Position numbers and translations under genes: made by a program. A DNA stretch of 64,000 nt from the NCBI RefSeq assembly GCF_009720675.1, contig NZ_WNJO01000005.1, positions 1-64,000 on the forward strand. Reading direction: 5' to 3'. The notes below the pieces were generated by a model, which was not told the origin of the DNA, did no database searches, and was given only the letters and a program-made list of their open reading frames with translations. Source of the stretch: Secundilactobacillus folii (lineage in GTDB: Bacteria; Bacillota; Bacilli; Lactobacillales; Lactobacillaceae). Positions 1 to 64,000 of the stretch are shown piece after piece; the first letter of the stretch is position 1, and each line of letters opens with the position of its first letter.

Positions 1-140
1 TGGCGAGCGCGTTTCAGCTATGAGGCCAAAGAGCGCTGAAAATACGACTGAGTTGGCCATTGAAAGCAGTGCTTTGAACTTGGGATATCCGTCTTATTGA
101 TTTACGCGGCCGGGCGCTGTTTTGGCGAGCGCGTTTCAGC
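1..140. repeat. Hairpin-type intergenic repeat (edge of a possible array)
   Basis: The 18-mer TGGCGAGCGCGTTTCAGC occurs at 1-18 and again at 123-140. Between the copies the sequence can fold: CCAAA (26-30) and AGCGC (32-36) pair with GCGCT (114-118) and TTTGG (121-125). The second copy of the 18-mer overlaps the end of the stem, so this looks like one complete unit of about 122 bp preceded by the tail of another unit outside the window. No gene covers it. Its layout (CCAAA/TTTGG outer stem, then a conserved tail) resembles the array at 23683-24053, but the sequences differ. Confidence 0.6.
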
Positions 141-253
141 AAAGATGCCACCTTCAAATCGAATTTTTAAGCCTTCTAAATGCAATACTCATCTTTAAAA
201 TAGTAAAATAACGGTAGAGAAAGTTAACTTTTCCTAAATCACGAATAAACCCC

Positions 254-282
254 TTGCTGAATTTCAAAATTCAATCTATACT
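254..282 (+). promoter_or_regulatory. Promoter of the DUF454-like gene
   Basis: TTGCTG (254-259), a 17-bp spacer and TATACT (277-282) lie 31 bp before the start codon. The spacing is ideal for the housekeeping sigma factor. Confidence 0.6.
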
Positions 283-313
283 ACTTTAAAATTAAACGAA
301 AGGGATGAATGAC

Positions 314-544
314 ATGCAATTTATACTTACGCGGTTACTATGGTCTTCGCTGACATTTACAGGGTTTGTTGGCGCCATTATTGGTTTTGCCTTGCCAATC
401 ATCCCAGGAATTCCGTTTTTAATTCTGATGATTTATAGTTTGAAAAAACTCTCACCGGCTTTCCATCGCTGGTTGAGTCGTACGCGGTTCGCGGAATGGT
501 TAAAGAAACATCAGCCGACTTTAGCAAAATGGCTGGTTAGTTAA
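314..544 (+). CDS. Small DUF454-like membrane protein
   Basis: This 76-residue protein has a hydrophobic first half. A segment around residues 8-45 contains GFVGAIIGFALPIIPGIPF, followed by a basic tail with FHRWLSRTRF. The pattern of a Pro-rich LPxxPxxPFL segment followed by a cytosolic FHRWL is typical of the DUF454 (YbaN) inner-membrane family, though this copy is short. ATG 314 is preferred to ATG 305 because AAAGGG ends 9 nt before 314 and directly abuts 305. It is a single gene between its own promoter and a terminator. The function of the family is unknown. Confidence 0.6.
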   Translation: MQFILTRLLWSSLTFTGFVGAIIGFALPIIPGIPFLILMIYSLKKLSPAFHRWLSRTRFAEWLKKHQPTLAKWLVS

Positions 545-549
545 ACAGT

Positions 550-589
550 AAGAAGGTGTGACGCATTCTTAGCGGTCACACCTTCTTTG
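550..589. terminator. Bidirectional terminator between convergent genes
   Basis: AAGAAGGTGTGAC (550-562) pairs perfectly with GTCACACCTTCTT (575-587). T-rich or A-rich flanks allow it to end both the small membrane protein gene and lplA. Confidence 0.85.
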
Positions 590-595
590 TCTAAA

Positions 596-1651
596 CTATT
601 TTTTAACCTGAAACTTCTCCGGCTGTAGCAACATCGTCGTAAAATCACCTGGCGTCATCCAGGGCAGTACCTGGCTGATTAAGCCCGATTCAAATGCAGT
701 TACAAGGTCAGATTCAGTCATTGGCGTACCAACAAGCTGATCTTCAGCGTCGGAGATGTTTTGGACCTTCGTAAAGAAATCGCCATACAGCGTAAAATGG
801 GCTAATTTATCATCGACAACATCAAAGTTAAATGAGACGGTCCCCTGGTCAAAGTGATGGCTAACATAGTGCTCATAGTGCGGACGCTTGCCGTAGTTCC
901 AATCATCATTGCCATAGCGAGTCTTAACTAACTCGTCAATTGCAGCCCAGTCGGCGTCACTTAAATGCATTAACGGAATGTCGGCCACTGATTTGACGTT
1001 AAAAATGTTGAGTAACCAGCGTTGGGTGAACTCTGCGACGGTAATCTGCTTGTACTTATCAGGCAGGGCAGCTCGAACGTCTAAGATGCGGCTTTTGACG
1101 GATGAAAAGCCCTTCGAAGTGTATTTTGAACGGAGTGGTGTCAGCACCTTACCAGCCGTTTCAGTATCGACATCGAACAGTAACGTGCCACCAAGCGAAA
1201 AGCGGTTCTTCATTTGAAATGCAGCCATGCCGGACACCTTTTGCCCGGCAATCGTAATATCGTTTCGCCCACTGACACCCACGTCTTCAATCCCTAACTC
1301 CTTCAACGTTTTCACTAGCGGGGCGGCATAGTGTTTAAAATCTAACCAATAGTGCTGATCCTGGGGTTCCATAACGTGGAACATATAGACAAAGTTTCCC
1401 ATGTCTGTGTAAACCGCACCGCCACCAGCCGCACGGCGAAGAAGACCAATGTGATGACGCCGCAGATAGTCTAAATCGACCTCAAGGTAAACGTCTTGAT
1501 ATTTACCAACCACGACTGTTGCTTCATTACGCGCCAGAAATAAGGTGTTTTCGCTGAACGGATTATTCATGGTTAAGTACGAACTGATAGCTTCAACTGT
1601 TGGGGCATCGGTGACGACTTTCCCATTTCTTGAAATGTCTAATAATTTCAT
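596..1651 (-). CDS. lplA: Lipoate-protein ligase A
   Basis: This 351-residue cytosolic enzyme activates lipoate with ATP and attaches it to lysines of 2-oxoacid dehydrogenase and glycine cleavage proteins. It shows the hallmark RRAAGGGAVYTDMGNFVYMF loop near residue 70 and GRNDITIAGQKVSGMA, whose lysine is the expected catalytic one. Its length is that of the two-domain LplA with a C-terminal accessory domain. Longer upstream ATGs exist, but ATG 1651 has GGAGGC 7 nt upstream and the longer frame would run into the terminator of the neighbouring lox gene. No dehydrogenase complex is encoded nearby. Confidence 0.88.
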   Translation of the reverse strand: MKLLDISRNGKVVTDAPTVEAISSYLTMNNPFSENTLFLARNEATVVVGKYQDVYLEVDLDYLRRHHIGLLRRAAGGGAVYTDMGNFVYMFHVMEPQDQHYWLDFKHYAAPLVKTLKELGIEDVGVSGRNDITIAGQKVSGMAAFQMKNRFSLGGTLLFDVDTETAGKVLTPLRSKYTSKGFSSVKSRILDVRAALPDKYKQITVAEFTQRWLLNIFNVKSVADIPLMHLSDADWAAIDELVKTRYGNDDWNYGKRPHYEHYVSHHFDQGTVSFNFDVVDDKLAHFTLYGDFFTKVQNISDAEDQLVGTPMTESDLVTAFESGLISQVLPWMTPGDFTTMLLQPEKFQVKK

Positions 1652-1725
1652 TTGCTTGCCTCCAAAGTAATTTGACTCGATTATATCGCCTGACTGGTGG
1701 CAAGGGATAATGAAAAGATTTGGTA

Positions 1726-1757
1726 CCAAAAAAGGCGCTCTGTAAAGAGCGTCTTTT
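1726..1757 (-). terminator. Terminator of lox
   Basis: On the minus strand AAAAGACGCTCT and AGAGCGCCTTTT form a stem around a 4-nt loop, followed by a T run, just after the lox stop codon. Confidence 0.75.
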
Positions 1758-1775
1758 GTACTTTTATAAATACAA

Positions 1776-2885
1776 TTAATAGTGAATGTTTAACAGTTCC
1801 GTTTTCTTAATATCATCAACCGTCTTCGTGCCAGCTAGTTGCATGATGATCTTCAGTTCATTATTCAAATGTTCAAAAACGGAGAAGACACCATCAGCGC
1901 CACCTAAAGCAAGGCCATAGATTGCGGGACGACCGATTCCAACTAGGTCAGCACCAAGCGCAATTGCCTTGAAGACATCTGAGCCGCGGCGAACACCAGA
2001 ATCAAAGAGTACTGGTACTTGACCGTTAACTGCTTTTGCGACACTCTCTAAAACATCAAAACTGGCAGGTCCACCGTTCAATTGACGGCCACCATGGTTA
2101 GAAACGTACACCCCAGCTGCACCAGCACCAATCGCATAAGCGGCGTCTTCTGGAGATTCGATTCCTTTGACGATCACTGGCAAATCAGAGTAATCAATGA
2201 TCCGTTTAACGTCTGCCGGACCAATTTTTTGAGCTGCAGCGGCGTAAATTTCAGAGATGCCTTTACCTTCGCCATCGCCCTCACTGAATTTGATCAAATT
2301 AGCCATTGGGATTGGGAACTGGAACTGATTGATGATATCAGCTTCACGGTAACCCCCGACCGTGGCATCAACCGTTAAGATAATGGCTTTCATACCAGCC
2401 TGCTTTGCTTCATCCAGCAGTGATTTATTGAAATCCCAATCCTTGCTCATGTAGAGTTGGAAGAATTGCGGTGCGCCTTCGCCACCAGCTGCGGTGTCAG
2501 CAATTGAAGTTGACGAATAGGTACTTTGTGCCATCAAGCCACCAGCCTTGGCCACGCCCTTGGCAGTGTCAACTTCACCCTTGGCATGTGCTAAGCCCTG
2601 GGCAGCAGTGGGCGCCATAAAAATGGGGGTCTTTAAGTCGAGACCGAAGACGTTGGTGTTTGTCTGTGGATCTTCCATGTCACTCAATGACTTAGGCACG
2701 ATTTGACGGTGAGTAAATGCCGTTCGGTTCGCCTTCAAAGTCCATTCGTCTTCGGACCCACTGGAAATATAGCCAAAGCCGCCAGTTGGAATAATCTTCT
2801 TAGCCTCAGCTTCTAACTCGGTCAAATTCAAAATATTTAAAATTTTTTCGTTTTCCTGTTGCTCGTAACCATTTGTCATTACCAT
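1776..2885 (-). CDS. lox: Lactate oxidase / FMN-dependent alpha-hydroxy acid oxidase
   Basis: This 369-residue FMN TIM-barrel enzyme of the glycolate/lactate oxidase family would oxidise L-lactate to pyruvate with oxygen, releasing H2O2. Visible motifs are LTVDATVGGYREADI, the active-site segment SNHGGRQLNGGPASFDVL with catalytic His and Arg, and the phosphate-binding end DSGVRRGSDVFKAIALGAD. ATG 2885 is chosen over ATG 2906 and 2879 because GGAGGC lies 7 nt upstream. Lactate oxidase fits best because YREADI and the N-terminal YISSGSEDEWTLKAN match that subgroup. A related hydroxyacid oxidase activity cannot be excluded. Its promoter holds a perfect palindrome (2931-2949). Confidence 0.85.
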   Translation of the reverse strand: MVMTNGYEQQENEKILNILNLTELEAEAKKIIPTGGFGYISSGSEDEWTLKANRTAFTHRQIVPKSLSDMEDPQTNTNVFGLDLKTPIFMAPTAAQGLAHAKGEVDTAKGVAKAGGLMAQSTYSSTSIADTAAGGEGAPQFFQLYMSKDWDFNKSLLDEAKQAGMKAIILTVDATVGGYREADIINQFQFPIPMANLIKFSEGDGEGKGISEIYAAAAQKIGPADVKRIIDYSDLPVIVKGIESPEDAAYAIGAGAAGVYVSNHGGRQLNGGPASFDVLESVAKAVNGQVPVLFDSGVRRGSDVFKAIALGADLVGIGRPAIYGLALGGADGVFSVFEHLNNELKIIMQLAGTKTVDDIKKTELLNIHY

Positions 2886-2926
2886 AATCTTTGCCTCCAA
2901 GATCAATAATTTAATTGAATAAATAG

Positions 2927-2955
2927 AGTGTACTTACTTTTTGTAAGTAAATCAA
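2927..2955 (-). promoter_or_regulatory. lox promoter with an operator filling the spacer
   Basis: On the minus strand TTGATT (2955-2950), a 17-bp spacer and TACACT (2932-2927) form the promoter. A perfect palindrome TACTTAC-TTTTT-GTAAGTA (2931-2949) occupies the spacer and part of the -10 box, so a bound dimer would block or remodel RNA polymerase binding. The regulator is unknown. Confidence 0.6.
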
Positions 2956-3005
2956 GGATAAAGTTTCAAACGTGCTCACCCAAAACGTCCGTAGAGGGAT
3001 GGTAA

Positions 3006-3053
3006 CTAAAAAACGCTAGCTTCCAACAGTATTGCAACTGGGAATCTAGCGTT
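3006..3053 (-). terminator. Terminator after the DUF2252 gene
   Basis: On the minus strand AACGCTAGATTCC (3053-3041) pairs with GGAAGCTAGCGTT (3024-3012) with one mismatch, followed by a run of six Ts. Confidence 0.8.
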
Positions 3054-3114
3054 ATTTTAACTTAACTGATTGGCTTTAGCAGGAATAACGCCCACGGATT
3101 TTAGTGTGTAAGTC

Positions 3115-4470
3115 CTAGAGACGGTATTTTTTAAATGCAGCGTAGTCCTTATCGACTTGATCAGCATAGGCGGTGGTCCAGTTCTGAATGGCTTTACCAA
3201 ACGATTCAGAATGGCCAAGGTAACCTAAAATAACACCGGCAGTAGGGCTTTGTGCATGACTGATACCTAGGACCCACGCACAGGTATTAGCGTAAGCTTC
3301 GAACTGATCCCAATCCAAGTCAGCTAGTTCAACTGAAGCTTTCATATCACGAAATTGGCGTACGTAATAGCTGCGGTCAGTGGTCGCAAAGTAGCCGAGA
3401 AAGGGGTCAGACGCCGACTGCATGATCTTTTGACAATCAACGATTCGTTTGCCTTCATTTTTTTCAAATTGAGCGTTGTGGACGTCAAGTTTATCGGCTA
3501 ATTGACGGTGGGGCAGCGCTTCTTTGATCTGCAAAACTAGGTGTGAGCCGTCAGTGCTAGTCAGCAGTACCAAATAACAGCGGGAACCAAAGCTGCCGAC
3601 ACCGACACTGTGGCGAACGATGTCGGTGACGCTGAATTGCGATAGCATCAGATTCACGTCGGTTGCCAAGGTTCGGCGGTAATCTTCCAAATATTCGCTG
3701 ATCCCTTCAGTGACATTATCTTCAACGTGACGGGTGCGCGGGGCGTTTTCTTTAAATGCAGTCTGGCCCTTACTATCAGTAACCGTAAACTTTCGAACGA
3801 CCTGTTCTGAGTCTCTTTTACCAGCCTTATTAAGAAACTTCTTTAGCTTTTCAGTATGCAGTTCCTGACTCGGCATCGAATTTAGCACCGTTTCCACGTT
3901 GTTCACCGGATAAAAACGGTTCAACGCAGAACGTTCAAACATGTTTCGCAGACTTTGCTGGTAGGTTTGACCAAGCTTTTGAATCAGCTCAGCTAATTGT
4001 GTTTCGTTAAAGTCGTGCTCGCGACCGGCCAACAACGCACTGACCGCTAGCCGTTTGATGTCCCATTCAAAGGGGTTAATGCCGGCTTCATCAAAATCGT
4101 TTAAATCAAATAAGAGGTGGCGCTCAGGTGACCCGAAGAAACCAAAATTACCAATGTGCGCATCACCACAGATCACCGCGTGAATTGGTGAATTGGCTTG
4201 ATGGGCAAGGTCATATTCCATTAATTCGGCGGTGCCACGATAAAAGGTAAAACTGGACTGGCTCATACGCTGAGTCCGTTCGGCTAATAGTTCCGGAATC
4301 AGGATGGCACGGACCTGATCCATTAGGCGATTAGGATCCCGGTCTGTGGGCTTAAACTGGCCTAATTTCTTGAACGAAAAGGCATCTCGCAACTGTTTGC
4401 CAATTTTACGCTGCTGTTTCAGTGACTCAGTCACAATTAACTGACTGAAATTAAATGGTTTAACACTCAT
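3115..4470 (-). CDS. DUF2252 family protein
   Basis: The protein has 451 residues and belongs to the uncharacterised DUF2252 family, which looks distantly kinase-like. Recognisable segments are RTQRMSQSSFTFYRGTAELM, the strongly conserved CGDAHIGNFGFFGSPE, and DLNDFDEAGINPFEWDIKRL, followed by a late IQNWTTAYADQVDKDY. The HxxN and DxND patterns resemble the catalytic and metal-binding loops of aminoglycoside phosphotransferase-like kinases (inference). GGGGGAG lies 9 nt before ATG 4470. It stands alone, divergent from pgcA, with its own terminator. Substrate and role are unknown. Confidence 0.8.
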   Translation of the reverse strand: MSVKPFNFSQLIVTESLKQQRKIGKQLRDAFSFKKLGQFKPTDRDPNRLMDQVRAILIPELLAERTQRMSQSSFTFYRGTAELMEYDLAHQANSPIHAVICGDAHIGNFGFFGSPERHLLFDLNDFDEAGINPFEWDIKRLAVSALLAGREHDFNETQLAELIQKLGQTYQQSLRNMFERSALNRFYPVNNVETVLNSMPSQELHTEKLKKFLNKAGKRDSEQVVRKFTVTDSKGQTAFKENAPRTRHVEDNVTEGISEYLEDYRRTLATDVNLMLSQFSVTDIVRHSVGVGSFGSRCYLVLLTSTDGSHLVLQIKEALPHRQLADKLDVHNAQFEKNEGKRIVDCQKIMQSASDPFLGYFATTDRSYYVRQFRDMKASVELADLDWDQFEAYANTCAWVLGISHAQSPTAGVILGYLGHSESFGKAIQNWTTAYADQVDKDYAAFKKYRL

Positions 4471-4640
4471 GCTGTTAACTCCCCCTTAGTCCTTAAATCA
4501 TTGCCCTTAGTTTACCACTTGTTGGAACTCCGAGCTCTGAGCAGGTGGTGGCCGAAGCTATGCTTGTGCATTTTATAAATTGAAAATGCAGTCTAGATGG
4601 AAAAATGCTAAAATGAAAAAGGCAAAGATTGCGAGAGATA

Positions 4641-4683
4641 TTTAGTAAAATTTTTACTCATTTTCCGGCTTTCGCGTTATACT
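4641..4683 (+). promoter_or_regulatory. pgcA promoter with candidate GalR operator
   Basis: The near-palindrome TTAGTAAAATTTTTACTC (4642-4659) covers the -35 region of a promoter whose -10 box is TATACT (4678-4683). Fourteen of its bases, TAGTAAAATTTTTA, recur exactly at 6745-6758 in the galK promoter. The shared site suggests common control by the LacI-family regulator encoded at the end of the gal operon. Confidence 0.6.
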
Positions 4684-4736
4684 GAAAGCGGATGTGAAAC
4701 GTTGAATACAAAATAATTAAGGGGAGTGGCGATGCA

Positions 4737-6464
4737 ATGACTTGGCAAGATAACTATCAAGTTTGGAAGAACTATCAGGATTTAGACCCAACCTTAGCAC
4801 GTGAATTAGCAGATATGGCAGGCGATAACGAAGCGCTGGAGAATGCCTTTACGAAACCGATGGCGTTTGGAACTGCAGGAATGCGGGGCTTGATTGGTCC
4901 CGGTATTGGTCAGATGAACGTCTACACAGTGGGTGCAGCAGCGGAAGGTTTAGCTCGCTTTATGGACACTTTGGCGGACACTGATAAACTGCGCGGTGTT
5001 GCCATCAGCTTTGATTCTCGTTATCAATCACGGGAATTTGCTCACCATTCAGCTCAAGTTCTTGGTGCGCACGGGATTCCAAGCTTCGTTTTCGATGACA
5101 TTCGGCCTACGCCTGAACTGTCATTTGCCGTTCGACACTTGCACACCTACGCTGGGATCATGATCACAGCTAGCCATAACCCTAAGCTGTATAACGGCTT
5201 CAAGATCTACGGACCAGATGGTGGTCAAATGCCGCCAGTCGCTGCTGATAAGATTACGGAATACGTCCGCAGTATCGATAATATGTTCACTGTGAAGAGT
5301 GTGCCGGAGCAAAAGTTACGGCAGCGAAATCTCGTTCGCATTATCGGTGAAGATGTAGATGAGGATTATCTGGCTGGTGTCAAGGCGGTTTCTGTTAATC
5401 CTAAGCTGGTTGACGAAGTTGGCAAGAACATGACCCTGATCTATACGCCACTTCATGGTACTGGCCGGGTGATTGGGTATCGGGCTTTGAAGGATGCCGG
5501 GTATGATAAATTCACGATGGTCAAGGAACAGGCGATTGCTGACCCTGAATTTCCAACGGTCACCCATCCCAATCCGGAATTTCCAGAGGCTTTCAACATG
5601 GCCATCAAGCTGGGTAAAAAAGAGGGTGCCGATCTACTAGTGGCAACCGACCCTGATGCGGATCGCCTTGGTGCGGCTGTCCGGATGCCAAGTGGCGACT
5701 ACCAGCTCATGACCGGAAACCAAATTGCTTCAGTCCTGTTGAACTACATTTTGCAGGCTAAAAAGGATGCTGGTCAGCTACCTGCTGACGGCATGGTAGT
5801 GAAGTCAATTGTTTCCACTGAACTCGCCACTAAGATTGCAGAACACTTTGGCGTAAAAATGACGAATGTTTTGACCGGCTTCAAGTATATTGCAGAGCAG
5901 ATCAAACTAGCTGAAGAAAACCATGACCATACCTTCCTGTTTGGTTTTGAAGAGAGTTTTGGTTATCTGATCAACCCGTTCGTTCGGGATAAGGATGCCA
6001 TTCAATCAACGATTTTGCTGGCTGAAGTGGCGGCTTACTACAAACAGCGGGGGCTGACGCTGTACGATGGTATTCAGCAGCTTTACAAGACGTACGGCTA
6101 CTTCAAGGAAAAGACGACGGCTAAGGAATTCCCAGGCGTTGATGGTGCTGATAAGATGGCAGCCATCATGAAGGGGCTCCGTGATAATCGCCCAACTGAA
6201 TTTGCCGGAACCAAGGTTGAAACCGTGGATGATTATCAGACCCAGGTCGCAACCCATGCGGATGGCAGCACGGATAAGTTAACGCTACCAAGTTCGAACG
6301 TGTTGAAATACTGGTTGGTCGATGGGACTTGGATCGCAGTTCGCCCATCCGGGACGGAACCTAAGATCAAGTTTTACATTGGGACAAATGGTAAAACGGA
6401 TGCTGAAGCTAGCCAGAAGCTTGACGATTTTGAAAACGCGTTGAGTGCCTGGGTGAAAGATTAG
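4737..6464 (+). CDS. pgcA: Phosphoglucomutase (alpha-D-phosphohexomutase family)
   Basis: This 575-residue cytosolic enzyme interconverts glucose-1-phosphate and glucose-6-phosphate, joining the Leloir pathway to glycolysis and to UDP-glucose supply. It shows the catalytic phosphoserine loop TASHNP (residues 144-149), the metal-binding loop DPDADRLG near residue 306, the sugar-binding FGFEESFGY, and the C-terminal phosphate-binding RPSGTEPKIKFY. The length is typical of Firmicute PgcA/Pgm2-type enzymes. The start ATG 4737 has GGGGAG upstream; a preceding ATG CAA TGA gives a two-codon minicistron. The GalR-like site upstream links it to galactose use. Confidence 0.9.
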   Translation: MTWQDNYQVWKNYQDLDPTLARELADMAGDNEALENAFTKPMAFGTAGMRGLIGPGIGQMNVYTVGAAAEGLARFMDTLADTDKLRGVAISFDSRYQSREFAHHSAQVLGAHGIPSFVFDDIRPTPELSFAVRHLHTYAGIMITASHNPKLYNGFKIYGPDGGQMPPVAADKITEYVRSIDNMFTVKSVPEQKLRQRNLVRIIGEDVDEDYLAGVKAVSVNPKLVDEVGKNMTLIYTPLHGTGRVIGYRALKDAGYDKFTMVKEQAIADPEFPTVTHPNPEFPEAFNMAIKLGKKEGADLLVATDPDADRLGAAVRMPSGDYQLMTGNQIASVLLNYILQAKKDAGQLPADGMVVKSIVSTELATKIAEHFGVKMTNVLTGFKYIAEQIKLAEENHDHTFLFGFEESFGYLINPFVRDKDAIQSTILLAEVAAYYKQRGLTLYDGIQQLYKTYGYFKEKTTAKEFPGVDGADKMAAIMKGLRDNRPTEFAGTKVETVDDYQTQVATHADGSTDKLTLPSSNVLKYWLVDGTWIAVRPSGTEPKIKFYIGTNGKTDAEASQKLDDFENALSAWVKD

Positions 6465-6500
6465 TTTTTAAAGCTTGTATCAATCATCAAAGAAAATGCT

Positions 6501-6539
6501 AAGTAGGTGGCCGCCTGATTTGGGGTGCCACCTACTTTT
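6501..6539 (+). terminator. Terminator of pgcA
   Basis: AAGTAGGTGGC (6501-6511) pairs perfectly with GCCACCTACTT (6527-6537), followed by Ts. It can also work on the other strand. Confidence 0.85.
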
Positions 6540-6688
6540 CGTTATCAGCAATCATCTGAATTTCTTGGTAGGCTCATGGTGCGACTTGTTTCCGCTCTGG
6601 ATTGCGAACTACGTTTGTTATATTTTGATCAGAATTGCCGTTTTGTCGTCTCCTTTTTGAGTGTGCTCAAAGCCTGATTTTACGTAAA

Positions 6689-6702
6689 AGAAAACGATTA
6701 CA
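6689..6702 (+). promoter_or_regulatory. cre-like site upstream of galK (CcpA)
   Basis: AGAAAACGATTACA matches the catabolite-responsive element pattern TGNAANCGNWNNCW except for its first base. It ends 8 bp before the galK -35 box. Confidence 0.5.
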
Positions 6703-6710
6703 TTTCTTGA

Positions 6711-6739
6711 TTGACAAGCCAACTGATTTAGGTTATCTT
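6711..6739 (+). promoter_or_regulatory. galKETR promoter
   Basis: A perfect TTGACA (6711-6716), a 17-bp spacer and TATCTT (6734-6739) precede galK by 42 bp. Confidence 0.75.
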
Positions 6740-6744
6740 AAAGG

Positions 6745-6764
6745 TAGTAAAATTTTTAGTAAAA
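6745..6764 (+). promoter_or_regulatory. Candidate GalR operator at the galK transcription start
   Basis: TAGTAAAATTTTTAGTAAAA begins about where transcription should start. Its first 14 bases are identical to the pgcA promoter site. A repressor here would block initiation or early elongation. Confidence 0.55.
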
Positions 6765-6781
6765 ATAACGGAGGCCTGATC

Positions 6782-7954
6782 ATGGATTATCAAAGTTTAA
6801 AGGATGAATTTAACACGGCATTTGGCTATCAAGGTGAGCGCGTATACTTTTCACCTGGCCGGATCAATTTAATTGGTGAGCATACTGATTATAACGGCGG
6901 CAACGTGTTCCCATGTGCCATCAGTATGGGAACCTATGGTGTTTACGCACCGCGCGATGATAACCAAGTTCGTGTCTATTCCGCAAACTTACCAGACGCC
7001 GGCATCATCACCTATCAAATCGACCAACTGGCGTTTGATAAGAATGATAGCTGGGTCAAGTTCCCTAAGGGTGTGATGTACGAAATGGCTAAGCAGGGCA
7101 AGACCATTGATCACGGGTTCGATTTGTTTGTTCACGGTGATCTGCCAGACGCTTCAGGTCTCTCATCATCCGCTTCAATCGAATTACTGATTGGAAACAT
7201 CTTAAACCAAGAGTTTAACTGGGGCGTTGACCAGTTGACGCTGGTTAAAAATGGTCAAGCAGTTGAAAACGACTACCTCGGTCTAAACACTGGTATCATG
7301 GACCAGTTCGCAATCGGCATGGGCAAGAAAGACCAAGCTGTTTTGCTGGATACTAACACCTTAAAGTACGAGTACGTACCCGTTGAATTAGGCGATAACG
7401 TGGTGGTTATCATGAACACCAACAAGCGTCGTGAGTTAACTGATTCGAAGTACAACGAGCGCCGTGCTGAGTGTGAAAAAGCCTTAGCCCTGATTCAAAA
7501 GGGTGGCGTTGACGTCAAAACGTTGGGCGACCTGTCACAAGAGGAATTCGATAAGGACGCCTACCTCATCAACGATGATACGTTGATCAAGCGTGCCCGT
7601 CATGCCGTCATTGAAAATCAACGGACATTGCGTGCCAAGAAAGCTTTGACTGAGGGCCAACTAGATGAATTTGGCAAACTCGTCAACGCTTCTCATGTCT
7701 CACTTCACTACGATTATGAAGTCACTGGTAAGGAGCTGGATACCTTAGCTGAAACCGCTTGGAAACAACCCGGTGTGCTGGGTGCCCGGATGACCGGTGC
7801 CGGCTTCGGTGGCTGTGCGATCGCAATCGTTAACAAGGCTAACGTTGATGACTTCATCAAAAACGTCGGTGATGTTTATAAGAAGGAGATCGGTTATGCC
7901 GCAAGCTTCTACGTTGCCAACATTGCCGATGGTCCCCGTCAGATTACAGCTTAA
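6782..7954 (+). CDS. galK: Galactokinase
   Basis: This 390-residue GHMP-family kinase phosphorylates galactose to galactose-1-phosphate with ATP, the first step of the Leloir pathway. It shows the galactokinase signature PGRINLIGEHTDYNGG (residues 25-40), the ATP-binding loop DLPDASGLSSSASIELL near residue 121, and the C-terminal GARMTGAGFGGCAI. The longer frame to 6635 is rejected because GGAGG at 6770-6774 sits 7 nt before ATG 6782. It is the first gene of galKETR, followed by galE after 89 bp. Control probably combines GalR and CcpA, as judged from the sites upstream. Confidence 0.95.
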   Translation: MDYQSLKDEFNTAFGYQGERVYFSPGRINLIGEHTDYNGGNVFPCAISMGTYGVYAPRDDNQVRVYSANLPDAGIITYQIDQLAFDKNDSWVKFPKGVMYEMAKQGKTIDHGFDLFVHGDLPDASGLSSSASIELLIGNILNQEFNWGVDQLTLVKNGQAVENDYLGLNTGIMDQFAIGMGKKDQAVLLDTNTLKYEYVPVELGDNVVVIMNTNKRRELTDSKYNERRAECEKALALIQKGGVDVKTLGDLSQEEFDKDAYLINDDTLIKRARHAVIENQRTLRAKKALTEGQLDEFGKLVNASHVSLHYDYEVTGKELDTLAETAWKQPGVLGARMTGAGFGGCAIAIVNKANVDDFIKNVGDVYKKEIGYAASFYVANIADGPRQITA

Positions 7955-8043
7955 TCTTGATCGTTTTACGAAGCGCAACGCAACTTATCTTGCAGAGCGC
8001 TTTTATATCGCAGTTTGAAAGAGAAAATAGGAGGTAACAGAAT

Positions 8044-9048
8044 ATGACAGTTGTTGTTTTAGGTGGTGCGGGCTACATTGGCTCACATACAGTTGATCGA
8101 CTAGTTGAAAAGGGCTACGACGTGGCGGTGATTGATAATTTGATCACTGGGCACCGTGCTGCCGTGAATCCAAAGGCACGGTTTTATCAAGGTGATATCC
8201 GCGACCGGGCATTCCTCGATGAAGTCTTCGGTCAGGAAACTGATATTGAAGGCATCATTCACTTTGCGGCCTTTTCCATCGTTCCTGAATCAATGAGTGA
8301 TCCGTTGAAATACTTTGATAACAACACTAGTGGCATGATTACCTTACTCAAAGCGATGAAAGATCATAATATTAAGCGGATCATCTTTAGTTCGACTGCA
8401 GCGACCTATGGCGAACCAAAGCAGATTCCAATCAAGGAAAAGGATCCTCAGATTCCAACTAACCCATACGGTGAAAGTAAGCTGTCGATGGAAAAGATCA
8501 TTCACTGGTCTGACGTGGCATACGGCATCAAATTTGTCGCTTTGCGGTACTTCAATGTCGCCGGTGCTAAAGCTGATGGTTCAATTGGTGAAGATCACCA
8601 TCCAGAGACCCACTTGATCCCAATTATTTTGCAGGTGGCTGCTGGCGAACGTAAGGGCCTGAAGATCTTCGGGACTGACTACCCAACTAAGGATGGGACT
8701 AACGTACGGGATTACGTTCACGTTGTTGACCTGGCTGATGCTCACATTTTAGCTTTGGAATACTTGAAGAGTGGTCATGACAGTGATGCCTTTAACCTTG
8801 GCTCCTCAACTGGATTTTCTAACAAGGAAATCCTTGAAGCTGCTCGTGAAGCCACTGGTCAGCCAATTCCTGCCGAGGATGCACCACGTCGAGCTGGTGA
8901 TCCAAGTACCTTGATTGCTGCAAGTGATAAAGCACGGAAGGTTCTGGGCTGGAAGCCGCAGTACGATGACGTCAAAGAAATTATTAAGACCGCCTGGAAC
9001 TGGAAGAAGTCCCATCCAAAGGGTTACAACGATCGGGGTGAAGCATAA
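8044..9048 (+). CDS. galE: UDP-glucose 4-epimerase
   Basis: This 334-residue extended SDR enzyme interconverts UDP-galactose and UDP-glucose using tightly bound NAD. It shows the Rossmann motif GGAGYIGSH (residues 7-15), the SST segment at 116-118, and the catalytic YGESK with Tyr142 and Lys146. AGGAGG is 8 nt before ATG 8044. The galT start codon follows its stop after a single base, so translation of the two is probably coupled. The enzyme regenerates UDP-glucose for GalT and also supplies UDP-galactose for envelope sugars. Confidence 0.95.
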
Positions 9049-9049
9049 G

Positions 9050-10513
9050 ATGGCAGAGACGGTAAATACATTTGTGGACGCGATTATTGCTAGCGGAACG
9101 TATCAACCACTGGACCGAATTTACGTTACCAACCGAGTCCTTGGGCTAGTGGGTGATGATCCAGCCGTAGCTGCCAAAAGTGACGACTTGCTAGACGTGA
9201 TCGACGCACTGCTGGAAACCGCTATCAAGAACGGCAAAATTGAAGATGGCCAGTCTGACCGCGACATCTTGGAAGCTGAACTAACCGATTTGTTGACGCC
9301 AACGCCTGCACAAGTCAATCAGCACTTCTGGAACGAATATCAGAAAACACCTGAAGCAGCGACGGATTACTTCTATCAATTAAGCCGTAAAAATGATTAC
9401 ATTAAGACCCGTTCAATTGCCAAGAACATCGTCTTTAATACCCCGACCGATTATGGTGACCTAGAGATCACCATTAACCTGTCGAAACCGGAAAAAGATC
9501 CTAAGGCAATTGCAGCGGCTCGCAACCAGAAATCTAATACCTACCCACTGAGTCAGTTGGCCATTGAAAACGAGGGTTACCGTGGTCGCTTAGGTTACCC
9601 GGCTCGGACCAATCACCGGGTGATCCGGATGTCGTTAGGTGGTGAACCATGGGGATTCCAGTACTCACCGTACGCTTATTTCAGTGAGCACGCGATCTTC
9701 TTGCTGCAAGCCCACCGACCAATGGTCATCAACCAGCACACCTTTAGTAATCTGCTAGAAATTGTGCGGACGTTTCCGCACTACTTCGTCGGCAGTAACG
9801 CTGACTTACCAATCGTTGGTGGTTCAATGCTGTCGCAGGACCACTATCAAGGCGGTCGCCACAACTTTCCGATGATGAAGGCGCCGATTGACCGAAAGAT
9901 CAATCTGCCAGGTTTCGATGATGTTGATGCTGGTATTGTGAAGTGGCCAATGTCGACCATTCGCTTGTCAGGTGACACGCCAGAATCATTGATCAACGCG
10001 GCAACGGCGATTGCTGACAGCTGGCAACACTACGATGATGAGGCAGTGGATGTTCGAGCATATACCGATGGTGAACGTCACCACACGGTCACGCCGATTG
10101 CCTACCGCCACGGTGAGAAATTCGTCTTGGATATTGTTTTGCGGGATAATCAAACTTCCGATAAGTATCCAGATGGTATTTTCCATCCACATCAGGATGT
10201 TCAACACATTAAAAAGGAAAACATTGGCTTGATTGAAGTCATGGGTCGAGCCATTTTACCAGCTCGTTTGAAGGACGAGATGCAAGAAGTTAAGCATTAC
10301 GTTCTTGGTGAACCAAACCAAATGAAGGATTACCACAAAGCTTGGGCTGATCAATTGAAGGCTGACAATCAATTGACCACCGATAACGCGGATGGCATCA
10401 TTGATCAAGCCATTGGTGAAGTGTTCAATCGGGTGCTTCAGGATGCTGGGGTATTTAAACGGACACCGGAAGGCCAAGCTGCATTTGACCGGTTCATCGC
10501 TCAATTAAGCTAA
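9050..10513 (+). CDS. galT: UDP-glucose--hexose-1-phosphate uridylyltransferase (class II)
   Basis: The protein has 487 residues, the size of the Firmicute-type GalT (family 2), which is longer than the enterobacterial enzyme. It transfers UMP from UDP-glucose to galactose-1-phosphate. The best-conserved stretch is GGSMLSQDHYQGGRHNFPM near residue 262, which carries the active-site histidines of this family, preceded by FSNLLEIVRTFPHYFVGSNA. ATG 9050 begins one base after the galE stop, with GGGGTG upstream. The longer in-frame extension into galE is not needed. It sits between galE and galR, as in many lactobacilli. Confidence 0.93.
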   Translation: MAETVNTFVDAIIASGTYQPLDRIYVTNRVLGLVGDDPAVAAKSDDLLDVIDALLETAIKNGKIEDGQSDRDILEAELTDLLTPTPAQVNQHFWNEYQKTPEAATDYFYQLSRKNDYIKTRSIAKNIVFNTPTDYGDLEITINLSKPEKDPKAIAAARNQKSNTYPLSQLAIENEGYRGRLGYPARTNHRVIRMSLGGEPWGFQYSPYAYFSEHAIFLLQAHRPMVINQHTFSNLLEIVRTFPHYFVGSNADLPIVGGSMLSQDHYQGGRHNFPMMKAPIDRKINLPGFDDVDAGIVKWPMSTIRLSGDTPESLINAATAIADSWQHYDDEAVDVRAYTDGERHHTVTPIAYRHGEKFVLDIVLRDNQTSDKYPDGIFHPHQDVQHIKKENIGLIEVMGRAILPARLKDEMQEVKHYVLGEPNQMKDYHKAWADQLKADNQLTTDNADGIIDQAIGEVFNRVLQDAGVFKRTPEGQAAFDRFIAQLS

Positions 10514-11542
<1,029 letters not shown>

Positions 11543-11546
11543 ATAG

Positions 11547-11590
11547 CAACTAAAAAGGGATTCCTCTATTCAGGAATCCCTTTTTAGTTG
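11547..11590. terminator. Long palindromic terminator after galR
   Basis: CAACTAAAAAGGGATTCC (11547-11564) is perfectly complementary to the sequence at 11573-11590, with an 8-nt loop. The A and T runs inside the stem make it work in both directions. Confidence 0.9.
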
Positions 11591-11926
11591 CCCAACGGTC
11601 GGAATCTAATCATTGATTCTAAAATGCAGCTTCTTAAAGTCACGTTCTGTCGGGACAGATTAGGACACCCAATCGACAAGCTTAGTGAAAAAAATGCAAA
11701 CAATTCACACGTATGTTAAATTAAAAATCCCACTAAATCTTGTAATTTTAGTAATTAAGTTAAAATATATTTTAAATATTTAAAAAATAGTGATTTATTT
11801 TTAAAAAAGTAAACAAAATTCAATGAAATGCGGTATAATCAATGTGAACTTAAAAACAAGAAGCAAACAATTAAGTTAATGGATATCAGACTAAGATTCA
11901 GGGCTGCCTGAAAGGAGACTGTCATT
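11591..11926 (+). promoter_or_regulatory. AT-rich control region of the LDH/MDH-like gene
   Basis: This 336-bp gene-free stretch becomes very AT-rich from about 11700. AAATATTTAAAAAAT (11774-11788), followed by AGTG, also occurs in the maeE promoter at 14875-14889, so the citrate regulator may act here. A -10 box TATAAT lies at 11834-11839 with no good -35 box, consistent with an activator-dependent promoter. The first 100 bp show nothing recognisable. Confidence 0.45.
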
Positions 11927-12856
11927 ATGATTAAAAAACACCGTAAAGTTTTGTTGGTTGGCGATGGCGCCGTTGGTTCATCATTTGCATTTTCACTGCT
12001 TCAAAACTGTACCATCGATGAATTGGTGATCGTTGACATCCAAAAAGAACACGCTGAAGGTGATAGTCTTGACCTTGAGGACCTGACACCCATGATGATG
12101 CCAGCTCAGATTCGAAGTGGTGAATACGCTGATGCTGCCGATGCTGATATCGTGGTCATCACAGCTGGTGTACCCCGTAAACCTGGCGAGACCCGTCTCG
12201 ATTTAGTTAAGAAAAATACCAAGATTTTGGAATCAATTGTGACGCCAGTCGTTAATAGTGGTTTTAGCGGTTGCTTTGTCGTTTCAGCGAACCCGGTTGA
12301 TATTTTGACGGCCTTAACGCAGCACATTTCTGGGTTTCCTAAGAACCGGGTGATCGGTACCGGTACTTCGTTGGATAGTGCCCGCCTGCAAGTTGCTTTA
12401 AGCAAGGAGCTTGATGTCAGCACCAGTGATGTCGATGCCTACATTTTAGGTGAACACGGTGACAGTTCCTTTGCCGCTTATAATGAAGCGACGGTCAACG
12501 GCATGCCGCTGCTTAGCTTACCAAATGTTGACTCAGTTCGCCTGGCGATGATTGAAGATGACGTTCGCAAGAAGGGCGGACAGATCATTAGCCGTAAGGG
12601 AGCTACTTTCTACGGTGTTGCAGTAAGCCTTATGAAAATCTGTCGAGCTATTTTAATGGATGAAAATCTGGTAATGCCGGTTTCAGCACCACTTGATGGT
12701 CAGTATGGCTTAAACGATGTTTACATTGGCACCCCAGCAGTCATTAACGCTAGTGGTATCCGCCAGGTGATCGAAGTTAGCTTAACTGACGAAGAAACCA
12801 AGAAGATGCATCAATCTGCTGAAAAAATGAACGATATTTTACTGGCATCAGAATAG
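11927..12856 (+). CDS. L-lactate/malate dehydrogenase family enzyme with Arg at the specificity position
   Basis: This 309-residue NAD-dependent 2-hydroxyacid dehydrogenase shows the Rossmann VGDGAVGSSF (residues 11-20), the substrate loop ITAGVPRKPGETRLDL, substrate-binding Arg153 in TSLDSARLQ, and proton-relay His177 in GEHGDSSF. True L-LDHs usually have Gln where this protein has Arg84 (the Q102 position of the Bacillus enzyme). Arg there is the hallmark of malate dehydrogenases and converts LDH to MDH in classic mutagenesis. The rest of the loop is LDH-like. With the citrate cluster close by, oxaloacetate reduction is plausible, but lactate or another 2-oxoacid substrate remains possible. 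Confidence 0.8.
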   Translation: MIKKHRKVLLVGDGAVGSSFAFSLLQNCTIDELVIVDIQKEHAEGDSLDLEDLTPMMMPAQIRSGEYADAADADIVVITAGVPRKPGETRLDLVKKNTKILESIVTPVVNSGFSGCFVVSANPVDILTALTQHISGFPKNRVIGTGTSLDSARLQVALSKELDVSTSDVDAYILGEHGDSSFAAYNEATVNGMPLLSLPNVDSVRLAMIEDDVRKKGGQIISRKGATFYGVAVSLMKICRAILMDENLVMPVSAPLDGQYGLNDVYIGTPAVINASGIRQVIEVSLTDEETKKMHQSAEKMNDILLASE

Positions 12857-12878
12857 TGGTAAATTAGTTATCGAAAAG

Positions 12879-12909
12879 AAGGGAGCCAAGGTCATTAGGC
12901 TCTTTTTTT
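12879..12909 (+). terminator. Terminator of the LDH/MDH-like gene
   Basis: GAGCC (12883-12887) pairs with GGCTC (12898-12902), extended by G-T and A-T pairs, followed by seven Ts. Confidence 0.65.
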
Positions 12910-12933
12910 GTAAGTCGAAAAGGGGGCGAGAAT

Positions 12934-13713
12934 TTGAAATTCACAACCAGTGACCACGTCCAACTGGCTTATAGCGATGAGGGAACGGGTCAGCCAGTTG
13001 TCTTAATCGGGGGAATTGGCAGCTATCAGGGCATTTGGCTACCAACCCAGCAGTACTTAGTTGCGCAGGGCTATCGGGTGGTCACCATGGACGCTAGGAA
13101 TCAGGGGCTTTCTCAGCGGACGATCAAGGGACGACGCATTAGCCGCCATGCCATGGATCTGGCTGAATTATTAGCCGCACTTGATTTGCAAAACGTCATT
13201 GGGATCGGTAATTCGATGGGGGCTTCAACCCTGTTTGCCTATGCTTCACTTTTTGGTAAGGGTCGCTTTAAGTCGTTTGTGGACGTTGATCAAAGCCCGA
13301 AAATGATTGCTGATCGATCGTGGTCGTTTGGGTTCAAAAACCTGACTTGGGATAACTTTCCAGCTGCACTTAAACTGCCTATGGGGCCAGCAACCGCAAC
13401 CCCAGTCACCGATGAAGTTCGTCAAGCCGTGCAACAGGCGCGGGCTAACCACCCTTACAATCCCGAGCAAAACTATCCTTGTTTGGTGGATCACGCTTTC
13501 CAGGATTGGCGAGACGTCTTACTGCGGTTGCAAATTCCGTTGCTAGTTGTGGCCGGTGATCAATCGCCTTATTTTGATCCCCATTTTGCTTCAGCAACTA
13601 CCCAATTAGCACCACTAGGTGAGTCAGCAGTCGTTCAACATGCAGGGCACATCGTCATGGCTGAACAACCCGCAAGATTCAATGCAATTCTCAGTTCATT
13701 TTTAGCCAAATAA
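12934..13713 (+). CDS. Alpha/beta hydrolase
   Basis: This 259-residue single-domain alpha/beta-hydrolase begins at TTG 12934 with AGGGGGCG upstream. It has the oxyanion region VVLIGGIGSYQGIW, the nucleophile elbow GIGNSMGAST (Ser near residue 96), a late acidic VAGDQSPYFD, and the catalytic His in VQHAGHIVMAEQPARF. The fold suits an esterase, lactonase or C-C hydrolase; the substrate cannot be read from sequence. It lies between the dehydrogenase and citR, separated from both by terminators, so a link to citrate use is only positional. Confidence 0.78.
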   Translation: MKFTTSDHVQLAYSDEGTGQPVVLIGGIGSYQGIWLPTQQYLVAQGYRVVTMDARNQGLSQRTIKGRRISRHAMDLAELLAALDLQNVIGIGNSMGASTLFAYASLFGKGRFKSFVDVDQSPKMIADRSWSFGFKNLTWDNFPAALKLPMGPATATPVTDEVRQAVQQARANHPYNPEQNYPCLVDHAFQDWRDVLLRLQIPLLVVAGDQSPYFDPHFASATTQLAPLGESAVVQHAGHIVMAEQPARFNAILSSFLAK

Positions 13714-13758
13714 AGCACGTGTCTGATTAGCCTTCAGGGTTAACAGCACGTGCTTTTT
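13712..13758. terminator. Bidirectional terminator between hydrolase and citR
   Basis: AAAGCACGTG (13712-13721) pairs with CACGTGCTTT (13747-13756), with A and T flanks on both sides. It serves two convergent genes. Confidence 0.85.
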
Positions 13759-13760
13759 GA

Positions 13761-14708
13761 TTAAGCTTGCATTTCCAATAAAACGCGGTTAGCAACCGAT
13801 TCGTTGGTGACAAAGTCGGTCAGCAGGCCGCCACGTAATGCGCCCAGCAGCGCCCGGCCTTTAAACTTACTCTTCACGATTGCGAATCGATGCGGGACCG
13901 TCAAAATCGAGTCCAGTGATGCACCAAATAATTTATCATGGTCCGGATTCAAAATGTTGCCATTGATGTCGTACGGGCGGCCATATAGCATCCCCGCAAC
14001 TGCATCGGGATCGATATCGCCGAGGATCTCATGACGATGATTACGCCACAGGGGAATCGAATCGACCGATGCTAAAGTGCCGACACCTGCAAACAGTAGA
14101 TCCATCTTAGCCATGGTTTCAAAGGCGGAATTCAGTGCTGGTTCTTTCTTTAGTGCCTCACGAGTCTGATCGTTAATAATGTAGAGTGGTGCCGGAATTG
14201 TCCGGAAGCTGGCACTAAACTTAGCGGCCGCTTTTTGAACGAGGGGGGTTGCACCTAACGTTGAATTGTATTTTAAATTATCGCCCATAAACTGAGTGAA
14301 GACGAGGTCGTCTTGAATCTCGGTTTGAAAGTGATTGATGACGTTGGCTACCGTACCACCCCAGCCGATGCCGGCTACTGAGCTACGGTGCAGGATATCC
14401 TGAATCTCTTCGGCAGCAAATTCAACGATGTTTTCGTAGTCTTCATTAGTGTTATCGGCATCCTTTAAAATGAACGCGTTCTGTAAGTCGAACTGTTTCT
14501 TGAATCTGGCCTCCATTTCCATGTTTCGGTCGATTGGCGCATTAATGGCAATTTTGACTAAGCCGGTATTCAGCGCGTCATCCAGTGCTTTAGTGATCAG
14601 ATAGCGACTCATGTCATACTTCTTTGAGATCTGCGCAATTGTCAGTTTAGATAGGTAGTAATCGCGAGCAATGTTTGCGAGCTGCTCGCGAGATTTCATT
14701 TCGTCCAT
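13761..14708 (-). CDS. citR: SorC-family regulator of citrate genes (CitI/CitR type)
   Basis: This 315-residue protein is a SorC/DeoR-type regulator. An N-terminal helix-turn-helix lies around residues 15-45 (YYLSKLTIAQISKKYDMSRY), followed by a sugar-isomerase-like effector domain with SSVAGIGWGGTVANVI and LFAGVGTLASVDSIPLW. It is divergent from maeE-citCDEFXG. In Weissella the equivalent CitI is a citrate-responsive activator binding AT-rich operators between citI and citM; I infer the same here. ATG 14708 has GGAGG 6 nt upstream, whereas ATG 14720 would overlap that site. Confidence 0.85.
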   Translation of the reverse strand: MDEMKSREQLANIARDYYLSKLTIAQISKKYDMSRYLITKALDDALNTGLVKIAINAPIDRNMEMEARFKKQFDLQNAFILKDADNTNEDYENIVEFAAEEIQDILHRSSVAGIGWGGTVANVINHFQTEIQDDLVFTQFMGDNLKYNSTLGATPLVQKAAAKFSASFRTIPAPLYIINDQTREALKKEPALNSAFETMAKMDLLFAGVGTLASVDSIPLWRNHRHEILGDIDPDAVAGMLYGRPYDINGNILNPDHDKLFGASLDSILTVPHRFAIVKSKFKGRALLGALRGGLLTDFVTNESVANRVLLEMQA

Positions 14709-14871
14709 TCGTGCCTCCATTTGATTGACGGGTTTTCAAATGACATGTTTTTTATCATTTTTCAAATACATTACTATCATACCAATTTTTGAACGGTCTG
14801 ACTCACTATTTTTGAATAGTTTTAATACAACGGAAAAATGATTTTAAAAATTACAAAATATTGATTTGTAT

Positions 14872-14900
14872 TTGAAATATTTAAAAAATTGGTGTAAACT
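14872..14900 (+). promoter_or_regulatory. Promoter and candidate CitR operator of the cit operon
   Basis: TTGAAA (14872-14877), a 17-bp spacer and TAAACT (14895-14900) form the promoter. The spacer carries AAATATTTAAAAAAT (14875-14889), also present upstream of the LDH/MDH-like gene. The flanking citR-maeE intergenic DNA is extremely AT-rich, as in known CitI/CitO operators. Confidence 0.6.
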
Positions 14901-14946
14901 TAGGGGGATAAATTGATAATAAGCTCACAAGACTCGTTCGGAAGGA

Positions 14947-16131
14947 ATGGTGCGATTGACTGATACAGATGAAATTTTAAAAGTCCATGAAAATCATACG
15001 GGCGTTTTAGACATTCAATCCGACCTTGATGTTCAAAACAAAAGCGATTTGGGGAAGGCCTATACGCCGGGGGTGGCTGTCATTTCAAAGTTGATTGCTC
15101 AGCACCCAGAATTAAAGAGTAAGTATACGGTTAGTGGTAAGTTAATTGCACTGGTGACGGATGGCTCCGCAGTTTTAGGGCTTGGTAACATTGGTCCCGC
15201 TGGCGGTTTGCCGGTCATTGAAGGTAAAGCGCTGTTATATAAAGACCTTGCTGGCATTAACGCCATTCCGATGGCGGTTGACCAGGTATCAACGGCCGAG
15301 ATTATTAAAACGATTAAAAACGTTTCCCAGTCGTTTGCTGGGATTCATTTGGAAGATATTGCGGCGCCAAAGTGTTTTGAAATTGAAGAGGCGCTAAGTG
15401 CTTCACTGGATATTCCCGTCTACCACGACGATCAGGAAGGCACGGCTATCGTTGTGTTAGCGGGCCTGATCAACGCTGCTAAAGTGACTGGCAAGTCACT
15501 GGTCGATATGCATGTTCTGATCAACGGTGTCGGTGCTTCTGGTCTCGCCACTGCAAAGTTGCTTCATTCAGCCGGGTTGAGAAACATCACGCTCGTTGAT
15601 ATCAATGGCGTTGTCACCGCTTATGATGACCGGTATAATCATTATCAACGGGACTTAGCTGGAAAACTGCAAACACCTGATGCAATGAAGGGCTTGGCAT
15701 TAAGCGATGTTATTAGCAATCAAGATGTCTTCATTGGTTTGTCTGACGCCCATCTATTAAGTGGGTCTGACGTGCAGCAAATGGCGCCAGACCCAATCAT
15801 CTTCGCACTGGCTAACCCGGTCCCTGAAATCGAACCAGACGAGGCTGCCCAGGCCGGTGCGGCGGTTATTGCCACTGGATCCAGTGCCCATCCTAACCAA
15901 GTGAACAACATATTAGCGTTTCCGGGTACGTTTAAGGGACTGCTTAACAGTGGCTTAAAACATGTCGATGCGAAATTGCAGTTAGTTGTGGCTCAGGCGT
16001 TAGCGAGTGTCGTTGAACACCCAACTGCGACTGAAGTGGTCCCAGGCGTCTTCAACAAGCAGGTCGTTGCAACCGTCAGTCAGGCTATTGAGCAATATGC
16101 GTCGAAGACCGTTGCGACAGCGGAGGCTTAA
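14947..16131 (+). CDS. Malic enzyme family oxaloacetate/malate decarboxylase (CitM/MaeE type)
   Basis: This 394-residue enzyme of the short bacterial malic-enzyme class shows GKAYTPGVAVIS, GSAVLGLGNIGPAGGLPVIEGK with the NAD(P) and catalytic lysine region, HLEDIAAPKCFEIEE, and YHDDQEGTAIVVLAGL. In citrate clusters the homologue CitM decarboxylates oxaloacetate from citrate lyase to pyruvate. It is the first gene of the operon, with citC starting one base after its stop. The start is uncertain: ATG 14947 directly abuts the GGAAGGA ribosome site, so GTG 14950 or TTG 14956 (10 nt away) may be the real start. Confidence 0.85.
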   Translation: MVRLTDTDEILKVHENHTGVLDIQSDLDVQNKSDLGKAYTPGVAVISKLIAQHPELKSKYTVSGKLIALVTDGSAVLGLGNIGPAGGLPVIEGKALLYKDLAGINAIPMAVDQVSTAEIIKTIKNVSQSFAGIHLEDIAAPKCFEIEEALSASLDIPVYHDDQEGTAIVVLAGLINAAKVTGKSLVDMHVLINGVGASGLATAKLLHSAGLRNITLVDINGVVTAYDDRYNHYQRDLAGKLQTPDAMKGLALSDVISNQDVFIGLSDAHLLSGSDVQQMAPDPIIFALANPVPEIEPDEAAQAGAAVIATGSSAHPNQVNNILAFPGTFKGLLNSGLKHVDAKLQLVVAQALASVVEHPTATEVVPGVFNKQVVATVSQAIEQYASKTVATAEA

Positions 16132-16132
16132 C

Positions 16133-17197
16133 ATGGATGAACAAATCGTTGACCTTTACTTGAAGGATCCGCCAGTGCGACAAGAGTGGGAACGCTTTTT
16201 AACCAGTATTGGGATCCACAACTTTGCGGACAAGGAAGTCGATCAAATCGACTACACCATTGGTATTTATAGTGGCGATGACCTAGTTGCTACTGGGTCG
16301 GTAGCTGGCAGTGTGCTGAAGTACATCGGCGTGTGCAACAAAGGAGTCACCACTGGGGCACGCTTTAATGCCATCGTTTCCGAACTTGTTAACCGTCAGT
16401 TTGCCAATCACGTTTTTCATTTGATGGTGTTTACGAAGCTTAAATATAGTGAAAGCTTTCAGCACATCGGGTTTAGTGAACTAGCGCGGTCAAACGAAGC
16501 AGCACTGCTGGAGACGGGTAGCCCAGACGTTGCAGACTTTTTAAGTGATATCCCGCGGGTTGCTGACCAAGCCAATAAGAAGGTTGCTGGCATCGTGATG
16601 AATGCTAACCCGTTTACACTTGGTCATCGGTTCTTAGTGGAACAAGCAGCCCGGGCCAATGATTTAGTTTATGTATTTGTTGTGAATACGGATGCGTCTT
16701 TGTTTACGACCGATGAACGGACTGAACTGGTGAAAGCCAATACGCAAGATCTAGCCAACGTTATCGTAGTCAATGGTGGTGATTATATGGTCAGTTACGC
16801 CACCTTTCCAGCTTACTTTCTCGCATCTACTGACGAGACTGTCAACTATCAAACAACCCTGGACGCCCGGATCTTTCGCAACGTCATTGCGCCCGCGTTA
16901 AGTATTAAAACGCGGTATGTCGGTTCCGAACCGCTTTCACGAACCACTGGGATCTACAATCAGGTTCTAGCGCGTGAACTACCCCCAGCAGTCGAGCTGA
17001 AAGTGATCGAACGAAACCGAGTGAATAGCGATGATGCGACGATCATTACCGCCACTAAAGTCAGACAGTTGATTAAGACCGGTGAATTGAAACAGCTACC
17101 AAGGTTAGTACCGGCAGCCACTACTCAATTTATTCAGGACCATTTAAAAACCTTACAAGCACGGATTCAGAAAGGAATGAACATTGATGGAAATTAA
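16133..17197 (+). CDS. citC: [Citrate (pro-3S)-lyase] ligase
   Basis: This 354-residue enzyme acetylates the phosphoribosyl-dephospho-CoA thiol of CitD to activate citrate lyase, using ATP and acetate. The first 130 residues resemble a GNAT acyltransferase domain. From about residue 153 the nucleotidyltransferase domain begins with [20 protein letters not shown], which has the HxGH-type ATP site. A later [20 protein letters not shown] is also typical. ATG 16133 has GGAGG upstream, and the longer frame inside maeE is rejected. It overlaps citD by 11 bp. Confidence 0.92.
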
Positions 17198-17480
17198 GGA
17201 CACAGCCGTTGCCGGTACCTTGGAATCATCTGATATTCAAATCATGATTTCAAAGGCCACTGACGGGATTCAAATTGAACTGAAATCCGACGTTGAAAAA
17301 CAGTTTGGCGATCAGATTCGTCACGTGATTACAGCCACGCTCAATGCATTAGGTGTGCAAGCAGCAAAGGTGAAAGCAGTCGATAAGGGCGCACTTGATT
17401 GCGTCATTAAGGCTCGCACGATTGCTGCAGCTCAGCGTGCCAGTGAAACCACTGCGACACCTGCATGGGAGGTACTATAA
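17187..17480 (+). CDS. citD: Citrate lyase acyl carrier subunit (gamma)
   Basis: This 97-residue acyl carrier protein of citrate lyase carries [13 protein letters not shown] at the N-terminus, where Ser14 is the attachment site for the 2'-(5''-phosphoribosyl)-3'-dephospho-CoA prosthetic group. The length is typical of the family. ATG 17187 has AAAGGA upstream and is preferred to TTG 17184. It begins inside the end of citC, and its stop codon overlaps the citE start (TAATG), so the subunits are translationally coupled. Confidence 0.92.
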
Positions 17481-18394
17481 TGGCTGATAACGAAGAACGC
17501 TTACGCCGAACAATGATGTTTGTTCCCGGCAATAACCCTGCAATGGTAAAGGATGCCGGCATCTATGGTGCTGATTCCATCATGTTTGACTTGGAAGATT
17601 CCGTTTCGATGGCTGAAAAAGACGCCGCCCGGATCTTAGTCTATGAAGCCCTTCAGACACAGGACTACGGGGATGCGGAGCTAGTCGTTCGGGTTAATGG
17701 TCAGGATACCCAATACTACGCCAACGATGTTAAAGCAATGGTGAAAGCAGGCATTGATGTTATTCGGCTGCCAAAGGCTGAATCAGCTGACATGGTTAAG
17801 CAGCTTGAAGCTGATATTTTAGCGGCTGAAAAAGAATTTGGCCGTCAAGAAGGTTCCACTCACTTAATGGCTGCGATTGAAAGTGCTAAAGGGGTGTTAA
17901 ATGCCCCTCAAATCGCAGCTGCCTCAGACCGGATGATTGGGATCGCACTCTCGGCTGAAGATTACACAACTGATATGAAGACCCACCGTTATCCAGACGG
18001 TGTGGAATTGGAATTCGCCCGTAACATGGTTCTTCACGCGGCTCGTGCTGCCGGTGTGGCGGCCTTTGATACGGTCTTTACCAACATGGACGATACGGAA
18101 GGCTTCTACCGTGAAACTGAATACATCCACCAGCTTGGATTTGACGGTAAATCACTGGTTAATCCACGCCAGATCGCCATGGTCAATAAAGTGTATGAAC
18201 CAAGTAAAAAGGAAGTTGCGAACGCCAAGAATGTCATCAACGCAATCGAAGAAGCCCGTCTTAAAGGTTCTGGTGTGATTTCGATGAACGGTCAAATGGT
18301 TGACCGTCCAGTTGTGCTACGTGCGCAACGGGTGATGCGGCTGGCAAAGGCTTCTAACTTAGTTGATGAGGAGGGGAACTACCTTGAAAAATAA
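17480..18394 (+). CDS. citE: Citrate lyase subunit beta
   Basis: This 304-residue HpcH/HpaI-family TIM barrel is the citryl-ACP lyase that splits citryl-ACP to acetyl-ACP and oxaloacetate. It shows the N-terminal [17 protein letters not shown], the metal-site region [21 protein letters not shown], and [12 protein letters not shown] 17480 overlaps the citD stop, with GGGAGG upstream. Its end overlaps citF by 11 bp. All active-site segments appear intact. Confidence 0.93.
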
Positions 18395-19922
18395 TGTTGA
18401 TCGCGACTTACCAGAAGATGTGATGGCTGATTTAAATTACCAACCATTTAAGACGACCGAAATTGGTCACCCGGAGATCCAGCGAGTAGCACCAAAAGTT
18501 CACGTTTCAACTGGTGATGACAAAGTGGTCACTGACATCAAACAGGTGGTTAAAGATACCTTACAAGATGGCATGACAATTTCATTTCATCACCATTTCC
18601 GCAATGGCGACTTTGTTTTCAATAAAGTTATGCGCGAGATCATCGATGGCGGATACAAAGACCTAACCTTGGCTCCTTCTTCACTGACTGGTGTGATGAA
18701 TGACATGGTCATCGAAGCAATCAAAGCAGGTACCATTACTCACATCACGAGTTCTGGGATGCGTGGTTCACTTGGTGATTTTGTTTCCCATGGTGGGTTG
18801 AAGAACCCGGTGATTTTCCGTTCTCATGGTAACCGTGCCCGGGCAATCGAACACGGCGACATCAAGATCGATGTGGCTTTCTTGGGGGTGCCGAATGCTG
18901 ATGCACTAGGTAATGCTAACGGGATGGAAGGCGACGCCGTATTTGGCTCACTGGGTTACGCCTTAATGGACGCTCAGTACGCCAATAAAGTGGTGCTTTT
19001 AACGGATAATATTGTGAGCTATCCAAATACACCAGCTTCAATCAAGCAGACTCAAGTGGACTACGTCGTTAAGGTCGACAAAGTTGGTGATCCCGATAAG
19101 ATTGGCTCCGGTGCAACCCGGTTCACCAAGGACCCTAAGGAATTAAAAATTGCTTCGACAGTCAACGATGTGATCGTGAACTCACCCTATTTCAAGGATG
19201 GTTTCTCATTTCAGACCGGGTCTGGCGGTGCTGCGTTAGCGGTGACCCGTTACCTGCGTCAAGCGATGATCGATAATCACATCAAAGCATCGTTCGCACT
19301 GGGCGGTATCACTAAGCCAACGACGGACTTGTTAAATGAAGGCCTGGTCGACAAGGTCATGGACGTACAGGATTTTGACAAGGGTGCTGCCGAATCGATG
19401 CACACGAACAAGAACCAACAGGAAATTGATGCTTCATGGTACGCTGATCCCGATAATAAGGGTGCCATGGTCGATCAACTTGACGTGGTGATTCTAAGTG
19501 CATTAGAGATCGATACCAAGTTTAACGTGAATGTCATGTCGGGCTCTGATGGTGTGATTCGGGGCGCAATTGGTGGTCACCAAGACGCTGCAACCGCTAA
19601 GCTGACGATTATTTCAGCACCGTTGGTTCGTGGTCGGATTGCCACCGTTGTTCCCGATGTCACCACAATAGTGACACCTGGAGACTCCGTGGATGTCTTG
19701 GTTACCGAATATGGTATCGCAATCAATCCCAAGCGCAAGGATCTGCAAGAAGCACTTGGCAACTTGCCTGGAGTGCCAGTATACACGATCAGTGAACTGC
19801 AGCAGTTGGCGGAAAAGAAAGTTGGCCAACCCAAGCCACTTGAGTTCACTGACCGCACCGTGGCCATGATTGAGTACCGCGACGGGTCGATTATCGATAC
19901 GATTAAAGAAGTAAAGGATTAG
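18384..19922 (+). CDS. citF: Citrate lyase subunit alpha
   Basis: This 512-residue protein is the citrate:acetyl-ACP transferase of the lyase complex. It starts at TTG 18384 with AGGAGGGG upstream and overlaps citE. It contains [45 protein letters not shown] and the C-terminal [18 protein letters not shown], all characteristic of CitF. The length is full. It acts on the CitD-bound acetyl group and releases acetate while loading citrate. Confidence 0.93.
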
Positions 19923-19988
19923 TTTAATCAATTCAGTTTGCAGGGGTTCAAACAACACGCAACTTCATTTGACGAAAGGAGGGTGGTC

Positions 19989-20558
19989 ATGGCCTCAATT
20001 TTTTCTACTGGTGAGCCTCAGGTGATCAGTGATGTTTTAAACAATCGTGATCAGCGGGCGGCTTTGCAACGCCACTTGCTAGAATGGTCTCCTGGCGAAA
20101 CACTGATTGCAATTAAGCTCAACATTCCAGGGCCAATCAAGAACAATGCGCCAATTCGACAGCTTTTTGCCAGGGGCACAGCGCGTTTTTATAACCAGCT
20201 TAAAGCCCGAACTCACGACTTTTTGACCGCCGCTCAGTGGGATAAGCCGACTGGTAATGAGTTATTTATTACCACTCCGTTAGACGCAGTTACGGTTAAA
20301 AGAATGGCGGTTCAATTTGAAGACCATGATCATCTGGGTCGTTTATTTGATGTGGACGTGATGGATGCGAGCCATCCAAGAGCACTTTCACGAGCGGATT
20401 TTAAAATGCCGGTCCGTAAATGTTTGATTTGCAACCGAATTGCAAAGGATTGTGCCCGTTCACGGCGACATTCCGTAACTACTTTACAAACTCGAATCAG
20501 TGAAATTTATGCCGCTGAATTTAATGCCGGCCAAGGACGTGAACCATGGATGAATTAG
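19989..20558 (+). CDS. citX: Citrate lyase holo-ACP synthase (phosphoribosyl-dephospho-CoA transferase)
   Basis: This 189-residue enzyme transfers the prosthetic group precursor from its triphosphoribosyl form to the CitD serine. The signature IKLNIPGPIKNN lies near residue 43, followed by the conserved DHDHLGRLFDVDVM and the Cys-containing RKCLICNRIAKDCARSRRHS near the end. ATG 19989 has AAAGGAGGG upstream. A 66-bp gap separates it from citF, the largest in the operon, and it overlaps citG by 13 bp. Confidence 0.9.
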   Translation: MASIFSTGEPQVISDVLNNRDQRAALQRHLLEWSPGETLIAIKLNIPGPIKNNAPIRQLFARGTARFYNQLKARTHDFLTAAQWDKPTGNELFITTPLDAVTVKRMAVQFEDHDHLGRLFDVDVMDASHPRALSRADFKMPVRKCLICNRIAKDCARSRRHSVTTLQTRISEIYAAEFNAGQGREPWMN

Positions 20559-21394
20559 CGAAGAACGCCTTAGTTGGCGACGCCTTAAAAGCGTTACTGT
20601 ACGAGGTCAGTGTTAATCCGAAGCCAGGATTGGTCGATCCCGTGTCTTCCGGCCCGCATCCTGACATGGACGTCTTCACCTTTATCGACAGTACGGTTAG
20701 TTTGCGACAGTATTTTACTAGTTGTGTAGGGCAAGGAGCGGCTTTTCACGGCGATGATCTTAGACAACTGTTTGGTAGTATCCGGCCGATTGGAGTTCAG
20801 GCTGAACACGAGATGTTTGCGGCTACCAACGGAGTCAATACGCACAAGGGCGCCATCTTTTCACTCGGTATTTTAGTAACAGCTGAGGCTTATCGTTTGA
20901 ACCACCAACAACTAACTGTGACCAACGTGGTGCAGTTAATGTTGAGAGGGTTAACGGCAAGTGACTTTAAAAATCTTGATCGTCAACCAGCAGACTTGTT
21001 AACAGCTGGGGAACGCCAGTATTTAAGATATGGTACAAAGGGTATTCGCGGTGAAGCGGAAACTGGTTACCCGACGGTGATATCGGTAGGTTTACCCACT
21101 TTACGGGCTGCTAAGGGGAACCAAAATCAACGCCTGCTTGATACGTTAATGATGCTTGTTGGTCATTCTGTGGACACCAATTTGGTCAAACGAGCTGGTA
21201 ACGAGGATGTTGTCGAATGGGCTCACGTACAAGCAAAACGGTATTTTGATTTGGGCGGCAGCCAGACTGAAGACGGCATGGCCTTTCTAACCCAACTGAA
21301 TCAAACCTTCACTGACCGTAATCTGAGCCTTGGCGGGTCAGCTGATCTGTTGATCTTGACCATTTTTCTTGGGCTGCGTGAAGGCATTATTTAA
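20546..21394 (+). CDS. citG: Triphosphoribosyl-dephospho-CoA synthase
   Basis: This 282-residue enzyme makes 2'-(5''-triphosphoribosyl)-3'-dephospho-CoA, the citrate lyase prosthetic group precursor, from ATP and dephospho-CoA. It shows VSVNPKPGLVDPVSSGPHPD, TNGVNTHKGAIFSLG and the late GGSADLLILTIFL typical of the family. Separate citX and citG genes occur here rather than the fused form known in some bacteria. It is the last gene of the operon, followed by a strong terminator, and no citrate transporter gene follows. Confidence 0.92.
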   Translation: MDELAKNALVGDALKALLYEVSVNPKPGLVDPVSSGPHPDMDVFTFIDSTVSLRQYFTSCVGQGAAFHGDDLRQLFGSIRPIGVQAEHEMFAATNGVNTHKGAIFSLGILVTAEAYRLNHQQLTVTNVVQLMLRGLTASDFKNLDRQPADLLTAGERQYLRYGTKGIRGEAETGYPTVISVGLPTLRAAKGNQNQRLLDTLMMLVGHSVDTNLVKRAGNEDVVEWAHVQAKRYFDLGGSQTEDGMAFLTQLNQTFTDRNLSLGGSADLLILTIFLGLREGII

Positions 21395-21443
21395 ACAATA
21401 AGCGTGTGGCTAAACGCGTTTAGACTCTAAAATATGGTTACAA

Positions 21444-21479
21444 AAAAACGGATTTCTCGAACATGAGAAATCCGTTTTT
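21444..21479. terminator. Bidirectional terminator between citG and pepO
   Basis: AAAAACGGATTTCTC and GAGAAATCCGTTTTT form a perfect stem around a short loop, with A and T runs at the base. Confidence 0.88.
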
Positions 21480-21554
21480 GGAGTTTATCCGGGTAAAACC
21501 TGAAATTTAAACTGGTTAGATTAGGAAAATGTCTGGCGCTAAATGCAGATTTAA

Positions 21555-23474
21555 TCACCAAATTTTTACTCGTTCGGCAGGCGCCTTGTACATGCCGTCG
21601 CCTTCGTGAATATCAAAAGTGTTGAAGAAATCATCTAAATTTTGGACTTGAACGTTGGCCCGTAATTTAGCAGGGGCATGCACGTCAATGGATAAGAGCA
21701 GCTGTTCGCGTTCTGGGGTGGCTTTTTGACGCCAAATCTTAGCCCAATTTAAGAAGAAGGCCTGTAAGTCAACGTCTGCTTCTCCTTTAGCCGCTTCAAG
21801 GGCACAGCTTAAGCCGCCAGCGTCTGCGATGTTTTCAGAAACGGTCAGTTTACCATTCACTGTCTGGCCGGCAAACGGAATGCCATCGAACTCTTTGACC
21901 ATGTTTTGAGCCAGCGCTTGGAAATGTTGGTTATCTTCTTTAGTCCACCAATTGTTTAAATTCCCATATTCGTCGAAGAGTGAACCGTTGTTGTCAAATG
22001 CATGGGAGATTTCGTGGGCAATCACCGCGCCGATGCCGCCAAAGTTTTGACTGGAAGACTGTTTGAGACTGTAAAACGGCGCCTGCAAAATCGCTGCTGG
22101 GAACACGATGATGTTGTGGAATGGGTGGAAGTAGGCATTGACTGTGGCAGCACTCATTTCCCAACGTGTCCGGTCGACCGGCTTATTCCAACGTGCAAAG
22201 TCATCTTCGCTGCGGATTCGGGAGAACGTCATAACGTTGCTGAGCACTGAACCCCCATGCGTGGCGTCAGTGACTTTGAAAAGACTATATAAGGCGTCGA
22301 TCTTGTCTGGATAACCGACTTGGATACCCAACTTATCAAGCTTTAAGATGGCCTTGTCGCGGGTTGCTTTACCGAGCCAAGTGTTGTTTGCGAGGCGCTT
22401 TTTGTAGACATTGACCATTTTAACGACCATGTCATGAACGTCTTTTTTAGCGGCCTCACCAAAGTATTTTCGACCGTAATAGTCGCCGACGACCTGGTCA
22501 AAAACGCCGGTGGCCAGATCGTAAGCGGCCTTTTCTTGACTGCGGGCTTCCTTTCTGCCACTCATGGCTCGGCCATAAATAGTACTGGTCTGCCGTTGTT
22601 CCTCAGTCAGGTAGCTTGATAGGCCCATCACGGTTTTGACCAGCATCCAAGACTTCATTAACTGGAAATGATCATCGGTCAGGAGGTCACTTAATGCATC
22701 AAAGTAAGCTGGTTCCGGACTAATGATGGTTTCAGGAGTCCCATGAACGAGCGTTGTAATTGCGGTCTTCAGGTCCAATTTATCGGTGCTGGCGGCAATT
22801 TGATCGAGGGTGCGAGGATTATACATCTTACTGTAATCAGCGCTCTCTTCGGCTGATTTAACGTGCGGTGCGATGAGTTGGTCAAATGCCGTGGCATTGT
22901 CGATAATGGCAGTAGCTTGGTCCTGATCATATCCAGCCTGCTTGAATAGCTCGGTCATCATGTCTTTGAAGATCGGCATCAACTGCGCAGCGGCCTTGTT
23001 GTCCTTTTCATAGTAGGTTTTATCCGGTAAGAAAAGCCGTGGGCCACTTGCAAATAAAGCATAAGTGGTGGAATGTTTCATGTCGGAATCGATATCAAAT
23101 GAGAAGGGGGTTGGGAGACCAGTTAAGATCCAGTCGGCAAGTTGCTCACTCAAATCCTGATAGCCATTCAGCTTCTCGATTCGTTCTAAGTATGGCTTAA
23201 GTGGCTGACTACCATCTTTTTCACGCTTATCAAAGTCACTGACTAAGGCGTAGAATTTTTTAAACTCTGCCATTTCAGCATTTTGGGGCTCAAGTTTGCC
23301 GTCTAGCAACTCTTTAAAGTCAGCCATTAAGGTTTTTTCGATGCCATCAGATAGGTCGGTAAACCCACCTGTAGTCGAGTGGTCACCGGGGATTTTGGCC
23401 GTTTTAAGCCATTCGCCATTGACGGCATCGTATAAATCAGTTTTGATCAAATCTTGATTAATTGTATCTGCCAT
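21555..23474 (-). CDS. pepO: M13-family metalloendopeptidase PepO
   Basis: This 639-residue zinc endopeptidase of the neprilysin family has the zinc motif HEISHAFDNNG near residue 485, the third zinc ligand in SENIADAGGL, and NAYFHPFHNIIVFPAAIL upstream of the active site. No signal peptide is seen, consistent with the intracellular PepO of lactic acid bacteria that cuts casein-derived oligopeptides. CGGAGG lies 8 nt before ATG 23474. It is a single gene whose 3' end faces citG across a shared terminator. Confidence 0.92.
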   Translation of the reverse strand: MADTINQDLIKTDLYDAVNGEWLKTAKIPGDHSTTGGFTDLSDGIEKTLMADFKELLDGKLEPQNAEMAEFKKFYALVSDFDKREKDGSQPLKPYLERIEKLNGYQDLSEQLADWILTGLPTPFSFDIDSDMKHSTTYALFASGPRLFLPDKTYYEKDNKAAAQLMPIFKDMMTELFKQAGYDQDQATAIIDNATAFDQLIAPHVKSAEESADYSKMYNPRTLDQIAASTDKLDLKTAITTLVHGTPETIISPEPAYFDALSDLLTDDHFQLMKSWMLVKTVMGLSSYLTEEQRQTSTIYGRAMSGRKEARSQEKAAYDLATGVFDQVVGDYYGRKYFGEAAKKDVHDMVVKMVNVYKKRLANNTWLGKATRDKAILKLDKLGIQVGYPDKIDALYSLFKVTDATHGGSVLSNVMTFSRIRSEDDFARWNKPVDRTRWEMSAATVNAYFHPFHNIIVFPAAILQAPFYSLKQSSSQNFGGIGAVIAHEISHAFDNNGSLFDEYGNLNNWWTKEDNQHFQALAQNMVKEFDGIPFAGQTVNGKLTVSENIADAGGLSCALEAAKGEADVDLQAFFLNWAKIWRQKATPEREQLLLSIDVHAPAKLRANVQVQNLDDFFNTFDIHEGDGMYKAPAERVKIW

Positions 23475-23579
23475 TTGATAACCTCCGTTAAATGATTAGA
23501 TTGATATTATTATACAGCTAAGAATTTCGGTTTGAAATACAGAAGGCTTAACTCAGCAGGGAAAGACTTAGCTTTCGGG

Positions 23580-23624
23580 TTCAAAAAAACGCTGATTAGG
23601 TAGTATCAGCGCCTTTTTTTGAAT
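23580..23624. terminator. Terminator downstream of the repeat array
   Basis: CGCTGAT (23590-23596) and ATCAGCG (23605-23611) form the core stem, extended by TTCAAAAAAA and TTTTTTTGAA. On the minus strand it would end a transcript that starts upstream of the gene at 24052-24276 and reads through the repeats. Confidence 0.75.
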
Positions 23625-23682
23625 CTTAGAGTTGTTTTAATTTGGAGATTTTGGGAAGCGGTATTGTTGCTATTATATAGCT

Positions 23683-24053
23683 GAATCGGGCTACCCAAAG
23701 CAGAAACTTGCGTGTAAACAATCCTAGTCAGCCCACCTGGCTTTCTGCCTAGGCTCGCTTACACTCCAGTTTCTAAACGCTTTGGTTCGCACCTTGTTGA
23801 ATCGGGCTACCCAAAGCAAGGACTTGCACATAAGTCAACTTTGCCATAATTCACGGCCAAGCCCGCCGCAAATTCTGTCAAAGTCGCCTTATGCTCCAGT
23901 CCTTAAACGCTTTGGTTCGCACCTTGTTGAATCGGGCTACCCAAAGCAGAAACTTGCGTGTAAACAATCCTAGTCAAAAACCCAGGAAGCCCACCTGGCT
24001 TTCTGCCTAGGCTCGCTTACACTCCAGTTTCTAAACGCTTTGGTTCGCACCTT
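23683..24053. repeat. Tandem array of three structured repeats
   Basis: Three units lie head to tail at 23683-23795, 23799-23925 and 23929-24053, joined by GTT. Each starts with GAATCGGGCTACCCAAAGC and ends with AAACGCTTTGGTTCGCACC plus TT. CCAAAGC pairs with GCTTTGG. Inside, unit 1 pairs AGAAACT with AGTTTCT and GTGTAA with TTACAC. Unit 2 has AAGGACT with AGTCCTT and CATAAG with CTTATG, so both sides of the stems changed together. Unit 3 is nearly identical to unit 1 except for about 12 extra bases near the loop. The array ends in the stop codon of the minus-strand gene at 24052. Confidence 0.85.
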
Positions 24054-24276
24054 ATAATTTCCACCATTTTTTCTCCACCACTGTCACATCATCTAAGTCC
24101 GCAATCTCGAACTTTTCAATGTCTCCCTTGTGAGTGAGATAAAATTCGCCATTGCTTGGTGACGTATTGACCATTCCCGTGACGTTTTTTGACTTGTCTA
24201 GCCTTAACTTGATTACCCAATTATGATGGTACGCTTCTGTTAGCTTTGATAACAAATCGTTTGCTGTTTCTTGCAT
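24052..24276 (-). CDS. Small hypothetical protein, possible Sm/YolD-like module
   Basis: This 74-residue protein of unknown function has GGGGGG about 6 nt before ATG 24276. Its middle, VIKLRLDKSKNVTGMVNTS, and its end, IADLDDVTVVEKKWW, follow a short beta-barrel pattern (strand, Gly turn, acidic D-D loop, strand) seen in YolD/Sm-like proteins. The same pattern occurs four times in the protein at 59176-60342. The three-unit repeat array begins at its stop codon and would lie in its 3' untranslated region. The fold assignment is inference. Confidence 0.55.
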   Translation of the reverse strand: MQETANDLLSKLTEAYHHNWVIKLRLDKSKNVTGMVNTSPSNGEFYLTHKGDIEKFEIADLDDVTVVEKKWWKL

Positions 24277-24757
24277 TTATATCCCCCCGTTTTGAAGAAC
24301 CAAGACCCATTTTAAGATGCCACGAATTGGAAATCAATCTTGACATTTGAGACATGCGTGAGGAGTCTTGCCAGACGGCGTTTCTGAGAAAAAAGAATAT
24401 TTCACTTGAATTTGTCACCTATTTTCCACACTTTATAGACCAGTTGACTAACACTCCGTTAGTTTCGATTACTGAAATTTGTAAATTAAAATCAAGAAGT
24501 GCAGAACTGTATATCTCACATTGGTCCGCGCTATTTTCGGGAATAATAAAAGGTTCAATCATGTTGCCCATACCATTTGTTTTCTATACAATACTTTGGT
24601 ATACAACGTTAAAAATTGAGCAGTTCAATGGTTGTGGCCATTGATCATTAAGACCACTTGTTTATTTGATTACCGCCGACATACCGGTTTGTATTTGTAC
24701 GAAAATCGTTGTGAATGTGGTAGCATTAAGTTAAGAAAATATTTGGGGGTGTCATCC
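24277..24757 (+). promoter_or_regulatory. AT-rich leader region of the usp gene, with promoter
   Basis: This gene-free stretch contains the promoter TTGCCC (24564-24569), a 17-bp spacer and TACAAT (24587-24592), giving a leader of about 160 nt before usp. A reading frame at 24354-24644 lacks a ribosome site and family resemblance and is not called. The rest is AT-rich without clear repeats. A structured leader is possible because lactic acid bacteria have a described Lacto-usp RNA upstream of usp genes, but I cannot confirm a match. Confidence 0.5.
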
Positions 24758-25186
24758 ATGTTTGAGAAGATTTTGGTTCCATTAGACGGTAGTGAAAATG
24801 CGTTTCGTGCACTCGATGCAGCCGTTGATATTGCTAAACATTACGACTCACAGATCACAGCCGTTGTGATTGCCAACGACCAAAGTTATAGCCAGTACGG
24901 GGCAATTTTTGGCGGCGATATCATGGCTCACATGAAAGAACAGGCGGAAAAAACGCTGCAGAAGGCGCTGGAGCGAGCCAAGCAAGATGGCATGGACATT
25001 GAGACCCAGTTCGAAGTCGGCATACCCAAGCAAGCCATAGCGGAATCACTGCCTGACTTGTTAGACACGACTTTAACCGTAATTGGCAAGTCGGGGGTCA
25101 ATGGTCTTAACCGAGCAATCATGGGGTCAACCACCGCTTACGTTGTCCGTCGTTCCCTTACCCCAGTGCTCGTAGTTGGGGATTAA
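24758..25186 (+). CDS. Universal stress protein, UspA family
   Basis: This 142-residue cytosolic single-domain Usp protein shows KILVPLDGSENAFRALDAA at the N-terminus and the ATP-binding C-terminal pattern GKSGVNGLNRAIMGSTTAY (GxxG, nine residues, then GS), followed by TPVLVV. The intact ATP motif suggests a nucleotide-binding Usp. ATG 24758 has GGGGGTG upstream; longer in-frame upstream sequence has no start support. It is a monocistronic gene with a long leader and a terminator. Its role in acid or starvation stress is known for the family, not shown here. Confidence 0.88.
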   Translation: MFEKILVPLDGSENAFRALDAAVDIAKHYDSQITAVVIANDQSYSQYGAIFGGDIMAHMKEQAEKTLQKALERAKQDGMDIETQFEVGIPKQAIAESLPDLLDTTLTVIGKSGVNGLNRAIMGSTTAYVVRRSLTPVLVVGD

Positions 25187-25212
25187 CGCCCACTTAAATT
25201 AAATAAAACGAC

Positions 25213-25263
25213 AAAAAACACCAGGAACCATTTCCTTTTTGAGAATGGGTTTCCGGTGTTTTT
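25213..25263. terminator. Bidirectional terminator between usp and the alpha-glucosidase gene
   Basis: AAACACC (25216-25222) pairs with GGTGTTT (25255-25261), and GGAA (25224-25227) with TTCC (25251-25254), flanked by A and T runs. Confidence 0.8.
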
Positions 25264-25281
25264 CATTTGATTAGCCTGACA

Positions 25282-26955
25282 TTAGTCATACTGATAAACT
25301 TTAGTTTCGTAGGGTCTCAGCGTATTGCCTTGGTCATCCGCATAATTACCGATAAGCAGTTTAGCATCCTCAGGATAACTGAATTTACGAGTAAGCCTCT
25401 GAGCTGTAAAGTTACTGATGACGAGCAACGTTTGGCGGTCGTAATGGCGGTGATAGGCAAATATATCTGGGTCGTCGGCACCAAGCAATTCAAAGTGGCC
25501 TAATTTGATTAAATCGCTTCGATGCCTTAAAGCAATCAGTTTTTGATAGTAGTAAAATACCGAATTTTGGTCTGCTAAAGCCGCCTTAGCATTGATCGCT
25601 TGATAATTAGGGTTTAACGCAAACCACGGTGTGACGTCCGAAAAACCGGCATTTGCCGTGTCATCCCACTGCATCGGCGTTCTGGCGTTGTCGCGGGACA
25701 TGTGGGCCAACCAGCGAAGCATGGTAGTGGGTGCGACAGCTTTTTCCTGATCAACGAATTGTTGATAGGCATTCAGCGATTCAAGGTCTTCATACTGGTC
25801 AATGGCGTGATAGTGCACGTTGGTCATGCCTAACTCTTCACCTTCGTAGACGAATGGGGTGCCCTGCAGCATGTGCAGCGTTGTGGCAAGCATTTTCGCT
25901 GCCAGTACACGGTACTTAGGGTCGTCAGTCGCAAAACGGGAAACGGCTCGTGGCTGGTCATGGTTATTCCAGTATAGGCTGTTCCAGCCGATACCATCCA
26001 GTGCGGTCTGCCAGCGGCCTAATGCCTGCTTTAATTCTGGCAACTGAACCGGTTCATCGTTCCATTTGCCGAAGCGGGCATCCGGGTTAGGAGCTAGATC
26101 GACGTGCTGAAATTGAAAGACCATGTTCAATTCTGTACCGTCTAAACTAGTATAGTTTTTGGCGTCTTCTGGTGAAGAGCCGGGCATCTCACCGACCGTC
26201 ATCACGTCATAGTGAGATAGTACTTCGCGGTTCATTTCCTTCAAATACTGGTTTAGCTTTGGCCCATCCGCAACGACTTTTTCAACGTTACCATACGCTG
26301 CACCCTTGGCTTGTGGAGCGTCTGGCAGCCCAACTGGTTTAGAAATCAGGTTAATGACGTCCATCCGATAGCCATCGATTCCCTTATCCAGCCAAAAGCG
26401 CATGATCTGATAGACGCTTTGGCGCACTTTTGGATTTTCCCAGTTTAGATCTGGCTGCCCCGGTGCAAATAAATGTAAGTAGTATTGTTTTCTGGCAGGG
26501 ACATAGGTCCAAGCGGAACCGCCAAAGTAAGCGCCCCAGTTATTAGGCTCATGCCCGTCTACTGGATCACGCCAAATATAATAGTCAAAGTAGGGGTTAT
26601 CCTGACCTTTTTGACTTTCCTGAAACCACTGGTGTTGGTCTGAAGTATGGTTAACAACCAGATCCATCAATAATTTCATGCCCTTTTGGTGCATAGCGGC
26701 TAACAAAGCTTCAAAGTCAGCCATTGTCCCGTATGCTGGTTGAATCTTTTGATAGTCAGCGATGTCATAGCCGTTATCCTTATCTGGGGACGCGTAGATC
26801 GGGTTTAGCCAAAGCACGTCGACGCCCAATTTTTTCAGATAATCAAGCCGTTCTTTGATACCGTTTAAGTCGCCGATACCATCGTGATTACTGTCCTGAA
26901 AACTACGTGGATAGATTTGATAGATCACTGAATCTTGAAACCATTTTTTGGTCAT
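25282..26955 (-). CDS. GH13 alpha-glucosidase (oligo-1,6-glucosidase type)
   Basis: This 557-residue cytosolic glycoside hydrolase shows YQIYPRSFQDSNHDGIGDL, DLVVNHTSDQH, the nucleophile Asp near residue 198 in GYRMDVINL, the acid/base Glu in VGEMPG, and the stabiliser in NHDQPR. The residue after the nucleophile is Val, which in this family (GH13_31) favours alpha-1,6 bonds, whereas Ala or Thr favours alpha-1,4. Isomaltose or similar oligosaccharides are therefore the likely substrates. AGGAGG precedes ATG 26955. A perfect cre site at 27100 points to CcpA control. No transporter is adjacent. Confidence 0.87.
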   Translation of the reverse strand: MTKKWFQDSVIYQIYPRSFQDSNHDGIGDLNGIKERLDYLKKLGVDVLWLNPIYASPDKDNGYDIADYQKIQPAYGTMADFEALLAAMHQKGMKLLMDLVVNHTSDQHQWFQESQKGQDNPYFDYYIWRDPVDGHEPNNWGAYFGGSAWTYVPARKQYYLHLFAPGQPDLNWENPKVRQSVYQIMRFWLDKGIDGYRMDVINLISKPVGLPDAPQAKGAAYGNVEKVVADGPKLNQYLKEMNREVLSHYDVMTVGEMPGSSPEDAKNYTSLDGTELNMVFQFQHVDLAPNPDARFGKWNDEPVQLPELKQALGRWQTALDGIGWNSLYWNNHDQPRAVSRFATDDPKYRVLAAKMLATTLHMLQGTPFVYEGEELGMTNVHYHAIDQYEDLESLNAYQQFVDQEKAVAPTTMLRWLAHMSRDNARTPMQWDDTANAGFSDVTPWFALNPNYQAINAKAALADQNSVFYYYQKLIALRHRSDLIKLGHFELLGADDPDIFAYHRHYDRQTLLVISNFTAQRLTRKFSYPEDAKLLIGNYADDQGNTLRPYETKVYQYD

Positions 26956-27099
26956 GCTGAGTGAACCTCCTACAGTTTGATTTTAATATCAGGTAATCCA
27001 GTTTACTTAACTGGCGAGTGATAGCTGTGATGATGCCCTTTTCATTTCCAATCGTTATTGTCAGTGCCCATCGCCACCACCATCGATACTAGCATTTTG

Positions 27100-27113
27100 T
27101 GCAAACGCTTGCA
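27100..27113 (-). promoter_or_regulatory. Perfect cre site (CcpA)
   Basis: TGCAAACGCTTGCA fits the TGNAANCGNWNNCW pattern fully and is itself palindromic. It lies 145 bp upstream of the alpha-glucosidase start. Confidence 0.75.
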
Positions 27114-27194
27114 ATTCGTTAAAGACAGGTTTTGGGAGGCTTTATCAGGGAGGAAAGGGTGATCATCCTCCATCTGACGCGAATCTCGCGACGA

Positions 27195-27212
27195 CGGAAA
27201 TTAACATTTCCG
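27195..27212 (+). promoter_or_regulatory. Palindrome and second cre-like site upstream of the ABC exporter
   Basis: CGGAAAT-TAAC-ATTTCCG (27195-27212) is a perfect inverted repeat 90 bp before the ABC genes. A cre-like TAAAAACGCTTCCA with one mismatch lies at 27241-27254, closer to the ABC start. Both are candidates for transcription factor binding; no regulator gene is adjacent. Confidence 0.4.
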
Positions 27213-27301
27213 ATCATTCGATCCTCCAAGCGTTATCGGCTAAAAACGCTTCCAATCATGATAAACTATCGATGAAATTAAATGATTAGGGGGTGGGCAC
27301 C

Positions 27302-29038
27302 GTGTTGCGGACGCTACTTAGCTCGGTTAGAGAATACCGGTGGCAAACGATTATTACACCGCTAATGGTGGTCGGTGAATCAGCAATTGAAGTTCTGCTA
27401 CCGTTTCTGATGGCCGCAATCATTGATCAGGGCATTCAACCCGGAAATATGTCTGTCATCATCCACGTGGGGATTATTCTATTATTGATGTCGGTAGTTT
27501 CACTGACTTTGGGGGCAGGAGCCAGCTGGTTTTCCAGTCAAGCTGCCGCGGGATTTTCTAAAAATTTACGGCATGATTTATTCAATCAGATTCAAACGTT
27601 CTCATTTCAAAATCTTGACCATTTTGCGACTTCTAGTCTGGTGACGCGCTTAACGACGGATATCACTAACATTCAAACGGCCTACCAGATGCTGATTCGA
27701 ATCGCTGTTCGAGCGCCGTCTCTGCTATTATTTTCAATCATCATGGCCTTTTTAGTCAGTGCTCAAGCCGGGTGGCTGTTTGTCTGTGTGATTCCGATTC
27801 TAGCCACGGGTCTGTTTTGGATCGTCAAGAAGTCGCGACCTTTGTTCCGTCAGGTATTTCGCGGATATGATCAACTCAACCGCGTAGTCCGTGAAAATCT
27901 ACGTGGTATTCGGGTCGTTAAAACCTATGGACAGCAAGCGGCGGAAATTGATAAATTTCACCGTTCAGCCCACAATATTGCCCAGGTCTTTTCACACGCG
28001 CAGCGAATTGTTGCTAACAATATGCCACTGATGCAGTTTGTTATCAATACGACAATGCTGATCCTATCTTGGATGGGCGCCAAACTAATTGTGGGACATC
28101 AGCTGCAAGTCGGGCAGTTTGTTAGCCTCTTTACTTATAGTATGTCGATTTTATTTAGTCTGAATATGTTTGCAATGATCTTCTCACAACTGTCTGTTTC
28201 CCAGGCCTCGGCGGAGCGAGTCGTTGAGGTGTTAACGACCAAACCTGATATTGTGGCTAAAACTAATGCCATAGAGGACGTTGCTGACGGCAGTATTGAA
28301 TTCGACCACGTCACGTTTAGTTACCCAGGGACGGATGATGATCAGCTTAAAAATGTCAATCTACGCATTAAAGCTGGCGCAGTGGTTGGCATCATTGGTG
28401 AAACCGGGACCTCCAAAACAACTCTTGTCTCACTGATTCCGCGCCTATATGATGTGACCAGTGGCGTGGTGCGCGTTGGTGGTCAAGACGTGCGGAATTA
28501 CGAGCTCAAAACACTGCGCGACCAAGTGGCAATGGTGCTGCAAAATACGATTTTGTTTTCCGGCACTATCCGCGAGAATTTAAAGTGGGGTGATGCCGAG
28601 GCCACGGATGAACAGCTCAATGAGGTCCTGCAACAAGCTCAGGCTAAGGACTTTGTGGATGCCTTACCCGACGGCTTGGACACTAATTTGGAACAAACTG
28701 GTCAAAACGTTTCTGGTGGTCAACGCCAACGATTGACGATTGCCCGAGCTCTATTGAAGCACCCTAAAATCTTGATTTTGGATAATGCCACCAGTGCCAC
28801 TGATTCGCAAACTGAAGCTCGGATTCGACAGGCGTTTAAAACCGATCTGCCTAACGTCACAAAACTCATGATCACGCAGCGGGTAGCTAGTATTATTGAT
28901 GCCGACCAAATCATTATCATGAAGCGTGGGGGAATTGAAGCGGTTGGCACTCATGAAGAGCTCATGCAGACTAATCAGTGGTACCAGCAGCTTTACCAAG
29001 CTCAGCAAAAGCAGAGCGGAGGTGGCGACCATGAATAA
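27302..29038 (+). CDS. ABC multidrug exporter subunit with degenerate ATP site
   Basis: This 578-residue half-transporter has six N-terminal membrane helices (about residues 15-290) and a C-terminal ATPase domain. The Walker A loop is GETGTSKTT near residue 366, with Ser replacing the usual Gly. Walker B ends LILDNATSATD, with Asn in place of the catalytic Glu, and the switch loop is ITQR, with Gln in place of His. The signature NVSGGQRQR is intact. These changes match the non-catalytic half of heterodimeric exporters such as LmrC or TM287. GTG 27302 is favoured over GTG 27293 by the spacing of AGGGGGTG. It overlaps the next gene by 8 bp. Confidence 0.88.
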   Translation: MLRTLLSSVREYRWQTIITPLMVVGESAIEVLLPFLMAAIIDQGIQPGNMSVIIHVGIILLLMSVVSLTLGAGASWFSSQAAAGFSKNLRHDLFNQIQTFSFQNLDHFATSSLVTRLTTDITNIQTAYQMLIRIAVRAPSLLLFSIIMAFLVSAQAGWLFVCVIPILATGLFWIVKKSRPLFRQVFRGYDQLNRVVRENLRGIRVVKTYGQQAAEIDKFHRSAHNIAQVFSHAQRIVANNMPLMQFVINTTMLILSWMGAKLIVGHQLQVGQFVSLFTYSMSILFSLNMFAMIFSQLSVSQASAERVVEVLTTKPDIVAKTNAIEDVADGSIEFDHVTFSYPGTDDDQLKNVNLRIKAGAVVGIIGETGTSKTTLVSLIPRLYDVTSGVVRVGGQDVRNYELKTLRDQVAMVLQNTILFSGTIRENLKWGDAEATDEQLNEVLQQAQAKDFVDALPDGLDTNLEQTGQNVSGGQRQRLTIARALLKHPKILILDNATSATDSQTEARIRQAFKTDLPNVTKLMITQRVASIIDADQIIIMKRGGIEAVGTHEELMQTNQWYQQLYQAQQKQSGGGDHE

Positions 29039-30833
29039 GCGACGTGAAACGTTCATGAGGCTGTTAAAAATGCTGGTTAGTGATTTTAAAGGGTGGCTCG
29101 TTATCAGTTTGATTGCCATTATTTTGAGTGCGCTGGCTGGGGTTGCAGGTTCCTTATTTATCCAACGATTGATTGACCACTACATTATTCCGTTAACCAA
29201 GGCCACTGATCCAAATTTTGGACCGTTGCTGTTTGCACTCGGTATCATGGCGGTGATTTTTTACGTTGGGGTCATGGCCACAGTGGTTTACTCCCAGATC
29301 ATGGCGGTCATTGGACAACGTATCCAAGAATCAATCCGAGATCAGATGTTTGAAAAAATGGAGACGTTGCCGCTGCGATTCTTTGATCAAAATGATTATG
29401 GCAACATCATGAGCCGTTATACCAATGATGTGGATACATTGATGCAGTTGATCACCCAAAGCTTCCCACAGTTTATCGTAGCACTGTTTAACGTGACCTT
29501 CGCCCTCGCAGCGATGCTGGTTTTAAGCCCAGTGTTGACGCTTATTTCACTGGCGATTTTTGCCACGAGTATCGTCATTGTTCGGTGGTTGACCGCGCAC
29601 AGTGCCAAGTATTTCCGGGCTCAACAAGCATCGATTGGGAAATTAAATGCATTTGTAGAGGAAATGTTGAACGGTGAACGGGTTATCAAGGTCTTCTCCC
29701 ACGAAAAAGAAGTTCAAGTAGACTTTGAAGTTCACAACGAAAATCTCCGCAACGATGCTCGTTACGCCAATGGATTTGCAACCATGCTTTTTCCAATTAT
29801 GGGCAATATGGGGAACTTGCTTTACGTTCTGATTGCCGTCTTGGGCGGTGGCTTAGCTATTATGCACCCAACGTTACTGACGCTGGGAACGATCGCGGCT
29901 TTTCTGCAGTTAAGCCGTTCTTTCAGTCAGCCAATTGCTCAGATTTCGCAACAATTAAATGCCATTGTTCAAGCGATGGCGGGGGCTGGTCGGATTTTTC
30001 AGTTGCTGGACGAGCCGGCAGAAGATGATCAGGGGACGACGACCCTAGTTAAGGACGGGGAAAGTTGGTACTGGCAGCTAGCAGATACTTCTCTGCCGCG
30101 GGTGCCAGTTAAGGGTGACATTTGTTTTTCCCACGTTAATTTCACTTACCCACAAACCAAAGCTGGTTTGCATGACATTACGTTTGAAGCCAAAGCAGGC
30201 GAAAAAATTGCCCTAGTCGGCGAGACTGGCGCAGGGAAGACAACGACGACCAATATGCTGAACCGTTTTTACGATATTGACAGTGGCCAGATCACATACG
30301 ATGGCATTGATATTAAAACCATTCGTAAACGAGACTTGCGTCACGCGTTGGCGATCGTGTTGCAGGACACGCATTTATTTACTGGGACCATCCGGGATAA
30401 TATTCGCTATGGGGAACCCAATGCGGATGATTCAGCGGTGATTTCGGCAGCCGAGTTAGCTCGTGCTACAGACTTTATTGATGAGCTGCCAGCAGAATAC
30501 GATACGGTAATCACGGGGGATGGAGACGCATTGTCTTCTGGTCAGCGACAGATGATGGCGATTGCCAGAGCAGCAATCGTTGATCCACCCGTGATGATTT
30601 TGGATGAGGCAACCTCTAACATTGATACCCGGACGGAACGGCTGGTACAGGCGGGGATGGATGCCTTGATGGCGAACCGAACGACCTTCGTCATTGCGCA
30701 CCGTTTATCCACCGTCTTCAACGCTGATCTAATCTTAGTTATCGATAATGGCCGAATTGTTGAGCGGGGCACACACGAAGAACTTTTGAAGCTTCATGGC
30801 AGGTATTTTGAGTTGTACCAAGGGCTGGCATAG
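29031..30833 (+). CDS. ABC multidrug exporter subunit with canonical ATP site
   Basis: This 600-residue partner of the preceding half-transporter has six membrane helices and an ATPase domain with a canonical Walker A, GETGAGKTTT, near residue 397, Walker B VMILDEATSNIDTRTE with the catalytic Glu, and switch His in FVIAHRLSTV. The signature is LSSGQRQMM, a mild variant in which Ser replaces the first Gly. GCGGAGGTGG precedes ATG 29031, and the overlap with the upstream gene ensures equal production. Together the two should form a heterodimeric drug or lipid exporter; the substrate is unknown. Confidence 0.88.
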   Translation: MNKRRETFMRLLKMLVSDFKGWLVISLIAIILSALAGVAGSLFIQRLIDHYIIPLTKATDPNFGPLLFALGIMAVIFYVGVMATVVYSQIMAVIGQRIQESIRDQMFEKMETLPLRFFDQNDYGNIMSRYTNDVDTLMQLITQSFPQFIVALFNVTFALAAMLVLSPVLTLISLAIFATSIVIVRWLTAHSAKYFRAQQASIGKLNAFVEEMLNGERVIKVFSHEKEVQVDFEVHNENLRNDARYANGFATMLFPIMGNMGNLLYVLIAVLGGGLAIMHPTLLTLGTIAAFLQLSRSFSQPIAQISQQLNAIVQAMAGAGRIFQLLDEPAEDDQGTTTLVKDGESWYWQLADTSLPRVPVKGDICFSHVNFTYPQTKAGLHDITFEAKAGEKIALVGETGAGKTTTTNMLNRFYDIDSGQITYDGIDIKTIRKRDLRHALAIVLQDTHLFTGTIRDNIRYGEPNADDSAVISAAELARATDFIDELPAEYDTVITGDGDALSSGQRQMMAIARAAIVDPPVMILDEATSNIDTRTERLVQAGMDALMANRTTFVIAHRLSTVFNADLILVIDNGRIVERGTHEELLKLHGRYFELYQGLA

Positions 30834-30838
30834 AATTC

Positions 30839-30891
30839 AAAAAACGCCTCATCTCAGTGATCAAAAATGTTCACTGAAATGAGGCGTTTTT
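30839..30891. terminator. Strong bidirectional terminator
   Basis: AAAAAACGCCTCAT followed by TCAGTGA pairs with TCACTGA and ATGAGGCGTTTTT. It separates the ABC genes from the convergent miniprotein gene. Confidence 0.88.
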
Positions 30892-30918
30892 GCTTGCAAT
30901 GCTTCAAAAAATAACGAA

Positions 30919-31035
30919 TTACTTTTTGTTTTTAAGCCATTGTTGCAAGTTAGAAATTTCTTTTTGGCGCTTGGCGTCCTTCTTTTGGTTCACAGGACGG
31001 TGGCCTTGTACGCCATGTGGATGTGCTTTTCTCAT
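30919..31035 (-). CDS. Basic 38-residue protein
   Basis: A short frame encodes MRKAHPHGVQGHRPVNQKKD followed by AKRQKEISNLQQWLKNKK. It is rich in Lys, Arg, His and Gln, with a probable helical C-terminal half. The ribosome site GTGAGGG lies 8 nt before ATG 31035, and a terminator follows the stop. The strong composition bias without low complexity, the ribosome site and the terminator argue for a real gene. A nucleic-acid-binding or ribosome-associated role is possible but unproven. Confidence 0.6.
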   Translation of the reverse strand: MRKAHPHGVQGHRPVNQKKDAKRQKEISNLQQWLKNKK

Positions 31036-31170
31036 GTCTAACCCTCACTTTAATTTAGAATCCAACCAATCATTTAACTATTCTAACGCATGTGGTATTG
31101 CAAATGCAACCCAAGGTAACGAAAAACCAGTTGAAAATAGCCCTGATAGTCTTAATGATTAAGCTGAAAA

Positions 31171-32121
31171 TTAAAGTTGGATGCCATATTGACTAAGCAA
31201 TTTTTGGCCGTTATTAAACAAAATATTTTGTTTGAGAGCCGGGGCAACTAGTTTAGTCTTTTCAAATTTTTCTGCCAGCATATGAACTGCCGGCAGTGGG
31301 GTGTATGGGAAGTCGGCACCGTACAGTAGTTTCGAAGGATCAGCAATTTTCAGCAAAGTTGGTAGCTGGTAAGGTAATACCATGCCTGCAATATCGAAGT
31401 ACGAGTGGTTTAGAACTGTCATCAAGTCGTCACGTGGAACTTCCAAGCCCAGAGCCTTTGAACCTTCAGAAATTCGTTGTGCGATTATTGGCAACAGTGC
31501 ACCAGCGTGGGGAATTATCCACTGAATATTTGGATAACGACTAAAGATTTGGTGTTCGGCCATGTTGCTGACAGCTCTGGTGGTGTCAAAGAAGAATTCC
31601 ATTAGTGGTGTGGCGGTCTTGGCATTCGCCGTAGTGTTGATCGGTTTGGGTTCCGTGGGATGAATGCAAACCAACGCGTGCCGCTTGTTTAAACGATCCA
31701 TGATCGGATCCATTTCGGGATCACCAAGGTACATGCCTAAACTATTGGTTTCCATGATGAAGCCAGTTGCTTGATCATCATCTAAAGCGGTGTCAACTGT
31801 AGTGACACTTTCTGAAATGTACGGCATTGGTAATGACGCCATAAAACCTAATTTATCTGGATAATTCCGGTGGAAATCTCGTCCAAATTCGTCAACTTCT
31901 TGCGCTAATTCAACGGTTTCCTGTTTATCAGGGGTGCTTATTTGGGGACTTGAGATTGATAATAGACTGTAATCAATCTGTTCTTTGGCCATCATTTCCA
32001 AAGCGGAATCAACGGACCATTTAGGAGTAGCAACACCATCTCCGTGGCCATCAAAGGCTCGGTCAAGGTAGTCAACAAAACCAGGAGTTAAATAATGTGA
32101 ATGAAAATCAATTTTTGTCAT
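31171..32121 (-). CDS. Amidohydrolase (ACMSD/COG2159 family)
   Basis: This 316-residue metal-dependent TIM-barrel hydrolase or decarboxylase begins KIDFHSHYLTPGFVDYLDRA, where His-x-His binds metal. Later segments are IHPTEPKP, WIIPHAGALLPIIAQRI with another ligand His, and LLYGADFPYTPLPAV with the conserved Asp. The family includes ACMSD and gamma-resorcylate decarboxylase, so an aromatic or hydroxy-acid substrate is plausible, but the exact reaction cannot be assigned. ATG 32121 with AAGGGG upstream is preferred over a longer frame. The TetR gene just upstream is the probable regulator. Confidence 0.8.
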   Translation of the reverse strand: MTKIDFHSHYLTPGFVDYLDRAFDGHGDGVATPKWSVDSALEMMAKEQIDYSLLSISSPQISTPDKQETVELAQEVDEFGRDFHRNYPDKLGFMASLPMPYISESVTTVDTALDDDQATGFIMETNSLGMYLGDPEMDPIMDRLNKRHALVCIHPTEPKPINTTANAKTATPLMEFFFDTTRAVSNMAEHQIFSRYPNIQWIIPHAGALLPIIAQRISEGSKALGLEVPRDDLMTVLNHSYFDIAGMVLPYQLPTLLKIADPSKLLYGADFPYTPLPAVHMLAEKFEKTKLVAPALKQNILFNNGQKLLSQYGIQL

Positions 32122-32182
32122 TTTAAGGACCCCTTTCAATGTCATACATTTTAAATGATTGAACATCTTCTGTGGAGAGTCA

Positions 32183-32212
32183 GTTTTAGGCAAAAATGTA
32201 ACCCCCTGTCAA
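32183..32212 (-). promoter_or_regulatory. Promoter of the amidohydrolase gene
   Basis: On the minus strand TTGACA (32212-32207), an 18-bp spacer and TAAAAC (32188-32183) lie between the TetR gene and the amidohydrolase gene. Confidence 0.5.
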
Positions 32213-32220
32213 AACTCTTT

Positions 32221-32775
32221 TTAGACGTGGTTGAATAAGGTATCAAAATCGATGTCATAGACACTTAGGACACTGCTTGTGAGCTGTATCAGAATTTCCA
32301 CTAGTTCCTCAGGAGTCCGAGAGTCGTCTGTTCGTAGCCAATTGGTAGCCACACCAATATGGGCAGTGACAATGTACGCAGCTACCACGTCTATTGGTAC
32401 GTTATTTTTGGGGAGCCGGCTTAGAAATTTCTGATAATATGTAATACCTGAAGTAATGATTTGCTGTTCAAAATCCTGCCAACGACCTTCAATAATAAAG
32501 GATTTAAAGGCGGAACGATAATCAGCGAAGTGTTGAAAATAACGGGTGTAAAAGGACTTCGGCGTTTCGTTATCATAGTTGTCTTCTAAAAAATAATTTA
32601 ATAGGTATGACTTTGCCCAGTCGTAAAAGTCGAATTTATCCTGAAAATGACGGTAAAAAGTAGTTCTAGAAATTTGAGCAGTTCGAATTAGATCCAACGT
32701 TGAGATCTTTTCAAAGGGCTTACTATCTAATAACGTCGCCAGTGCGTTAACCAGTTTTTCCGGTTGCTGAATCAT
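32221..32775 (-). CDS. TetR/AcrR-family transcriptional regulator
   Basis: This 184-residue protein has the TetR helix-turn-helix near residues 22-50: STLDLIRTAQISRTTFYRHF followed by QDKFDFYDWA. The all-helical C-terminal domain has no recognisable ligand signature; the RTTFYRHF and KFDFYDW spacing resembles the DhaS/YfiR-like subgroup. AGGGAGATGTCACG precedes ATG 32775. It is co-oriented with the amidohydrolase gene, 99 bp upstream of it, so local control is the simplest reading. Confidence 0.85.
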   Translation of the reverse strand: MIQQPEKLVNALATLLDSKPFEKISTLDLIRTAQISRTTFYRHFQDKFDFYDWAKSYLLNYFLEDNYDNETPKSFYTRYFQHFADYRSAFKSFIIEGRWQDFEQQIITSGITYYQKFLSRLPKNNVPIDVVAAYIVTAHIGVATNWLRTDDSRTPEELVEILIQLTSSVLSVYDIDFDTLFNHV

Positions 32776-32944
32776 CGTGACATCTCCCTAGAAATTATTA
32801 ATTTTATTGTACTTCAAAATTGTTATTAGAATGAGTGGCATCAAAAATAGAAGTGAAACGTAACGGTTAGTTTAAAAATGACGGCTGCTTGATTGTGCAT
32901 TGGTCCAATATGATATGATAACTACCGACGAGGTGGATGTAGAA

Positions 32945-34081
32945 ATGGGAACGCAGGTAAAGGTTCAAAATAAGATTTGGCGCCGTTGGTGGCCCTATCT
33001 GATTGTGATATTAGGCGGATTGCTGGTCTTCGGTGTTGCACATGATGACAGTTTATATCAAACCCCAATTTTAAAAATTCAATCAGTCAATAGAATCAGT
33101 CAATCTAAACAGTCCGACCAGTTTCATAACGAAGATGAACAGGTTGAACAAAAACTCAATGGGATCATTACCAATGGTAGTGATAAAGGGCAAAAACTGA
33201 GTGTCGAAAACACCTACATGAAGTCCGAAGCCACAACACTCGGGTATCATGCTGGTCAAAAGGTCTTTTTAACCGTTCACCATAATCATGGCAAACTATC
33301 AGCCACCGTTAGTAATCTGAAACGTGACACGACTTTAGCCTTTACCGTCTGGCTGACGATCAGTTTGTTGTTAGTGCTCATGCGGTTCAGTGGTCTTATG
33401 GCGCTGACCAGTGTTATTGTGAACGCAGTCCTGTTTTGGTTAGCTATTAATTGGAATACGAATACCCAAGGTGGCATTGTTTTGGTCATTTTTGGTGCCT
33501 TAGCAGTGGTGTTTGCTGCTTTAACGCTGCTCATCGTGATCGGTCCTAACCGTCAAATGCTGATGACCTTGCTGGCAACAATTGGTGGCACCGCATTATC
33601 GATTATTGTGGCACTGATTGTGTTCGCACTGACTCATGAGCGTGGCGTTTACTACGAGTCCATGCAATATGTGACCCAGTTGCCACGGCCACTTTTCTTA
33701 GCGGAAACGATTCTTGGTTCACTGGGTGCCGTGATGGATGAGTCTACTGATATTATTTCTTCACTAATAGCGTTGAAAATTGAAAAACCAGATATTTCAG
33801 CCAAACAGATTTTTAAGTCCGGTCGGCAAATCGGCGGGGAGATCATGGGGCCATTAGTTAACGTCTTATTCTTTATCTTCGTGGCTGATACGTTACCACT
33901 GGGGTTGTTGTATTTAAAAAACGCTAACAGCTGGGGCTACACCTTCAACATGACCATGTCGCTAGGCGTGGTTCAGAGTTTAATCAGCGGTATCGGTATT
34001 GTACTAACAATTCCGTTAGCGTGCGGCATCACAAGTCTAATGATGGGAGGTTGGAAGTCATGGGCACGATTACGGCGTTAG
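32945..34081 (+). CDS. YibE/F family membrane protein (first of a pair)
   Basis: The protein has 378 residues: one N-terminal membrane helix (WWPYLIVILGGLLVFGVA), an extracytoplasmic soluble region of about 100 residues, then about seven hydrophobic helices containing VMDESTDIISSLIALKIEKP and GRQIGGEIMGPLVNVLFFIF, which are typical of YibE/F proteins. GAGGTGG lies before ATG 32945, and a longer frame to 32900 is rejected. The reading frame overlaps the next gene by 22 bp. The family is widespread in lactic acid bacteria and has no known function; the pair likely forms one membrane complex. Confidence 0.8.
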   Translation: MGTQVKVQNKIWRRWWPYLIVILGGLLVFGVAHDDSLYQTPILKIQSVNRISQSKQSDQFHNEDEQVEQKLNGIITNGSDKGQKLSVENTYMKSEATTLGYHAGQKVFLTVHHNHGKLSATVSNLKRDTTLAFTVWLTISLLLVLMRFSGLMALTSVIVNAVLFWLAINWNTNTQGGIVLVIFGALAVVFAALTLLIVIGPNRQMLMTLLATIGGTALSIIVALIVFALTHERGVYYESMQYVTQLPRPLFLAETILGSLGAVMDESTDIISSLIALKIEKPDISAKQIFKSGRQIGGEIMGPLVNVLFFIFVADTLPLGLLYLKNANSWGYTFNMTMSLGVVQSLISGIGIVLTIPLACGITSLMMGGWKSWARLRR

Positions 34082-34839
34082 GTTTATTATTATTGGTCTG
34101 TATGGTTGCTGTGGGTGGCACCCAGGGGCTTCAAGCTTGGTTGAGCTTGATTTTTAACTTTGGTGCTTTATTCTTCGCCATGGTCTTGATGGCGTTTCAC
34201 TTTTCGCCAGTCCTGGTTACCCTTATCACGGGCATCATCGTGTTAGCCATGACGATCTTTTTAGGTGGCAGTGACTCAGATAGCACAATGGTAGCCTTTT
34301 ACGCCTCAGTAGTCGTTTTGATTCTGCTAGTGATTTTAATTATTCCGATCGAGCATTGGGCTCAGATTCAGGGCTTCGGTCAAGAAGATAGTGAGGATCT
34401 CGAAGGGATGTCCACAGTCTTAGGCATTAGCTATTTAAACGTGGCAATTTCGACCGCTATTTTAAGTACTTTGGGCGCCATTGCAGAGGCTGCAATCGCG
34501 ATTGCAGCCGGATTAGCAGAAATCTTGGAACAGCATCCTAAAATTACACTCAAAAATTTACAAGGTGCCGGCTTTCGGGTGGGTAAGCAGATTATCGGCA
34601 CCACCTTTAACACACTGTTCTTTGGTTTCTTTGGGGGGTTCTTAGCGTTATTCATTTGGTTCGCTGGAGTCCATTATTCCATGGGTGAAATCTTGAATGA
34701 TAAAATTCTTGTTAGCGAGATATTAATGGTGCTGTTTTCGATGATATCAGTGATTGGTACGATTCCACTGACGACCTGGGCCATGGTCACATTTGAGCGG
34801 GAAAAGAGGCGCCGACTCTCAAAATCAAAGCAGGAGTAA
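34060..34839 (+). CDS. YibE/F family membrane protein (second of a pair)
   Basis: This 259-residue polytopic protein with about seven helices lacks the soluble domain of its partner. It shares the family core: LGAIAEAAIAIAAGLAEILE lines up with the VMDESTDII segment of the first protein, followed by RVGKQIIGTTFNTLFFGFF. ATG 34060 has GGGAGG upstream and lies within the end of the preceding gene. It probably acts with that protein. Its role is unknown. Confidence 0.8.
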   Translation: MGTITALGLLLLVCMVAVGGTQGLQAWLSLIFNFGALFFAMVLMAFHFSPVLVTLITGIIVLAMTIFLGGSDSDSTMVAFYASVVVLILLVILIIPIEHWAQIQGFGQEDSEDLEGMSTVLGISYLNVAISTAILSTLGAIAEAAIAIAAGLAEILEQHPKITLKNLQGAGFRVGKQIIGTTFNTLFFGFFGGFLALFIWFAGVHYSMGEILNDKILVSEILMVLFSMISVIGTIPLTTWAMVTFEREKRRRLSKSKQE

Positions 34840-34898
34840 TTGGTTTGCATAGGGTTCATCGAGAGGTTAGTTTTTTTAAAATTCAAAGATTTAGCCAA

Positions 34899-34930
34899 AC
34901 AAAAAAGCCAGCGTGCATCTAGCGCTGGCT
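34899..34930 (-). terminator. Terminator downstream of the SDR gene
   Basis: On the minus strand AGCCAGCG (34930-34923) pairs with CGCTGGCT (34913-34906), followed by six Ts. It may also stop the YibE/F transcript. Confidence 0.8.
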
Positions 34931-34951
34931 CTTGATTTGTAAAATTTGCTT

Positions 34952-35689
34952 TTATTGCGCGGTATAACCACCATCGGCCGCAAATTCAGCACCCGTGACG
35001 AAGCTTGATTCATCAGACGCTAAGAATGCAATGACGTTAGCGATTTCTTCAGGTTGCCCATTGCGCTTAAGCGGCACGATCTTTTTACCTGCATCTTGTT
35101 GTTCTTTTGGAATTGATTGAATTAATGGGGTTTCAATGATACCAGGGTGCACAGAGTTTACACGAATATGATCTTTTCCTAACTCCAGTGCAGCATCCTT
35201 GGTCATACCCCGAATGGCAAATTTGCTGGCACCGTAAGCAATTGAGTCAGGCATTCCGACCAGCCCGCCAATTGAAGAAATATTAACGATTGATCCGCCC
35301 CCAGCACGACGCATAGAAGGTAAAATGGTTTTCATGCCGTAGAATACCGAATATTGGTTAACTTTTATGACTTTGTCGTATTCCTCTGCCGTAATGTCAT
35401 CAATAGTCTTCATAATGCCCATTCCGGCGTTATTCACCAGAACATTTATAGGACCAAATTTGGCCTCACCGTCCGCTACGACGCGTTGCCAATCGGCTAG
35501 ATTACCAACATCCTGCTTCAAAAAGAGGCTCTTATCACCTAATGAGGACTGAACTTGTTTACCCGCGGTTTCATTTAAATCAGTTAGAATGACTTTTGCA
35601 CCATTAGCAATAAACTTCTGTGCACTCGCTTTACCCATACCACTTGCGGCACCTGTGATCAGTGCTGTCACATTACTCATATCAGCCAT
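34952..35689 (-). CDS. Short-chain dehydrogenase/reductase
   Basis: This 245-residue classical SDR has the cofactor loop TGAASGMGKA (residues 12-21), LVNNAGMG, catalytic Ser in ISSIGG, YGASK with Tyr and Lys, and the late VHPGIIETP and FVTGAEFAADGGYTAQ. Asp and Leu after the second strand (ILTDLNE) suggest preference for NAD(H). Close relatives are annotated as glucose 1-dehydrogenase or acetoin/diacetyl reductase; the substrate is not readable here. AGGGAG precedes ATG 35689. It stands alone. Confidence 0.87.
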   Translation of the reverse strand: MADMSNVTALITGAASGMGKASAQKFIANGAKVILTDLNETAGKQVQSSLGDKSLFLKQDVGNLADWQRVVADGEAKFGPINVLVNNAGMGIMKTIDDITAEEYDKVIKVNQYSVFYGMKTILPSMRRAGGGSIVNISSIGGLVGMPDSIAYGASKFAIRGMTKDAALELGKDHIRVNSVHPGIIETPLIQSIPKEQQDAGKKIVPLKRNGQPEEIANVIAFLASDESSFVTGAEFAADGGYTAQ

Positions 35690-35783
35690 GTTATCGTCTC
35701 CCTAGCTTTTTAAGCTAAACGTGTTTTCCTTATCAGCATTAATTGTGAGAACCGTTGAAAGAGTTTAAGTGAAAAATGATAAT

Positions 35784-36026
35784 TTACACACCCTTAACGG
35801 CATAAAGGTTAACGGTAGGTGACCTTGGAGAAATACTCTGACAGTAAATCAGGCGTTCTTTAGGATAAATTGAATCAGACGAATGGTATTTAATTTGATT
35901 ACCCCTCATGAGCTGTTTTTTCGTGAAAGTTGCGACGACCCTTTTATTTTTCGCGACTAGGTTGCCAGCATACAAGATTTCAGTTAGTAGGGTAATGATG
36001 CCTAATTTAATCGTTCTACTCAGCAT
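35784..36026 (-). CDS. Possible small exported or membrane protein
   Basis: This 80-residue frame begins MLSRTIKLGIITLLTEILYA, which could be a signal or membrane segment, and continues with a basic, Tyr- and Ser-rich part ending VNLYAVKGV. A GGTGG lies 8 nt upstream of ATG 36026. The C-terminal pattern vaguely resembles small secreted SH3-like surface modules of lactobacilli. No family is recognised, and it may be a chance frame. Confidence 0.35.
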   Translation of the reverse strand: MLSRTIKLGIITLLTEILYAGNLVAKNKRVVATFTKKQLMRGNQIKYHSSDSIYPKERLIYCQSISPRSPTVNLYAVKGV

Positions 36027-36149
36027 ACTAATAACCACCATAAAATAGAGTGAAATTCAAATTTGATTATTTTTATTGTATGCGCTTTTTTATAATATTA
36101 CAATCACGGGGTAGTTTGTTCGAGTTGTCTAATCAAAATTCACGTGCAT

Positions 36150-36183
36150 AAAAAATAAGAGCCACTCCCGTAGGAATGACTCT
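36150..36183 (-). terminator. Terminator of the amidase gene
   Basis: On the minus strand AGAGTCATTCC (36183-36173) pairs with GGAGTGGCTCT (36168-36158) around a 4-nt loop, followed by TATTTTTT. Confidence 0.8.
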
Positions 36184-36202
36184 CATTGATTAAGCTTGAT
36201 CC

Positions 36203-37240
36203 TTATTGAGCGGATGAACTATTAGCTGAGCTGGAGCTAGCGGTTGCAGCTGAATCGATATCCAGTACCCCTGAGTAGACCCAGTATTGCTTAGCACCTG
36301 AAGCGGTACTAAACGTGATGCGGTACCAAGTAGAACCAGATTCATCTTTAACGCCCTTGTCGTTAATATAAACTTTCTTACCTGTTGAAGCCTTAACTGA
36401 TGACCAGCTGTACTTCTTCATATTCGTGTACGCATTCTTCACGTGATTGTAAAGTCGGTACTTGGAATAATTAGTAGACAATTTTGCGGTCTCGGTAGTC
36501 TTGGAGTAAGTGACTTTGTCGAGTTTCGTTGCAGCGGATGAACTGCTTGCCGTTGAAGCAGAACCAGAAAAGTCGTTCTTATAGTAGGATGATACCAGTT
36601 GATAGAACTGAATCATCGTATAGCCTTGACCAAAGTACTTTTTACCAGTGCTTGAATAGTAGCCAACTGGGTCGGTATGATCAGAGCCACCCAAGTATTT
36701 AGCAACGGCTCGGTGAGACCAGACAGTCCCTTTGCCATCGTAGTCCGCACGGTTTGGCTTCAAGCCATATTGGTGCAGCAGGTAGGCGGTGTACCAAGCA
36801 GCGTTAGAAACTTCGTGGGCAAATGCAGACTTGCTGTGAACTTCAACTTGTTCAAATTGAACGAAGCGCGCGTTGCCAGGGAAGCCAACACCCCAAGAAA
36901 GGTAGTTCGTGTTGGCAATGTTGATAATGTGCGTGGCATCAACGAATGAGTGCACGAAAGCGTTCTTATAGTTAGCCTTCATGTAAGCAATTTCGTTATA
37001 AATCGTAGAACTTGGGTTGGCAGTCTCGTGGACGACCACACCTTCAGGTTTACCAACACCATGTCGGTAAGCATTCTTTGGGAAACCTTTCCAAACGTTG
37101 CTAGTGACGTTGGCAGGTTTAATATTTTGGCTATCAATGTAGCTATTAACGGCAGAGCTGGCATGCGCTGTCGTGGTTCCGGCCGCACCCACAGTAAATA
37201 GGGTCAGCAAACCGGTTAAAAGCAATGGAATTTTTTTCAC
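36203..37240 (-). CDS. Secreted N-acetylmuramoyl-L-alanine amidase
   Basis: This 345-residue exported protein has a signal peptide over about the first 28 residues (KKIPLLLTGLLTLF, then TTTAHASS). An Amidase_2/PGRP-like domain follows with GVVVHETANPSS, FVHSFVDATHIINIA and VWSHRAVAKYLGGSDHTDP, which carry the zinc and catalytic residues. After a Ser-rich linker, a C-terminal SH3-like wall-binding module (STWYRITFSTASGAKQYWVY) is followed by a Ser tail. It should cleave the glycan-peptide bond of peptidoglycan during growth or lysis. GTG 37240 is preferred because GGAGA lies 10 nt upstream, whereas ATG 37249 nearly abuts it. Confidence 0.85.
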   Translation of the reverse strand: MKKIPLLLTGLLTLFTVGAAGTTTAHASSAVNSYIDSQNIKPANVTSNVWKGFPKNAYRHGVGKPEGVVVHETANPSSTIYNEIAYMKANYKNAFVHSFVDATHIINIANTNYLSWGVGFPGNARFVQFEQVEVHSKSAFAHEVSNAAWYTAYLLHQYGLKPNRADYDGKGTVWSHRAVAKYLGGSDHTDPVGYYSSTGKKYFGQGYTMIQFYQLVSSYYKNDFSGSASTASSSSAATKLDKVTYSKTTETAKLSTNYSKYRLYNHVKNAYTNMKKYSWSSVKASTGKKVYINDKGVKDESGSTWYRITFSTASGAKQYWVYSGVLDIDSAATASSSSANSSSAQ

Positions 37241-37470
37241 GTTAGTCATCTCTCCATAAACATCATTTTTTATTTATATGAACGGTCAATTCATTTTCCT
37301 AGGTAATACTACCGAGAAATGGCGGTCTTGACAAGCCAATTAAATTCATGAAAGCCTAATATTACAGTGATAGACACTGCATTAATGGGCAAAACTGGAC
37401 TTGTTTTCAATCATATTAAGAACAGGTAACAAAAATCTAAAGGTCCACGACAGTTTTACATTATTGGACA

Positions 37471-37783
37471 ATTGGTGCTGATTTGTTTAGGCACCAATAG
37501 TTGGGTATGGCTCATCAGTGAGTAATCAGCAAAAGTAACTCAATGAGATGAGCGGGTTAAGCAGCAGTTTTGTTGAGGTGATTTTTGCGACACTGTTATT
37601 CAAATCTTTGTGTCGAAAGTCATCGCTCGATGTTCTGCTACTCTTATCTGCTGCTTGTTCGGCTTCTCATGCAGAGGCTTTTACCTCTAGGAAAATAGCT
37701 GATGTTTGGAATTCACACTAAATAAGCCTTCAGTTGGCCGAGTTCCAACAATCAAGTTGAAACAGCCATCTAAAGGCTTATTT
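37471..37783. other. Cluster of consecutive long-stem hairpins in non-coding DNA
   Basis: Four hairpins follow one another. ATTGGTGC (37471-37478) pairs with GCACCAAT (37491-37498). GCTCATC (37510-37516) plus inner TGAGT pairs with ACTCA plus GATGAGC (37547-37553). AAGCAGCAG (37559-37567) pairs with CTGCTGCTT (37648-37656) and encloses CGACAC/GTGTCG and CATCG/CGATG. AAATAAGCCTT (37720-37730) pairs with AAGGCTTATTT (37773-37783). A weaker AGAGG/CCTCT lies at 37673-37688. The last stem is 19 bp after the perR stop and may end its transcript. The only reading frame inside (57 codons) has no support. The rest of the gap (37241-37470) shows nothing clear. Confidence 0.7.
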
Positions 37784-37801
37784 GGAATTTATCAAGCCAG
37801 C

Positions 37802-38266
37802 TTAGGAAGCCAAGGTAACACCCTTAGCTTGGCATTCTGGGCATAGACCATAAAGCTCGATATGACTACTGTTAAAAGTGTAGCCGGACTGCTGTTTTGC
37901 AGTGTTTTTGAGCATTTCGTTAATTTGTGGCAAATTTGGATCATAAATATCTGTAACCTTACCACAGTTTTCGCAAATGGCGTGGTAGTGGGGACGACCA
38001 AAGAAGTCGTAACGCACACCACCATTTTCGTTCGGTATCTCGATCACAATTCCCAGTTCAACGAATAGGTTTAGAGTATTGTACACAGTTGCCAAACTCA
38101 ACGAATCCATTTTTGGAGCTAATTCCTGATAAATGGTTTCTACCGGTGGATGATTCTCGTGAGTCATCAGGTAGTCTAGAATTAGTTTACGTTGCGGCGT
38201 GACCCGAACGTGCTGTTCACGTAGCTTTTTCAAAGCTGAATCCAGAGCATCGTTAGATTCTGCCAT
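37802..38266 (-). CDS. perR: Fur-family peroxide regulator PerR
   Basis: This 154-residue metalloregulator has a winged helix in residues 15-80 (VRVTPQRKLILDYLMTHENH). Metal-site residues His39, Asp87, His93, His95 and Asp106 correspond, with an offset of two, to the Fe/Mn site of Bacillus PerR; Asp rather than Glu at 87 supports PerR over Fur. The structural zinc site is CENC (98-101) and CPEC (142-145). Metal-catalysed oxidation of the His residues would release DNA and derepress peroxide defence. A PerR-box-like sequence lies just upstream, suggesting autoregulation. Confidence 0.88.
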   Translation of the reverse strand: MAESNDALDSALKKLREQHVRVTPQRKLILDYLMTHENHPPVETIYQELAPKMDSLSLATVYNTLNLFVELGIVIEIPNENGGVRYDFFGRPHYHAICENCGKVTDIYDPNLPQINEMLKNTAKQQSGYTFNSSHIELYGLCPECQAKGVTLAS

Positions 38267-38288
38267 ACCTGAACCCCCTCCTTTCAGA

Positions 38289-38303
38289 TTAGACTAATTA
38301 TCA
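38289..38303 (-). promoter_or_regulatory. Candidate PerR box upstream of perR
   Basis: TTAGACTAATTATCA matches the Per box TTATAATNATTATAA at 11 of 14 defined positions and lies 23 bp before the perR start codon, next to a -10-like TATAGT on the minus strand. Confidence 0.55.
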
Positions 38304-38348
38304 GCTAACTATATTAAAACACTTCTTTTAGAAATATTCCAGGGAAGC

Positions 38349-38738
38349 TTATTTAATAATCAGTTCGGTTTGTGAACTGCCAAAGGTATTTTTCGCAAAT
38401 CCTGCCATGTAAGTCTGAATCTCATTGACCAATTCATCGTCTGGTTTGGTCATTGGAACGATGGTTAGTTGTGCCGATGAAGATGCACGACTACTTGGCG
38501 TCAATTGAACGATTCCCCGGAAAACATCGGTTTGTTTTTCAGCGACCCCCCAGGTCAACGACTGATCATGCATCACCGTGCTCATTTGCCGGTTGACGTA
38601 CTTGGCCGTTTCAATGATTGTTTCATTGGGGACGGTTTGTCGACGCAGTAAATTGATATCTTTGACTTTAAACTGGGTCAGCCAGTCCATCGTGAAATGG
38701 GGTGTCATGATTGGGTGATAACGTTCAAATTTTGCCAT
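38349..38738 (-). CDS. Hypothetical protein, possibly GNAT-derived
   Basis: This 129-residue protein has GAAGGA before ATG 38738. The middle part, LTWGVAEKQTDVFRGIVQLT, resembles the two-strand turn of RimJ/RimL-type acetyltransferases, where a substrate-side strand is followed by a GxI core strand. However, the acetyl-CoA-binding loop (R/QxxGxG/A) is absent, so it is either a divergent or a non-catalytic relative. It lies 82 bp upstream of perR and on the same strand. I do not recognise a family with certainty. Confidence 0.55.
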   Translation of the reverse strand: MAKFERYHPIMTPHFTMDWLTQFKVKDINLLRRQTVPNETIIETAKYVNRQMSTVMHDQSLTWGVAEKQTDVFRGIVQLTPSSRASSSAQLTIVPMTKPDDELVNEIQTYMAGFAKNTFGSSQTELIIK

Positions 38739-38888
38739 GTTGGTCCTTCTTTTTAGTTAGTAGGTGTTTAAAAGTTTAACACAGAATAGTGTGGGGTGGT
38801 GCATACAACGACTTAAATTTTCATGGATTTAATATTCCTCTTTAAAATTATCAGACGGATTCAAGTGGATCAAGTCGGGCTAGACCTG

Positions 38889-38897
38889 TGCTATAAT
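38889..38897 (+). promoter_or_regulatory. Extended -10 promoter of the lactonase gene
   Basis: TGCTATAAT provides a TGn extension plus a perfect -10 box, 42 bp before the start codon, without a clear -35 box. Confidence 0.6.
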
Positions 38898-38939
38898 GAA
38901 CAAGTGGAATTTAAAAATTAGCATAGTGGAGGATCGAAC

Positions 38940-39980
38940 ATGATTGAAACATTTTTAATCGGTACCTATACGCACAAAAGTAGTGAAGGGGTTTACGAGC
39001 TACAATTGGACACTGACAAAAAGCAACTGCAAAATTTAGAGCTGGTTGGCAGGGCCGGTAACCCCACGTACGTGACTGAATCAAAGGCCCACAAGGTTTA
39101 CGCCATTGATGCTGAGTCAGAAGACGGTAAGAAAATCGGTGGCCTGAAGATCTTTGATGCAGCTGAAAAACCGTTTAAAGAACTGGGTAAAACTTTAACT
39201 CCAGGGACCTCACCGGCCTACGTCACGGTTGATGAAGCTCGCCAGTTTGTTTATACTGCAAATTACCATACCGGCATCGTTACGGTTTATAAAATCGAAT
39301 CAGATGGAACGCTAACAACCACGGATACCGCCAAGCATACAGGTGCCGGTCCGCGACCTGAACAGCAGGATGGTCCCCATCCGCACTTCTCCGACCTCAC
39401 GCCTGATAATCGGCTAGTTGTCTGCGACTTAGGTAACGATACGGTTTATCTTTACGACGTCAGTGATGACGGTAAGTTGACCGAGCACTCACGCTTTAAC
39501 TGTGCGCGGGGATTTGGACCGCGTCACATTGTCTTCAATACCGATAAAAACGTTGCTTACCTGGTTGGTGAACTTGGCAGTGGTGTTGCAGTTCTCGATT
39601 ATGATGCCGCTGAAGGCAAGTTCTCTCTGCGTCAATCCTTAAGCACAATTCCAAGTGACTGGACTGCTCATAACGGTGCTGCAGCTGTGCGGTTATCCAC
39701 TGACCAGCACTACCTATACGTTTCCAACCGCGGCTTCAATTCCATTGCGACGTTTAAAGTTGAAGTTAATGGTGAGTTAACGCTGATCGATCAGATACCT
39801 TCAGAAGGTGATTTTCCACGGGATTTCAACTTTAACGCCGATGAGAAGTTTGTGATCTTAGTCAATCAAAATACTGATAATGCGACTTTGTACAGCCGGA
39901 ACGCAGACAGTGGTAAATTAACACTGGTCCAAAAGGACTTCACAGTTCCAGAAGGGGTTTGTGTGGCGCCCACAAAATAA
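38940..39980 (+). CDS. pgl: Lactonase-family beta-propeller (6-phosphogluconolactonase type)
   Basis: This 346-residue seven-bladed propeller of the YbhE/lactonase family contains LIGTYTHKSSEGVYELQLD, GTSPAYVTVDEARQFVYTANYHTG, GPHPHFSDLTPDNRLVVCDLGND, GFGPRHIVFNTDKNVAYLVGE and YLYVSNRGFNSIATF, which include the conserved Glu, His and Arg around the active site. It would hydrolyse 6-phosphogluconolactone in the oxidative pentose-phosphate route, the main sugar route in heterofermentative lactobacilli. GTGGAGGA precedes ATG 38940. It is monocistronic with its own terminator. Confidence 0.85.
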   Translation: MIETFLIGTYTHKSSEGVYELQLDTDKKQLQNLELVGRAGNPTYVTESKAHKVYAIDAESEDGKKIGGLKIFDAAEKPFKELGKTLTPGTSPAYVTVDEARQFVYTANYHTGIVTVYKIESDGTLTTTDTAKHTGAGPRPEQQDGPHPHFSDLTPDNRLVVCDLGNDTVYLYDVSDDGKLTEHSRFNCARGFGPRHIVFNTDKNVAYLVGELGSGVAVLDYDAAEGKFSLRQSLSTIPSDWTAHNGAAAVRLSTDQHYLYVSNRGFNSIATFKVEVNGELTLIDQIPSEGDFPRDFNFNADEKFVILVNQNTDNATLYSRNADSGKLTLVQKDFTVPEGVCVAPTK

Positions 39981-40027
39981 GGATTCGAAAGTGATTAAAT
40001 AAGATTCATCTAAGCACTCTCATTTTT

Positions 40028-40053
40028 AAACCCCGATGAGTTCGGGGTTTTTA
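40028..40053 (+). terminator. Terminator of the lactonase gene
   Basis: AAACCCCGA (40028-40036) pairs with TCGGGGTTT (40041-40049), followed by further Ts. Confidence 0.85.
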
Positions 40054-40117
40054 AATGGCTTCTTTAGCCTAAATTAGAACTTGCTAAAAGTGGTTCTAAA
40101 TCCCTATACATGGGCAT

Positions 40118-40131
40118 TGGAAGCGTTACAA
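40118..40131 (+). promoter_or_regulatory. cre-like site upstream of the small membrane protein gene
   Basis: TGGAAGCGTTACAA fits the CcpA cre pattern except for one base and lies 44 bp before the next start codon. Confidence 0.4.
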
Positions 40132-40174
40132 TGACCGTGGATAGAAAATCTGTTAGGCAAGGAGTGAGAATGAC

Positions 40175-40456
40175 ATGATGAATCGAATTAATCTTCAGTT
40201 GGTTGCAATGGGGCGTCAGGTTTCGCGGGGGCGTGTTTTGATACTGATGTTAAATATTATCGCCTTCATGACCTTGATTCTCAGCTCATCTGATTTATTG
40301 ATTAGCCTCATAATTTTCTCGAGTCTAATATTATTGAACGGTCACTTCATTGTATTTGGCACGACCAAAGAGGCTCATGGACTCCAGGAACTGGATCTGT
40401 GGATCGTTGGTCTGACCCTATTTGCCGGTTATATGAGATTAATGTTTGGCATCTAA
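40175..40456 (+). CDS. Small membrane protein
   Basis: This 93-residue protein has three hydrophobic segments: around residues 21-34 (VLILMLNIIAFMTLIL), 38-55 (LLISLIIFSSLILL), and a C-terminal WIVGLTLFAGYMRLMF. Charged residues between the second and third form a short loop (GTTKEAHGLQELD). AAGGAGTG lies upstream of the ATG pair at 40175 and 40178. Strong terminators flank it on both sides, so it is transcribed alone. No family is recognised. Confidence 0.6.
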   Translation: MMNRINLQLVAMGRQVSRGRVLILMLNIIAFMTLILSSSDLLISLIIFSSLILLNGHFIVFGTTKEAHGLQELDLWIVGLTLFAGYMRLMFGI

Positions 40457-40490
40457 TCTACACCAAAAAGCACTCATTTAAATCATAAAT

Positions 40491-40542
40491 AAAGCAATCG
40501 CAGGTGAACTTCTCAACTTGGAAGTTTAACTGCGATTGCTTT
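40491..40542. terminator. Bidirectional terminator between convergent genes
   Basis: AAAGCAATCGCAG (40491-40503) pairs perfectly with CTGCGATTGCTTT (40530-40542), with additional AACTTC/GAAGTT pairing inside. Confidence 0.88.
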
Positions 40543-40555
40543 GTTTAGTCTATCA

Positions 40556-41452
40556 TCAGTCATTTTCATGTGACAGGTAACGGTTCATAATCGTCAGATG
40601 GTGCTGAATGGTCAGCGATTTCAGTACGCCCATCCCAGGGAAATGGTGTGCTTGTGCCAATCTTTGCAAGGAGGCTGTAGCAGGCGTTTGATTGATCCGT
40701 GGCTGGTGGGCGATCCAGTTAACAGTCTTCGTCAGTGCTTCAAAGTACTTTTCTTTTTGGTGCTTAAAGTCTGCATGCTGGTCGGAAATAAAGTGGCGGA
40801 TCCGAACTTGATTACCCTTTAAATAAATCAGATGAATACCGACGGTTCGACTGGGGAAACCACGTTCGTAGTAAGTTGCTCCCTGAGTCAGGTAATCGCC
40901 AAAGCCAATTTCGCCGTATTGCCCAGCAAATTGGGCGTCATTACTCCAGAAGCTGTCTGGCATACTGGTAAATTCAAAACCGTGCTCCGGAACGCTAAAG
41001 TGGTCGAAGAGGTGACCAAATTGACGCCCCTTTAACAAGCGTCGAATACGCGCTTCTGGTGGTACGAGTAAAGTCGTCGACTGCGGCAGCCAATCATGAT
41101 CCAAAAATAATTTTAAATCGGCGAAGTGCTGAACGATGACCAGACTGTTTTCTAAGTGCTTAGGCGGGAGTAGCGGCGTTAACACATATGCCCTTTGAAT
41201 GTCTGGCGTTTTCATAAGACCGTCGATAGGGTAACGTTGGGCTGCCTGGAAATGGTAGTGATCTACCTGTGGATCTTGAATCACCGCCAGTGGCTGGCTA
41301 CGGTCAATAAAGTACTGAATGGTTTTGGGCAGCGCCGGCACATCTCGAACCGGTTCAATAATGGGCACAATGTTTTTGTGGGGCTGGCTGGCAAATGCAG
41401 TGAGTGCTTTTAAGTCATATTGTCGGCCACGAAAGTAGGGGTAGTAGATCAT
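40556..41452 (-). CDS. sce7725 family protein
   Basis: This 298-residue protein begins MIYYPYFRGRQYDLKALTAF, followed by NIVPIIEPV, the N-terminal pattern of the sce7725 family, which also resembles phage 'beta' proteins. Further segments are GEIGFGDYLTQGATYYERGF and the C-terminal TKTVNWIAHQPRINQTPATA. No catalytic motif is obvious. It is the last gene of a three-gene operon: its ATG overlaps the TGA of the nuclease-like gene in ATGA. In other genomes sce7725 genes pair with sce7726 genes that look like PD-(D/E)XK nucleases, so the nuclease-like neighbour may be the functional counterpart. The function is unknown. Confidence 0.75.
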   Translation of the reverse strand: MIYYPYFRGRQYDLKALTAFASQPHKNIVPIIEPVRDVPALPKTIQYFIDRSQPLAVIQDPQVDHYHFQAAQRYPIDGLMKTPDIQRAYVLTPLLPPKHLENSLVIVQHFADLKLFLDHDWLPQSTTLLVPPEARIRRLLKGRQFGHLFDHFSVPEHGFEFTSMPDSFWSNDAQFAGQYGEIGFGDYLTQGATYYERGFPSRTVGIHLIYLKGNQVRIRHFISDQHADFKHQKEKYFEALTKTVNWIAHQPRINQTPATASLQRLAQAHHFPGMGVLKSLTIQHHLTIMNRYLSHEND

Positions 41453-42144
41453 TGATGACTGGCCTCCAGTAACTGATGCTGCAGACGGGCCACTTCAAGG
41501 TTTAAGGCATCAACTTCCTCTTGTAAAGCAGTCACCGCATTGGTCTGTGTTTCCTTTATGAATCTTTCGTAAAAATTATTTTCTGGATCATAAATATCGT
41601 AGTGCTGATGTCGCTTTTTAAGTTCGCTGAACAACCGGTCAGTCGAATACTGGCTGATTCCCGTGTCCACACGCTTGGCTTTGCGGACTTCACGTGCCAG
41701 CGAATAAAGGAAGTTGCGCATCAGTTCACCACTGTCCAGCTGCAGTTCTTGGTAGCGCGGCTTTTTTTCGACGGTCAAGTAACCAGGTGTCAGCACTGGT
41801 TCTGTGGCAGCCTCCAGCTGCATTTTGTCATATTTTTGATAACTCATGACGCCGATCTCAGCTGGAATCTCAGCCTTGATTTCTTGATAAAGTGACAGTG
41901 GTAACACGAAGTAGTTATAGTTGCCTATAAAAGAAAGCTTAGCGTTGGAGTGAAAGTCGTTTTTGGTGACTTTAAGCTCGTAACAGCGCCACTCATCTTG
42001 ACCGTTCGGCAACCGTTGGTAACTTAACGTATCAACGATTCCGTGGTCGTCTGGCATCGTCACTTCTTCAACCGCAATACTGCCAGTTTCCTGACAAGTT
42101 TCGTAGAGTGTCTTTTCCAAATCTAACGTCAATTTTGTTTTCAC
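41449..42144 (-). CDS. PD-(D/E)XK-like (MmcB-type) protein
   Basis: This 231-residue protein starts at GTG 42144, overlapping the helicase stop codon. Residues 25-85 show a nuclease-like core: VDTLSYQRL, with Asp after a Glu-rich strand, then about 15 residues on, CYELKVTKNDFHSNAKL with the E-x-K pair, then NYNYFVLP. This matches the restriction-like fold of MmcB-type proteins, which use IVDxL, EIKxSxxDF and a final YFxVP strand. The C-terminal 50 residues, with TNAVTALQEEVDALNLEVAR, form a probable coiled coil. It probably binds or cuts DNA with the helicase encoded before it (inference). Confidence 0.65.
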   Translation of the reverse strand: MKTKLTLDLEKTLYETCQETGSIAVEEVTMPDDHGIVDTLSYQRLPNGQDEWRCYELKVTKNDFHSNAKLSFIGNYNYFVLPLSLYQEIKAEIPAEIGVMSYQKYDKMQLEAATEPVLTPGYLTVEKKPRYQELQLDSGELMRNFLYSLAREVRKAKRVDTGISQYSTDRLFSELKKRHQHYDIYDPENNFYERFIKETQTNAVTALQEEVDALNLEVARLQHQLLEASHQ

Positions 42145-44534
42145 TTTGCTTGCTCCTTTGTAGCGACCATTTTCCAGAATTGTTCGATGGTGGGTGCGAG
42201 TTCATTGGCAGCGTGCAAAACGCGGTGGTACTGCCAATGCGGCGGAAAGTAACGGGTGTAACGACGACTGGCAAAACGTTGGTCCATCAGTAAAATTACA
42301 CCAACGTCCTTGGCACTGCGAATGAGTCGTCCAGCCGCTTGAAAGACGTGATTGAGACCAGGTAACTGGTAGGCGTAATCGAAGCCCGGTTCACCCTGAG
42401 CGTCAAAGTAATCGCGCAGTAAGTCGTTTTCCGTACTCAGACCAGGTAAGCCAACGCTCACAATACCCACGCCAATTAGCCGATCAGCTGTTAAGTCGAT
42501 GCCCTCAGAGAATAAGCCACCGAGGATCGCGAAGCCAACGAGCGATTCACTGGGGTCTGGCTTAAAGGCCTTGAGAAAATCAGCCCGTTGCGTTTCACTC
42601 ATATTATTCTTTTGAACTACGGTTTTGACCGCTGGATAGGCCGTTTTGAATGCCAGGCTGACGGTTCCTAAAAAACTATATGACGGCAGAAAAACCAGAT
42701 AATTGCCGGTTTTACCACTGACTAAGGTCTTAATACTAGTGATAATTTTGGCCAAATTAGCTTCGCGATTACGGTAGGTGGTGCTGATATAATCGGTGAT
42801 CAGGATACTTTGGTGCTTGGGTGGAAATGGCGATGGTAGTTGATAGCAAAGACTTTCCTCATTACCGCCGAGAACGCGCTGATAGTACTCCAGTGGCGAA
42901 AAGGTGGCGGAAAATAGAACTGCGCCACGCCCCTTTGAGAGGCAGTCATGCAGGAATGCGCTCGGGTCTAAGCAGAGCTGTTTAAAAGTAATTTCACGGT
43001 CCTGGTCATCGCCCAAATTGATTTTAGTCCGGTAAGTTTCATCGTAAAAGTCAGCAATTTTCAGGTAACTCAGGGCGGCAAAATAGTAGTCTAAAACCGC
43101 CTTGGTGAATGGTGTCTGCGGCCGTTTTTCATCGCTGATCCAGTCACTGATATGATCACTTAATTTAACAACTGCTTTATTGAAGTCATCAGCGGGACGA
43201 TTGAAGACGGTTTCGGTATCGTTGCTTTCCATCAGGGGTCCAGCCACCTTAAAAAATGCCCGTCGCATAGTACGAAGAGCACGTAACAAAGTTGGGGTGC
43301 CCTCGGGTGAATTCTTAGTGGTGGCAATCAGGTCCGTTAGCGGTTCCAGTGATAGTTCTGCCGAGTACATATCACGTGAGCGACTAACTAGATTGTGGGC
43401 TTCATCAACCAGGAAAAAATTATCGTCGTCATGGTCAACGGCAAAGAACCGCTGCAAGTAGACTTTTGGGTCAAACAAATAGTTGTAGTCGCAAATAATC
43501 ACGTCACAAAACAAGCTGACGTCTAAAGAGAATTCGAAGGGGTCGAGCTGATGTTTGCGGGCGTACGTTTCAATCGTTTCACGCGTGATGGCAGTTTCGT
43601 TTTGCAAAATATCTTTTAAAGCTGGTTTCAGCCGGTCATAATAACCCACCATATACGGATTATCTTCTGGGGCTAGGTCGGCTTCTTCTGGGAAAGTAAT
43701 TGCGTCCTTGGCCGTTAGTGTGATGCTGTGCAGGATCAGCCCTTCTTGAGCCAAGAGTTCTAGGGCTTGTTCTGCCACCCGGCGTGTACTCTGCTTGGCC
43801 GTGAGGTAAAAAAGACGTTGAATCTGGTCTTCACCCATTGCTTTGATGCACGGAAAGACCGTTGAAATGGTTTTACCCGTTCCAGTTGGGGCTTCAATAA
43901 AGAGCTGTTTCTTCAAACTCAAAGCTTTGTAGACGGCAACCGCGAGCTCCCGCTGACCCGTTCTGTAATGGTCGAAAGGAAATGTCAGGTCTTTAATGGA
44001 TTCATTACGACGATTTCGCAGGTCAGCGCGCAGCTTTAGCCAGGATTCATATTCGTGAGTGACGCTCTCAAATAGCTGAGTCGCTTCGCCCAGCGTATAA
44101 GTGATCTTTTTAGCGGTCACTTCCTCGGTCGTTCGTCGGTAGTAAGTGAGCTGGAGAGTGACTTGGTTAAGGTTTTCGTCAGTCATTAAAATGTAGGCGT
44201 ACATTTTGACCTGGCTCCAGTAGAGGGTCAGGGTGTTATCAGAAAGTTCGTCAAAGGCTGCGTCAGAAGTCTTGATTTCTTCTATCAGGGTGGCTTCACC
44301 GTTTAAAATGACACCGTCAGCACGGCCGTGAATGAGGAATGACTTGCCTGCCAAGGTCACTTCACGCTGCAAACTATATTCTTTTTGGTATTTTTCACCG
44401 CGAGACCGCTGCAGCATCCGGTGGATCTGGGCACCTTCTAACGCGGTATTCAGACTGTTCAGACTAGCGTTTAAGTCGCCAGACCGCAGTGTAAACTCAA
44501 CTAGCTCGCGAATTCCTAGTTTGGCTGTCGTCAT
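42141..44534 (-). CDS. XPD/DinG-like DNA helicase with N-terminal PD-(D/E)XK domain
   Basis: This 797-residue protein has an N-terminal RecB-like nuclease module, HGRADGVILNGEATLIEEIK (residues 69-88), with Asp, Glu and Lys in the expected order. The superfamily 2 helicase follows with a Q-like HYRTGQRELA (189-198), Walker A EAPTGTGKT (214-222), DEAH in LVDEAHNL (377-380), ICDYNYLFDP (347-356) and the late QAAGRLIRSAKDVGVILLMD. Relatives carry four Fe-S cysteines between Walker A and DEAH; here the CPYA- and CPFEFSLD-type positions read DNPYMVGYYDR and LDPFEFSLD, so the cluster seems lost. First gene of the operon, it overlaps the next by 4 bp. Confidence 0.85.
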   Translation of the reverse strand: MTTAKLGIRELVEFTLRSGDLNASLNSLNTALEGAQIHRMLQRSRGEKYQKEYSLQREVTLAGKSFLIHGRADGVILNGEATLIEEIKTSDAAFDELSDNTLTLYWSQVKMYAYILMTDENLNQVTLQLTYYRRTTEEVTAKKITYTLGEATQLFESVTHEYESWLKLRADLRNRRNESIKDLTFPFDHYRTGQRELAVAVYKALSLKKQLFIEAPTGTGKTISTVFPCIKAMGEDQIQRLFYLTAKQSTRRVAEQALELLAQEGLILHSITLTAKDAITFPEEADLAPEDNPYMVGYYDRLKPALKDILQNETAITRETIETYARKHQLDPFEFSLDVSLFCDVIICDYNYLFDPKVYLQRFFAVDHDDDNFFLVDEAHNLVSRSRDMYSAELSLEPLTDLIATTKNSPEGTPTLLRALRTMRRAFFKVAGPLMESNDTETVFNRPADDFNKAVVKLSDHISDWISDEKRPQTPFTKAVLDYYFAALSYLKIADFYDETYRTKINLGDDQDREITFKQLCLDPSAFLHDCLSKGRGAVLFSATFSPLEYYQRVLGGNEESLCYQLPSPFPPKHQSILITDYISTTYRNREANLAKIITSIKTLVSGKTGNYLVFLPSYSFLGTVSLAFKTAYPAVKTVVQKNNMSETQRADFLKAFKPDPSESLVGFAILGGLFSEGIDLTADRLIGVGIVSVGLPGLSTENDLLRDYFDAQGEPGFDYAYQLPGLNHVFQAAGRLIRSAKDVGVILLMDQRFASRRYTRYFPPHWQYHRVLHAANELAPTIEQFWKMVATKEQAK

Positions 44535-44836
44535 TTTTCGTTCCTTCTCGTTTCAAGCTGAATCCAATTATATCATGCTGGCGGACCGAAACAAACGTTT
44601 GGGTACGAATGTTTTTGGTGGCAACACTGAGGTGTGATTGTGCTCGTGAAGTGCCATCTAACCGTGTAAATCCCTGTCTCTTAGCGTCTTTACGCTTCGA
44701 GCTGTACCGATAATTGGAAGGGCTCAGTAGTTGCTCATTTATTGCACGCAAATTTGATGTCAAATTCAGGTTGCTATTCCAACGTTTTAACAGGTTTAAG
44801 GTCCCTAAACCAAAAATGAAATTCAGTAAAAACAGC

Positions 44837-44865
44837 TTGTATTTCAAAGAAATTCAAGGTATAGT
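44837..44865 (+). promoter_or_regulatory. pyrBC promoter
   Basis: TTGTAT (44837-44842), a 17-bp spacer and TATAGT (44860-44865) place the transcript start about 220 nt before pyrB. Confidence 0.65.
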
Positions 44866-44884
44866 ATCAGCAAGGAAACCTTTA

Positions 44885-44980
44885 ACAAATAGTCCTGTGA
44901 GGCTAAGAAGGAACGGTGAACTAGGCGGCAAGTCTAGCTTTGATGAACCTCTCTACCCACAGGCGGCAGAGAGGTTTTTT
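44885..44980 (+). promoter_or_regulatory. PyrR-binding attenuator of the pyr operon
   Basis: AGTCCTGTGAGGCT (44891-44904) fits the conserved PyrR RNA-binding loop. About 40 nt downstream, AACCTCTCT (44946-44954) pairs with AGAGAGGTT (44968-44976) followed by Ts, forming the attenuator terminator. When UMP is plentiful, PyrR binding to the first structure should favour termination and lower pyrBC expression. Confidence 0.88.
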
Positions 44981-45040
44981 GATACTGACGATTTAATTGT
45001 CTCCCGTGAGAGCAAAACGTCCTAGGACACACCTAAAAGG

Positions 45041-45075
45041 CGCGCTTTGCAAACACGGCAAGGCGCGTTTATTTT
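45041..45075 (+). terminator. Second terminator-like hairpin in the pyr leader
   Basis: CGCGCTTTGC (45041-45050) pairs with GCAAGGCGCG (45058-45067) with one G-T pair, followed by TTTATTTT and directly by the pyrB ribosome site. It could act as a second attenuator or hold back translation. Confidence 0.5.
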
Positions 45076-45088
45076 AGGAGGAATTCTT

Positions 45089-46036
45089 ATGATGATCAAA
45101 ACCACCAAGCCGTTAAGTTACGCAAACGTACTCAGTATGCAGAATTTAAGTGCCAATGAAGTTATGAGCTTTATTCACGAAGCACAAGCGTTCAAAGCGG
45201 GTTACCAGATTCAGTTGACTCGCCCCGCATACGCTGCTAATTTATTTTTTGAAAATAGTACCCGAACCCATACCAGCTTTGAAATGGCCGAACGGAAATT
45301 GGGCCTGCAAGTGATGGACTTTAACACTGCTACTAGTTCCGTTAAAAAGGGCGAAACTATGGGTGACACGGTCAAGACGCTTCAGGCTATCGGAGTGGAC
45401 GTTATGGCCATTCGCGACAGTCACAATGAATACTACCGTGAACTGACCAACGACCGTAACATTCACGTTGGCATTGCCAATGCGGGCGACGGTTCCGGTG
45501 AACATCCTTCGCAATCACTGCTTGACATGATGACGATTTACGAAGAGTTTGGAACTTTCGAGGGCTTGAAGGTCGCTATTGTAGGCGATCTGTCACACTC
45601 CCGCGTGGCTCGTTCCGATATGGAAGTGCTCAATAAACTAGGTGCCCAAGTCTTCTTCGGTGGCCCGCAAAAGTGGTTTGACGAGCGGTTTGAAGCTTAT
45701 GGCACTTGGCTGCCAGTTGATAAGCTGGTTGACCAAATGGACGTCATGATGTTTCTGCGTGTTCAGCACGAACGTTTAGATAGTCAGGAAAACGAGACGT
45801 TTACTGCAAAAACGTATAACGCAGTCTACGGTTTGACACCTGAGCGCGAAGCACGAATGCAAGATCACGCAATTATTATGCACCCAGCACCAGTCAATCG
45901 CGACGTGGAGATTGCTAGCGACTTAGTTGAATGCGATCGGTCCCGTATTTTCCAGCAAATGGCCAATGGTGTTTTCGTCAGAATGGCAATCATGACTAGC
46001 TTACTGCGTTACCAAGGTTTAGTGGAAGAGGACTAA
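45089..46036 (+). CDS. pyrB: Aspartate carbamoyltransferase catalytic subunit
   Basis: This 315-residue enzyme joins carbamoyl phosphate and aspartate in pyrimidine synthesis. It shows the phosphate-binding [53 protein letters not shown] and the late [12 protein letters not shown]. No regulatory subunit gene is adjacent, as is usual in Gram-positive bacteria. ATG 45089 has AGGAGG 7 nt upstream; the longer frame would run into the hairpin. pyrC follows after one base, and a PyrR attenuator precedes the gene. Confidence 0.95.
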
Positions 46037-46037
46037 G

Positions 46038-47321
46038 ATGACAAAACGATTGATCAAAAACGGTCAGTGTTTGATCGATGGCCGGCTGCAAGTGCGAGAT
46101 ATCTTGATTGAAAACGATCAGATCAAAATGATTGGTGAGCATTTAAATGAACCGGCTGATCAAATTATTAACGCTCAGGGACTATTTGTGAGTCCGGGGC
46201 TAGTTGACGTTCACGTCCATCTGCGTGAACCGGGACAGACCGATAAAGAAACGGTGAAGACGGGTAGTTTAGCAGCGGCTCATGGTGGTTACACCACGAT
46301 TGCAGCGATGCCAAATGTGTTGCCTACACCGGACACACCAGCAAGAATGCGTGATATGCTGGCGCTGAATAAGCGCGACGGTGCGGTTCATATCCTGCAG
46401 TATGCAACGATCACGACTGACCGTGGCGGTGATGAAATCGTCGATATGGCAGCGCTCAAAGATGCGGGGGCATTTGCCTTCAGCAATGACGGCAACGGGG
46501 TTCAGACTGCCGGTACAATGTATCAGGCAATGAAACAGGCCGCCCAGTTAAACATGGCAGTCGTTGCTCATGCTGAAGATGACAGTCTCACCTATGGCGG
46601 TGTCATGCATGAGGGAGCAGTGTCGCAACAATTAGGTTTGCCAGGGATACCCAGCGTTTCGGAAACCGCGCAAGTTGCCCGCGACGTGGCTTTAGCTGCT
46701 GCTACTGGTGTTCACTACCACGTTTGCCACGTGTCTTCAGCCGCAACGGTTCAGGTGATTCGGGCCGCAAAGGCTGCTGGCGTAAACGTAACGTGTGAAG
46801 TTTCACCGCACCATTTGCTGCTCAGCGACCAAAACATTATCACGGATAACGCGATGCTGAAAATGAATCCGCCTTTGGGAAGTGAAACGGATCGGCAAGC
46901 ACTGATCAGTGGCTTATTAGATGGCACGATTGATATGATTGCGACTGACCATGCGCCGCATACGGATGCAGAGAAGGCTCAGTCGATGCTGAAGGCACCG
47001 TTTGGTATTACCGGCAGCGAAACGGCCTTTGAAATGCTTTACACCCGGTTTGTAGCGGACGGCAAATTCAGTTTGGCACAGCTGATCAACTGGATGGCCG
47101 TTAAACCAGCTCAAATATTTAACGTTGAAGCGGGCTCACTGCGGGTTAATAATACCGCTGACTTGGCTTTATTTGACTTAACGACACCGCACACAATTTC
47201 TCGTGATGAATTTTTGTCTAAGGGTCACAATTCGCCATTTATTGGTGAACAGGTCATGGGTCAGACGGTGAGAACGATCGTTGACGGCCAGGACGCATTT
47301 GTCAGCCAACCCGTCATCTAA
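46038..47321 (+). CDS. pyrC: Dihydroorotase
   Basis: This 427-residue class I dihydroorotase of the amidohydrolase superfamily cyclises carbamoyl-aspartate to dihydroorotate. Motifs are [17 protein letters not shown] with metal-binding Hx[32 protein letters not shown], and the catalytic Asp in [10 protein letters not shown]. It is co-transcribed with pyrB. The remaining pyr genes (carAB, pyrK/D/F/E) are not in the window, so the pathway is split between loci or continues elsewhere. Confidence 0.95.
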
Positions 47322-47324
47322 ACG

Positions 47325-47354
47325 TTGCGAGGCGCAACTCCAATTCGCTATAAT
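47325..47354 (+). promoter_or_regulatory. Promoter of the small gene at 47383
   Basis: TTGCGA (47325-47330), an 18-bp spacer and a perfect TATAAT (47349-47354) start immediately after the pyrC stop. Confidence 0.65.
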
Positions 47355-47382
47355 GGATGGTGAACAGACAGGAGGCATAGCA

Positions 47383-47592
47383 ATGACAGAGGCTGATTTG
47401 GAACTGTTGAAGCCACTCTTTGAAACCTATAACATTCATGTGCTTTCGCAAGGCACTATGGTGACTAAAGTCAACGATCACGACGCCCAGTTAGACGCCA
47501 AGGGCTACATGCCTGACCAACTGATCCAGGTCGTGCTGGAGATTATCAGCACGGATTTACGAGCTGAGTGGTTCAAGCGCAAGCACGGCTAA
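47383..47592 (+). CDS. Conserved-looking small acidic protein
   Basis: This 69-residue soluble protein begins MTEADLELLKPLFETYNIHV and ends EIISTDLRAEWFKRKHG. AGGAGG lies 7 nt before ATG 47383, and a good promoter lies just upstream. A mixed alpha/beta content is likely, with no membrane segment or known motif. It follows pyrC but has its own promoter. I do not recognise it. Confidence 0.65.
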   Translation: MTEADLELLKPLFETYNIHVLSQGTMVTKVNDHDAQLDAKGYMPDQLIQVVLEIISTDLRAEWFKRKHG

Positions 47593-47726
47593 TGTGACAA
47601 ATACATGACAAATATTTCAAGCCAAGGGTAAATCCTAATTTAACTGATACGCTGGTGTAACTTTCCTGTTCTATACTGGGCTGCATTAAGGAAAGTTAGA
47701 ATCAGCTATTCAGGGAGATTAGAAGA

Positions 47727-48116
47727 TTGTCAATTAAACGGATTTTTGCAAGTTTATTAGTGATTATTACGATGGTCGCTGGAGTTGCTGGTGTTAGTGG
47801 CACCCAAGCGGCTGCCAAAGCCAAGTACAATCCGAAAGCGGACGCCATTATGAGTGTTTCGGCCTTCAAAAGGATGGGTCGGGTACATTATCACAAACGC
47901 GTCTTTACGTACTATTCACCAAATGGTTCTGGGGTGTTTGGAATGGGTCGCTATACCTCAGATGGGACGTATACGTTAAACGGCCACGATAAAAACGGTT
48001 ATTTGATTTTAGCAAACAATAAACGTTTTGGTACTAAGATCAAGACGCCACTTGGAATTGGCGTTGTTCATGACCGCGGAACTTATGGCGGCCACTACGA
48101 TATTGTTGTGAAATAG
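47727..48116 (+). CDS. Small secreted protein, possibly 3D/barrel-like
   Basis: This 129-residue protein starts at TTG 47727 with GGGAGA upstream. Residues 1-31 form a signal peptide (IKRIFASLLVIITMVAGVAG, then TQAAAKAK). The mature part is basic and Tyr/Gly-rich. Its end, TKIKTPLGIGVVHDRGTYGG followed by HYDIVV, resembles the 3D-type double-psi beta-barrel of secreted wall proteins (LGTxI, V.DRG, G..ID), though key Asp residues are not all present. It is probably a cell-surface or wall-associated protein; the function is unknown. Confidence 0.65.
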   Translation: MSIKRIFASLLVIITMVAGVAGVSGTQAAAKAKYNPKADAIMSVSAFKRMGRVHYHKRVFTYYSPNGSGVFGMGRYTSDGTYTLNGHDKNGYLILANNKRFGTKIKTPLGIGVVHDRGTYGGHYDIVVK

Positions 48117-48129
48117 ATAAACCTGTCTC

Positions 48130-48154
48130 ATCCCAATGACGGATGGGATTTTTT
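48130..48154 (+). terminator. Terminator of the small secreted protein gene
   Basis: ATCCCA (48130-48135) pairs with TGGGAT (48144-48149), followed by six Ts. Confidence 0.65.
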
Positions 48155-48275
48155 GTTATCTGCAACAAAGGGCTTATAACTAAGTCTTTTATAGCTGACT
48201 TTTGACAGCAGCCCCTTGATTTGTCATCAATTATTTGAAATTGACCCATTATTTAAACGTGTCTCTTGGCTTTCG

Positions 48276-48323
48276 AGCTACCAAAAAAGGATTTCCCATT
48301 CAGGAAATCCTTTTTTGGTAGCT
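48276..48323. terminator. Perfect 48-nt palindromic terminator
   Basis: The arms at 48276-48296 and 48303-48323 are perfectly complementary over 21 bp around CATTCA, with the A and T runs inside the stem, so it works in both directions. Confidence 0.85.
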
Positions 48324-48384
48324 ATACTTCGCATTTAAGCGAGTTTTGTTACAGGCTGTTTGTTTAAATGCAGTTTAATCGGTG

Positions 48385-48723
48385 TTAATTGTTTTTCCAG
48401 TCGTCCAGTTCACCTTCGTGATGGCCGAGATAATGAATGGCATCGAGAGCTAATTTGTCAGCTTGCTTGGCCACTTCTTCTTGGGACTCGTTAGCGTAGA
48501 AGTCAGAGAGAAACCCCTCACCAACTGCTTTATAGATGTGTTCACGCGCTTCACCCTGGTCTTTAAACAGTGTGTCTAAGCCGTGGAGGTCATCTTTTGC
48601 AGCTTGATAAACGACTTCTGCGATGTCATTTCGATTACCTAATTTTTTCGATGCATACTCCAGCAGGAAATCATTCATATCAACGATGACGCTTTGCCGA
48701 AGAGCACTTTCAGATTTTTTCAA
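48385..48723 (-). CDS. Hypothetical helical protein
   Basis: This 112-residue acidic protein is predicted to be mostly helical (KKSESALRQSVIVDMNDFLL at the start, LALDAIHYLGHHEGELDDW at the end). It begins at TTG 48723 with GAGGTG 7 nt upstream. No membrane segment and no known motif are seen. It lies 48 bp downstream of potD on the same strand and could belong to the pot transcript because no terminator separates them. The function is unknown. Confidence 0.6.
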   Translation of the reverse strand: MKKSESALRQSVIVDMNDFLLEYASKKLGNRNDIAEVVYQAAKDDLHGLDTLFKDQGEAREHIYKAVGEGFLSDFYANESQEEVAKQADKLALDAIHYLGHHEGELDDWKNN

Positions 48724-48771
48724 GAAAAATCACCTCTTTAGACTTATTTTAGAGCTTTTGATGGTGAAATA

Positions 48772-49848
48772 TCAATGTGTGTGCATCTTAAACTCCAGGT
48801 ACAAATCATTATAACGCCCGACCAACTGCGGTGACAAATTTTGATAAATTTGGAGGTGGGCCATGGTCTTTGCATCCGGGTAAAATTGGCGGTCATCACG
48901 AACCGCTTTTGGCAGCAATTCCCTAGCCTTTTCGTTTGGTGTGGCGTAGCCTACGTACCTAGCGTTTTGAGCCGCGTTCTTTGGTTCCATCATGAAGTTT
49001 AAAAACGCATAGATGGCAGCGTAATGCTTAGCCGTTTTAGGAATCACTAAATTATCAAACCACAAATTACTGCCTTCAGACGGTACGACGTAATGCAAAT
49101 GAGAGTTGTTTGCCATCATTTCACTAGCTTCCCCAGACCAGTCGACTGCCAATGCAGATTCGTTTTCGGCCATGTACATCTTAATTTCATCAGCCACAAT
49201 GGCCTTGACGTTTGGACTAAGCCTGTCTAACTTATTTTTCGCCGCCAGTAATTGGCTGTTATTAGTAGTGTTCATAGAATCACCATTTGACGCCAGCGCA
49301 AAGCCTAAAATGTCTCGCGCCGAGTCGACTAACATGATCTGGTTGCGGTACTTTGGCGACCAAAGATCGTTCCAGTGCTTGATTTGACCAGACCGAACGT
49401 ATTTATCATTATAAATAATTCCTAGCGTGCCCCAAAAGTAGGGGATTGAATAGCGATTATGCGGGTCAAAATCGAGGTTCATTAAGCGGGGATCAAAATT
49501 CTGCATACCTTTAAGCCGTGAACGATCTAAGGGCTTAAGTAGGTGAGCGGCCCGCATTTTTTCAATCATGTAGTCGCTGGGAACGGTGAGGTCGTAACTG
49601 GTGCCACCCTGCTTGATCTTGGTATACATCGCTTCATTACTATCAAACGTCTCCACGTTCACGTGGTAGCCTGTTTCGCGCTGAAATTTTTGAATTAAGC
49701 TCGGATCGATATAGTCGCCCCAGTTGTAGAGGTTAAGCACTTTATTGCCGCCACCGCTATTGTCGGTTGCTTCTAGCCGATTAGCAGAAAAACCCAGTAA
49801 ACCGCAAACGGCTAGGATGGCAATGGCAAGTCCAAGTAATCGTTTCAT
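48772..49848 (-). CDS. potD: Spermidine/putrescine ABC transporter substrate-binding protein
   Basis: This 358-residue binding protein has an N-terminal hydrophobic anchor and then LNLYNWGDYIDPSLIQKFQR, the typical PotD opening, ETFDSNEAMYTKIKQGGTSY, PYFWGTLGIIYND and VDWSGEASEMM, which build the polyamine pocket with acidic and aromatic residues. The Cys in LAVC is preceded by Val, so it lacks a normal lipobox, and the protein may stay anchored by the uncleaved helix. It overlaps potC by 4 bp and is the last gene of potABCD. Confidence 0.92.
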   Translation of the reverse strand: MKRLLGLAIAILAVCGLLGFSANRLEATDNSGGGNKVLNLYNWGDYIDPSLIQKFQRETGYHVNVETFDSNEAMYTKIKQGGTSYDLTVPSDYMIEKMRAAHLLKPLDRSRLKGMQNFDPRLMNLDFDPHNRYSIPYFWGTLGIIYNDKYVRSGQIKHWNDLWSPKYRNQIMLVDSARDILGFALASNGDSMNTTNNSQLLAAKNKLDRLSPNVKAIVADEIKMYMAENESALAVDWSGEASEMMANNSHLHYVVPSEGSNLWFDNLVIPKTAKHYAAIYAFLNFMMEPKNAAQNARYVGYATPNEKARELLPKAVRDDRQFYPDAKTMAHLQIYQNLSPQLVGRYNDLYLEFKMHTH

Positions 49849-50657
49849 TTGGCTACGCCTCGCTTTCGCTTAAGCATCCTGCGCTGATGGGATTGGCTGA
49901 CAAAGTAGTAGCCCAGGATCAGACCTAAAGTCAAGACGAACAATAGACCAGACAAGGCGTTGATCTCCAGACTGATTCCCTGACGAGCCCGTGAGTAAAT
50001 TTCAACGGACAACGTTGTAAAGCCATTGCCGGTTACGAAGAAGGTGACTGCAAAGTCGTCTAGTGAATAGGTGAGTGCCATAAAGAAACCGGAGAAAATT
50101 CCGGGCGTGATAAACGGAATGATGACCTCCCTTAAAATCTGTGCCTGATTAGCACCTAAGTCGGCCGCTGCATCCAGCATGCTGCTGTTTAGTTCCTTTA
50201 ACCGTGGCAGAACCATTAAGACAACGATTGGAATGGAAAAGGCAATGTGGCTGAGTAGTACGGAAGTAAAGCCTAATGGGATACTTAACGTTGTGAAAAA
50301 GATCAGAAAGCTTGCGCCAATGATAACGTCTGGTGAGACAATCAAAATATTGTTCAATGATAATAATGTATTTTTAAAAAATGGTCGGCTGGTCTGCTGG
50401 ATCCAAAGCGTTCCTAGCGTGCCAATGATAGTCGATATTAAGGCCGACAGGAGCGCAATCAGCAGTGTTTGCAGGACAATGGCAATCAGCCTAGTATCGG
50501 CGAATAACTCACCGTAATGGGAGAGTGTGAAGCCGTTAAAGTGATCCATCGTAGTCCCGCTGTTAAATGAGTACACCACGAGAAAAATGATTGGGGCGTA
50601 CAAGACGATGAAAACTAAGATTAAATATAGGTTGGACCAGTGTATGCGCTTGGTCAT
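49845..50657 (-). CDS. potC: Spermidine/putrescine ABC transporter permease
   Basis: This 270-residue inner-membrane permease has six hydrophobic helices. The ABC-transporter EAA loop reads DAAADLGANQAQILREVIIP near residue 165. It starts FIVLYAPIIFLVVYSFNSG and ends with a basic tail, SQSHQRRMLKRKRG. It overlaps potB and potD by 4 bp each, so all pot genes are translationally coupled. It forms the channel with PotB. Confidence 0.93.
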   Translation of the reverse strand: MTKRIHWSNLYLILVFIVLYAPIIFLVVYSFNSGTTMDHFNGFTLSHYGELFADTRLIAIVLQTLLIALLSALISTIIGTLGTLWIQQTSRPFFKNTLLSLNNILIVSPDVIIGASFLIFFTTLSIPLGFTSVLLSHIAFSIPIVVLMVLPRLKELNSSMLDAAADLGANQAQILREVIIPFITPGIFSGFFMALTYSLDDFAVTFFVTGNGFTTLSVEIYSRARQGISLEINALSGLLFVLTLGLILGYYFVSQSHQRRMLKRKRGVAK

Positions 50658-51475
50658 CGTACTCGCCCCCCGTCAGCTTGCCGATCACCTGTCAACATCA
50701 TAATAATGACCATGGCGATGATCAGCACAACTCCAATGGTTGAGCCCATTCCCCAGTTCATGGTCGTCAAAAAGTGCTCTTCGATGGCAGTCCCCAGGGT
50801 GATAACCTTGTTTCCGCCAATCAGCCGAGTCAACATGAAAAGTGATAACGACGGGATGAAGACGGACTGAACGCCAGCCTTCACACCGGGAAGTGTTAGC
50901 GGCCAAATGACCTTGCTGAAGGTTTGCCAACTGGTCGCGCCAAGGTCACGACTGGCATTGATATACGAATCACTCACGTCATCAATCGAATTGTAGATCG
51001 GTAGGATCATGAACGGTATCTGGATATAGGTGGCCACAAAAACGAAACTGAAGTTAGTAAAGAGAATCTGCTGCGGAGCAATGCCGAAGAGACCTAGAAA
51101 TTGATTAACGACGCCAGACTGGCTAAAGATGCCGATGAACGCGTAAGCCTTGAGCAACAAGTTGATCCAAGTGGGTAGAATCGTTAGGAGTAGCCATAAT
51201 TGGCGGTGCTTGAGTTGGTGAATGTAATAGGCTGCTGGGTAGCTAATCAGCAGGGTGAATACAGTGATCAAAAAGGCCCACCACAGGGAGTTCACGGTCA
51301 TCATTAAATAAGTGCCAGACTTGAAATAAGTTTCATAATTGGCCAGTGTAAAATGGTGGTTGAGATTTAGGAAAGACTGGTAGATAATCAGGCCCACGGG
51401 GGCAATCACGAAGAGGCCGATCCACAGACCGTACGGAATATAATAGCCCCAATTGGCGTACTGACGACGGCTCAT
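50654..51475 (-). CDS. potB: Spermidine/putrescine ABC transporter permease
   Basis: This 273-residue inner-membrane permease has about six helices and begins with [20 protein letters not shown]. The EAA loop is [20 protein letters not shown] near residue 180, which contacts PotA. It has the usual length for the family and overlaps potA and potC by 4 bp each. Confidence 0.93.
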
Positions 51476-52578
51476 GTGTGTGCCTCCTCTCCATCTTCGT
51501 ACTTTTCCAGGCGGGCGTCGAATTCTTCTTCGGACTCGTGCAGTCGCATGACGTGAATGTCGTAGGGCTCAAAGGTCAGTCCGACTTTTTGACCAGCCAC
51601 TGCGGGATTGGTTGAGTGAATCAGCCATTCGTTTTGGTCTTCATCGTACGCCACGATCTCATGGTAGTCACCACGGAAAAGCTGGCTGTCAATTGTCACG
51701 GTGAGTTTTCCCTGCTCTGGCGTCGTAATGTCCAGATCTTCTGGGCGCAGGACCACTTCGACGGGTTCGTTAGGCTTCATGCCAGCGTCCGCGCACTCGA
51801 ATTGTTTGCCGACAAATTCAACTTCATAATCCTTGATCATGGTGCCTGATAAAATATTGCTTTCGCCAATAAAATCGGCGACAAAATGGTTGATCGGTTC
51901 GTCGTAAATATCGACCGGCGTGCCGCTTTGCAAAACCAGACCCGTATTCATCACAAAAATGTCATCACTCATGGCCAGCGCTTCTTCTTGATCGTGGGTC
52001 ACAAAGAGAAAGGTGATGCCCAAACTTTGCTGCAAATCACGTAATTCGTACTGCATATCTCGTCGCAGTTTAGCATCAAGGGCGGATAACGGCTCATCTA
52101 GCAGTAGCATCCGCGGTTTTAGCACAATGGCTCGGGCAATGGCTACCCGTTGCTGCTGGCCACCGGAAAGCTCGCTGATGGCACGTTCACCATAGCCTTG
52201 TAGTTGCACGGATGCTAATGCATCTTGAACACGAGTCTTGATTTCAGCTTTACTTAACTGATTTTGCATTCGCAGGCCAAACGCCACGTTTTCATTCACG
52301 TTCATGTGAGGGAAAAGGGCGTAATCTTGAAACACGGTGTTCACTTTGCGCTTATTTGCGGGTAGGTCGTTGATCCGTTGGCCGTCAAATAAAACGTCGC
52401 CTTCAGTGGCGTCGGTAAACCCGGCAATGATCCGTAAAATGGTCGTCTTCCCACAGCCAGAAGGACCTAGTAGGGTGTAAAATTTACCCTCCTCAAGTTC
52501 AATGTTGATGCCCTTCAAAACTTCGGTATCACCATAGCGTTTATGAATGTTTTTTAATCGAATAATTGGCTCAGTCAT
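51472..52578 (-). CDS. potA: Spermidine/putrescine ABC transporter ATPase
   Basis: This 368-residue ATPase energises polyamine import. It has Walker [10 protein letters not shown] (residues 39-47), the signature [14 protein letters not shown], Walker [13 protein letters not shown] with the catalytic Glu, and switch His in [19 protein letters not shown] regulatory domain covers the last 100 residues ([13 protein letters not shown]). AGGAGG lies 6 nt before ATG 52578. It is the first gene of potABCD; its promoter region is shared back-to-back with the Flp regulator gene. Confidence 0.95.
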
Positions 52579-52775
52579 GTCGTCCTCCTAAGGTGCGGTG
52601 AGTGGTTTTAAGGGGCTCTCAGAAAGCACCGCTCCATCGCAAATAAAGGTTTTGGCTAAAGTGTAGCACCTTGCCTCTAAACTGCACATATTTAAACTTC
52701 TGATTCTGTCAAAATGCAGTTTTCAGTTGCCTCGAACTATTATACGGATTCAGACCATCGTTGGCTATAAAAATT

Positions 52776-52819
52776 ACTTGATTTACGTCAAGTCAAATTA
52801 CTTTCTAATGTTTTATAAT
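52776..52819 (+). promoter_or_regulatory. FNR/FLP-type palindrome and promoter of flp
   Basis: ACTTGA-TTTACG-TCAAGT (52776-52793) is a perfect inverted repeat, and TTGATTTACGTCAA matches the FNR consensus TTGATNNNNATCAA except for one base. The -10 box TATAAT lies at 52814-52819. With a start about 7 nt further on, the palindrome is centred at -41.5, the classic activator position. The divergent potA gene is about 200 bp away. Confidence 0.65.
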
Positions 52820-52864
52820 TAGGTAGAATAAGTTGGTAGAGATGAACCGATGGGAGGATCCGTT

Positions 52865-53545
52865 ATGTTAGATCATCATGATGCAGTTGCCTGCGTAAAA
52901 TTAGTCCCGATTTTTCAATCATTAGACCATCAAACTTTAGCTGCTGTGGCTGACCTGGTGCAGGAACGCCACGTTGCTAAGGGCGAGTTCGTGTTCTTAG
53001 CTGGTGACCGAGCTAACTCACTGATCATTCTTGCCCGGGGCCAAGTCAAGGTCAGTCAAAGCTCACCAAGTGGGCGTGAGCAAATGATTCGGTTGCTGAA
53101 AACCGGCGATTTTGACGGCGAATCGGTGCTGTTTGAAGATTCCGAGCGGCAAACCAGTGCGGAAGCGTTGACTGATACCCAAATCTGTATGATTACGCGA
53201 GCTGATTTTCAGCAATTGATTAACGATTCGCCAGCTGTGGCGGTCAATATGTTAAATACATTGGGCAAGCGGGTTTCACAGTTGGAGGCTCAAGCAGCTG
53301 CAACGTTAACAACAAGCGTTGGCGAACGGCTGGCAAACTACTTAGTGGAGACTAGTTCTGAACTGGAGAAGCAAGACTTTGACCTGCCGTTGCAGAAAAA
53401 GGATCTGGCAGCTTATCTGGGGACGTCTCCGGAGACAATTAGCCGTAAACTCAAGCAGTTCTCAACGGATGGTTTGATTACCCAGAAGGGGCGCAATCAC
53501 ATTACGCTTTGTAACGTGGACGGTTTGATGATGGTCGACAGCTAA
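52865..53545 (+). CDS. flp: Crp/Fnr-family regulator, FLP type
   Basis: This 226-residue protein combines an N-terminal cyclic-nucleotide-like domain (residues 15-120, GEFVFLAGDRANSLIILARG) with a C-terminal winged helix, DLAAYLGTSPETISRKLKQF (near residue 180). The ETISR recognition helix fits FNR-type sites. It lacks the FNR Fe-S cysteine cluster but has Cys10 and Cys108, spaced 98 residues, like the redox-active Cys5/Cys102 pair of L. casei FLP, which forms a disulfide on oxidation. ATG 52865 has GGGAGG upstream. An FNR-like palindrome in its promoter suggests autoregulation. Confidence 0.85.
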   Translation: MLDHHDAVACVKLVPIFQSLDHQTLAAVADLVQERHVAKGEFVFLAGDRANSLIILARGQVKVSQSSPSGREQMIRLLKTGDFDGESVLFEDSERQTSAEALTDTQICMITRADFQQLINDSPAVAVNMLNTLGKRVSQLEAQAAATLTTSVGERLANYLVETSSELEKQDFDLPLQKKDLAAYLGTSPETISRKLKQFSTDGLITQKGRNHITLCNVDGLMMVDS

Positions 53546-53601
53546 CACATTGCGCTTAACACGCTGGCAGACAAGTGGTAATCTAATAAGTGTAATTATT
53601 T

Positions 53602-53674
53602 GGGTCCATAGCTCAGTTGGGAGAGCGCCTGCTTCGCATGCAGGAGGTCGACGGTTCAAGTCCGTTTGGATCCA
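53602..53674 (+). tRNA. tRNA-Ala (anticodon CGC)
   Basis: This 73-nt cloverleaf has acceptor stem GGGTCCA/TGGATCC, including a G3-U70 wobble, the alanine identity element. The D arm is GCTCAGTTGGGAGAGC, the anticodon stem CCTGC/GCAGG carries loop TTCGCAT, and the T loop is GTTCAAGTC. The anticodon CGC reads GCG codons. The 3' CCA is not encoded. It lies 56 bp after flp. Confidence 0.95.
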
Positions 53675-53782
53675 TTGAGAATTAGATTACGGTTGAGATG
53701 AACTGTTGAATGCTAATCAATTCGTTTTTGAAATTGAACAAGATCGATTTAGTTGAGTTTTGAAGACGTTAAAGCAACTAAG

Positions 53783-53815
53783 AAGCGCCCTGACATTGTG
53801 ATCAGGGCGCTTTTT
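53783..53815 (+). terminator. Terminator after tRNA-Ala
   Basis: AAGCGCCCTGA (53783-53793) pairs perfectly with TCAGGGCGCTT (53802-53812), followed by Ts. Confidence 0.85.
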
Positions 53816-54011
53816 AAGTGACTTAAGAACTGACTTCAAATGTGCGAGAAAAGGGTCTTGGTGTGGTGACTATGAATGAGATAAATGAATATCCGTGCTT
53901 AACTAACGAGTCAATAACGTCATTTTGAGTCATTACTAGACATTAATTTCACAATATCTAATTTTGAATGTCGCATTATAAGGGGTGTTTTGACCTTTTA
54001 AATATTCGGTC

Positions 54012-54040
54012 TTCACAAACTGAAGGGAAACGGATACAAT
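54012..54040 (+). promoter_or_regulatory. Promoter of the candidate small RNA
   Basis: TTCACA (54012-54017), a 17-bp spacer and TACAAT (54035-54040). No start codon with a ribosome site follows before the terminator at 54171. The preceding 53816-54011 is AT-rich with no gene. Confidence 0.6.
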
Positions 54041-54046
54041 AGTATT

Positions 54047-54193
54047 AGTTACCTTGTAAGCGATTCCATAATACTTGATATTAACCTAGCTAGTACTATT
54101 ATCTCTTCTTGAGCAGGTAACGACGGGAACTTGCAGGAACCCGGAATAATTATTTTACAGTCATAACAAAAAGCCCAATTCAAGGGCTTTTTT
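54047..54193 (+). ncRNA. Candidate structured small RNA, 6S-like
   Basis: About 147 nt lie between a promoter and a terminator. The ends can form a closing stem: GTTA (54048-54051) with TAAC (54164-54167), TGTAA (54055-54059) with TTACA (54155-54159), and ATTCC (54063-54067) with GGAAT (54143-54147). An inner stem pairs ATAATA (54068-54073) with TATTAT (54097-54102). CGGG/CCCG (54124-54143) gives a small hairpin on the 3' side of an open central region. AAGCCC/GGGCTT (54171-54189) with Ts ends it. A long rod with a central bubble and a 3'-side hairpin resembles 6S RNA; the identity is inference. Confidence 0.55.
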
Positions 54194-54338
54194 GTTTGCT
54201 TTCAGTTTAACTTTTAAAATTAAGGTGGTCTTAATCAAGTGATTGCCAGAAAACTGCCTATTTTCATTGTGTTCCCGTCTTATTAATGATAGGCTCATGA
54301 CGGGTCAATTAAAACGAATCATTTAAGGAGGAAGCAGG

Positions 54339-55010
54339 ATGTTTAAACGGATGGGTACAAAAATATTAGTCGCAGCTACAATGGTTATTGGGGGATTTGC
54401 TGCCATTCAGCAGCCAACCGTGGCACATGCTTCAAAAACGTTTTCATCTATACCAGGCGGCCATTTTCAGAGTGCTAAGGCGCAGTATGCCTTTCACTTC
54501 CAAGCAATTAAAGCGGGTAATAAGACGGGACTTATGCTGGTCTTTGGGGATTTTAAGAATGCCTCGGTACGTTACGCAGTGCCAGTAAAAAGTGCCGCTA
54601 GCAAAAATCATAGAACGTTAAACATCTACTACCGCGTAGAGAGCCTAAAGGGTAAGCTGGGTAAGACAAACTATAAGATGAGTATTTACAAGTATAGTAA
54701 TACGAAGTACCGCGTCAAACTGTACAATTATAAGAGTGGCCTCTTCCCAAGCTACAAGGGAACTGCTTATACTTTTAAATTAACAAAGAGTTCGCCAGCA
54801 AAAACGTTTGCTAACAAATACACCAAACCTAAACTGACTAAATCGCTAACTGCGGCACTGACCCAGTATGTGGCGCAGCAGTACGCGGCCGGTAAAGCCT
54901 CGCAAGATCCAAACGATCCCCAGGTGAAAGCAGCCATTACGAAAGCTGCTAACAACACTTTAAATAAGGATATTACTGCACTATTAAACTCGTATAATTT
55001 AAACTCCTAG
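54339..55010 (+). CDS. Secreted protein of unknown function
   Basis: This 223-residue protein has a signal peptide of about 31 residues (KRMGTKILVAATMVIGGFAA, then TVAHAS). The mature protein is Lys-, Tyr- and Ala-rich, with a beta-rich first part (RTLNIYYRVESLKGKLGKTN) and a helical C-terminus (LTAALTQYVAQQYAAGKASQ). AAGGAGGAAG precedes ATG 54339. It is monocistronic with a terminator behind. It has the look of lactobacillus surface proteins, but no domain is recognised. Confidence 0.7.
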   Translation: MFKRMGTKILVAATMVIGGFAAIQQPTVAHASKTFSSIPGGHFQSAKAQYAFHFQAIKAGNKTGLMLVFGDFKNASVRYAVPVKSAASKNHRTLNIYYRVESLKGKLGKTNYKMSIYKYSNTKYRVKLYNYKSGLFPSYKGTAYTFKLTKSSPAKTFANKYTKPKLTKSLTAALTQYVAQQYAAGKASQDPNDPQVKAAITKAANNTLNKDITALLNSYNLNS

Positions 55011-55024
55011 AATTGTCTAAAAGT

Positions 55025-55062
55025 AAGGGGCACATGATCAAGATGATCATGTGTCCCTTTTT
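55025..55062. terminator. Bidirectional terminator between convergent genes
   Basis: AAGGGGCACATGATCA (55025-55040) pairs with TGATCATGTGTCCCTT (55044-55059) with one mismatch, followed by Ts. Confidence 0.88.
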
Positions 55063-55129
55063 GCAAATAGTCGTGTGTAAATTTGACCATATGATATCGC
55101 TTTAATCCGAATTATCCGACCGTGTATTT

Positions 55130-55834
55130 TCATTTAATTGCCGTTTCAATCGCTGCTGCAATTACGCCTCCAACGAGCGGTCCACACATCGGTACCCACG
55201 CATAGTTCCAGTTTGCTGAACCTTTGTTTGGTACCGGCATAATGGTATAAGCAAATCGCGGTGCCCAGTCACGTGCTGGATTGATGGCAAAGCCGGTGGT
55301 TGTACCAAGGCTAGTGCCAATGACAAAGATCAGCATACCGACGATAAAAGGTTTTAAGCCAGTAGTAAAGTTGCCGAGGTTTAGCAAAATGAAAACGAAA
55401 CTAAACGTGGCGATCACTTCTGATAAAAAGTTGAACAGTGGTGATTTAATCGCTGGCACAGTGGCAAAGATGCCGACGGAATTCCCCGATTTGGAACTAG
55501 TGGCTTTAAAATGGGGCGTAAATTGAATGATCACCACGACCGCACCAACGAAGGCACCCAGAAACTGTCCCGCCAAATATGGCAGCACTTCATGCCAAGG
55601 AAAAAGGCCAAACAGTGCGTACGGGATGGTGACGGCCGGATTCAAATGACCATCTGAACCCAATAACCCGGCAACGTAAACGCCCATGGTCACGGCCATC
55701 CCCCAAGATAGGCAGACAAAAGTCCAATTAGACCCAGTTGCGTACGTTTTCTTTAAGTTAACGCCGGCCCCAGAACCAGTCCCTAAGATGATCAGAATAG
55801 CCGTGCCAAAAAATTCCCCGATAAAGCCCTGCAT
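55130..55834 (-). CDS. glpF: Aquaglyceroporin (glycerol uptake facilitator)
   Basis: This 234-residue MIP-family channel has six membrane helices and two NPA-type half-helices: GHLNPAVTIPYALFG and FAINPARDWAPRFAY. The Asp right after the second NPAR is typical of glycerol-conducting aquaglyceroporins. It would move glycerol, water and possibly lactic acid or small solutes passively. ATG 55834 has AAGGTGG upstream and is preferred to a start four codons earlier. No glycerol kinase or glycerol dehydratase gene is nearby. Confidence 0.9.
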   Translation of the reverse strand: MQGFIGEFFGTAILIILGTGSGAGVNLKKTYATGSNWTFVCLSWGMAVTMGVYVAGLLGSDGHLNPAVTIPYALFGLFPWHEVLPYLAGQFLGAFVGAVVVIIQFTPHFKATSSKSGNSVGIFATVPAIKSPLFNFLSEVIATFSFVFILLNLGNFTTGLKPFIVGMLIFVIGTSLGTTTGFAINPARDWAPRFAYTIMPVPNKGSANWNYAWVPMCGPLVGGVIAAAIETAIK

Positions 55835-55986
55835 ATTGACACCCACCTTTATAGAATAATTAGAATTACAAACATCCTTATTCTAGCAGGTTGAAAACGC
55901 TATTACAAAGTGAAATTAGCCTCATAAGTACGACCTGAAATGAAAGCGGAACGTGATCGATGCTGAAATTGGTTGGTGAGACAGAC

Positions 55987-56024
55987 AGCAGGCAAGTTTG
56001 ATTGAGCTTTCAAACTTACCTGCT
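55987..56024. other. Stem-loop downstream of the 56117 gene
   Basis: AGCAGG plus AAGTTTG pairs with CAAACTT plus CCTGCT. No T run follows on the minus strand and six Ts lie 11 nt away on the plus strand, so it may be an mRNA 3' stabiliser or a weak terminator. Confidence 0.5.
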
Positions 56025-56116
56025 GAAATGATAACTTTTTTAAGTAAATGGTCAAATTTCCGAAATGTTTTAAATGACGTTTGAATGGGCGTGAACCGTC
56101 TCCTTAAATCAGAACT

Positions 56117-56488
56117 TTAGCCGTGTCGGACAGAACGATAGCCACCACTTCGGCGCCCCTTAACCGCCTTGCGCTTGAACTTTGGTTTGGCATTGTCAGC
56201 CTCAAAACGAAAGTGGTGCATCTTACCAGCAAATGGTTGGCCGCTCATTCGAATTCGTAGCCAGGACTGCATGGTTTGAATCATTGCTTTGGCATTTTCA
56301 ACTTGAACTGGTTGTTCGTCTTTTTCCGCAGTTGGTAAAATATTATCTTGAATCTGTTTGACTAGTTTTTGGTGATAGGCGACTAGATCTGCGGTCAATG
56401 GTGCCTGTGCGTACTGGTTAAATAAATTTTCGATAAACCGAAGGGCGTCCTTTGGGCTTTCCGGTTGGTAATAACGTTCATTTGTCAT
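56117..56488 (-). CDS. Hypothetical protein with basic C-terminal tail
   Basis: This 123-residue soluble protein begins MTNERYYQPESPKDALRFIE and has a helical middle (ADLVAYHQKLVKQIQDNILP). The last 20 residues, starting FKRKAVKGRRSG, are strongly basic and could bind nucleic acid. GAGGTGG is 5 nt before ATG 56488, so the longer frame to 56536 is rejected. It is divergent from the MFS gene. No family is recognised. Confidence 0.6.
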   Translation of the reverse strand: MTNERYYQPESPKDALRFIENLFNQYAQAPLTADLVAYHQKLVKQIQDNILPTAEKDEQPVQVENAKAMIQTMQSWLRIRMSGQPFAGKMHHFRFEADNAKPKFKRKAVKGRRSGGYRSVRHG

Positions 56489-56661
56489 GTTTTCCACCTC
56501 GTTTAATAGGATAGCAGGCCGGTTCCTCAGAAGCAAGAGGACGACTGCTGTAACGGGTGATCAGCCAACCAATCACCGTTGGAAATGCTTGAAAATCACG
56601 CTAATAAAGCGTAGATTTATTGTTGGCTTTGGAGAAATAAATGGAACAGGAGTTGTGAAAA

Positions 56662-58113
56662 TTGGCTGAAAACAGTTTTCTAACTGATCAGCAGGTCCAA
56701 AAGCACCGTTGGTGGATACTGGCAGCGGTGGGGTTGTTTACGTTTATGTCGACCCTGGATGCCAGTATCGTTAACATTGCACTGCCCGTTATTTCCCGGG
56801 ATCTTAAGGTACCGATGAACCAGGCTGAGTGGGTCGTTTCAATCTACTTAATTGTCATTTGTTCGTTACTGCTATTGTTTGGGAAACTTGGCGATTCACT
56901 TGGTAAGATTCGAATTTTTCGAATCGGAACGGTTTTATTCGTTATTGGTTCTTTATTTGCAGGCTTCAACGGCAGCTTTCCATTGCTACTGACAGCCCGG
57001 GTCGTGCAAGCGTTAGGGGCATCCATGACGATGTCTGCCAATAACGGTATCATTACTGAAGTTTTTCCATTTAACGAACGTGGCCGTGCACTTGGAATGA
57101 TCGGTTCGTTCGTGGCCCTGGGATCGATTGCCGGACCTGGTTTGGGTGGCATCGTTTTGGCGCACTTAACGTGGGGTTACATTTTTTGGTTGAACGTTCC
57201 GATCGGGATTGTTACGATTATTGTTGGTCAACTGATTTTGCCCAAAGATATTACGATGTCGCACGAAAGAATTGACCGGATCGGTGCATTCACCATGGCC
57301 TGTTTTATGGTCGCTCTCTTTGTTGGCATCTTTTTGGGTCAAGAAATTGGCTTCGCTAACCCCGTTATTCTCGGCTTCTTCGCGGTGGCCTTGATTGTTG
57401 GCCTGATTTTTGTCAGAACGGAAAACCGACAAACAAATCCGTTATTATCATTTAGTTTATTTAAAAACGGCGCTTTTACCATGAGCCTGCTGTGTGGTTT
57501 TCTCATCTTTGTGACCAACTTCTTCTTCAATGTCATTGCCCCATTTTATTTGGAAAATGCCCGTCAGCTGCCCGCCAATTATGCGGGATACATTCTAATG
57601 GCTTTTCCAATCGTGCAGGTGATCGTTGCGCCTTTAGCCGGCACAGTTTCAGACCACATTGGTCCAGAGCTGATCACTTTTGCAGGGCTAGTGTTAATTC
57701 TATTCAGTCAAATCGGTTATATGCTGGTTGACTTAGGCACACCAATCTGGCTGTTCGTCGCCAACGTTGGTTTCGTTGGGCTGGGGAACGGTATCTTTCA
57801 AGCACCCAATAATACGATTGTTATGAATGCGGTGGAGCCGAGTGATCTTGGTATTGCCGGTGGCATGAATGCCCTGGTGCGAAACCTAGGGATGGTCGTT
57901 GGCATTTCATTAGCCACCACCGTTCTGTTCGCCGCAATGAGTCATGCTCGCGGGGCAAAAGTGACGACTTTTCTGAATGGCCATCCAGATATTTTCATCT
58001 ACGGCATGCATGTGTCGTTCTTAATTGCCGCCTTGATTTGTGCGGTTGCAACAGCCATCACCGGTTACCGCTTGATCAAGCGGCCCAAACTTCACTCAAA
58101 GGGGATCTCATGA
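56662..58113 (+). CDS. MFS drug exporter, DHA2 family (14 helices)
   Basis: This 483-residue membrane protein begins at TTG 56662 with AGGAG upstream. It has about 14 hydrophobic helices. Helix 1 ends FMSTLDASIVNIALPVISRD, typical of DHA2 (EmrB/QacA). Motif A is FGKLGDSLGKIRIFRIG, and motif C is GSIAGPGLGGIV in helix 5. The Asp in helix 1 (TLDAS) is the usual proton-coupling residue. It would export cationic drugs or amphipathic compounds by proton antiport. The HAD phosphatase gene follows immediately and is probably co-transcribed. Confidence 0.88.
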   Translation: MAENSFLTDQQVQKHRWWILAAVGLFTFMSTLDASIVNIALPVISRDLKVPMNQAEWVVSIYLIVICSLLLLFGKLGDSLGKIRIFRIGTVLFVIGSLFAGFNGSFPLLLTARVVQALGASMTMSANNGIITEVFPFNERGRALGMIGSFVALGSIAGPGLGGIVLAHLTWGYIFWLNVPIGIVTIIVGQLILPKDITMSHERIDRIGAFTMACFMVALFVGIFLGQEIGFANPVILGFFAVALIVGLIFVRTENRQTNPLLSFSLFKNGAFTMSLLCGFLIFVTNFFFNVIAPFYLENARQLPANYAGYILMAFPIVQVIVAPLAGTVSDHIGPELITFAGLVLILFSQIGYMLVDLGTPIWLFVANVGFVGLGNGIFQAPNNTIVMNAVEPSDLGIAGGMNALVRNLGMVVGISLATTVLFAAMSHARGAKVTTFLNGHPDIFIYGMHVSFLIAALICAVATAITGYRLIKRPKLHSKGIS

Positions 58114-58800
58114 ATGAGTTATCAAAACCTACTTTTCGATATTGACGATACGTTATTAAACTTTCAGGCTGCTGAAAAGCAGGCTTTAGGAGGCTTATTT
58201 AAAGAATTGGATCAGCCACTAACGCCTGCAACCTACGCCTACTATCACAAATTAAACATTTCATTATGGCAACAATTTGAGCGCAGAGAGATCGATAAGC
58301 CAACGCTGCTAGTTCAACGCTTCACCACTTTATTTACCCATTTAGGCGAACCAAATATCGATGGCAAACGGATGGAAGAACGTTACCGTTTTTACCTGTC
58401 ACAGGGTCATGAACCAATGCCTCACGCGCCGGAAGTCTTGACTGATCTCAGCCGCAACCATGACCTTTACGTTGTGACGAACGGCGTCGCCAAGACACAG
58501 CAAAAACGCCTAACCGAAGCTCACTTTAACCACTTCTTTAAGCGGGTTTTTATTTCAGAGCTAGTTGGTGCTCAAAAACCGGAGAGGGCCTTCTTTCAGC
58601 GAGTGACGGCCCACATCCAGGCCTATCAGCCTGAACAGACGTTAGTGATTGGTGATTCCTTAAGCTCTGACATTCAAGGGGCTGAGAGCTTCGGTCTAGA
58701 TTCGGTTTGGTTTAACCCAGATCACCAGCCCAACAAAACCAACGTCAAGCCGACTTTCGAGATCGACCAGTTAACTGATTTGGAAAAAATCGTCGCTTGA
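58114..58800 (+). CDS. HAD-family nucleotidase, YjjG type
   Basis: This 228-residue haloacid dehalogenase-like phosphatase has motif I LFDIDDTLLNF (residues 7-17), motif II VVTNGVAK, motif III Lys in AQKPERAFF, and motif IV VIGDSLSSDIQGAESFG. The helical cap between motifs I and II and the C-terminus fit the YjjG group, which hydrolyses non-canonical pyrimidine nucleotides. Its ATG follows the MFS stop codon directly, so the two are coupled. It may have a housecleaning role; the link to the exporter is unclear. Confidence 0.87.
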   Translation: MSYQNLLFDIDDTLLNFQAAEKQALGGLFKELDQPLTPATYAYYHKLNISLWQQFERREIDKPTLLVQRFTTLFTHLGEPNIDGKRMEERYRFYLSQGHEPMPHAPEVLTDLSRNHDLYVVTNGVAKTQQKRLTEAHFNHFFKRVFISELVGAQKPERAFFQRVTAHIQAYQPEQTLVIGDSLSSDIQGAESFGLDSVWFNPDHQPNKTNVKPTFEIDQLTDLEKIVA

Positions 58801-58823
58801 GACGACTTAAATTCATCATAATG

Positions 58824-58867
58824 AAGCCAGAAATCACGAATTAGCTTTCAAATGATTCCTGGCTTTT
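58824..58867. terminator. Bidirectional terminator between YjjG and the miniprotein
   Basis: AAGCCAG (58824-58830) pairs with CTGGCTT (58859-58865), and AATCA (58832-58836) with TGATT (58853-58857), followed by Ts. Confidence 0.75.
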
Positions 58868-58881
58868 AGACTCTACTAAGA

Positions 58882-59040
58882 CTATTTACGTTGCTTGTGT
58901 GACCACTTTGGCAATAGTGACTTTACCCAGCCAAACAGTGGTCCCCAATTCATAAGCCCACCAGAACTTGGGGGTGTCTTTACGTTGACTTTAATTTCTG
59001 GTAGACTATGGCGACTAGTATTTTTATGGGGTTCTGGCAT
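58882..59040 (-). CDS. 52-residue protein with amphipathic C-terminus
   Basis: The short frame encodes MPEPHKNTSRHSLPEIKVNV followed by KTPPSSGG and then LMNWGPLFGWVKSLLPKW, ending in a basic KQRK. AAGGAGG lies 6 nt before ATG 59040, and a bidirectional terminator lies just beyond the stop. Its C-terminal third could form a Trp-rich amphipathic, membrane-associated helix. A bacteriocin or a membrane-binding regulator are possibilities but unsupported, because no leader, immunity or export genes are present. Confidence 0.65.
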   Translation of the reverse strand: MPEPHKNTSRHSLPEIKVNVKTPPSSGGLMNWGPLFGWVKSLLPKWSHKQRK

Positions 59041-59175
59041 CATTTACCTCCTTGCAGGAACGGATGAAAAACTAACTGTATTTTAACTCAAATCAATTGT
59101 TTTCCGCAGCTAAAAAGCGTAGGATTTCAGTGTTATACTTGATTTAATTATCTCAAAATGAAGGGTGGGGTACCA

Positions 59176-60342
59176 ATGAACTCAATCATGAGTGACTTGC
59201 AATACGCGTTACAGCGTCAGGCTTTAGTAAACGTGTATCAACAGCAGCAAGACATTGTTTATACTGGCTATGTGACGATTGTTGACGACCAAGGCATTAT
59301 TTTGACCACTTTCGATGATAGCGGTAGCGAAGATGGTGCCGTTTACCTCACTTATAAAGTGATCGACTTCGTGGAATTTGAAAGTGACGACCTCGATAGC
59401 ATGCGTTTTCGAATTGAAAACGCTGCTAGTGAGCACTTTTTCACGTTTGGCAAAATGACCACGAAGTTCAATTTAAAGCGGTCTTTGATCCGTCAAGTAC
59501 TTGAAGCCGCTATGGTGGATGAAAGTGCGATCATGGTGTTAGACCACAATAGCGGTGAACTTAACGAGGGTGAAGTGACCCGGATATCAGAACATGATTT
59601 CGATTTTCGAATTTTTGATAAATTCAAGCTGGAAGACCATCCGCAGTTAGTGCTGTCATTTAAAGATGTGGCATTGATCGAGTTCGAAGGTAAGGAATTG
59701 ACTTTACAAACGGCGTCAATGGGTTACATTCAAACCCTACCACCCGTCAAAACACTGTCAGTTAATAGCTTAACTGATATTGCGGCATCGCTGCAGGAAG
59801 CCCAAAGGACGCAGCGTCTAATTTCCTTGGTGCCAGTTGGCGACCCGGAAATGTTTTACGTTGGTCGAGTGAATACGGTGGGTGCTGACTCGGTTGTTAT
59901 CAATTTAGTTGATATGACGGGGCAGTTCGGCGGATATTGGCTGGTTAAATTACCAGCAATCGAACAGGTCACTACCCAGTCAGATTACCTGGAGGTCATG
60001 AAGACCTACATGATGCTGAATAAGAATTTGGGTGTGACTGCTCAGCCAGGTCTCAATGATGAACGCTTATTTGACGCTGGCGATAACTTGTTCCAAGAGA
60101 TTTTAGCTCAGGCAGCTAAGTTTCAGCGTGTTGTGCGTTTGCAACTAGATGATCAGCAGAGTGTGATTGGTTATATTAGTAAATTTGGCGGCCAGCAAAT
60201 TATCTTCCACCAGATCGAACAGGGGACGGTCATTGATCCGCTGGGCACCATTGTTGAACTCGATGACATCGATGAAATTGCATTTGATTACATGGATGCA
60301 ATGTTAACTGAAAAGCAACTTCGCAATCAAGGCGAACTTTAG
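59176..60342 (+). CDS. Four-module protein of unknown function
   Basis: This 388-residue soluble acidic protein has ATG 59176 preceded by AAGGGTGGGG. It appears built of four related beta-rich modules of about 80-90 residues, each ending in an acidic pattern before an aromatic strand: YKVIDFVEFESDDLDSM, FKDVALIEFEGKELTLQ, LPAIEQVTTQSDYLEVM and LDDIDEIAFDYMDAM. Each also has a Gly-turn such as TGYVTIVDD, EGEVTRISE, VGRVNTVGAD or IGYISKFGG. This matches Sm/YolD-like small barrels, and the 74-residue protein at 24052-24276 looks like a single such module. Its role is unknown. A small membrane protein gene follows 13 bp later. Confidence 0.6.
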   Translation: MNSIMSDLQYALQRQALVNVYQQQQDIVYTGYVTIVDDQGIILTTFDDSGSEDGAVYLTYKVIDFVEFESDDLDSMRFRIENAASEHFFTFGKMTTKFNLKRSLIRQVLEAAMVDESAIMVLDHNSGELNEGEVTRISEHDFDFRIFDKFKLEDHPQLVLSFKDVALIEFEGKELTLQTASMGYIQTLPPVKTLSVNSLTDIAASLQEAQRTQRLISLVPVGDPEMFYVGRVNTVGADSVVINLVDMTGQFGGYWLVKLPAIEQVTTQSDYLEVMKTYMMLNKNLGVTAQPGLNDERLFDAGDNLFQEILAQAAKFQRVVRLQLDDQQSVIGYISKFGGQQIIFHQIEQGTVIDPLGTIVELDDIDEIAFDYMDAMLTEKQLRNQGEL

Positions 60343-60355
60343 GGAGGCAATTAGA

Positions 60356-60691
60356 TTGTTTGAGAAATGGCAGCGACTACCAAAGTGGTTTAGAGATACG
60401 ATGCAAATCATTGTGCCAATGGTCATTTTACTGATTATTTACGACTTGCTATCGCCGCAGTTTACCCACCGGCCATATTCGATAACAACCCTGATCTCGT
60501 TTCCCTTTCAAGTCATTGTTGGTTTTGCACTAGTTGCCATCTATAACTACTTTAAGATTCGTTCTCAAGAAAAAGCCAAAGCCCAAAAGGCCGAGGCGGA
60601 GCGAATCGAACGGTTACGAAAAGAACAGCAAAAACGCCAGCACGAAGAAAATAGTCAACGTAATCGTGCCGTCCAGCAACACCGAAATTAA
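60356..60691 (+). CDS. Small membrane protein with charged coiled-coil tail
   Basis: This 111-residue protein starts at TTG 60356 with GGGAGG upstream. Two membrane helices (MQIIVPMVILLIIYDLL and LISFPFQVIVGFALVAIYNY) are followed by a strongly charged helix of about 40 residues (KAEAERIERLRKEQQKRQHE), probably cytoplasmic. The gene lies 13 bp after the four-module protein gene and is surely co-transcribed with it, so it may anchor that protein at the membrane (inference). No family is recognised. Confidence 0.65.
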   Translation: MFEKWQRLPKWFRDTMQIIVPMVILLIIYDLLSPQFTHRPYSITTLISFPFQVIVGFALVAIYNYFKIRSQEKAKAQKAEAERIERLRKEQQKRQHEENSQRNRAVQQHRN

Positions 60692-60698
60692 ATTAAAT

Positions 60699-60742
60699 AG
60701 GCGCCGAAAACGGATTTTAAGATTCGTTTTTGACGCCTTTTT
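60699..60742. terminator. Bidirectional terminator between convergent genes
   Basis: GGCG (60700-60703) pairs with CGCC (60734-60737), and AAAACG (60707-60712) with CGTTTT (60725-60730), flanked by T and A runs. Confidence 0.75.
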
Positions 60743-60750
60743 ATCTCCAG

Positions 60751-61590
60751 TTAATCAGTGTAGAACTCAATTGCTAGGGCGCCAACACTGGTATAGGTGC
60801 TGATGACCGGACCGGCTTCGTGAATTGTCACTTGAGTGTCTGGTAACGCTTCTTTGATCCGGTTAGCAATCTCACTTGTTTGTGTCAGGTTATCGACGTG
60901 GGTCAAACCAACTTTAGGCGGGGCTTCCGTCTTGATTCGATCGACCAGTTCATTGATCTCTTTGCGGATGAAACGTTTACCACGGCCCCTAGCCGCTACG
61001 CGCAACTCGCCATCGGTTAGTTCGGCCACGACTTTAATGTTGAGTAAGTTAGCGATTCCACCAGCAGCGCGACTGATACGACCGCCCTTGATTAAATTTT
61101 CCAGGGTGTTCAAAAACACGTAGATTTCCGTATGAGATCTATGCAGTTCAATGGCGTTAAGGATGGTTTCCATCGGCGCACCATTTTGCGCCAGTTTAGC
61201 GGCGGTGATCACTTGAAATGCCAGTCCCCGGTCAATTGAAAGCGAGTCGATCACTGTGACTTTTGTATCAGACATTTCGGCCGCCTGTCGGGCAGCGTTT
61301 ACAGTTCCACTTAAAAAGTGGGTCAGGTTTAAGCACAGCACCTCATCACCGTTTTCGCCTAAACGATCAAAGACTTCCAAAAATTGACCAATTGAGGGTT
61401 GAGAGGTTTTCGGTAGCTCTTCATCAGTGACCAGGTGACTTAAAAATTGCGCGTTAGTGATCTGGACGCCGTCGTTTAAAAATTCCTGGGTTCCCAGGCG
61501 AACGATCAGTGGTACCACGGTAATTGGGAGTGTTGCTAATTCTTCGTCGGTAAGTTGGACGGTTGAATCCGTCACGATTTGAATAGACAT
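60751..61590 (-). CDS. DegV family fatty-acid-binding protein
   Basis: This 279-residue protein has the DegV pattern: IQIVTDSTVQLTDEELATLP at the N-terminus, TSQPSIGQFLEVFD, LNLTHFLSGTVNAARQAAEM with the lipid-contacting Ser, and VFLNTLENLIKGGRISRAAG. The family binds fatty acids and includes FakB, which presents exogenous fatty acids to the kinase FakA. No fakA is adjacent, and most genomes have several such proteins. ATG 61590 with GAGGTC upstream is preferred over an extension of six codons. Confidence 0.88.
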   Translation of the reverse strand: MSIQIVTDSTVQLTDEELATLPITVVPLIVRLGTQEFLNDGVQITNAQFLSHLVTDEELPKTSQPSIGQFLEVFDRLGENGDEVLCLNLTHFLSGTVNAARQAAEMSDTKVTVIDSLSIDRGLAFQVITAAKLAQNGAPMETILNAIELHRSHTEIYVFLNTLENLIKGGRISRAAGGIANLLNIKVVAELTDGELRVAARGRGKRFIRKEINELVDRIKTEAPPKVGLTHVDNLTQTSEIANRIKEALPDTQVTIHEAGPVISTYTSVGALAIEFYTD

Positions 61591-61737
61591 TAGTCGACCT
61601 CTTTTCAAAGATTAAGGGCGTTAACAATTCAAGTGCATTTTCATTCATTATTTGCCTCATTGGCTGTATACTAGGACGTATATACTACGGATATTATACC
61701 GTACTTATTTACAAATACACGAAAGATGGGCTAAAAA

Positions 61738-61911
61738 ATGACAGATTCGGATATTCAACACACGAAAGACGACGCTGACAAAAAGCAGCCACCATTGAAT
61801 CTCAATGATTTAGCGGCAAATCCAATGCGCGTCGGTATGGAGCGTTTAGCTAGGCGAAAACCAGCATTAAAGTCCAAGAAACGTCATTGGTGGTCGAAAA
61901 GGGCAAAGTAG
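61738..61911 (+). CDS. 57-residue hydrophilic protein
   Basis: The short frame encodes MTDSDIQHTKDDADKKQPPL, then NLNDLAANPMRVGMERLARR, ending in a strongly basic KPALKSKKRHWWSKRAK. The acidic start and basic, Trp-containing end suggest a small nucleic-acid- or membrane-contacting protein. The ribosome site is weak (AAAGATGGG, 9 nt upstream). The macrodomain gene starts 11 bp after its stop and its ribosome site overlaps this gene's end, which supports an operon. No family is recognised. Confidence 0.6.
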   Translation: MTDSDIQHTKDDADKKQPPLNLNDLAANPMRVGMERLARRKPALKSKKRHWWSKRAK

Positions 61912-61922
61912 GGGGTTCAAAA

Positions 61923-62417
61923 TTGGCAAAATTAACGTTGATCAAGGGCGATATTACAAAGTTTCATGGTGATGCAATTGTGAACGCTGCCAACACTCGT
62001 TTGGCAGGTGGCGGCGGTGTCGATGGCGCCATCCATCGGGCCGCGGGGCCACAACTAGACGTTGCTTGTGCCAAGCTGCATGGCTGCCCAACGGGTGAAG
62101 CCAAGGTAACGCCTGGCTTTAATTTGCCAGCCAGAATTATTATTCACACTCCGGGTCCAATCTGGCGCGATGGTTCGTTTGAAGAGCCCAAGTTATTGCG
62201 TAGTTGCTATTTCAACAGTTTGTTACGGGCCGTCGAGAATAATTGCCAAACAGTTGCATTTCCATCAATCAGTACTGGTATCTACGGCTATCCGTTAGCA
62301 AGTGCCAGTCAGATTGCAGTCAAGACGATTCGAACGTTTGATCAACCGCTCGATGTCACCATGGTAGCGTTTGACGATCACACCTACCAAGCATTTCAAA
62401 TTGCGATGAATCAATAG
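61923..62417 (+). CDS. Macrodomain protein (O-acetyl-ADP-ribose deacetylase type)
   Basis: This 164-residue single macrodomain has LIKGDITKFHGDAIVNAANT at the start, the ADP-ribose loop AANTRLAGGGGVDGAIHRAA, HTPGPIWRDGSFEEPKLL, and the second phosphate loop PSISTGIYGYPLASAS. The Asn and Asp residues match the MacroD/YmdB class that removes ADP-ribose from proteins or deacetylates O-acetyl-ADP-ribose. It starts at TTG 61923 with AGGGGG upstream. It likely shares a transcript with the 57-residue protein. No ADP-ribosyltransferase gene is seen nearby. Confidence 0.87.
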   Translation: MAKLTLIKGDITKFHGDAIVNAANTRLAGGGGVDGAIHRAAGPQLDVACAKLHGCPTGEAKVTPGFNLPARIIIHTPGPIWRDGSFEEPKLLRSCYFNSLLRAVENNCQTVAFPSISTGIYGYPLASASQIAVKTIRTFDQPLDVTMVAFDDHTYQAFQIAMNQ

Positions 62418-62433
62418 ACGTCATTAAAGCATA

Positions 62434-62480
62434 AAAACAGCGGATAAGTTTGGTAAATGACTGAACTTATCCGCTGTTTT
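62434..62480. terminator. Bidirectional terminator between convergent genes
   Basis: AAAACAGCGGATAAGTT (62434-62450) pairs perfectly with AACTTATCCGCTGTTTT (62464-62480). Confidence 0.9.
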
Positions 62481-62522
62481 AGAATGATGATGGTGTGAAT
62501 GAATCTTGAAAGACTCTCCGAT

Positions 62523-62711
62523 TCAGTTAACCCCAATGAAATGATTTAAGACTGCAATTTCTTCTGTCGTTGGTTCGCTTTCCATCGACTTGATGTTGTG
62601 TAGACGCTCAACTGTGATGTGAAGATTTAAGGCCAACTCAGTATCTGTAAGATTATGCTTCTTTTGATATTGAATGATTTTTTCTGCCATACCGGTTACT
62701 TCTTGTTCCAT
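62523..62711 (-). CDS. LBP_cg2779-like small helix-turn-helix protein
   Basis: This 62-residue protein contains MAEKIIQYQKKHNLTDTELA, then LHITVERLHNIKSMESEPT, which resemble the first helices of a Cro/C1-type DNA-binding domain. Small Lactobacillus proteins labelled LBP_cg2779 family show the same layout (from memory, not checked). GGAGG lies 7 nt before ATG 62711. It is a single gene. DNA binding is inference, and its targets are unknown. Confidence 0.65.
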   Translation of the reverse strand: MEQEVTGMAEKIIQYQKKHNLTDTELALNLHITVERLHNIKSMESEPTTEEIAVLNHFIGVN

Positions 62712-62932
62712 AAATGTACCTCCACCTGATTTGACTTAAAACTAAACACAACTAACCTTGCTTTCATTATAAACGATTTTCGGGACAGCGCCAAAGAAAT
62801 GGCGCGGTTGAACTGTTTTAGTTTACGTTGGCTATAAAATAGATGGGCGCTGGCACGGTGACAGCGATAAATTGTGGGCAGGTGTCCAGCAATCGAAATG
62901 TTACTGAAAGACAATTTTCGTGTAATCATTTC

Positions 62933-62951
62933 GATACATTATTTCTGTATC
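62933..62951 (+). promoter_or_regulatory. Palindrome upstream of the NlpC/P60 gene
   Basis: GATACA (62933-62938) and TGTATC (62946-62951) form an inverted repeat 37 bp before the start codon. It is a possible operator for a wall-stress regulator; it does not match a WalR box convincingly. Confidence 0.35.
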
Positions 62952-62987
62952 ATTAACACTATCAATAATTAACATGAGGTGATAAAT

Positions 62988-63632
62988 TTGAAACTAACAC
63001 ACAGTTTAATCGCGTTGGCTGCTGCAGTGACTTTAACAGGGGCAACTTTTACAACGGCTTCTGCGGCCACCCGATCAACAACGATTCAAGCATTACCCAA
63101 TCAAAATGAGACTAAGGCGGCTCATGAAGCCGTCGAAAATGATGCTTCACAACCAGTAGCAACTACATCCACTTCTGATTCAACAACTACTCAACCATCT
63201 AGCTCGTCGACTGCAACCGATAACGTCGCAAGTTCTGCGACAGCTAGTAACGACCAAGCAACCACATCACGGGCAAAAGCCGTCGTGAATTTAGCTAAAA
63301 AGCTCGCTGGCATGAATATTCCCTACGTTTGGGGCGGTGAATCACTGAGCGGCATGGACTGTTCAGGCTTAACAGATTACGTTTACGCTCACGCGGCCAA
63401 CATTCAACTTGGCCACTACACGGTGACACAAGAAAGTAAAGTGACCAAAAAGTCTGTAGCACAGGCCAAACCAGGTGATCTATTATTCTGGGGTCAAGCA
63501 GGGGCAACGTATCACGTCGCCATTTACATTGGCAATCACCAATTTGTGGCTGCGCCGCAACCAGGTCAAAACGTTGATATTGAGACCATTAGTAACTACT
63601 TCATGCCTAGTTTTGCGGGGACTGTAAAGTAA
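62988..63632 (+). CDS. Secreted NlpC/P60 peptidoglycan endopeptidase
   Basis: This 214-residue protein has a signal peptide of about 29 residues (LIALAAAVTLTGATF, then TTASAA), a Ser/Thr-rich linker to about residue 95, and a C-terminal NlpC/P60 domain. The catalytic Cys is in GMDCSGLTDYVY, His in TYHVAIYIGNHQF, and the third polar residue near AAPQPGQ. It would cleave D-Glu-meso-DAP- or Lys-type stem peptides in the wall. TTG 62988 is chosen because GAGGTG lies 6 nt upstream; GTG 62979 would overlap that site. Confidence 0.87.
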   Translation: MKLTHSLIALAAAVTLTGATFTTASAATRSTTIQALPNQNETKAAHEAVENDASQPVATTSTSDSTTTQPSSSSTATDNVASSATASNDQATTSRAKAVVNLAKKLAGMNIPYVWGGESLSGMDCSGLTDYVYAHAANIQLGHYTVTQESKVTKKSVAQAKPGDLLFWGQAGATYHVAIYIGNHQFVAAPQPGQNVDIETISNYFMPSFAGTVK

Positions 63633-63734
63633 CCTGAGTTTTCCCTCATCAGCGCTTCCCTGCATGGTATAATGAGCATAGAAAAAGCGGGAGGGGGAAG
63701 GCAGACCGCATAAAACGAGTTTGCCAAAACAATT

Positions 63735-64000
63735 ATGAAACGATTGATTCGAGTGGTTTTACCACTAGCACTTTTAAGCCTCCTTGGCGGCTGCGGCTCT
63801 CAAACCAAGTCACACTCAGGTTCATCGTCGAAGACACCGTCAAGCAAGGTAGCCAAGCATTCTTCAAATCAGGCAAGTACTTCTAAACAACAGGCCGGGT
63901 CGGCTTCGACATCTGACTCCAGTAATAGCAATTCAGCTTCTAGCTCCTCGACAACCACAGGCAATTCAAGTTCAAAGACTTCGAACGCTACTAGTGGTTC
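63735..64000 (+). CDS. Lipoprotein with Ser/Thr-rich region (cut by window end)
   Basis: The frame starts at ATG 63735 and is open to the end of the window (88 codons seen). It begins MKRLIRVVLPLALLSLLGGC, with a clear lipobox LLGGC, so Cys20 is lipidated and the protein anchored outside the membrane. The following 65 residues are almost only Ser, Thr, Lys, Gln, Asn and Ala, a spacer typical of lactobacillus surface proteins. The functional domain lies beyond the window. The ribosome site is weak, although a TATAAT box lies at 63668-63673 and a GGGAGGGGG is 35 nt upstream of the start. Confidence 0.75.
   Translation, partial: MKRLIRVVLPLALLSLLGGCGSQTKSHSGSSSKTPSSKVAKHSSNQASTSKQQAGSASTSDSSNSNSASSSSTTTGNSSSKTSNATSG

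Follow-up and report, generated by a model that had tools for sequence, protein, structure and literature searches.

What is repeated three times at the end of a small Secundilactobacillus gene, with ends that are identical from unit to unit and inner stems that differ but stay paired? The window analysed here, a stretch of 64,000 nucleotides from Secundilactobacillus folii, contains such an array. The original prediction read it as three copies of a structured RNA in a 3' untranslated region (3' UTR), with a fold under selection either as RNA or as extruded DNA.

The three-unit array

A repeat search of the window gave three tandem direct repeats at 23682-24053, read as units on the minus strand, and the units of 113-127 bp with identical ends are thus present where they had been described. 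The features of the locus are given below, with bit scores from the covariance model R1, which has all three units among its own building units.

24053-23929, minus strand: unit 1 (W1), 125 nt, interior type B, overlapping the stop codon of the gene for a 74-residue protein; 132.7 bits
23925-23799, minus strand: unit 2 (W2), 127 nt, interior type A, with the same ends as unit 1; 140.9 bits
23795-23683, minus strand: unit 3 (W3), 113 nt, equal to unit 1 less 12 nt in the apical part; 103.7 bits
23673-23682, minus strand: 3' extension beyond the last unit, AGCTATATAA; a similar stretch follows many other arrays of the host genome
24052-24276, minus strand: gene for the 74-residue protein, no Pfam match, stop codon TAA at 24054-24052; 69-74% identical in seven congeners without the array
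23590-23611, either strand: terminator-like hairpin flanked by T runs, beyond W3 and downstream of the array; listed for the plus strand, the minus-strand reading being taken from the sequence
21555-23474, minus strand: downstream gene pepO for a peptidase M13 (PepO-type), outside the element; anchor for the empty-site comparison

All three units have the same 22-nt 5' end, AAGGTGCGAACCAAAGCG, and the same 19-nt 3' end, GCTTTGGGTAGCCCGATTC; with up to three mismatches allowed, the end patterns found 3 matches, against shuffled-sequence means of 0.00 and 0.01. The arm changes described between the units are present and still paired, and on the minus strand each unit folds better than 200 shuffled sequences (z -4.9 for W1, -7.3 for W2 and -7.2 for W3), folding of the plus strand being weaker (z -3.0, -5.6 and -5.1, respectively). 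The loss of the apex that distinguishes W3 is seen again in sister species and on plasmids. Over 39 arrays of the host genome the 3' extension has the consensus RGCTATRTAA, with 43-84% agreement per position.

As the TAA occupies 24054-24052 and W1 begins at 24053, the unit and the stop codon overlap; since the array lies between this stop codon and the terminator-like hairpin, it falls inside the 3' UTR at this locus, and the coordinates agree with the original prediction on this point. Such a placement favours a host-serving structured RNA, in which the units would be kept for their action in the 3' UTR and tandem units would tune the dose, the suggested roles being an RNase III substrate, an exonuclease block, or a protein or sRNA sponge. 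For the evidence given in the following sections, we consider this explanation unlikely. Elsewhere in the window, at 17465-21394, lies a gene run that, from its translations, we take to resemble a citrate lyase cluster.

Copies and distribution of the family

A first wider pattern search of the 2.68-Mb host genome (G000) found five units on contig C55, two on C56 and two on C23, and these, with the three of the window, are the 12 units of model R1. With 150 candidates scored, at least 122 R1 matches were obtained in the host genome on the two strands together, which correspond, when the better strand is kept, to at least about 77 units, some of them partial, in about 40 places. R1 also matched 14 of 15 genus genomes, counting the host, and, in the family, 33 of 151 genomes from 15 of 40 genera; the complete 3.0-Mb genome G062 has at least 147 matches, again with 150 candidates scored, and copy number in some genomes is about a hundred. 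As R1 reached just 3 of 299 genomes in a class-wide sample, the host among them, a generalised model, R2, was built from 57 diverse units. With 12 candidates scored per genome, R2 matched 55 of the 295 genomes sampled from the order, spread over 26 of 75 genera and seven family labels; it also matched 3 of 398 genomes of a phylum sample, namely the host and two others of the same class. The one genome of the genus missed by R1 (G008) has 20 R2 matches, so that all 15 are positive when both models are used. The covariance-model search that the original prediction had named as its check gave further units in the host and across the order, with the pairing kept. No genome of the family label f3, which we guess to be the streptococci, is among the R2 matches listed for the order sample.

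Named genera with matches are Secundilactobacillus, Levilactobacillus, Lacticaseibacillus, Lapidilactobacillus and Companilactobacillus, with Pediococcus represented on plasmids; identical loci point to Secundilactobacillus kimchicus (G004) and to Levilactobacillus fuyuanensis / L. hammesii (G029/G066) as carriers. Units were found on 15 plasmid records of Pediococcus and Lacticaseibacillus, in 14 of which they are 81-85% identical to a G062 unit over most of its length. When stretches carrying a 17-base pattern were tested with R2, all 32 lactobacillar loci matched and none of the 29 others did; this test covered 61 of the 80 listed among at least 112 stretches, a match anywhere in the locus was counted, and R2 is not blind to these lactobacilli, having been built with units of several of the same genera. 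A genome of another order of Bacilli (G360, 2.5 Mb) has 12 R2 matches. Units at three of its loci (L232, L369 and L372) show the bulge and stems of the family but have the ends ACACCGTTTA, and those of L232 are in tandem.

Neither Rfam 15 at gathering cut-offs nor a comparison of the window units with plasmid and phage sequences gave a match; relaxing Rfam to E<=10 brought up mir-607 as the best hit, at 34.2 bits against a cut-off of 94, and nothing convincing. No description of the family was found in the literature searched, and an older one may exist. The suggestion of a repeat family is supported, with many further copies, lineage-specific presence and no Rfam 15 match. One candidate of the host genome, L007 (G000:C34), was rejected as a member, being an isolated pattern match in which the second end is absent.

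Fold of the unit and its strand

The unit is gene-free, about 110-130 nt long, and one of its strands forms a single long hairpin that consists, in order, of the closing stem, the free-sequence stem P2, a bulge, a stem P3, an internal loop and an apical stem. The bulge is one-sided, with the consensus GKTTA on the 5' side only; the internal loop occurs in coupled forms, GGAG with GCA or GGCG with ATA; and the apical stem is very variable in sequence and length. Units begin with AAGGTGCG or GAGTGYG and end with RGCCCGATTC or RRCACGTTTC, followed in Secundilactobacillus by the RGCTATRTAA of the 3' extension. Terminal inverted repeats are absent: AAGGTGCG/GAGTGCGG and CCCGATTC/CACGTTTC pair merely as a short closing stem inside the hairpin.

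Double-sided changes, present at 19 of 43 pairs in the first 12 units, extend to 36 of 38 pairs in the 57 diverse units, where 92.7% of cells are paired; shuffling lowers this share to 66.1%, and sliding the partner lowers it to 35-45%. That the fold is kept while the letters drift suggests continued recognition of the shape by some component of the cell. Among 70 of the 77 host-genome units, short or lowest-ranked ones being excluded, the pairs comprise 2637 Watson-Crick, 195 G.U and 17 A.C pairs and 85 other mismatches. A cruciform or chance decay would yield G.U and A.C equally, so that the large excess of G.U indicates that one particular strand folds. The G.U excess fits RNA and single-stranded DNA alike.

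The strand bias does not follow the orientation of the neighbouring gene. The G.U to A.C ratios are 242:22 (upstream gene codirectional) and 141:10 (upstream gene opposed) in Secundilactobacillus, and correspondingly 112:33 and 129:18 in G062. As G.U exceeds A.C in both orientations, the constraint on the fold belongs to the element and needs no host transcript of one orientation; alternatively, recent source copies may have passed the bias on. A host-serving RNA would account well for the strong strand-specific covariation, but its persistence in both gene orientations speaks against that view. The same pair counts bear on an ordinary double-stranded DNA MITE, whose inverted repeats would simply be inherited and whose paired changes would arise, unselected, by template switching or whole-unit exchange. 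From neither process would one expect so large an excess of G.U over A.C, or that 57 diverse units should keep a bulge on one side and internal-loop variants that are coupled. Together with the absence of terminal inverted repeats and with a target duplication that is not established, these features make such a MITE improbable.

Paired changes: selection or copying

Some observations do fit the copying of whole arms. In the host genome, outer arms of neighbouring units share more than those of units from different arrays (0.80 against 0.64), with a smaller gap in three other genomes (0.65/0.62, 0.75/0.63 and 0.80/0.76). Interior modules are exchanged whole, both arms together (L207:4550 against L214:9955), and two plasmid records carry, at one shared site, units that are 78% identical (94/121) within flanks identical at 117/118, both cases being in line with the unselected exchange expected of a MITE. 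Paired changes between neighbouring units can therefore be a module swap, and the argument for selection drawn from the three units of the window is insufficient.

Orthologous units of the sister species G003 and G011 are more informative. Two-sided exchanges of one Watson-Crick (WC) pair for another number 46 and one-sided WC-GU changes 28, with 6 WC-AC, 7 one-sided WC-mismatch, 4 two-sided WC-mismatch and 3 two-sided GU-WC changes; these totals cover 12 of 15 unit pairs, those of more than 60% identity, with flanks mostly 85-94% identical. Of these, 2 A.C and 4 one-sided WC-mismatch changes come from a single pair (L195:6528/L230:7868). Among the three pairs below 60% identity, two differ mainly by two-sided changes, and the third involves an apex-deleted unit with two one-sided losses of pairing. 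L206:10392 and L216:8560, 93% identical, provide a clear case, with two A-U/G-C exchanges that affect both arms; in L207:15855/L212:7368 the differences at paired positions are almost solely two-sided, as a MITE copied by template switching or unit exchange might also show. In-place changes at orthologous sites favour pairing, an outcome also expected of a host-serving RNA. Selection on the fold, as originally claimed, is proven by the family-wide data and not by the window array alone, since modules are swapped and copy number changes elsewhere in the family.

Position relative to genes

Positions were counted where a gene call flanked the array on each side (39 arrays in G000, 27 in G003, 23 in G011 and 63 in G062), G003 and G011 sharing orthologous loci and hence not being independent; gene calls followed the longest ORF and used no annotation, for which reason some G062 distances to the upstream gene seem overlong. 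Among Secundilactobacillus arrays whose upstream gene runs on their own strand, the 5' end is placed -6 to 10 nt from the stop codon of that gene in 24/27 (G000), 13/19 (G003) and 12/15 (G011) cases, as a host-serving RNA would have it, and the 3' end lies -6 to 25 nt from a convergent stop in 1/17, 1/13 and 1/11. In gaps between codirectional genes the strand of the upstream gene is favoured at 15:5, 9:3 and 9:5 (G000, G003 and G011). When TA is followed by a unit whose first letter is G or A, the stop codon is preserved.

G062 presents a different picture, with a same-strand stop abutted in 1/30, a convergent stop in 5/32 and a strand ratio of 19 to 21 in codirectional gaps. The upstream gene is on the opposite strand in 33/63 arrays, and a T run lies at most 10 nt upstream in 24/63 against 2/39 (G000), 5/27 (G003) and 4/23 (G011), so that these 24 G062 arrays may lie beyond termination. 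The motif CCTCC occurs in the 24 nt before the unit in 10/63 G062 arrays and may be the ribosome-binding site of an opposite-strand gene. What the genomes have in common is the gene boundary, where inserts harm least. A regulatory RNA of 3' UTRs, in the form originally proposed, is not supported, since over half of the G062 arrays have an opposite-strand upstream gene and the excess of G.U persists there too; nor was any single class of gene noticed beside the arrays, which also tells against a host-serving RNA. A replication-strand bias was sought in G062, where 64 arrays run against and 45 with the leading strand, which is not convincing; this count used 129 positions among the at least 147 matches, with origin and terminus placed from the GC skew of stretches.

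One locus of the host genome (L076, G000:C11:16700-27900) has, at 3980-4560 and 6748-7300 on the minus strand, a leader with a unit in its 5' half that we take to be T-box-like from the motif AAGGTGGCACCGCGG. The second unit of the locus immediately precedes a gene for a presumably TrpD-like protein, with a pair of glycosyltransferase-family-3 domains. Rfam at gathering cut-offs reported no T-box for this leader. Units in such a leader before such a gene would agree with a host-serving RNA. A similar arrangement of leader and unit was seen about 2.7 kb from this one.

Gain, loss and tandem number

The order usp / 74-residue gene / pepO is kept in seven congeners, and the array is absent in 7/7, their 74-residue gene having its own stop codon followed by a 3' UTR that lacks a unit there. 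In another genome of the genus (G012) a unit lies within the stop codon of pepO, TGG TA being followed directly by GAGTGTG; in the other 14 genomes, host included, pepO ends in TGG plus TAA, TGA or TAG and no unit is present there. An array absent from these seven congeners and a pepO unit seen in G012 only indicate two lineage-specific gains at stop codons of one locus, loss in all other genomes being a less simple reading. This variation in presence at given genes among congeners weighs against a host-serving RNA. By eye, one of the seven congeners (L137) has a diverged unit elsewhere in the same gap.

Between G003 and G011, 14 sites could be compared: ten have units in both species, three have a unit against a remnant and one has a unit in a single species (L203:14062, in G011 only, with a short palindrome at the G003 site). 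As most sites are shared, movement is slow, and a set of sites so largely common to sister species is also what a host-serving RNA would give. Closely similar plasmids differ by internal deletion, in the apex or in unit number, as where some carry two units and a remnant, others one unit and others a remnant alone. Plasmid sites were considered as clean empty sites and rejected, because element ends remain, which points to internal deletions or copy-number changes; no base-exact empty site was found at the sites compared. In a gap between genes for PTS IIC and IIB, plasmids of Pediococcus and L. paracasei hold units, and most of the unit is missing from the Lactiplantibacillus plantarum records NZ_CP018325.1, NZ_CP018330.1, NZ_CP028278.1 and NZ_CP140091.1; in NZ_CP018325.1, the record of the four that was aligned, the 3' end of the unit is still present.

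A scan for duplication of flanking sequence, over several hundred offsets per genome, gave no consistent match beyond shuffles; its largest excess (z 3.6, 9 against 2.7, in G062) was at an offset not seen elsewhere. TA is frequent before GAGTG and after RGC, and a fixed TA duplication would escape the scan. The family has the MITE trait of many short gene-free copies; it is not filed as a classical MITE because no target duplication, terminal inverted repeat or base-exact empty site was established.

Relation to known hairpin repeats

Small hairpin repeats are known from enterobacteria, neisseriae and pneumococci. Integron attC sites are recognised through the fold of one strand, and their free arm sequence, kept bulges and arrays resemble those of the units described here; unlike in integrons, no gene cassettes lie between the units, and no attC consensus boxes were noticed. 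To our knowledge, an order-wide family defined by its fold and not by its letters is, among small hairpin repeats, a new variant.

BOX, a family of short hairpin-forming repeats in Streptococcus pneumoniae and S. suis of the same order, is read by its authors as parasitic and has the arrangement boxA-boxB(n)-boxC with a variable tandem number of boxB, terminal inverted repeats and reported target duplications (PMC3049150). Slow transposition, change of length between strains, provision of a gene's stop codon (36 cases) and one BOX between T boxes before a trp operon are also described there and find parallels here, whereas in the present family whole units of about 120 nt are repeated and the ends are not inverted repeats, a separation that rests on the description of BOX (PMC3049150). 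ERIC sequences, which can sit at gene 3' ends and alter mRNA, share with the family a length of about 127 bp, one long stem-loop, an intergenic location and tens to hundreds of copies; they differ in lineage, in sequence and in having the terminal inverted repeats that are absent here (PMC2267715, PMC10969869). For ERIC and for small palindromic repeats, the consulted parts of these sources make no mention of order-wide strand-specific covariation such as that at the 36 of 38 pairs above (PMC2267715, PMC10969869). Efa-1 of Enterococcus faecalis is likewise a repeated structured intergenic family of the Lactobacillales, with a 163-nt model, but it forms an adjacent pair of stem-loops, as judged from its description (PMC2267715).

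A probable mobile hairpin element

We consider that the array probably represents three tandem copies of a non-autonomous mobile hairpin element that is recognised by its one-strand fold and moved in trans. Its dispersal, lineage-specific presence, strand-specific fold and changing tandem number are shown, and plasmid copies, interior exchange, apex loss and placement at gene boundaries were observed as well; the enzyme, the single-stranded substrate and the insertion chemistry are inferred. Slow movement counts against a mobile element, as do the missing classical MITE signs and mobiliser, a strand bias that recent source copies might have handed down, and the lack of a clear replication-strand bias, which transposition of single-stranded DNA might show. 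In the host lineage, the element would have inserted at the stop codon of the 74-residue gene and then have been duplicated in tandem. An enzyme of the host or of another element may recognise the folded single strand, either as single-stranded DNA or as an RNA copy, and move the unit; insertions would survive chiefly where a stop codon, terminator or ribosome-binding site still works, and at the same-strand stops of Secundilactobacillus the element itself supplies the stop codon. A unit transcribed in a 3' UTR may alter mRNA stability as a by-product, and regulation through 3' UTRs is possible.

No mobiliser was found: a search for PF01797 (Y1_Tnp) at E<=0.001 had 0 matches in the host genome, which argues against a RAYT/IS200 transposase as mobiliser there. 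A REP/REPIN-type element moved by a RAYT, an IS200/IS605-like Y1 transposase, would likewise be a gene-free, intergenic, strand-specific hairpin with many copies per genome; PF01797 was, however, found in 7 of the 15 genus genomes without correlation with element number, and together with its absence from the host this makes such an origin highly improbable. REPs also differ from these units in length and fold.

A broader proposal, which we put forward tentatively as a possibility, is that of an order-wide shape-coded mobile element, in which a trans-acting enzyme of the Lactobacillales would read the folded strand, its bulge and its loops, and insert the unit at gene ends. If so, it would be an element encoded by shape, with arm sequence free to drift, outside integrons and IS200/IS605, and with an undiscovered mobiliser. 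The drift with a kept fold across many genera is an unusually clean sign of single-strand recognition. The family occupies intergenic space in food and probiotic genera, where it edits gene ends by supplying stop codons and changing 3' UTRs, and because array length differs between related plasmids, the arrays could serve as typing markers. Another long tandem repeat, of about 135 bp, is present in both sister species, in L225 (G003:C35) at about 10200-12500 and in L198 (G011:C2).
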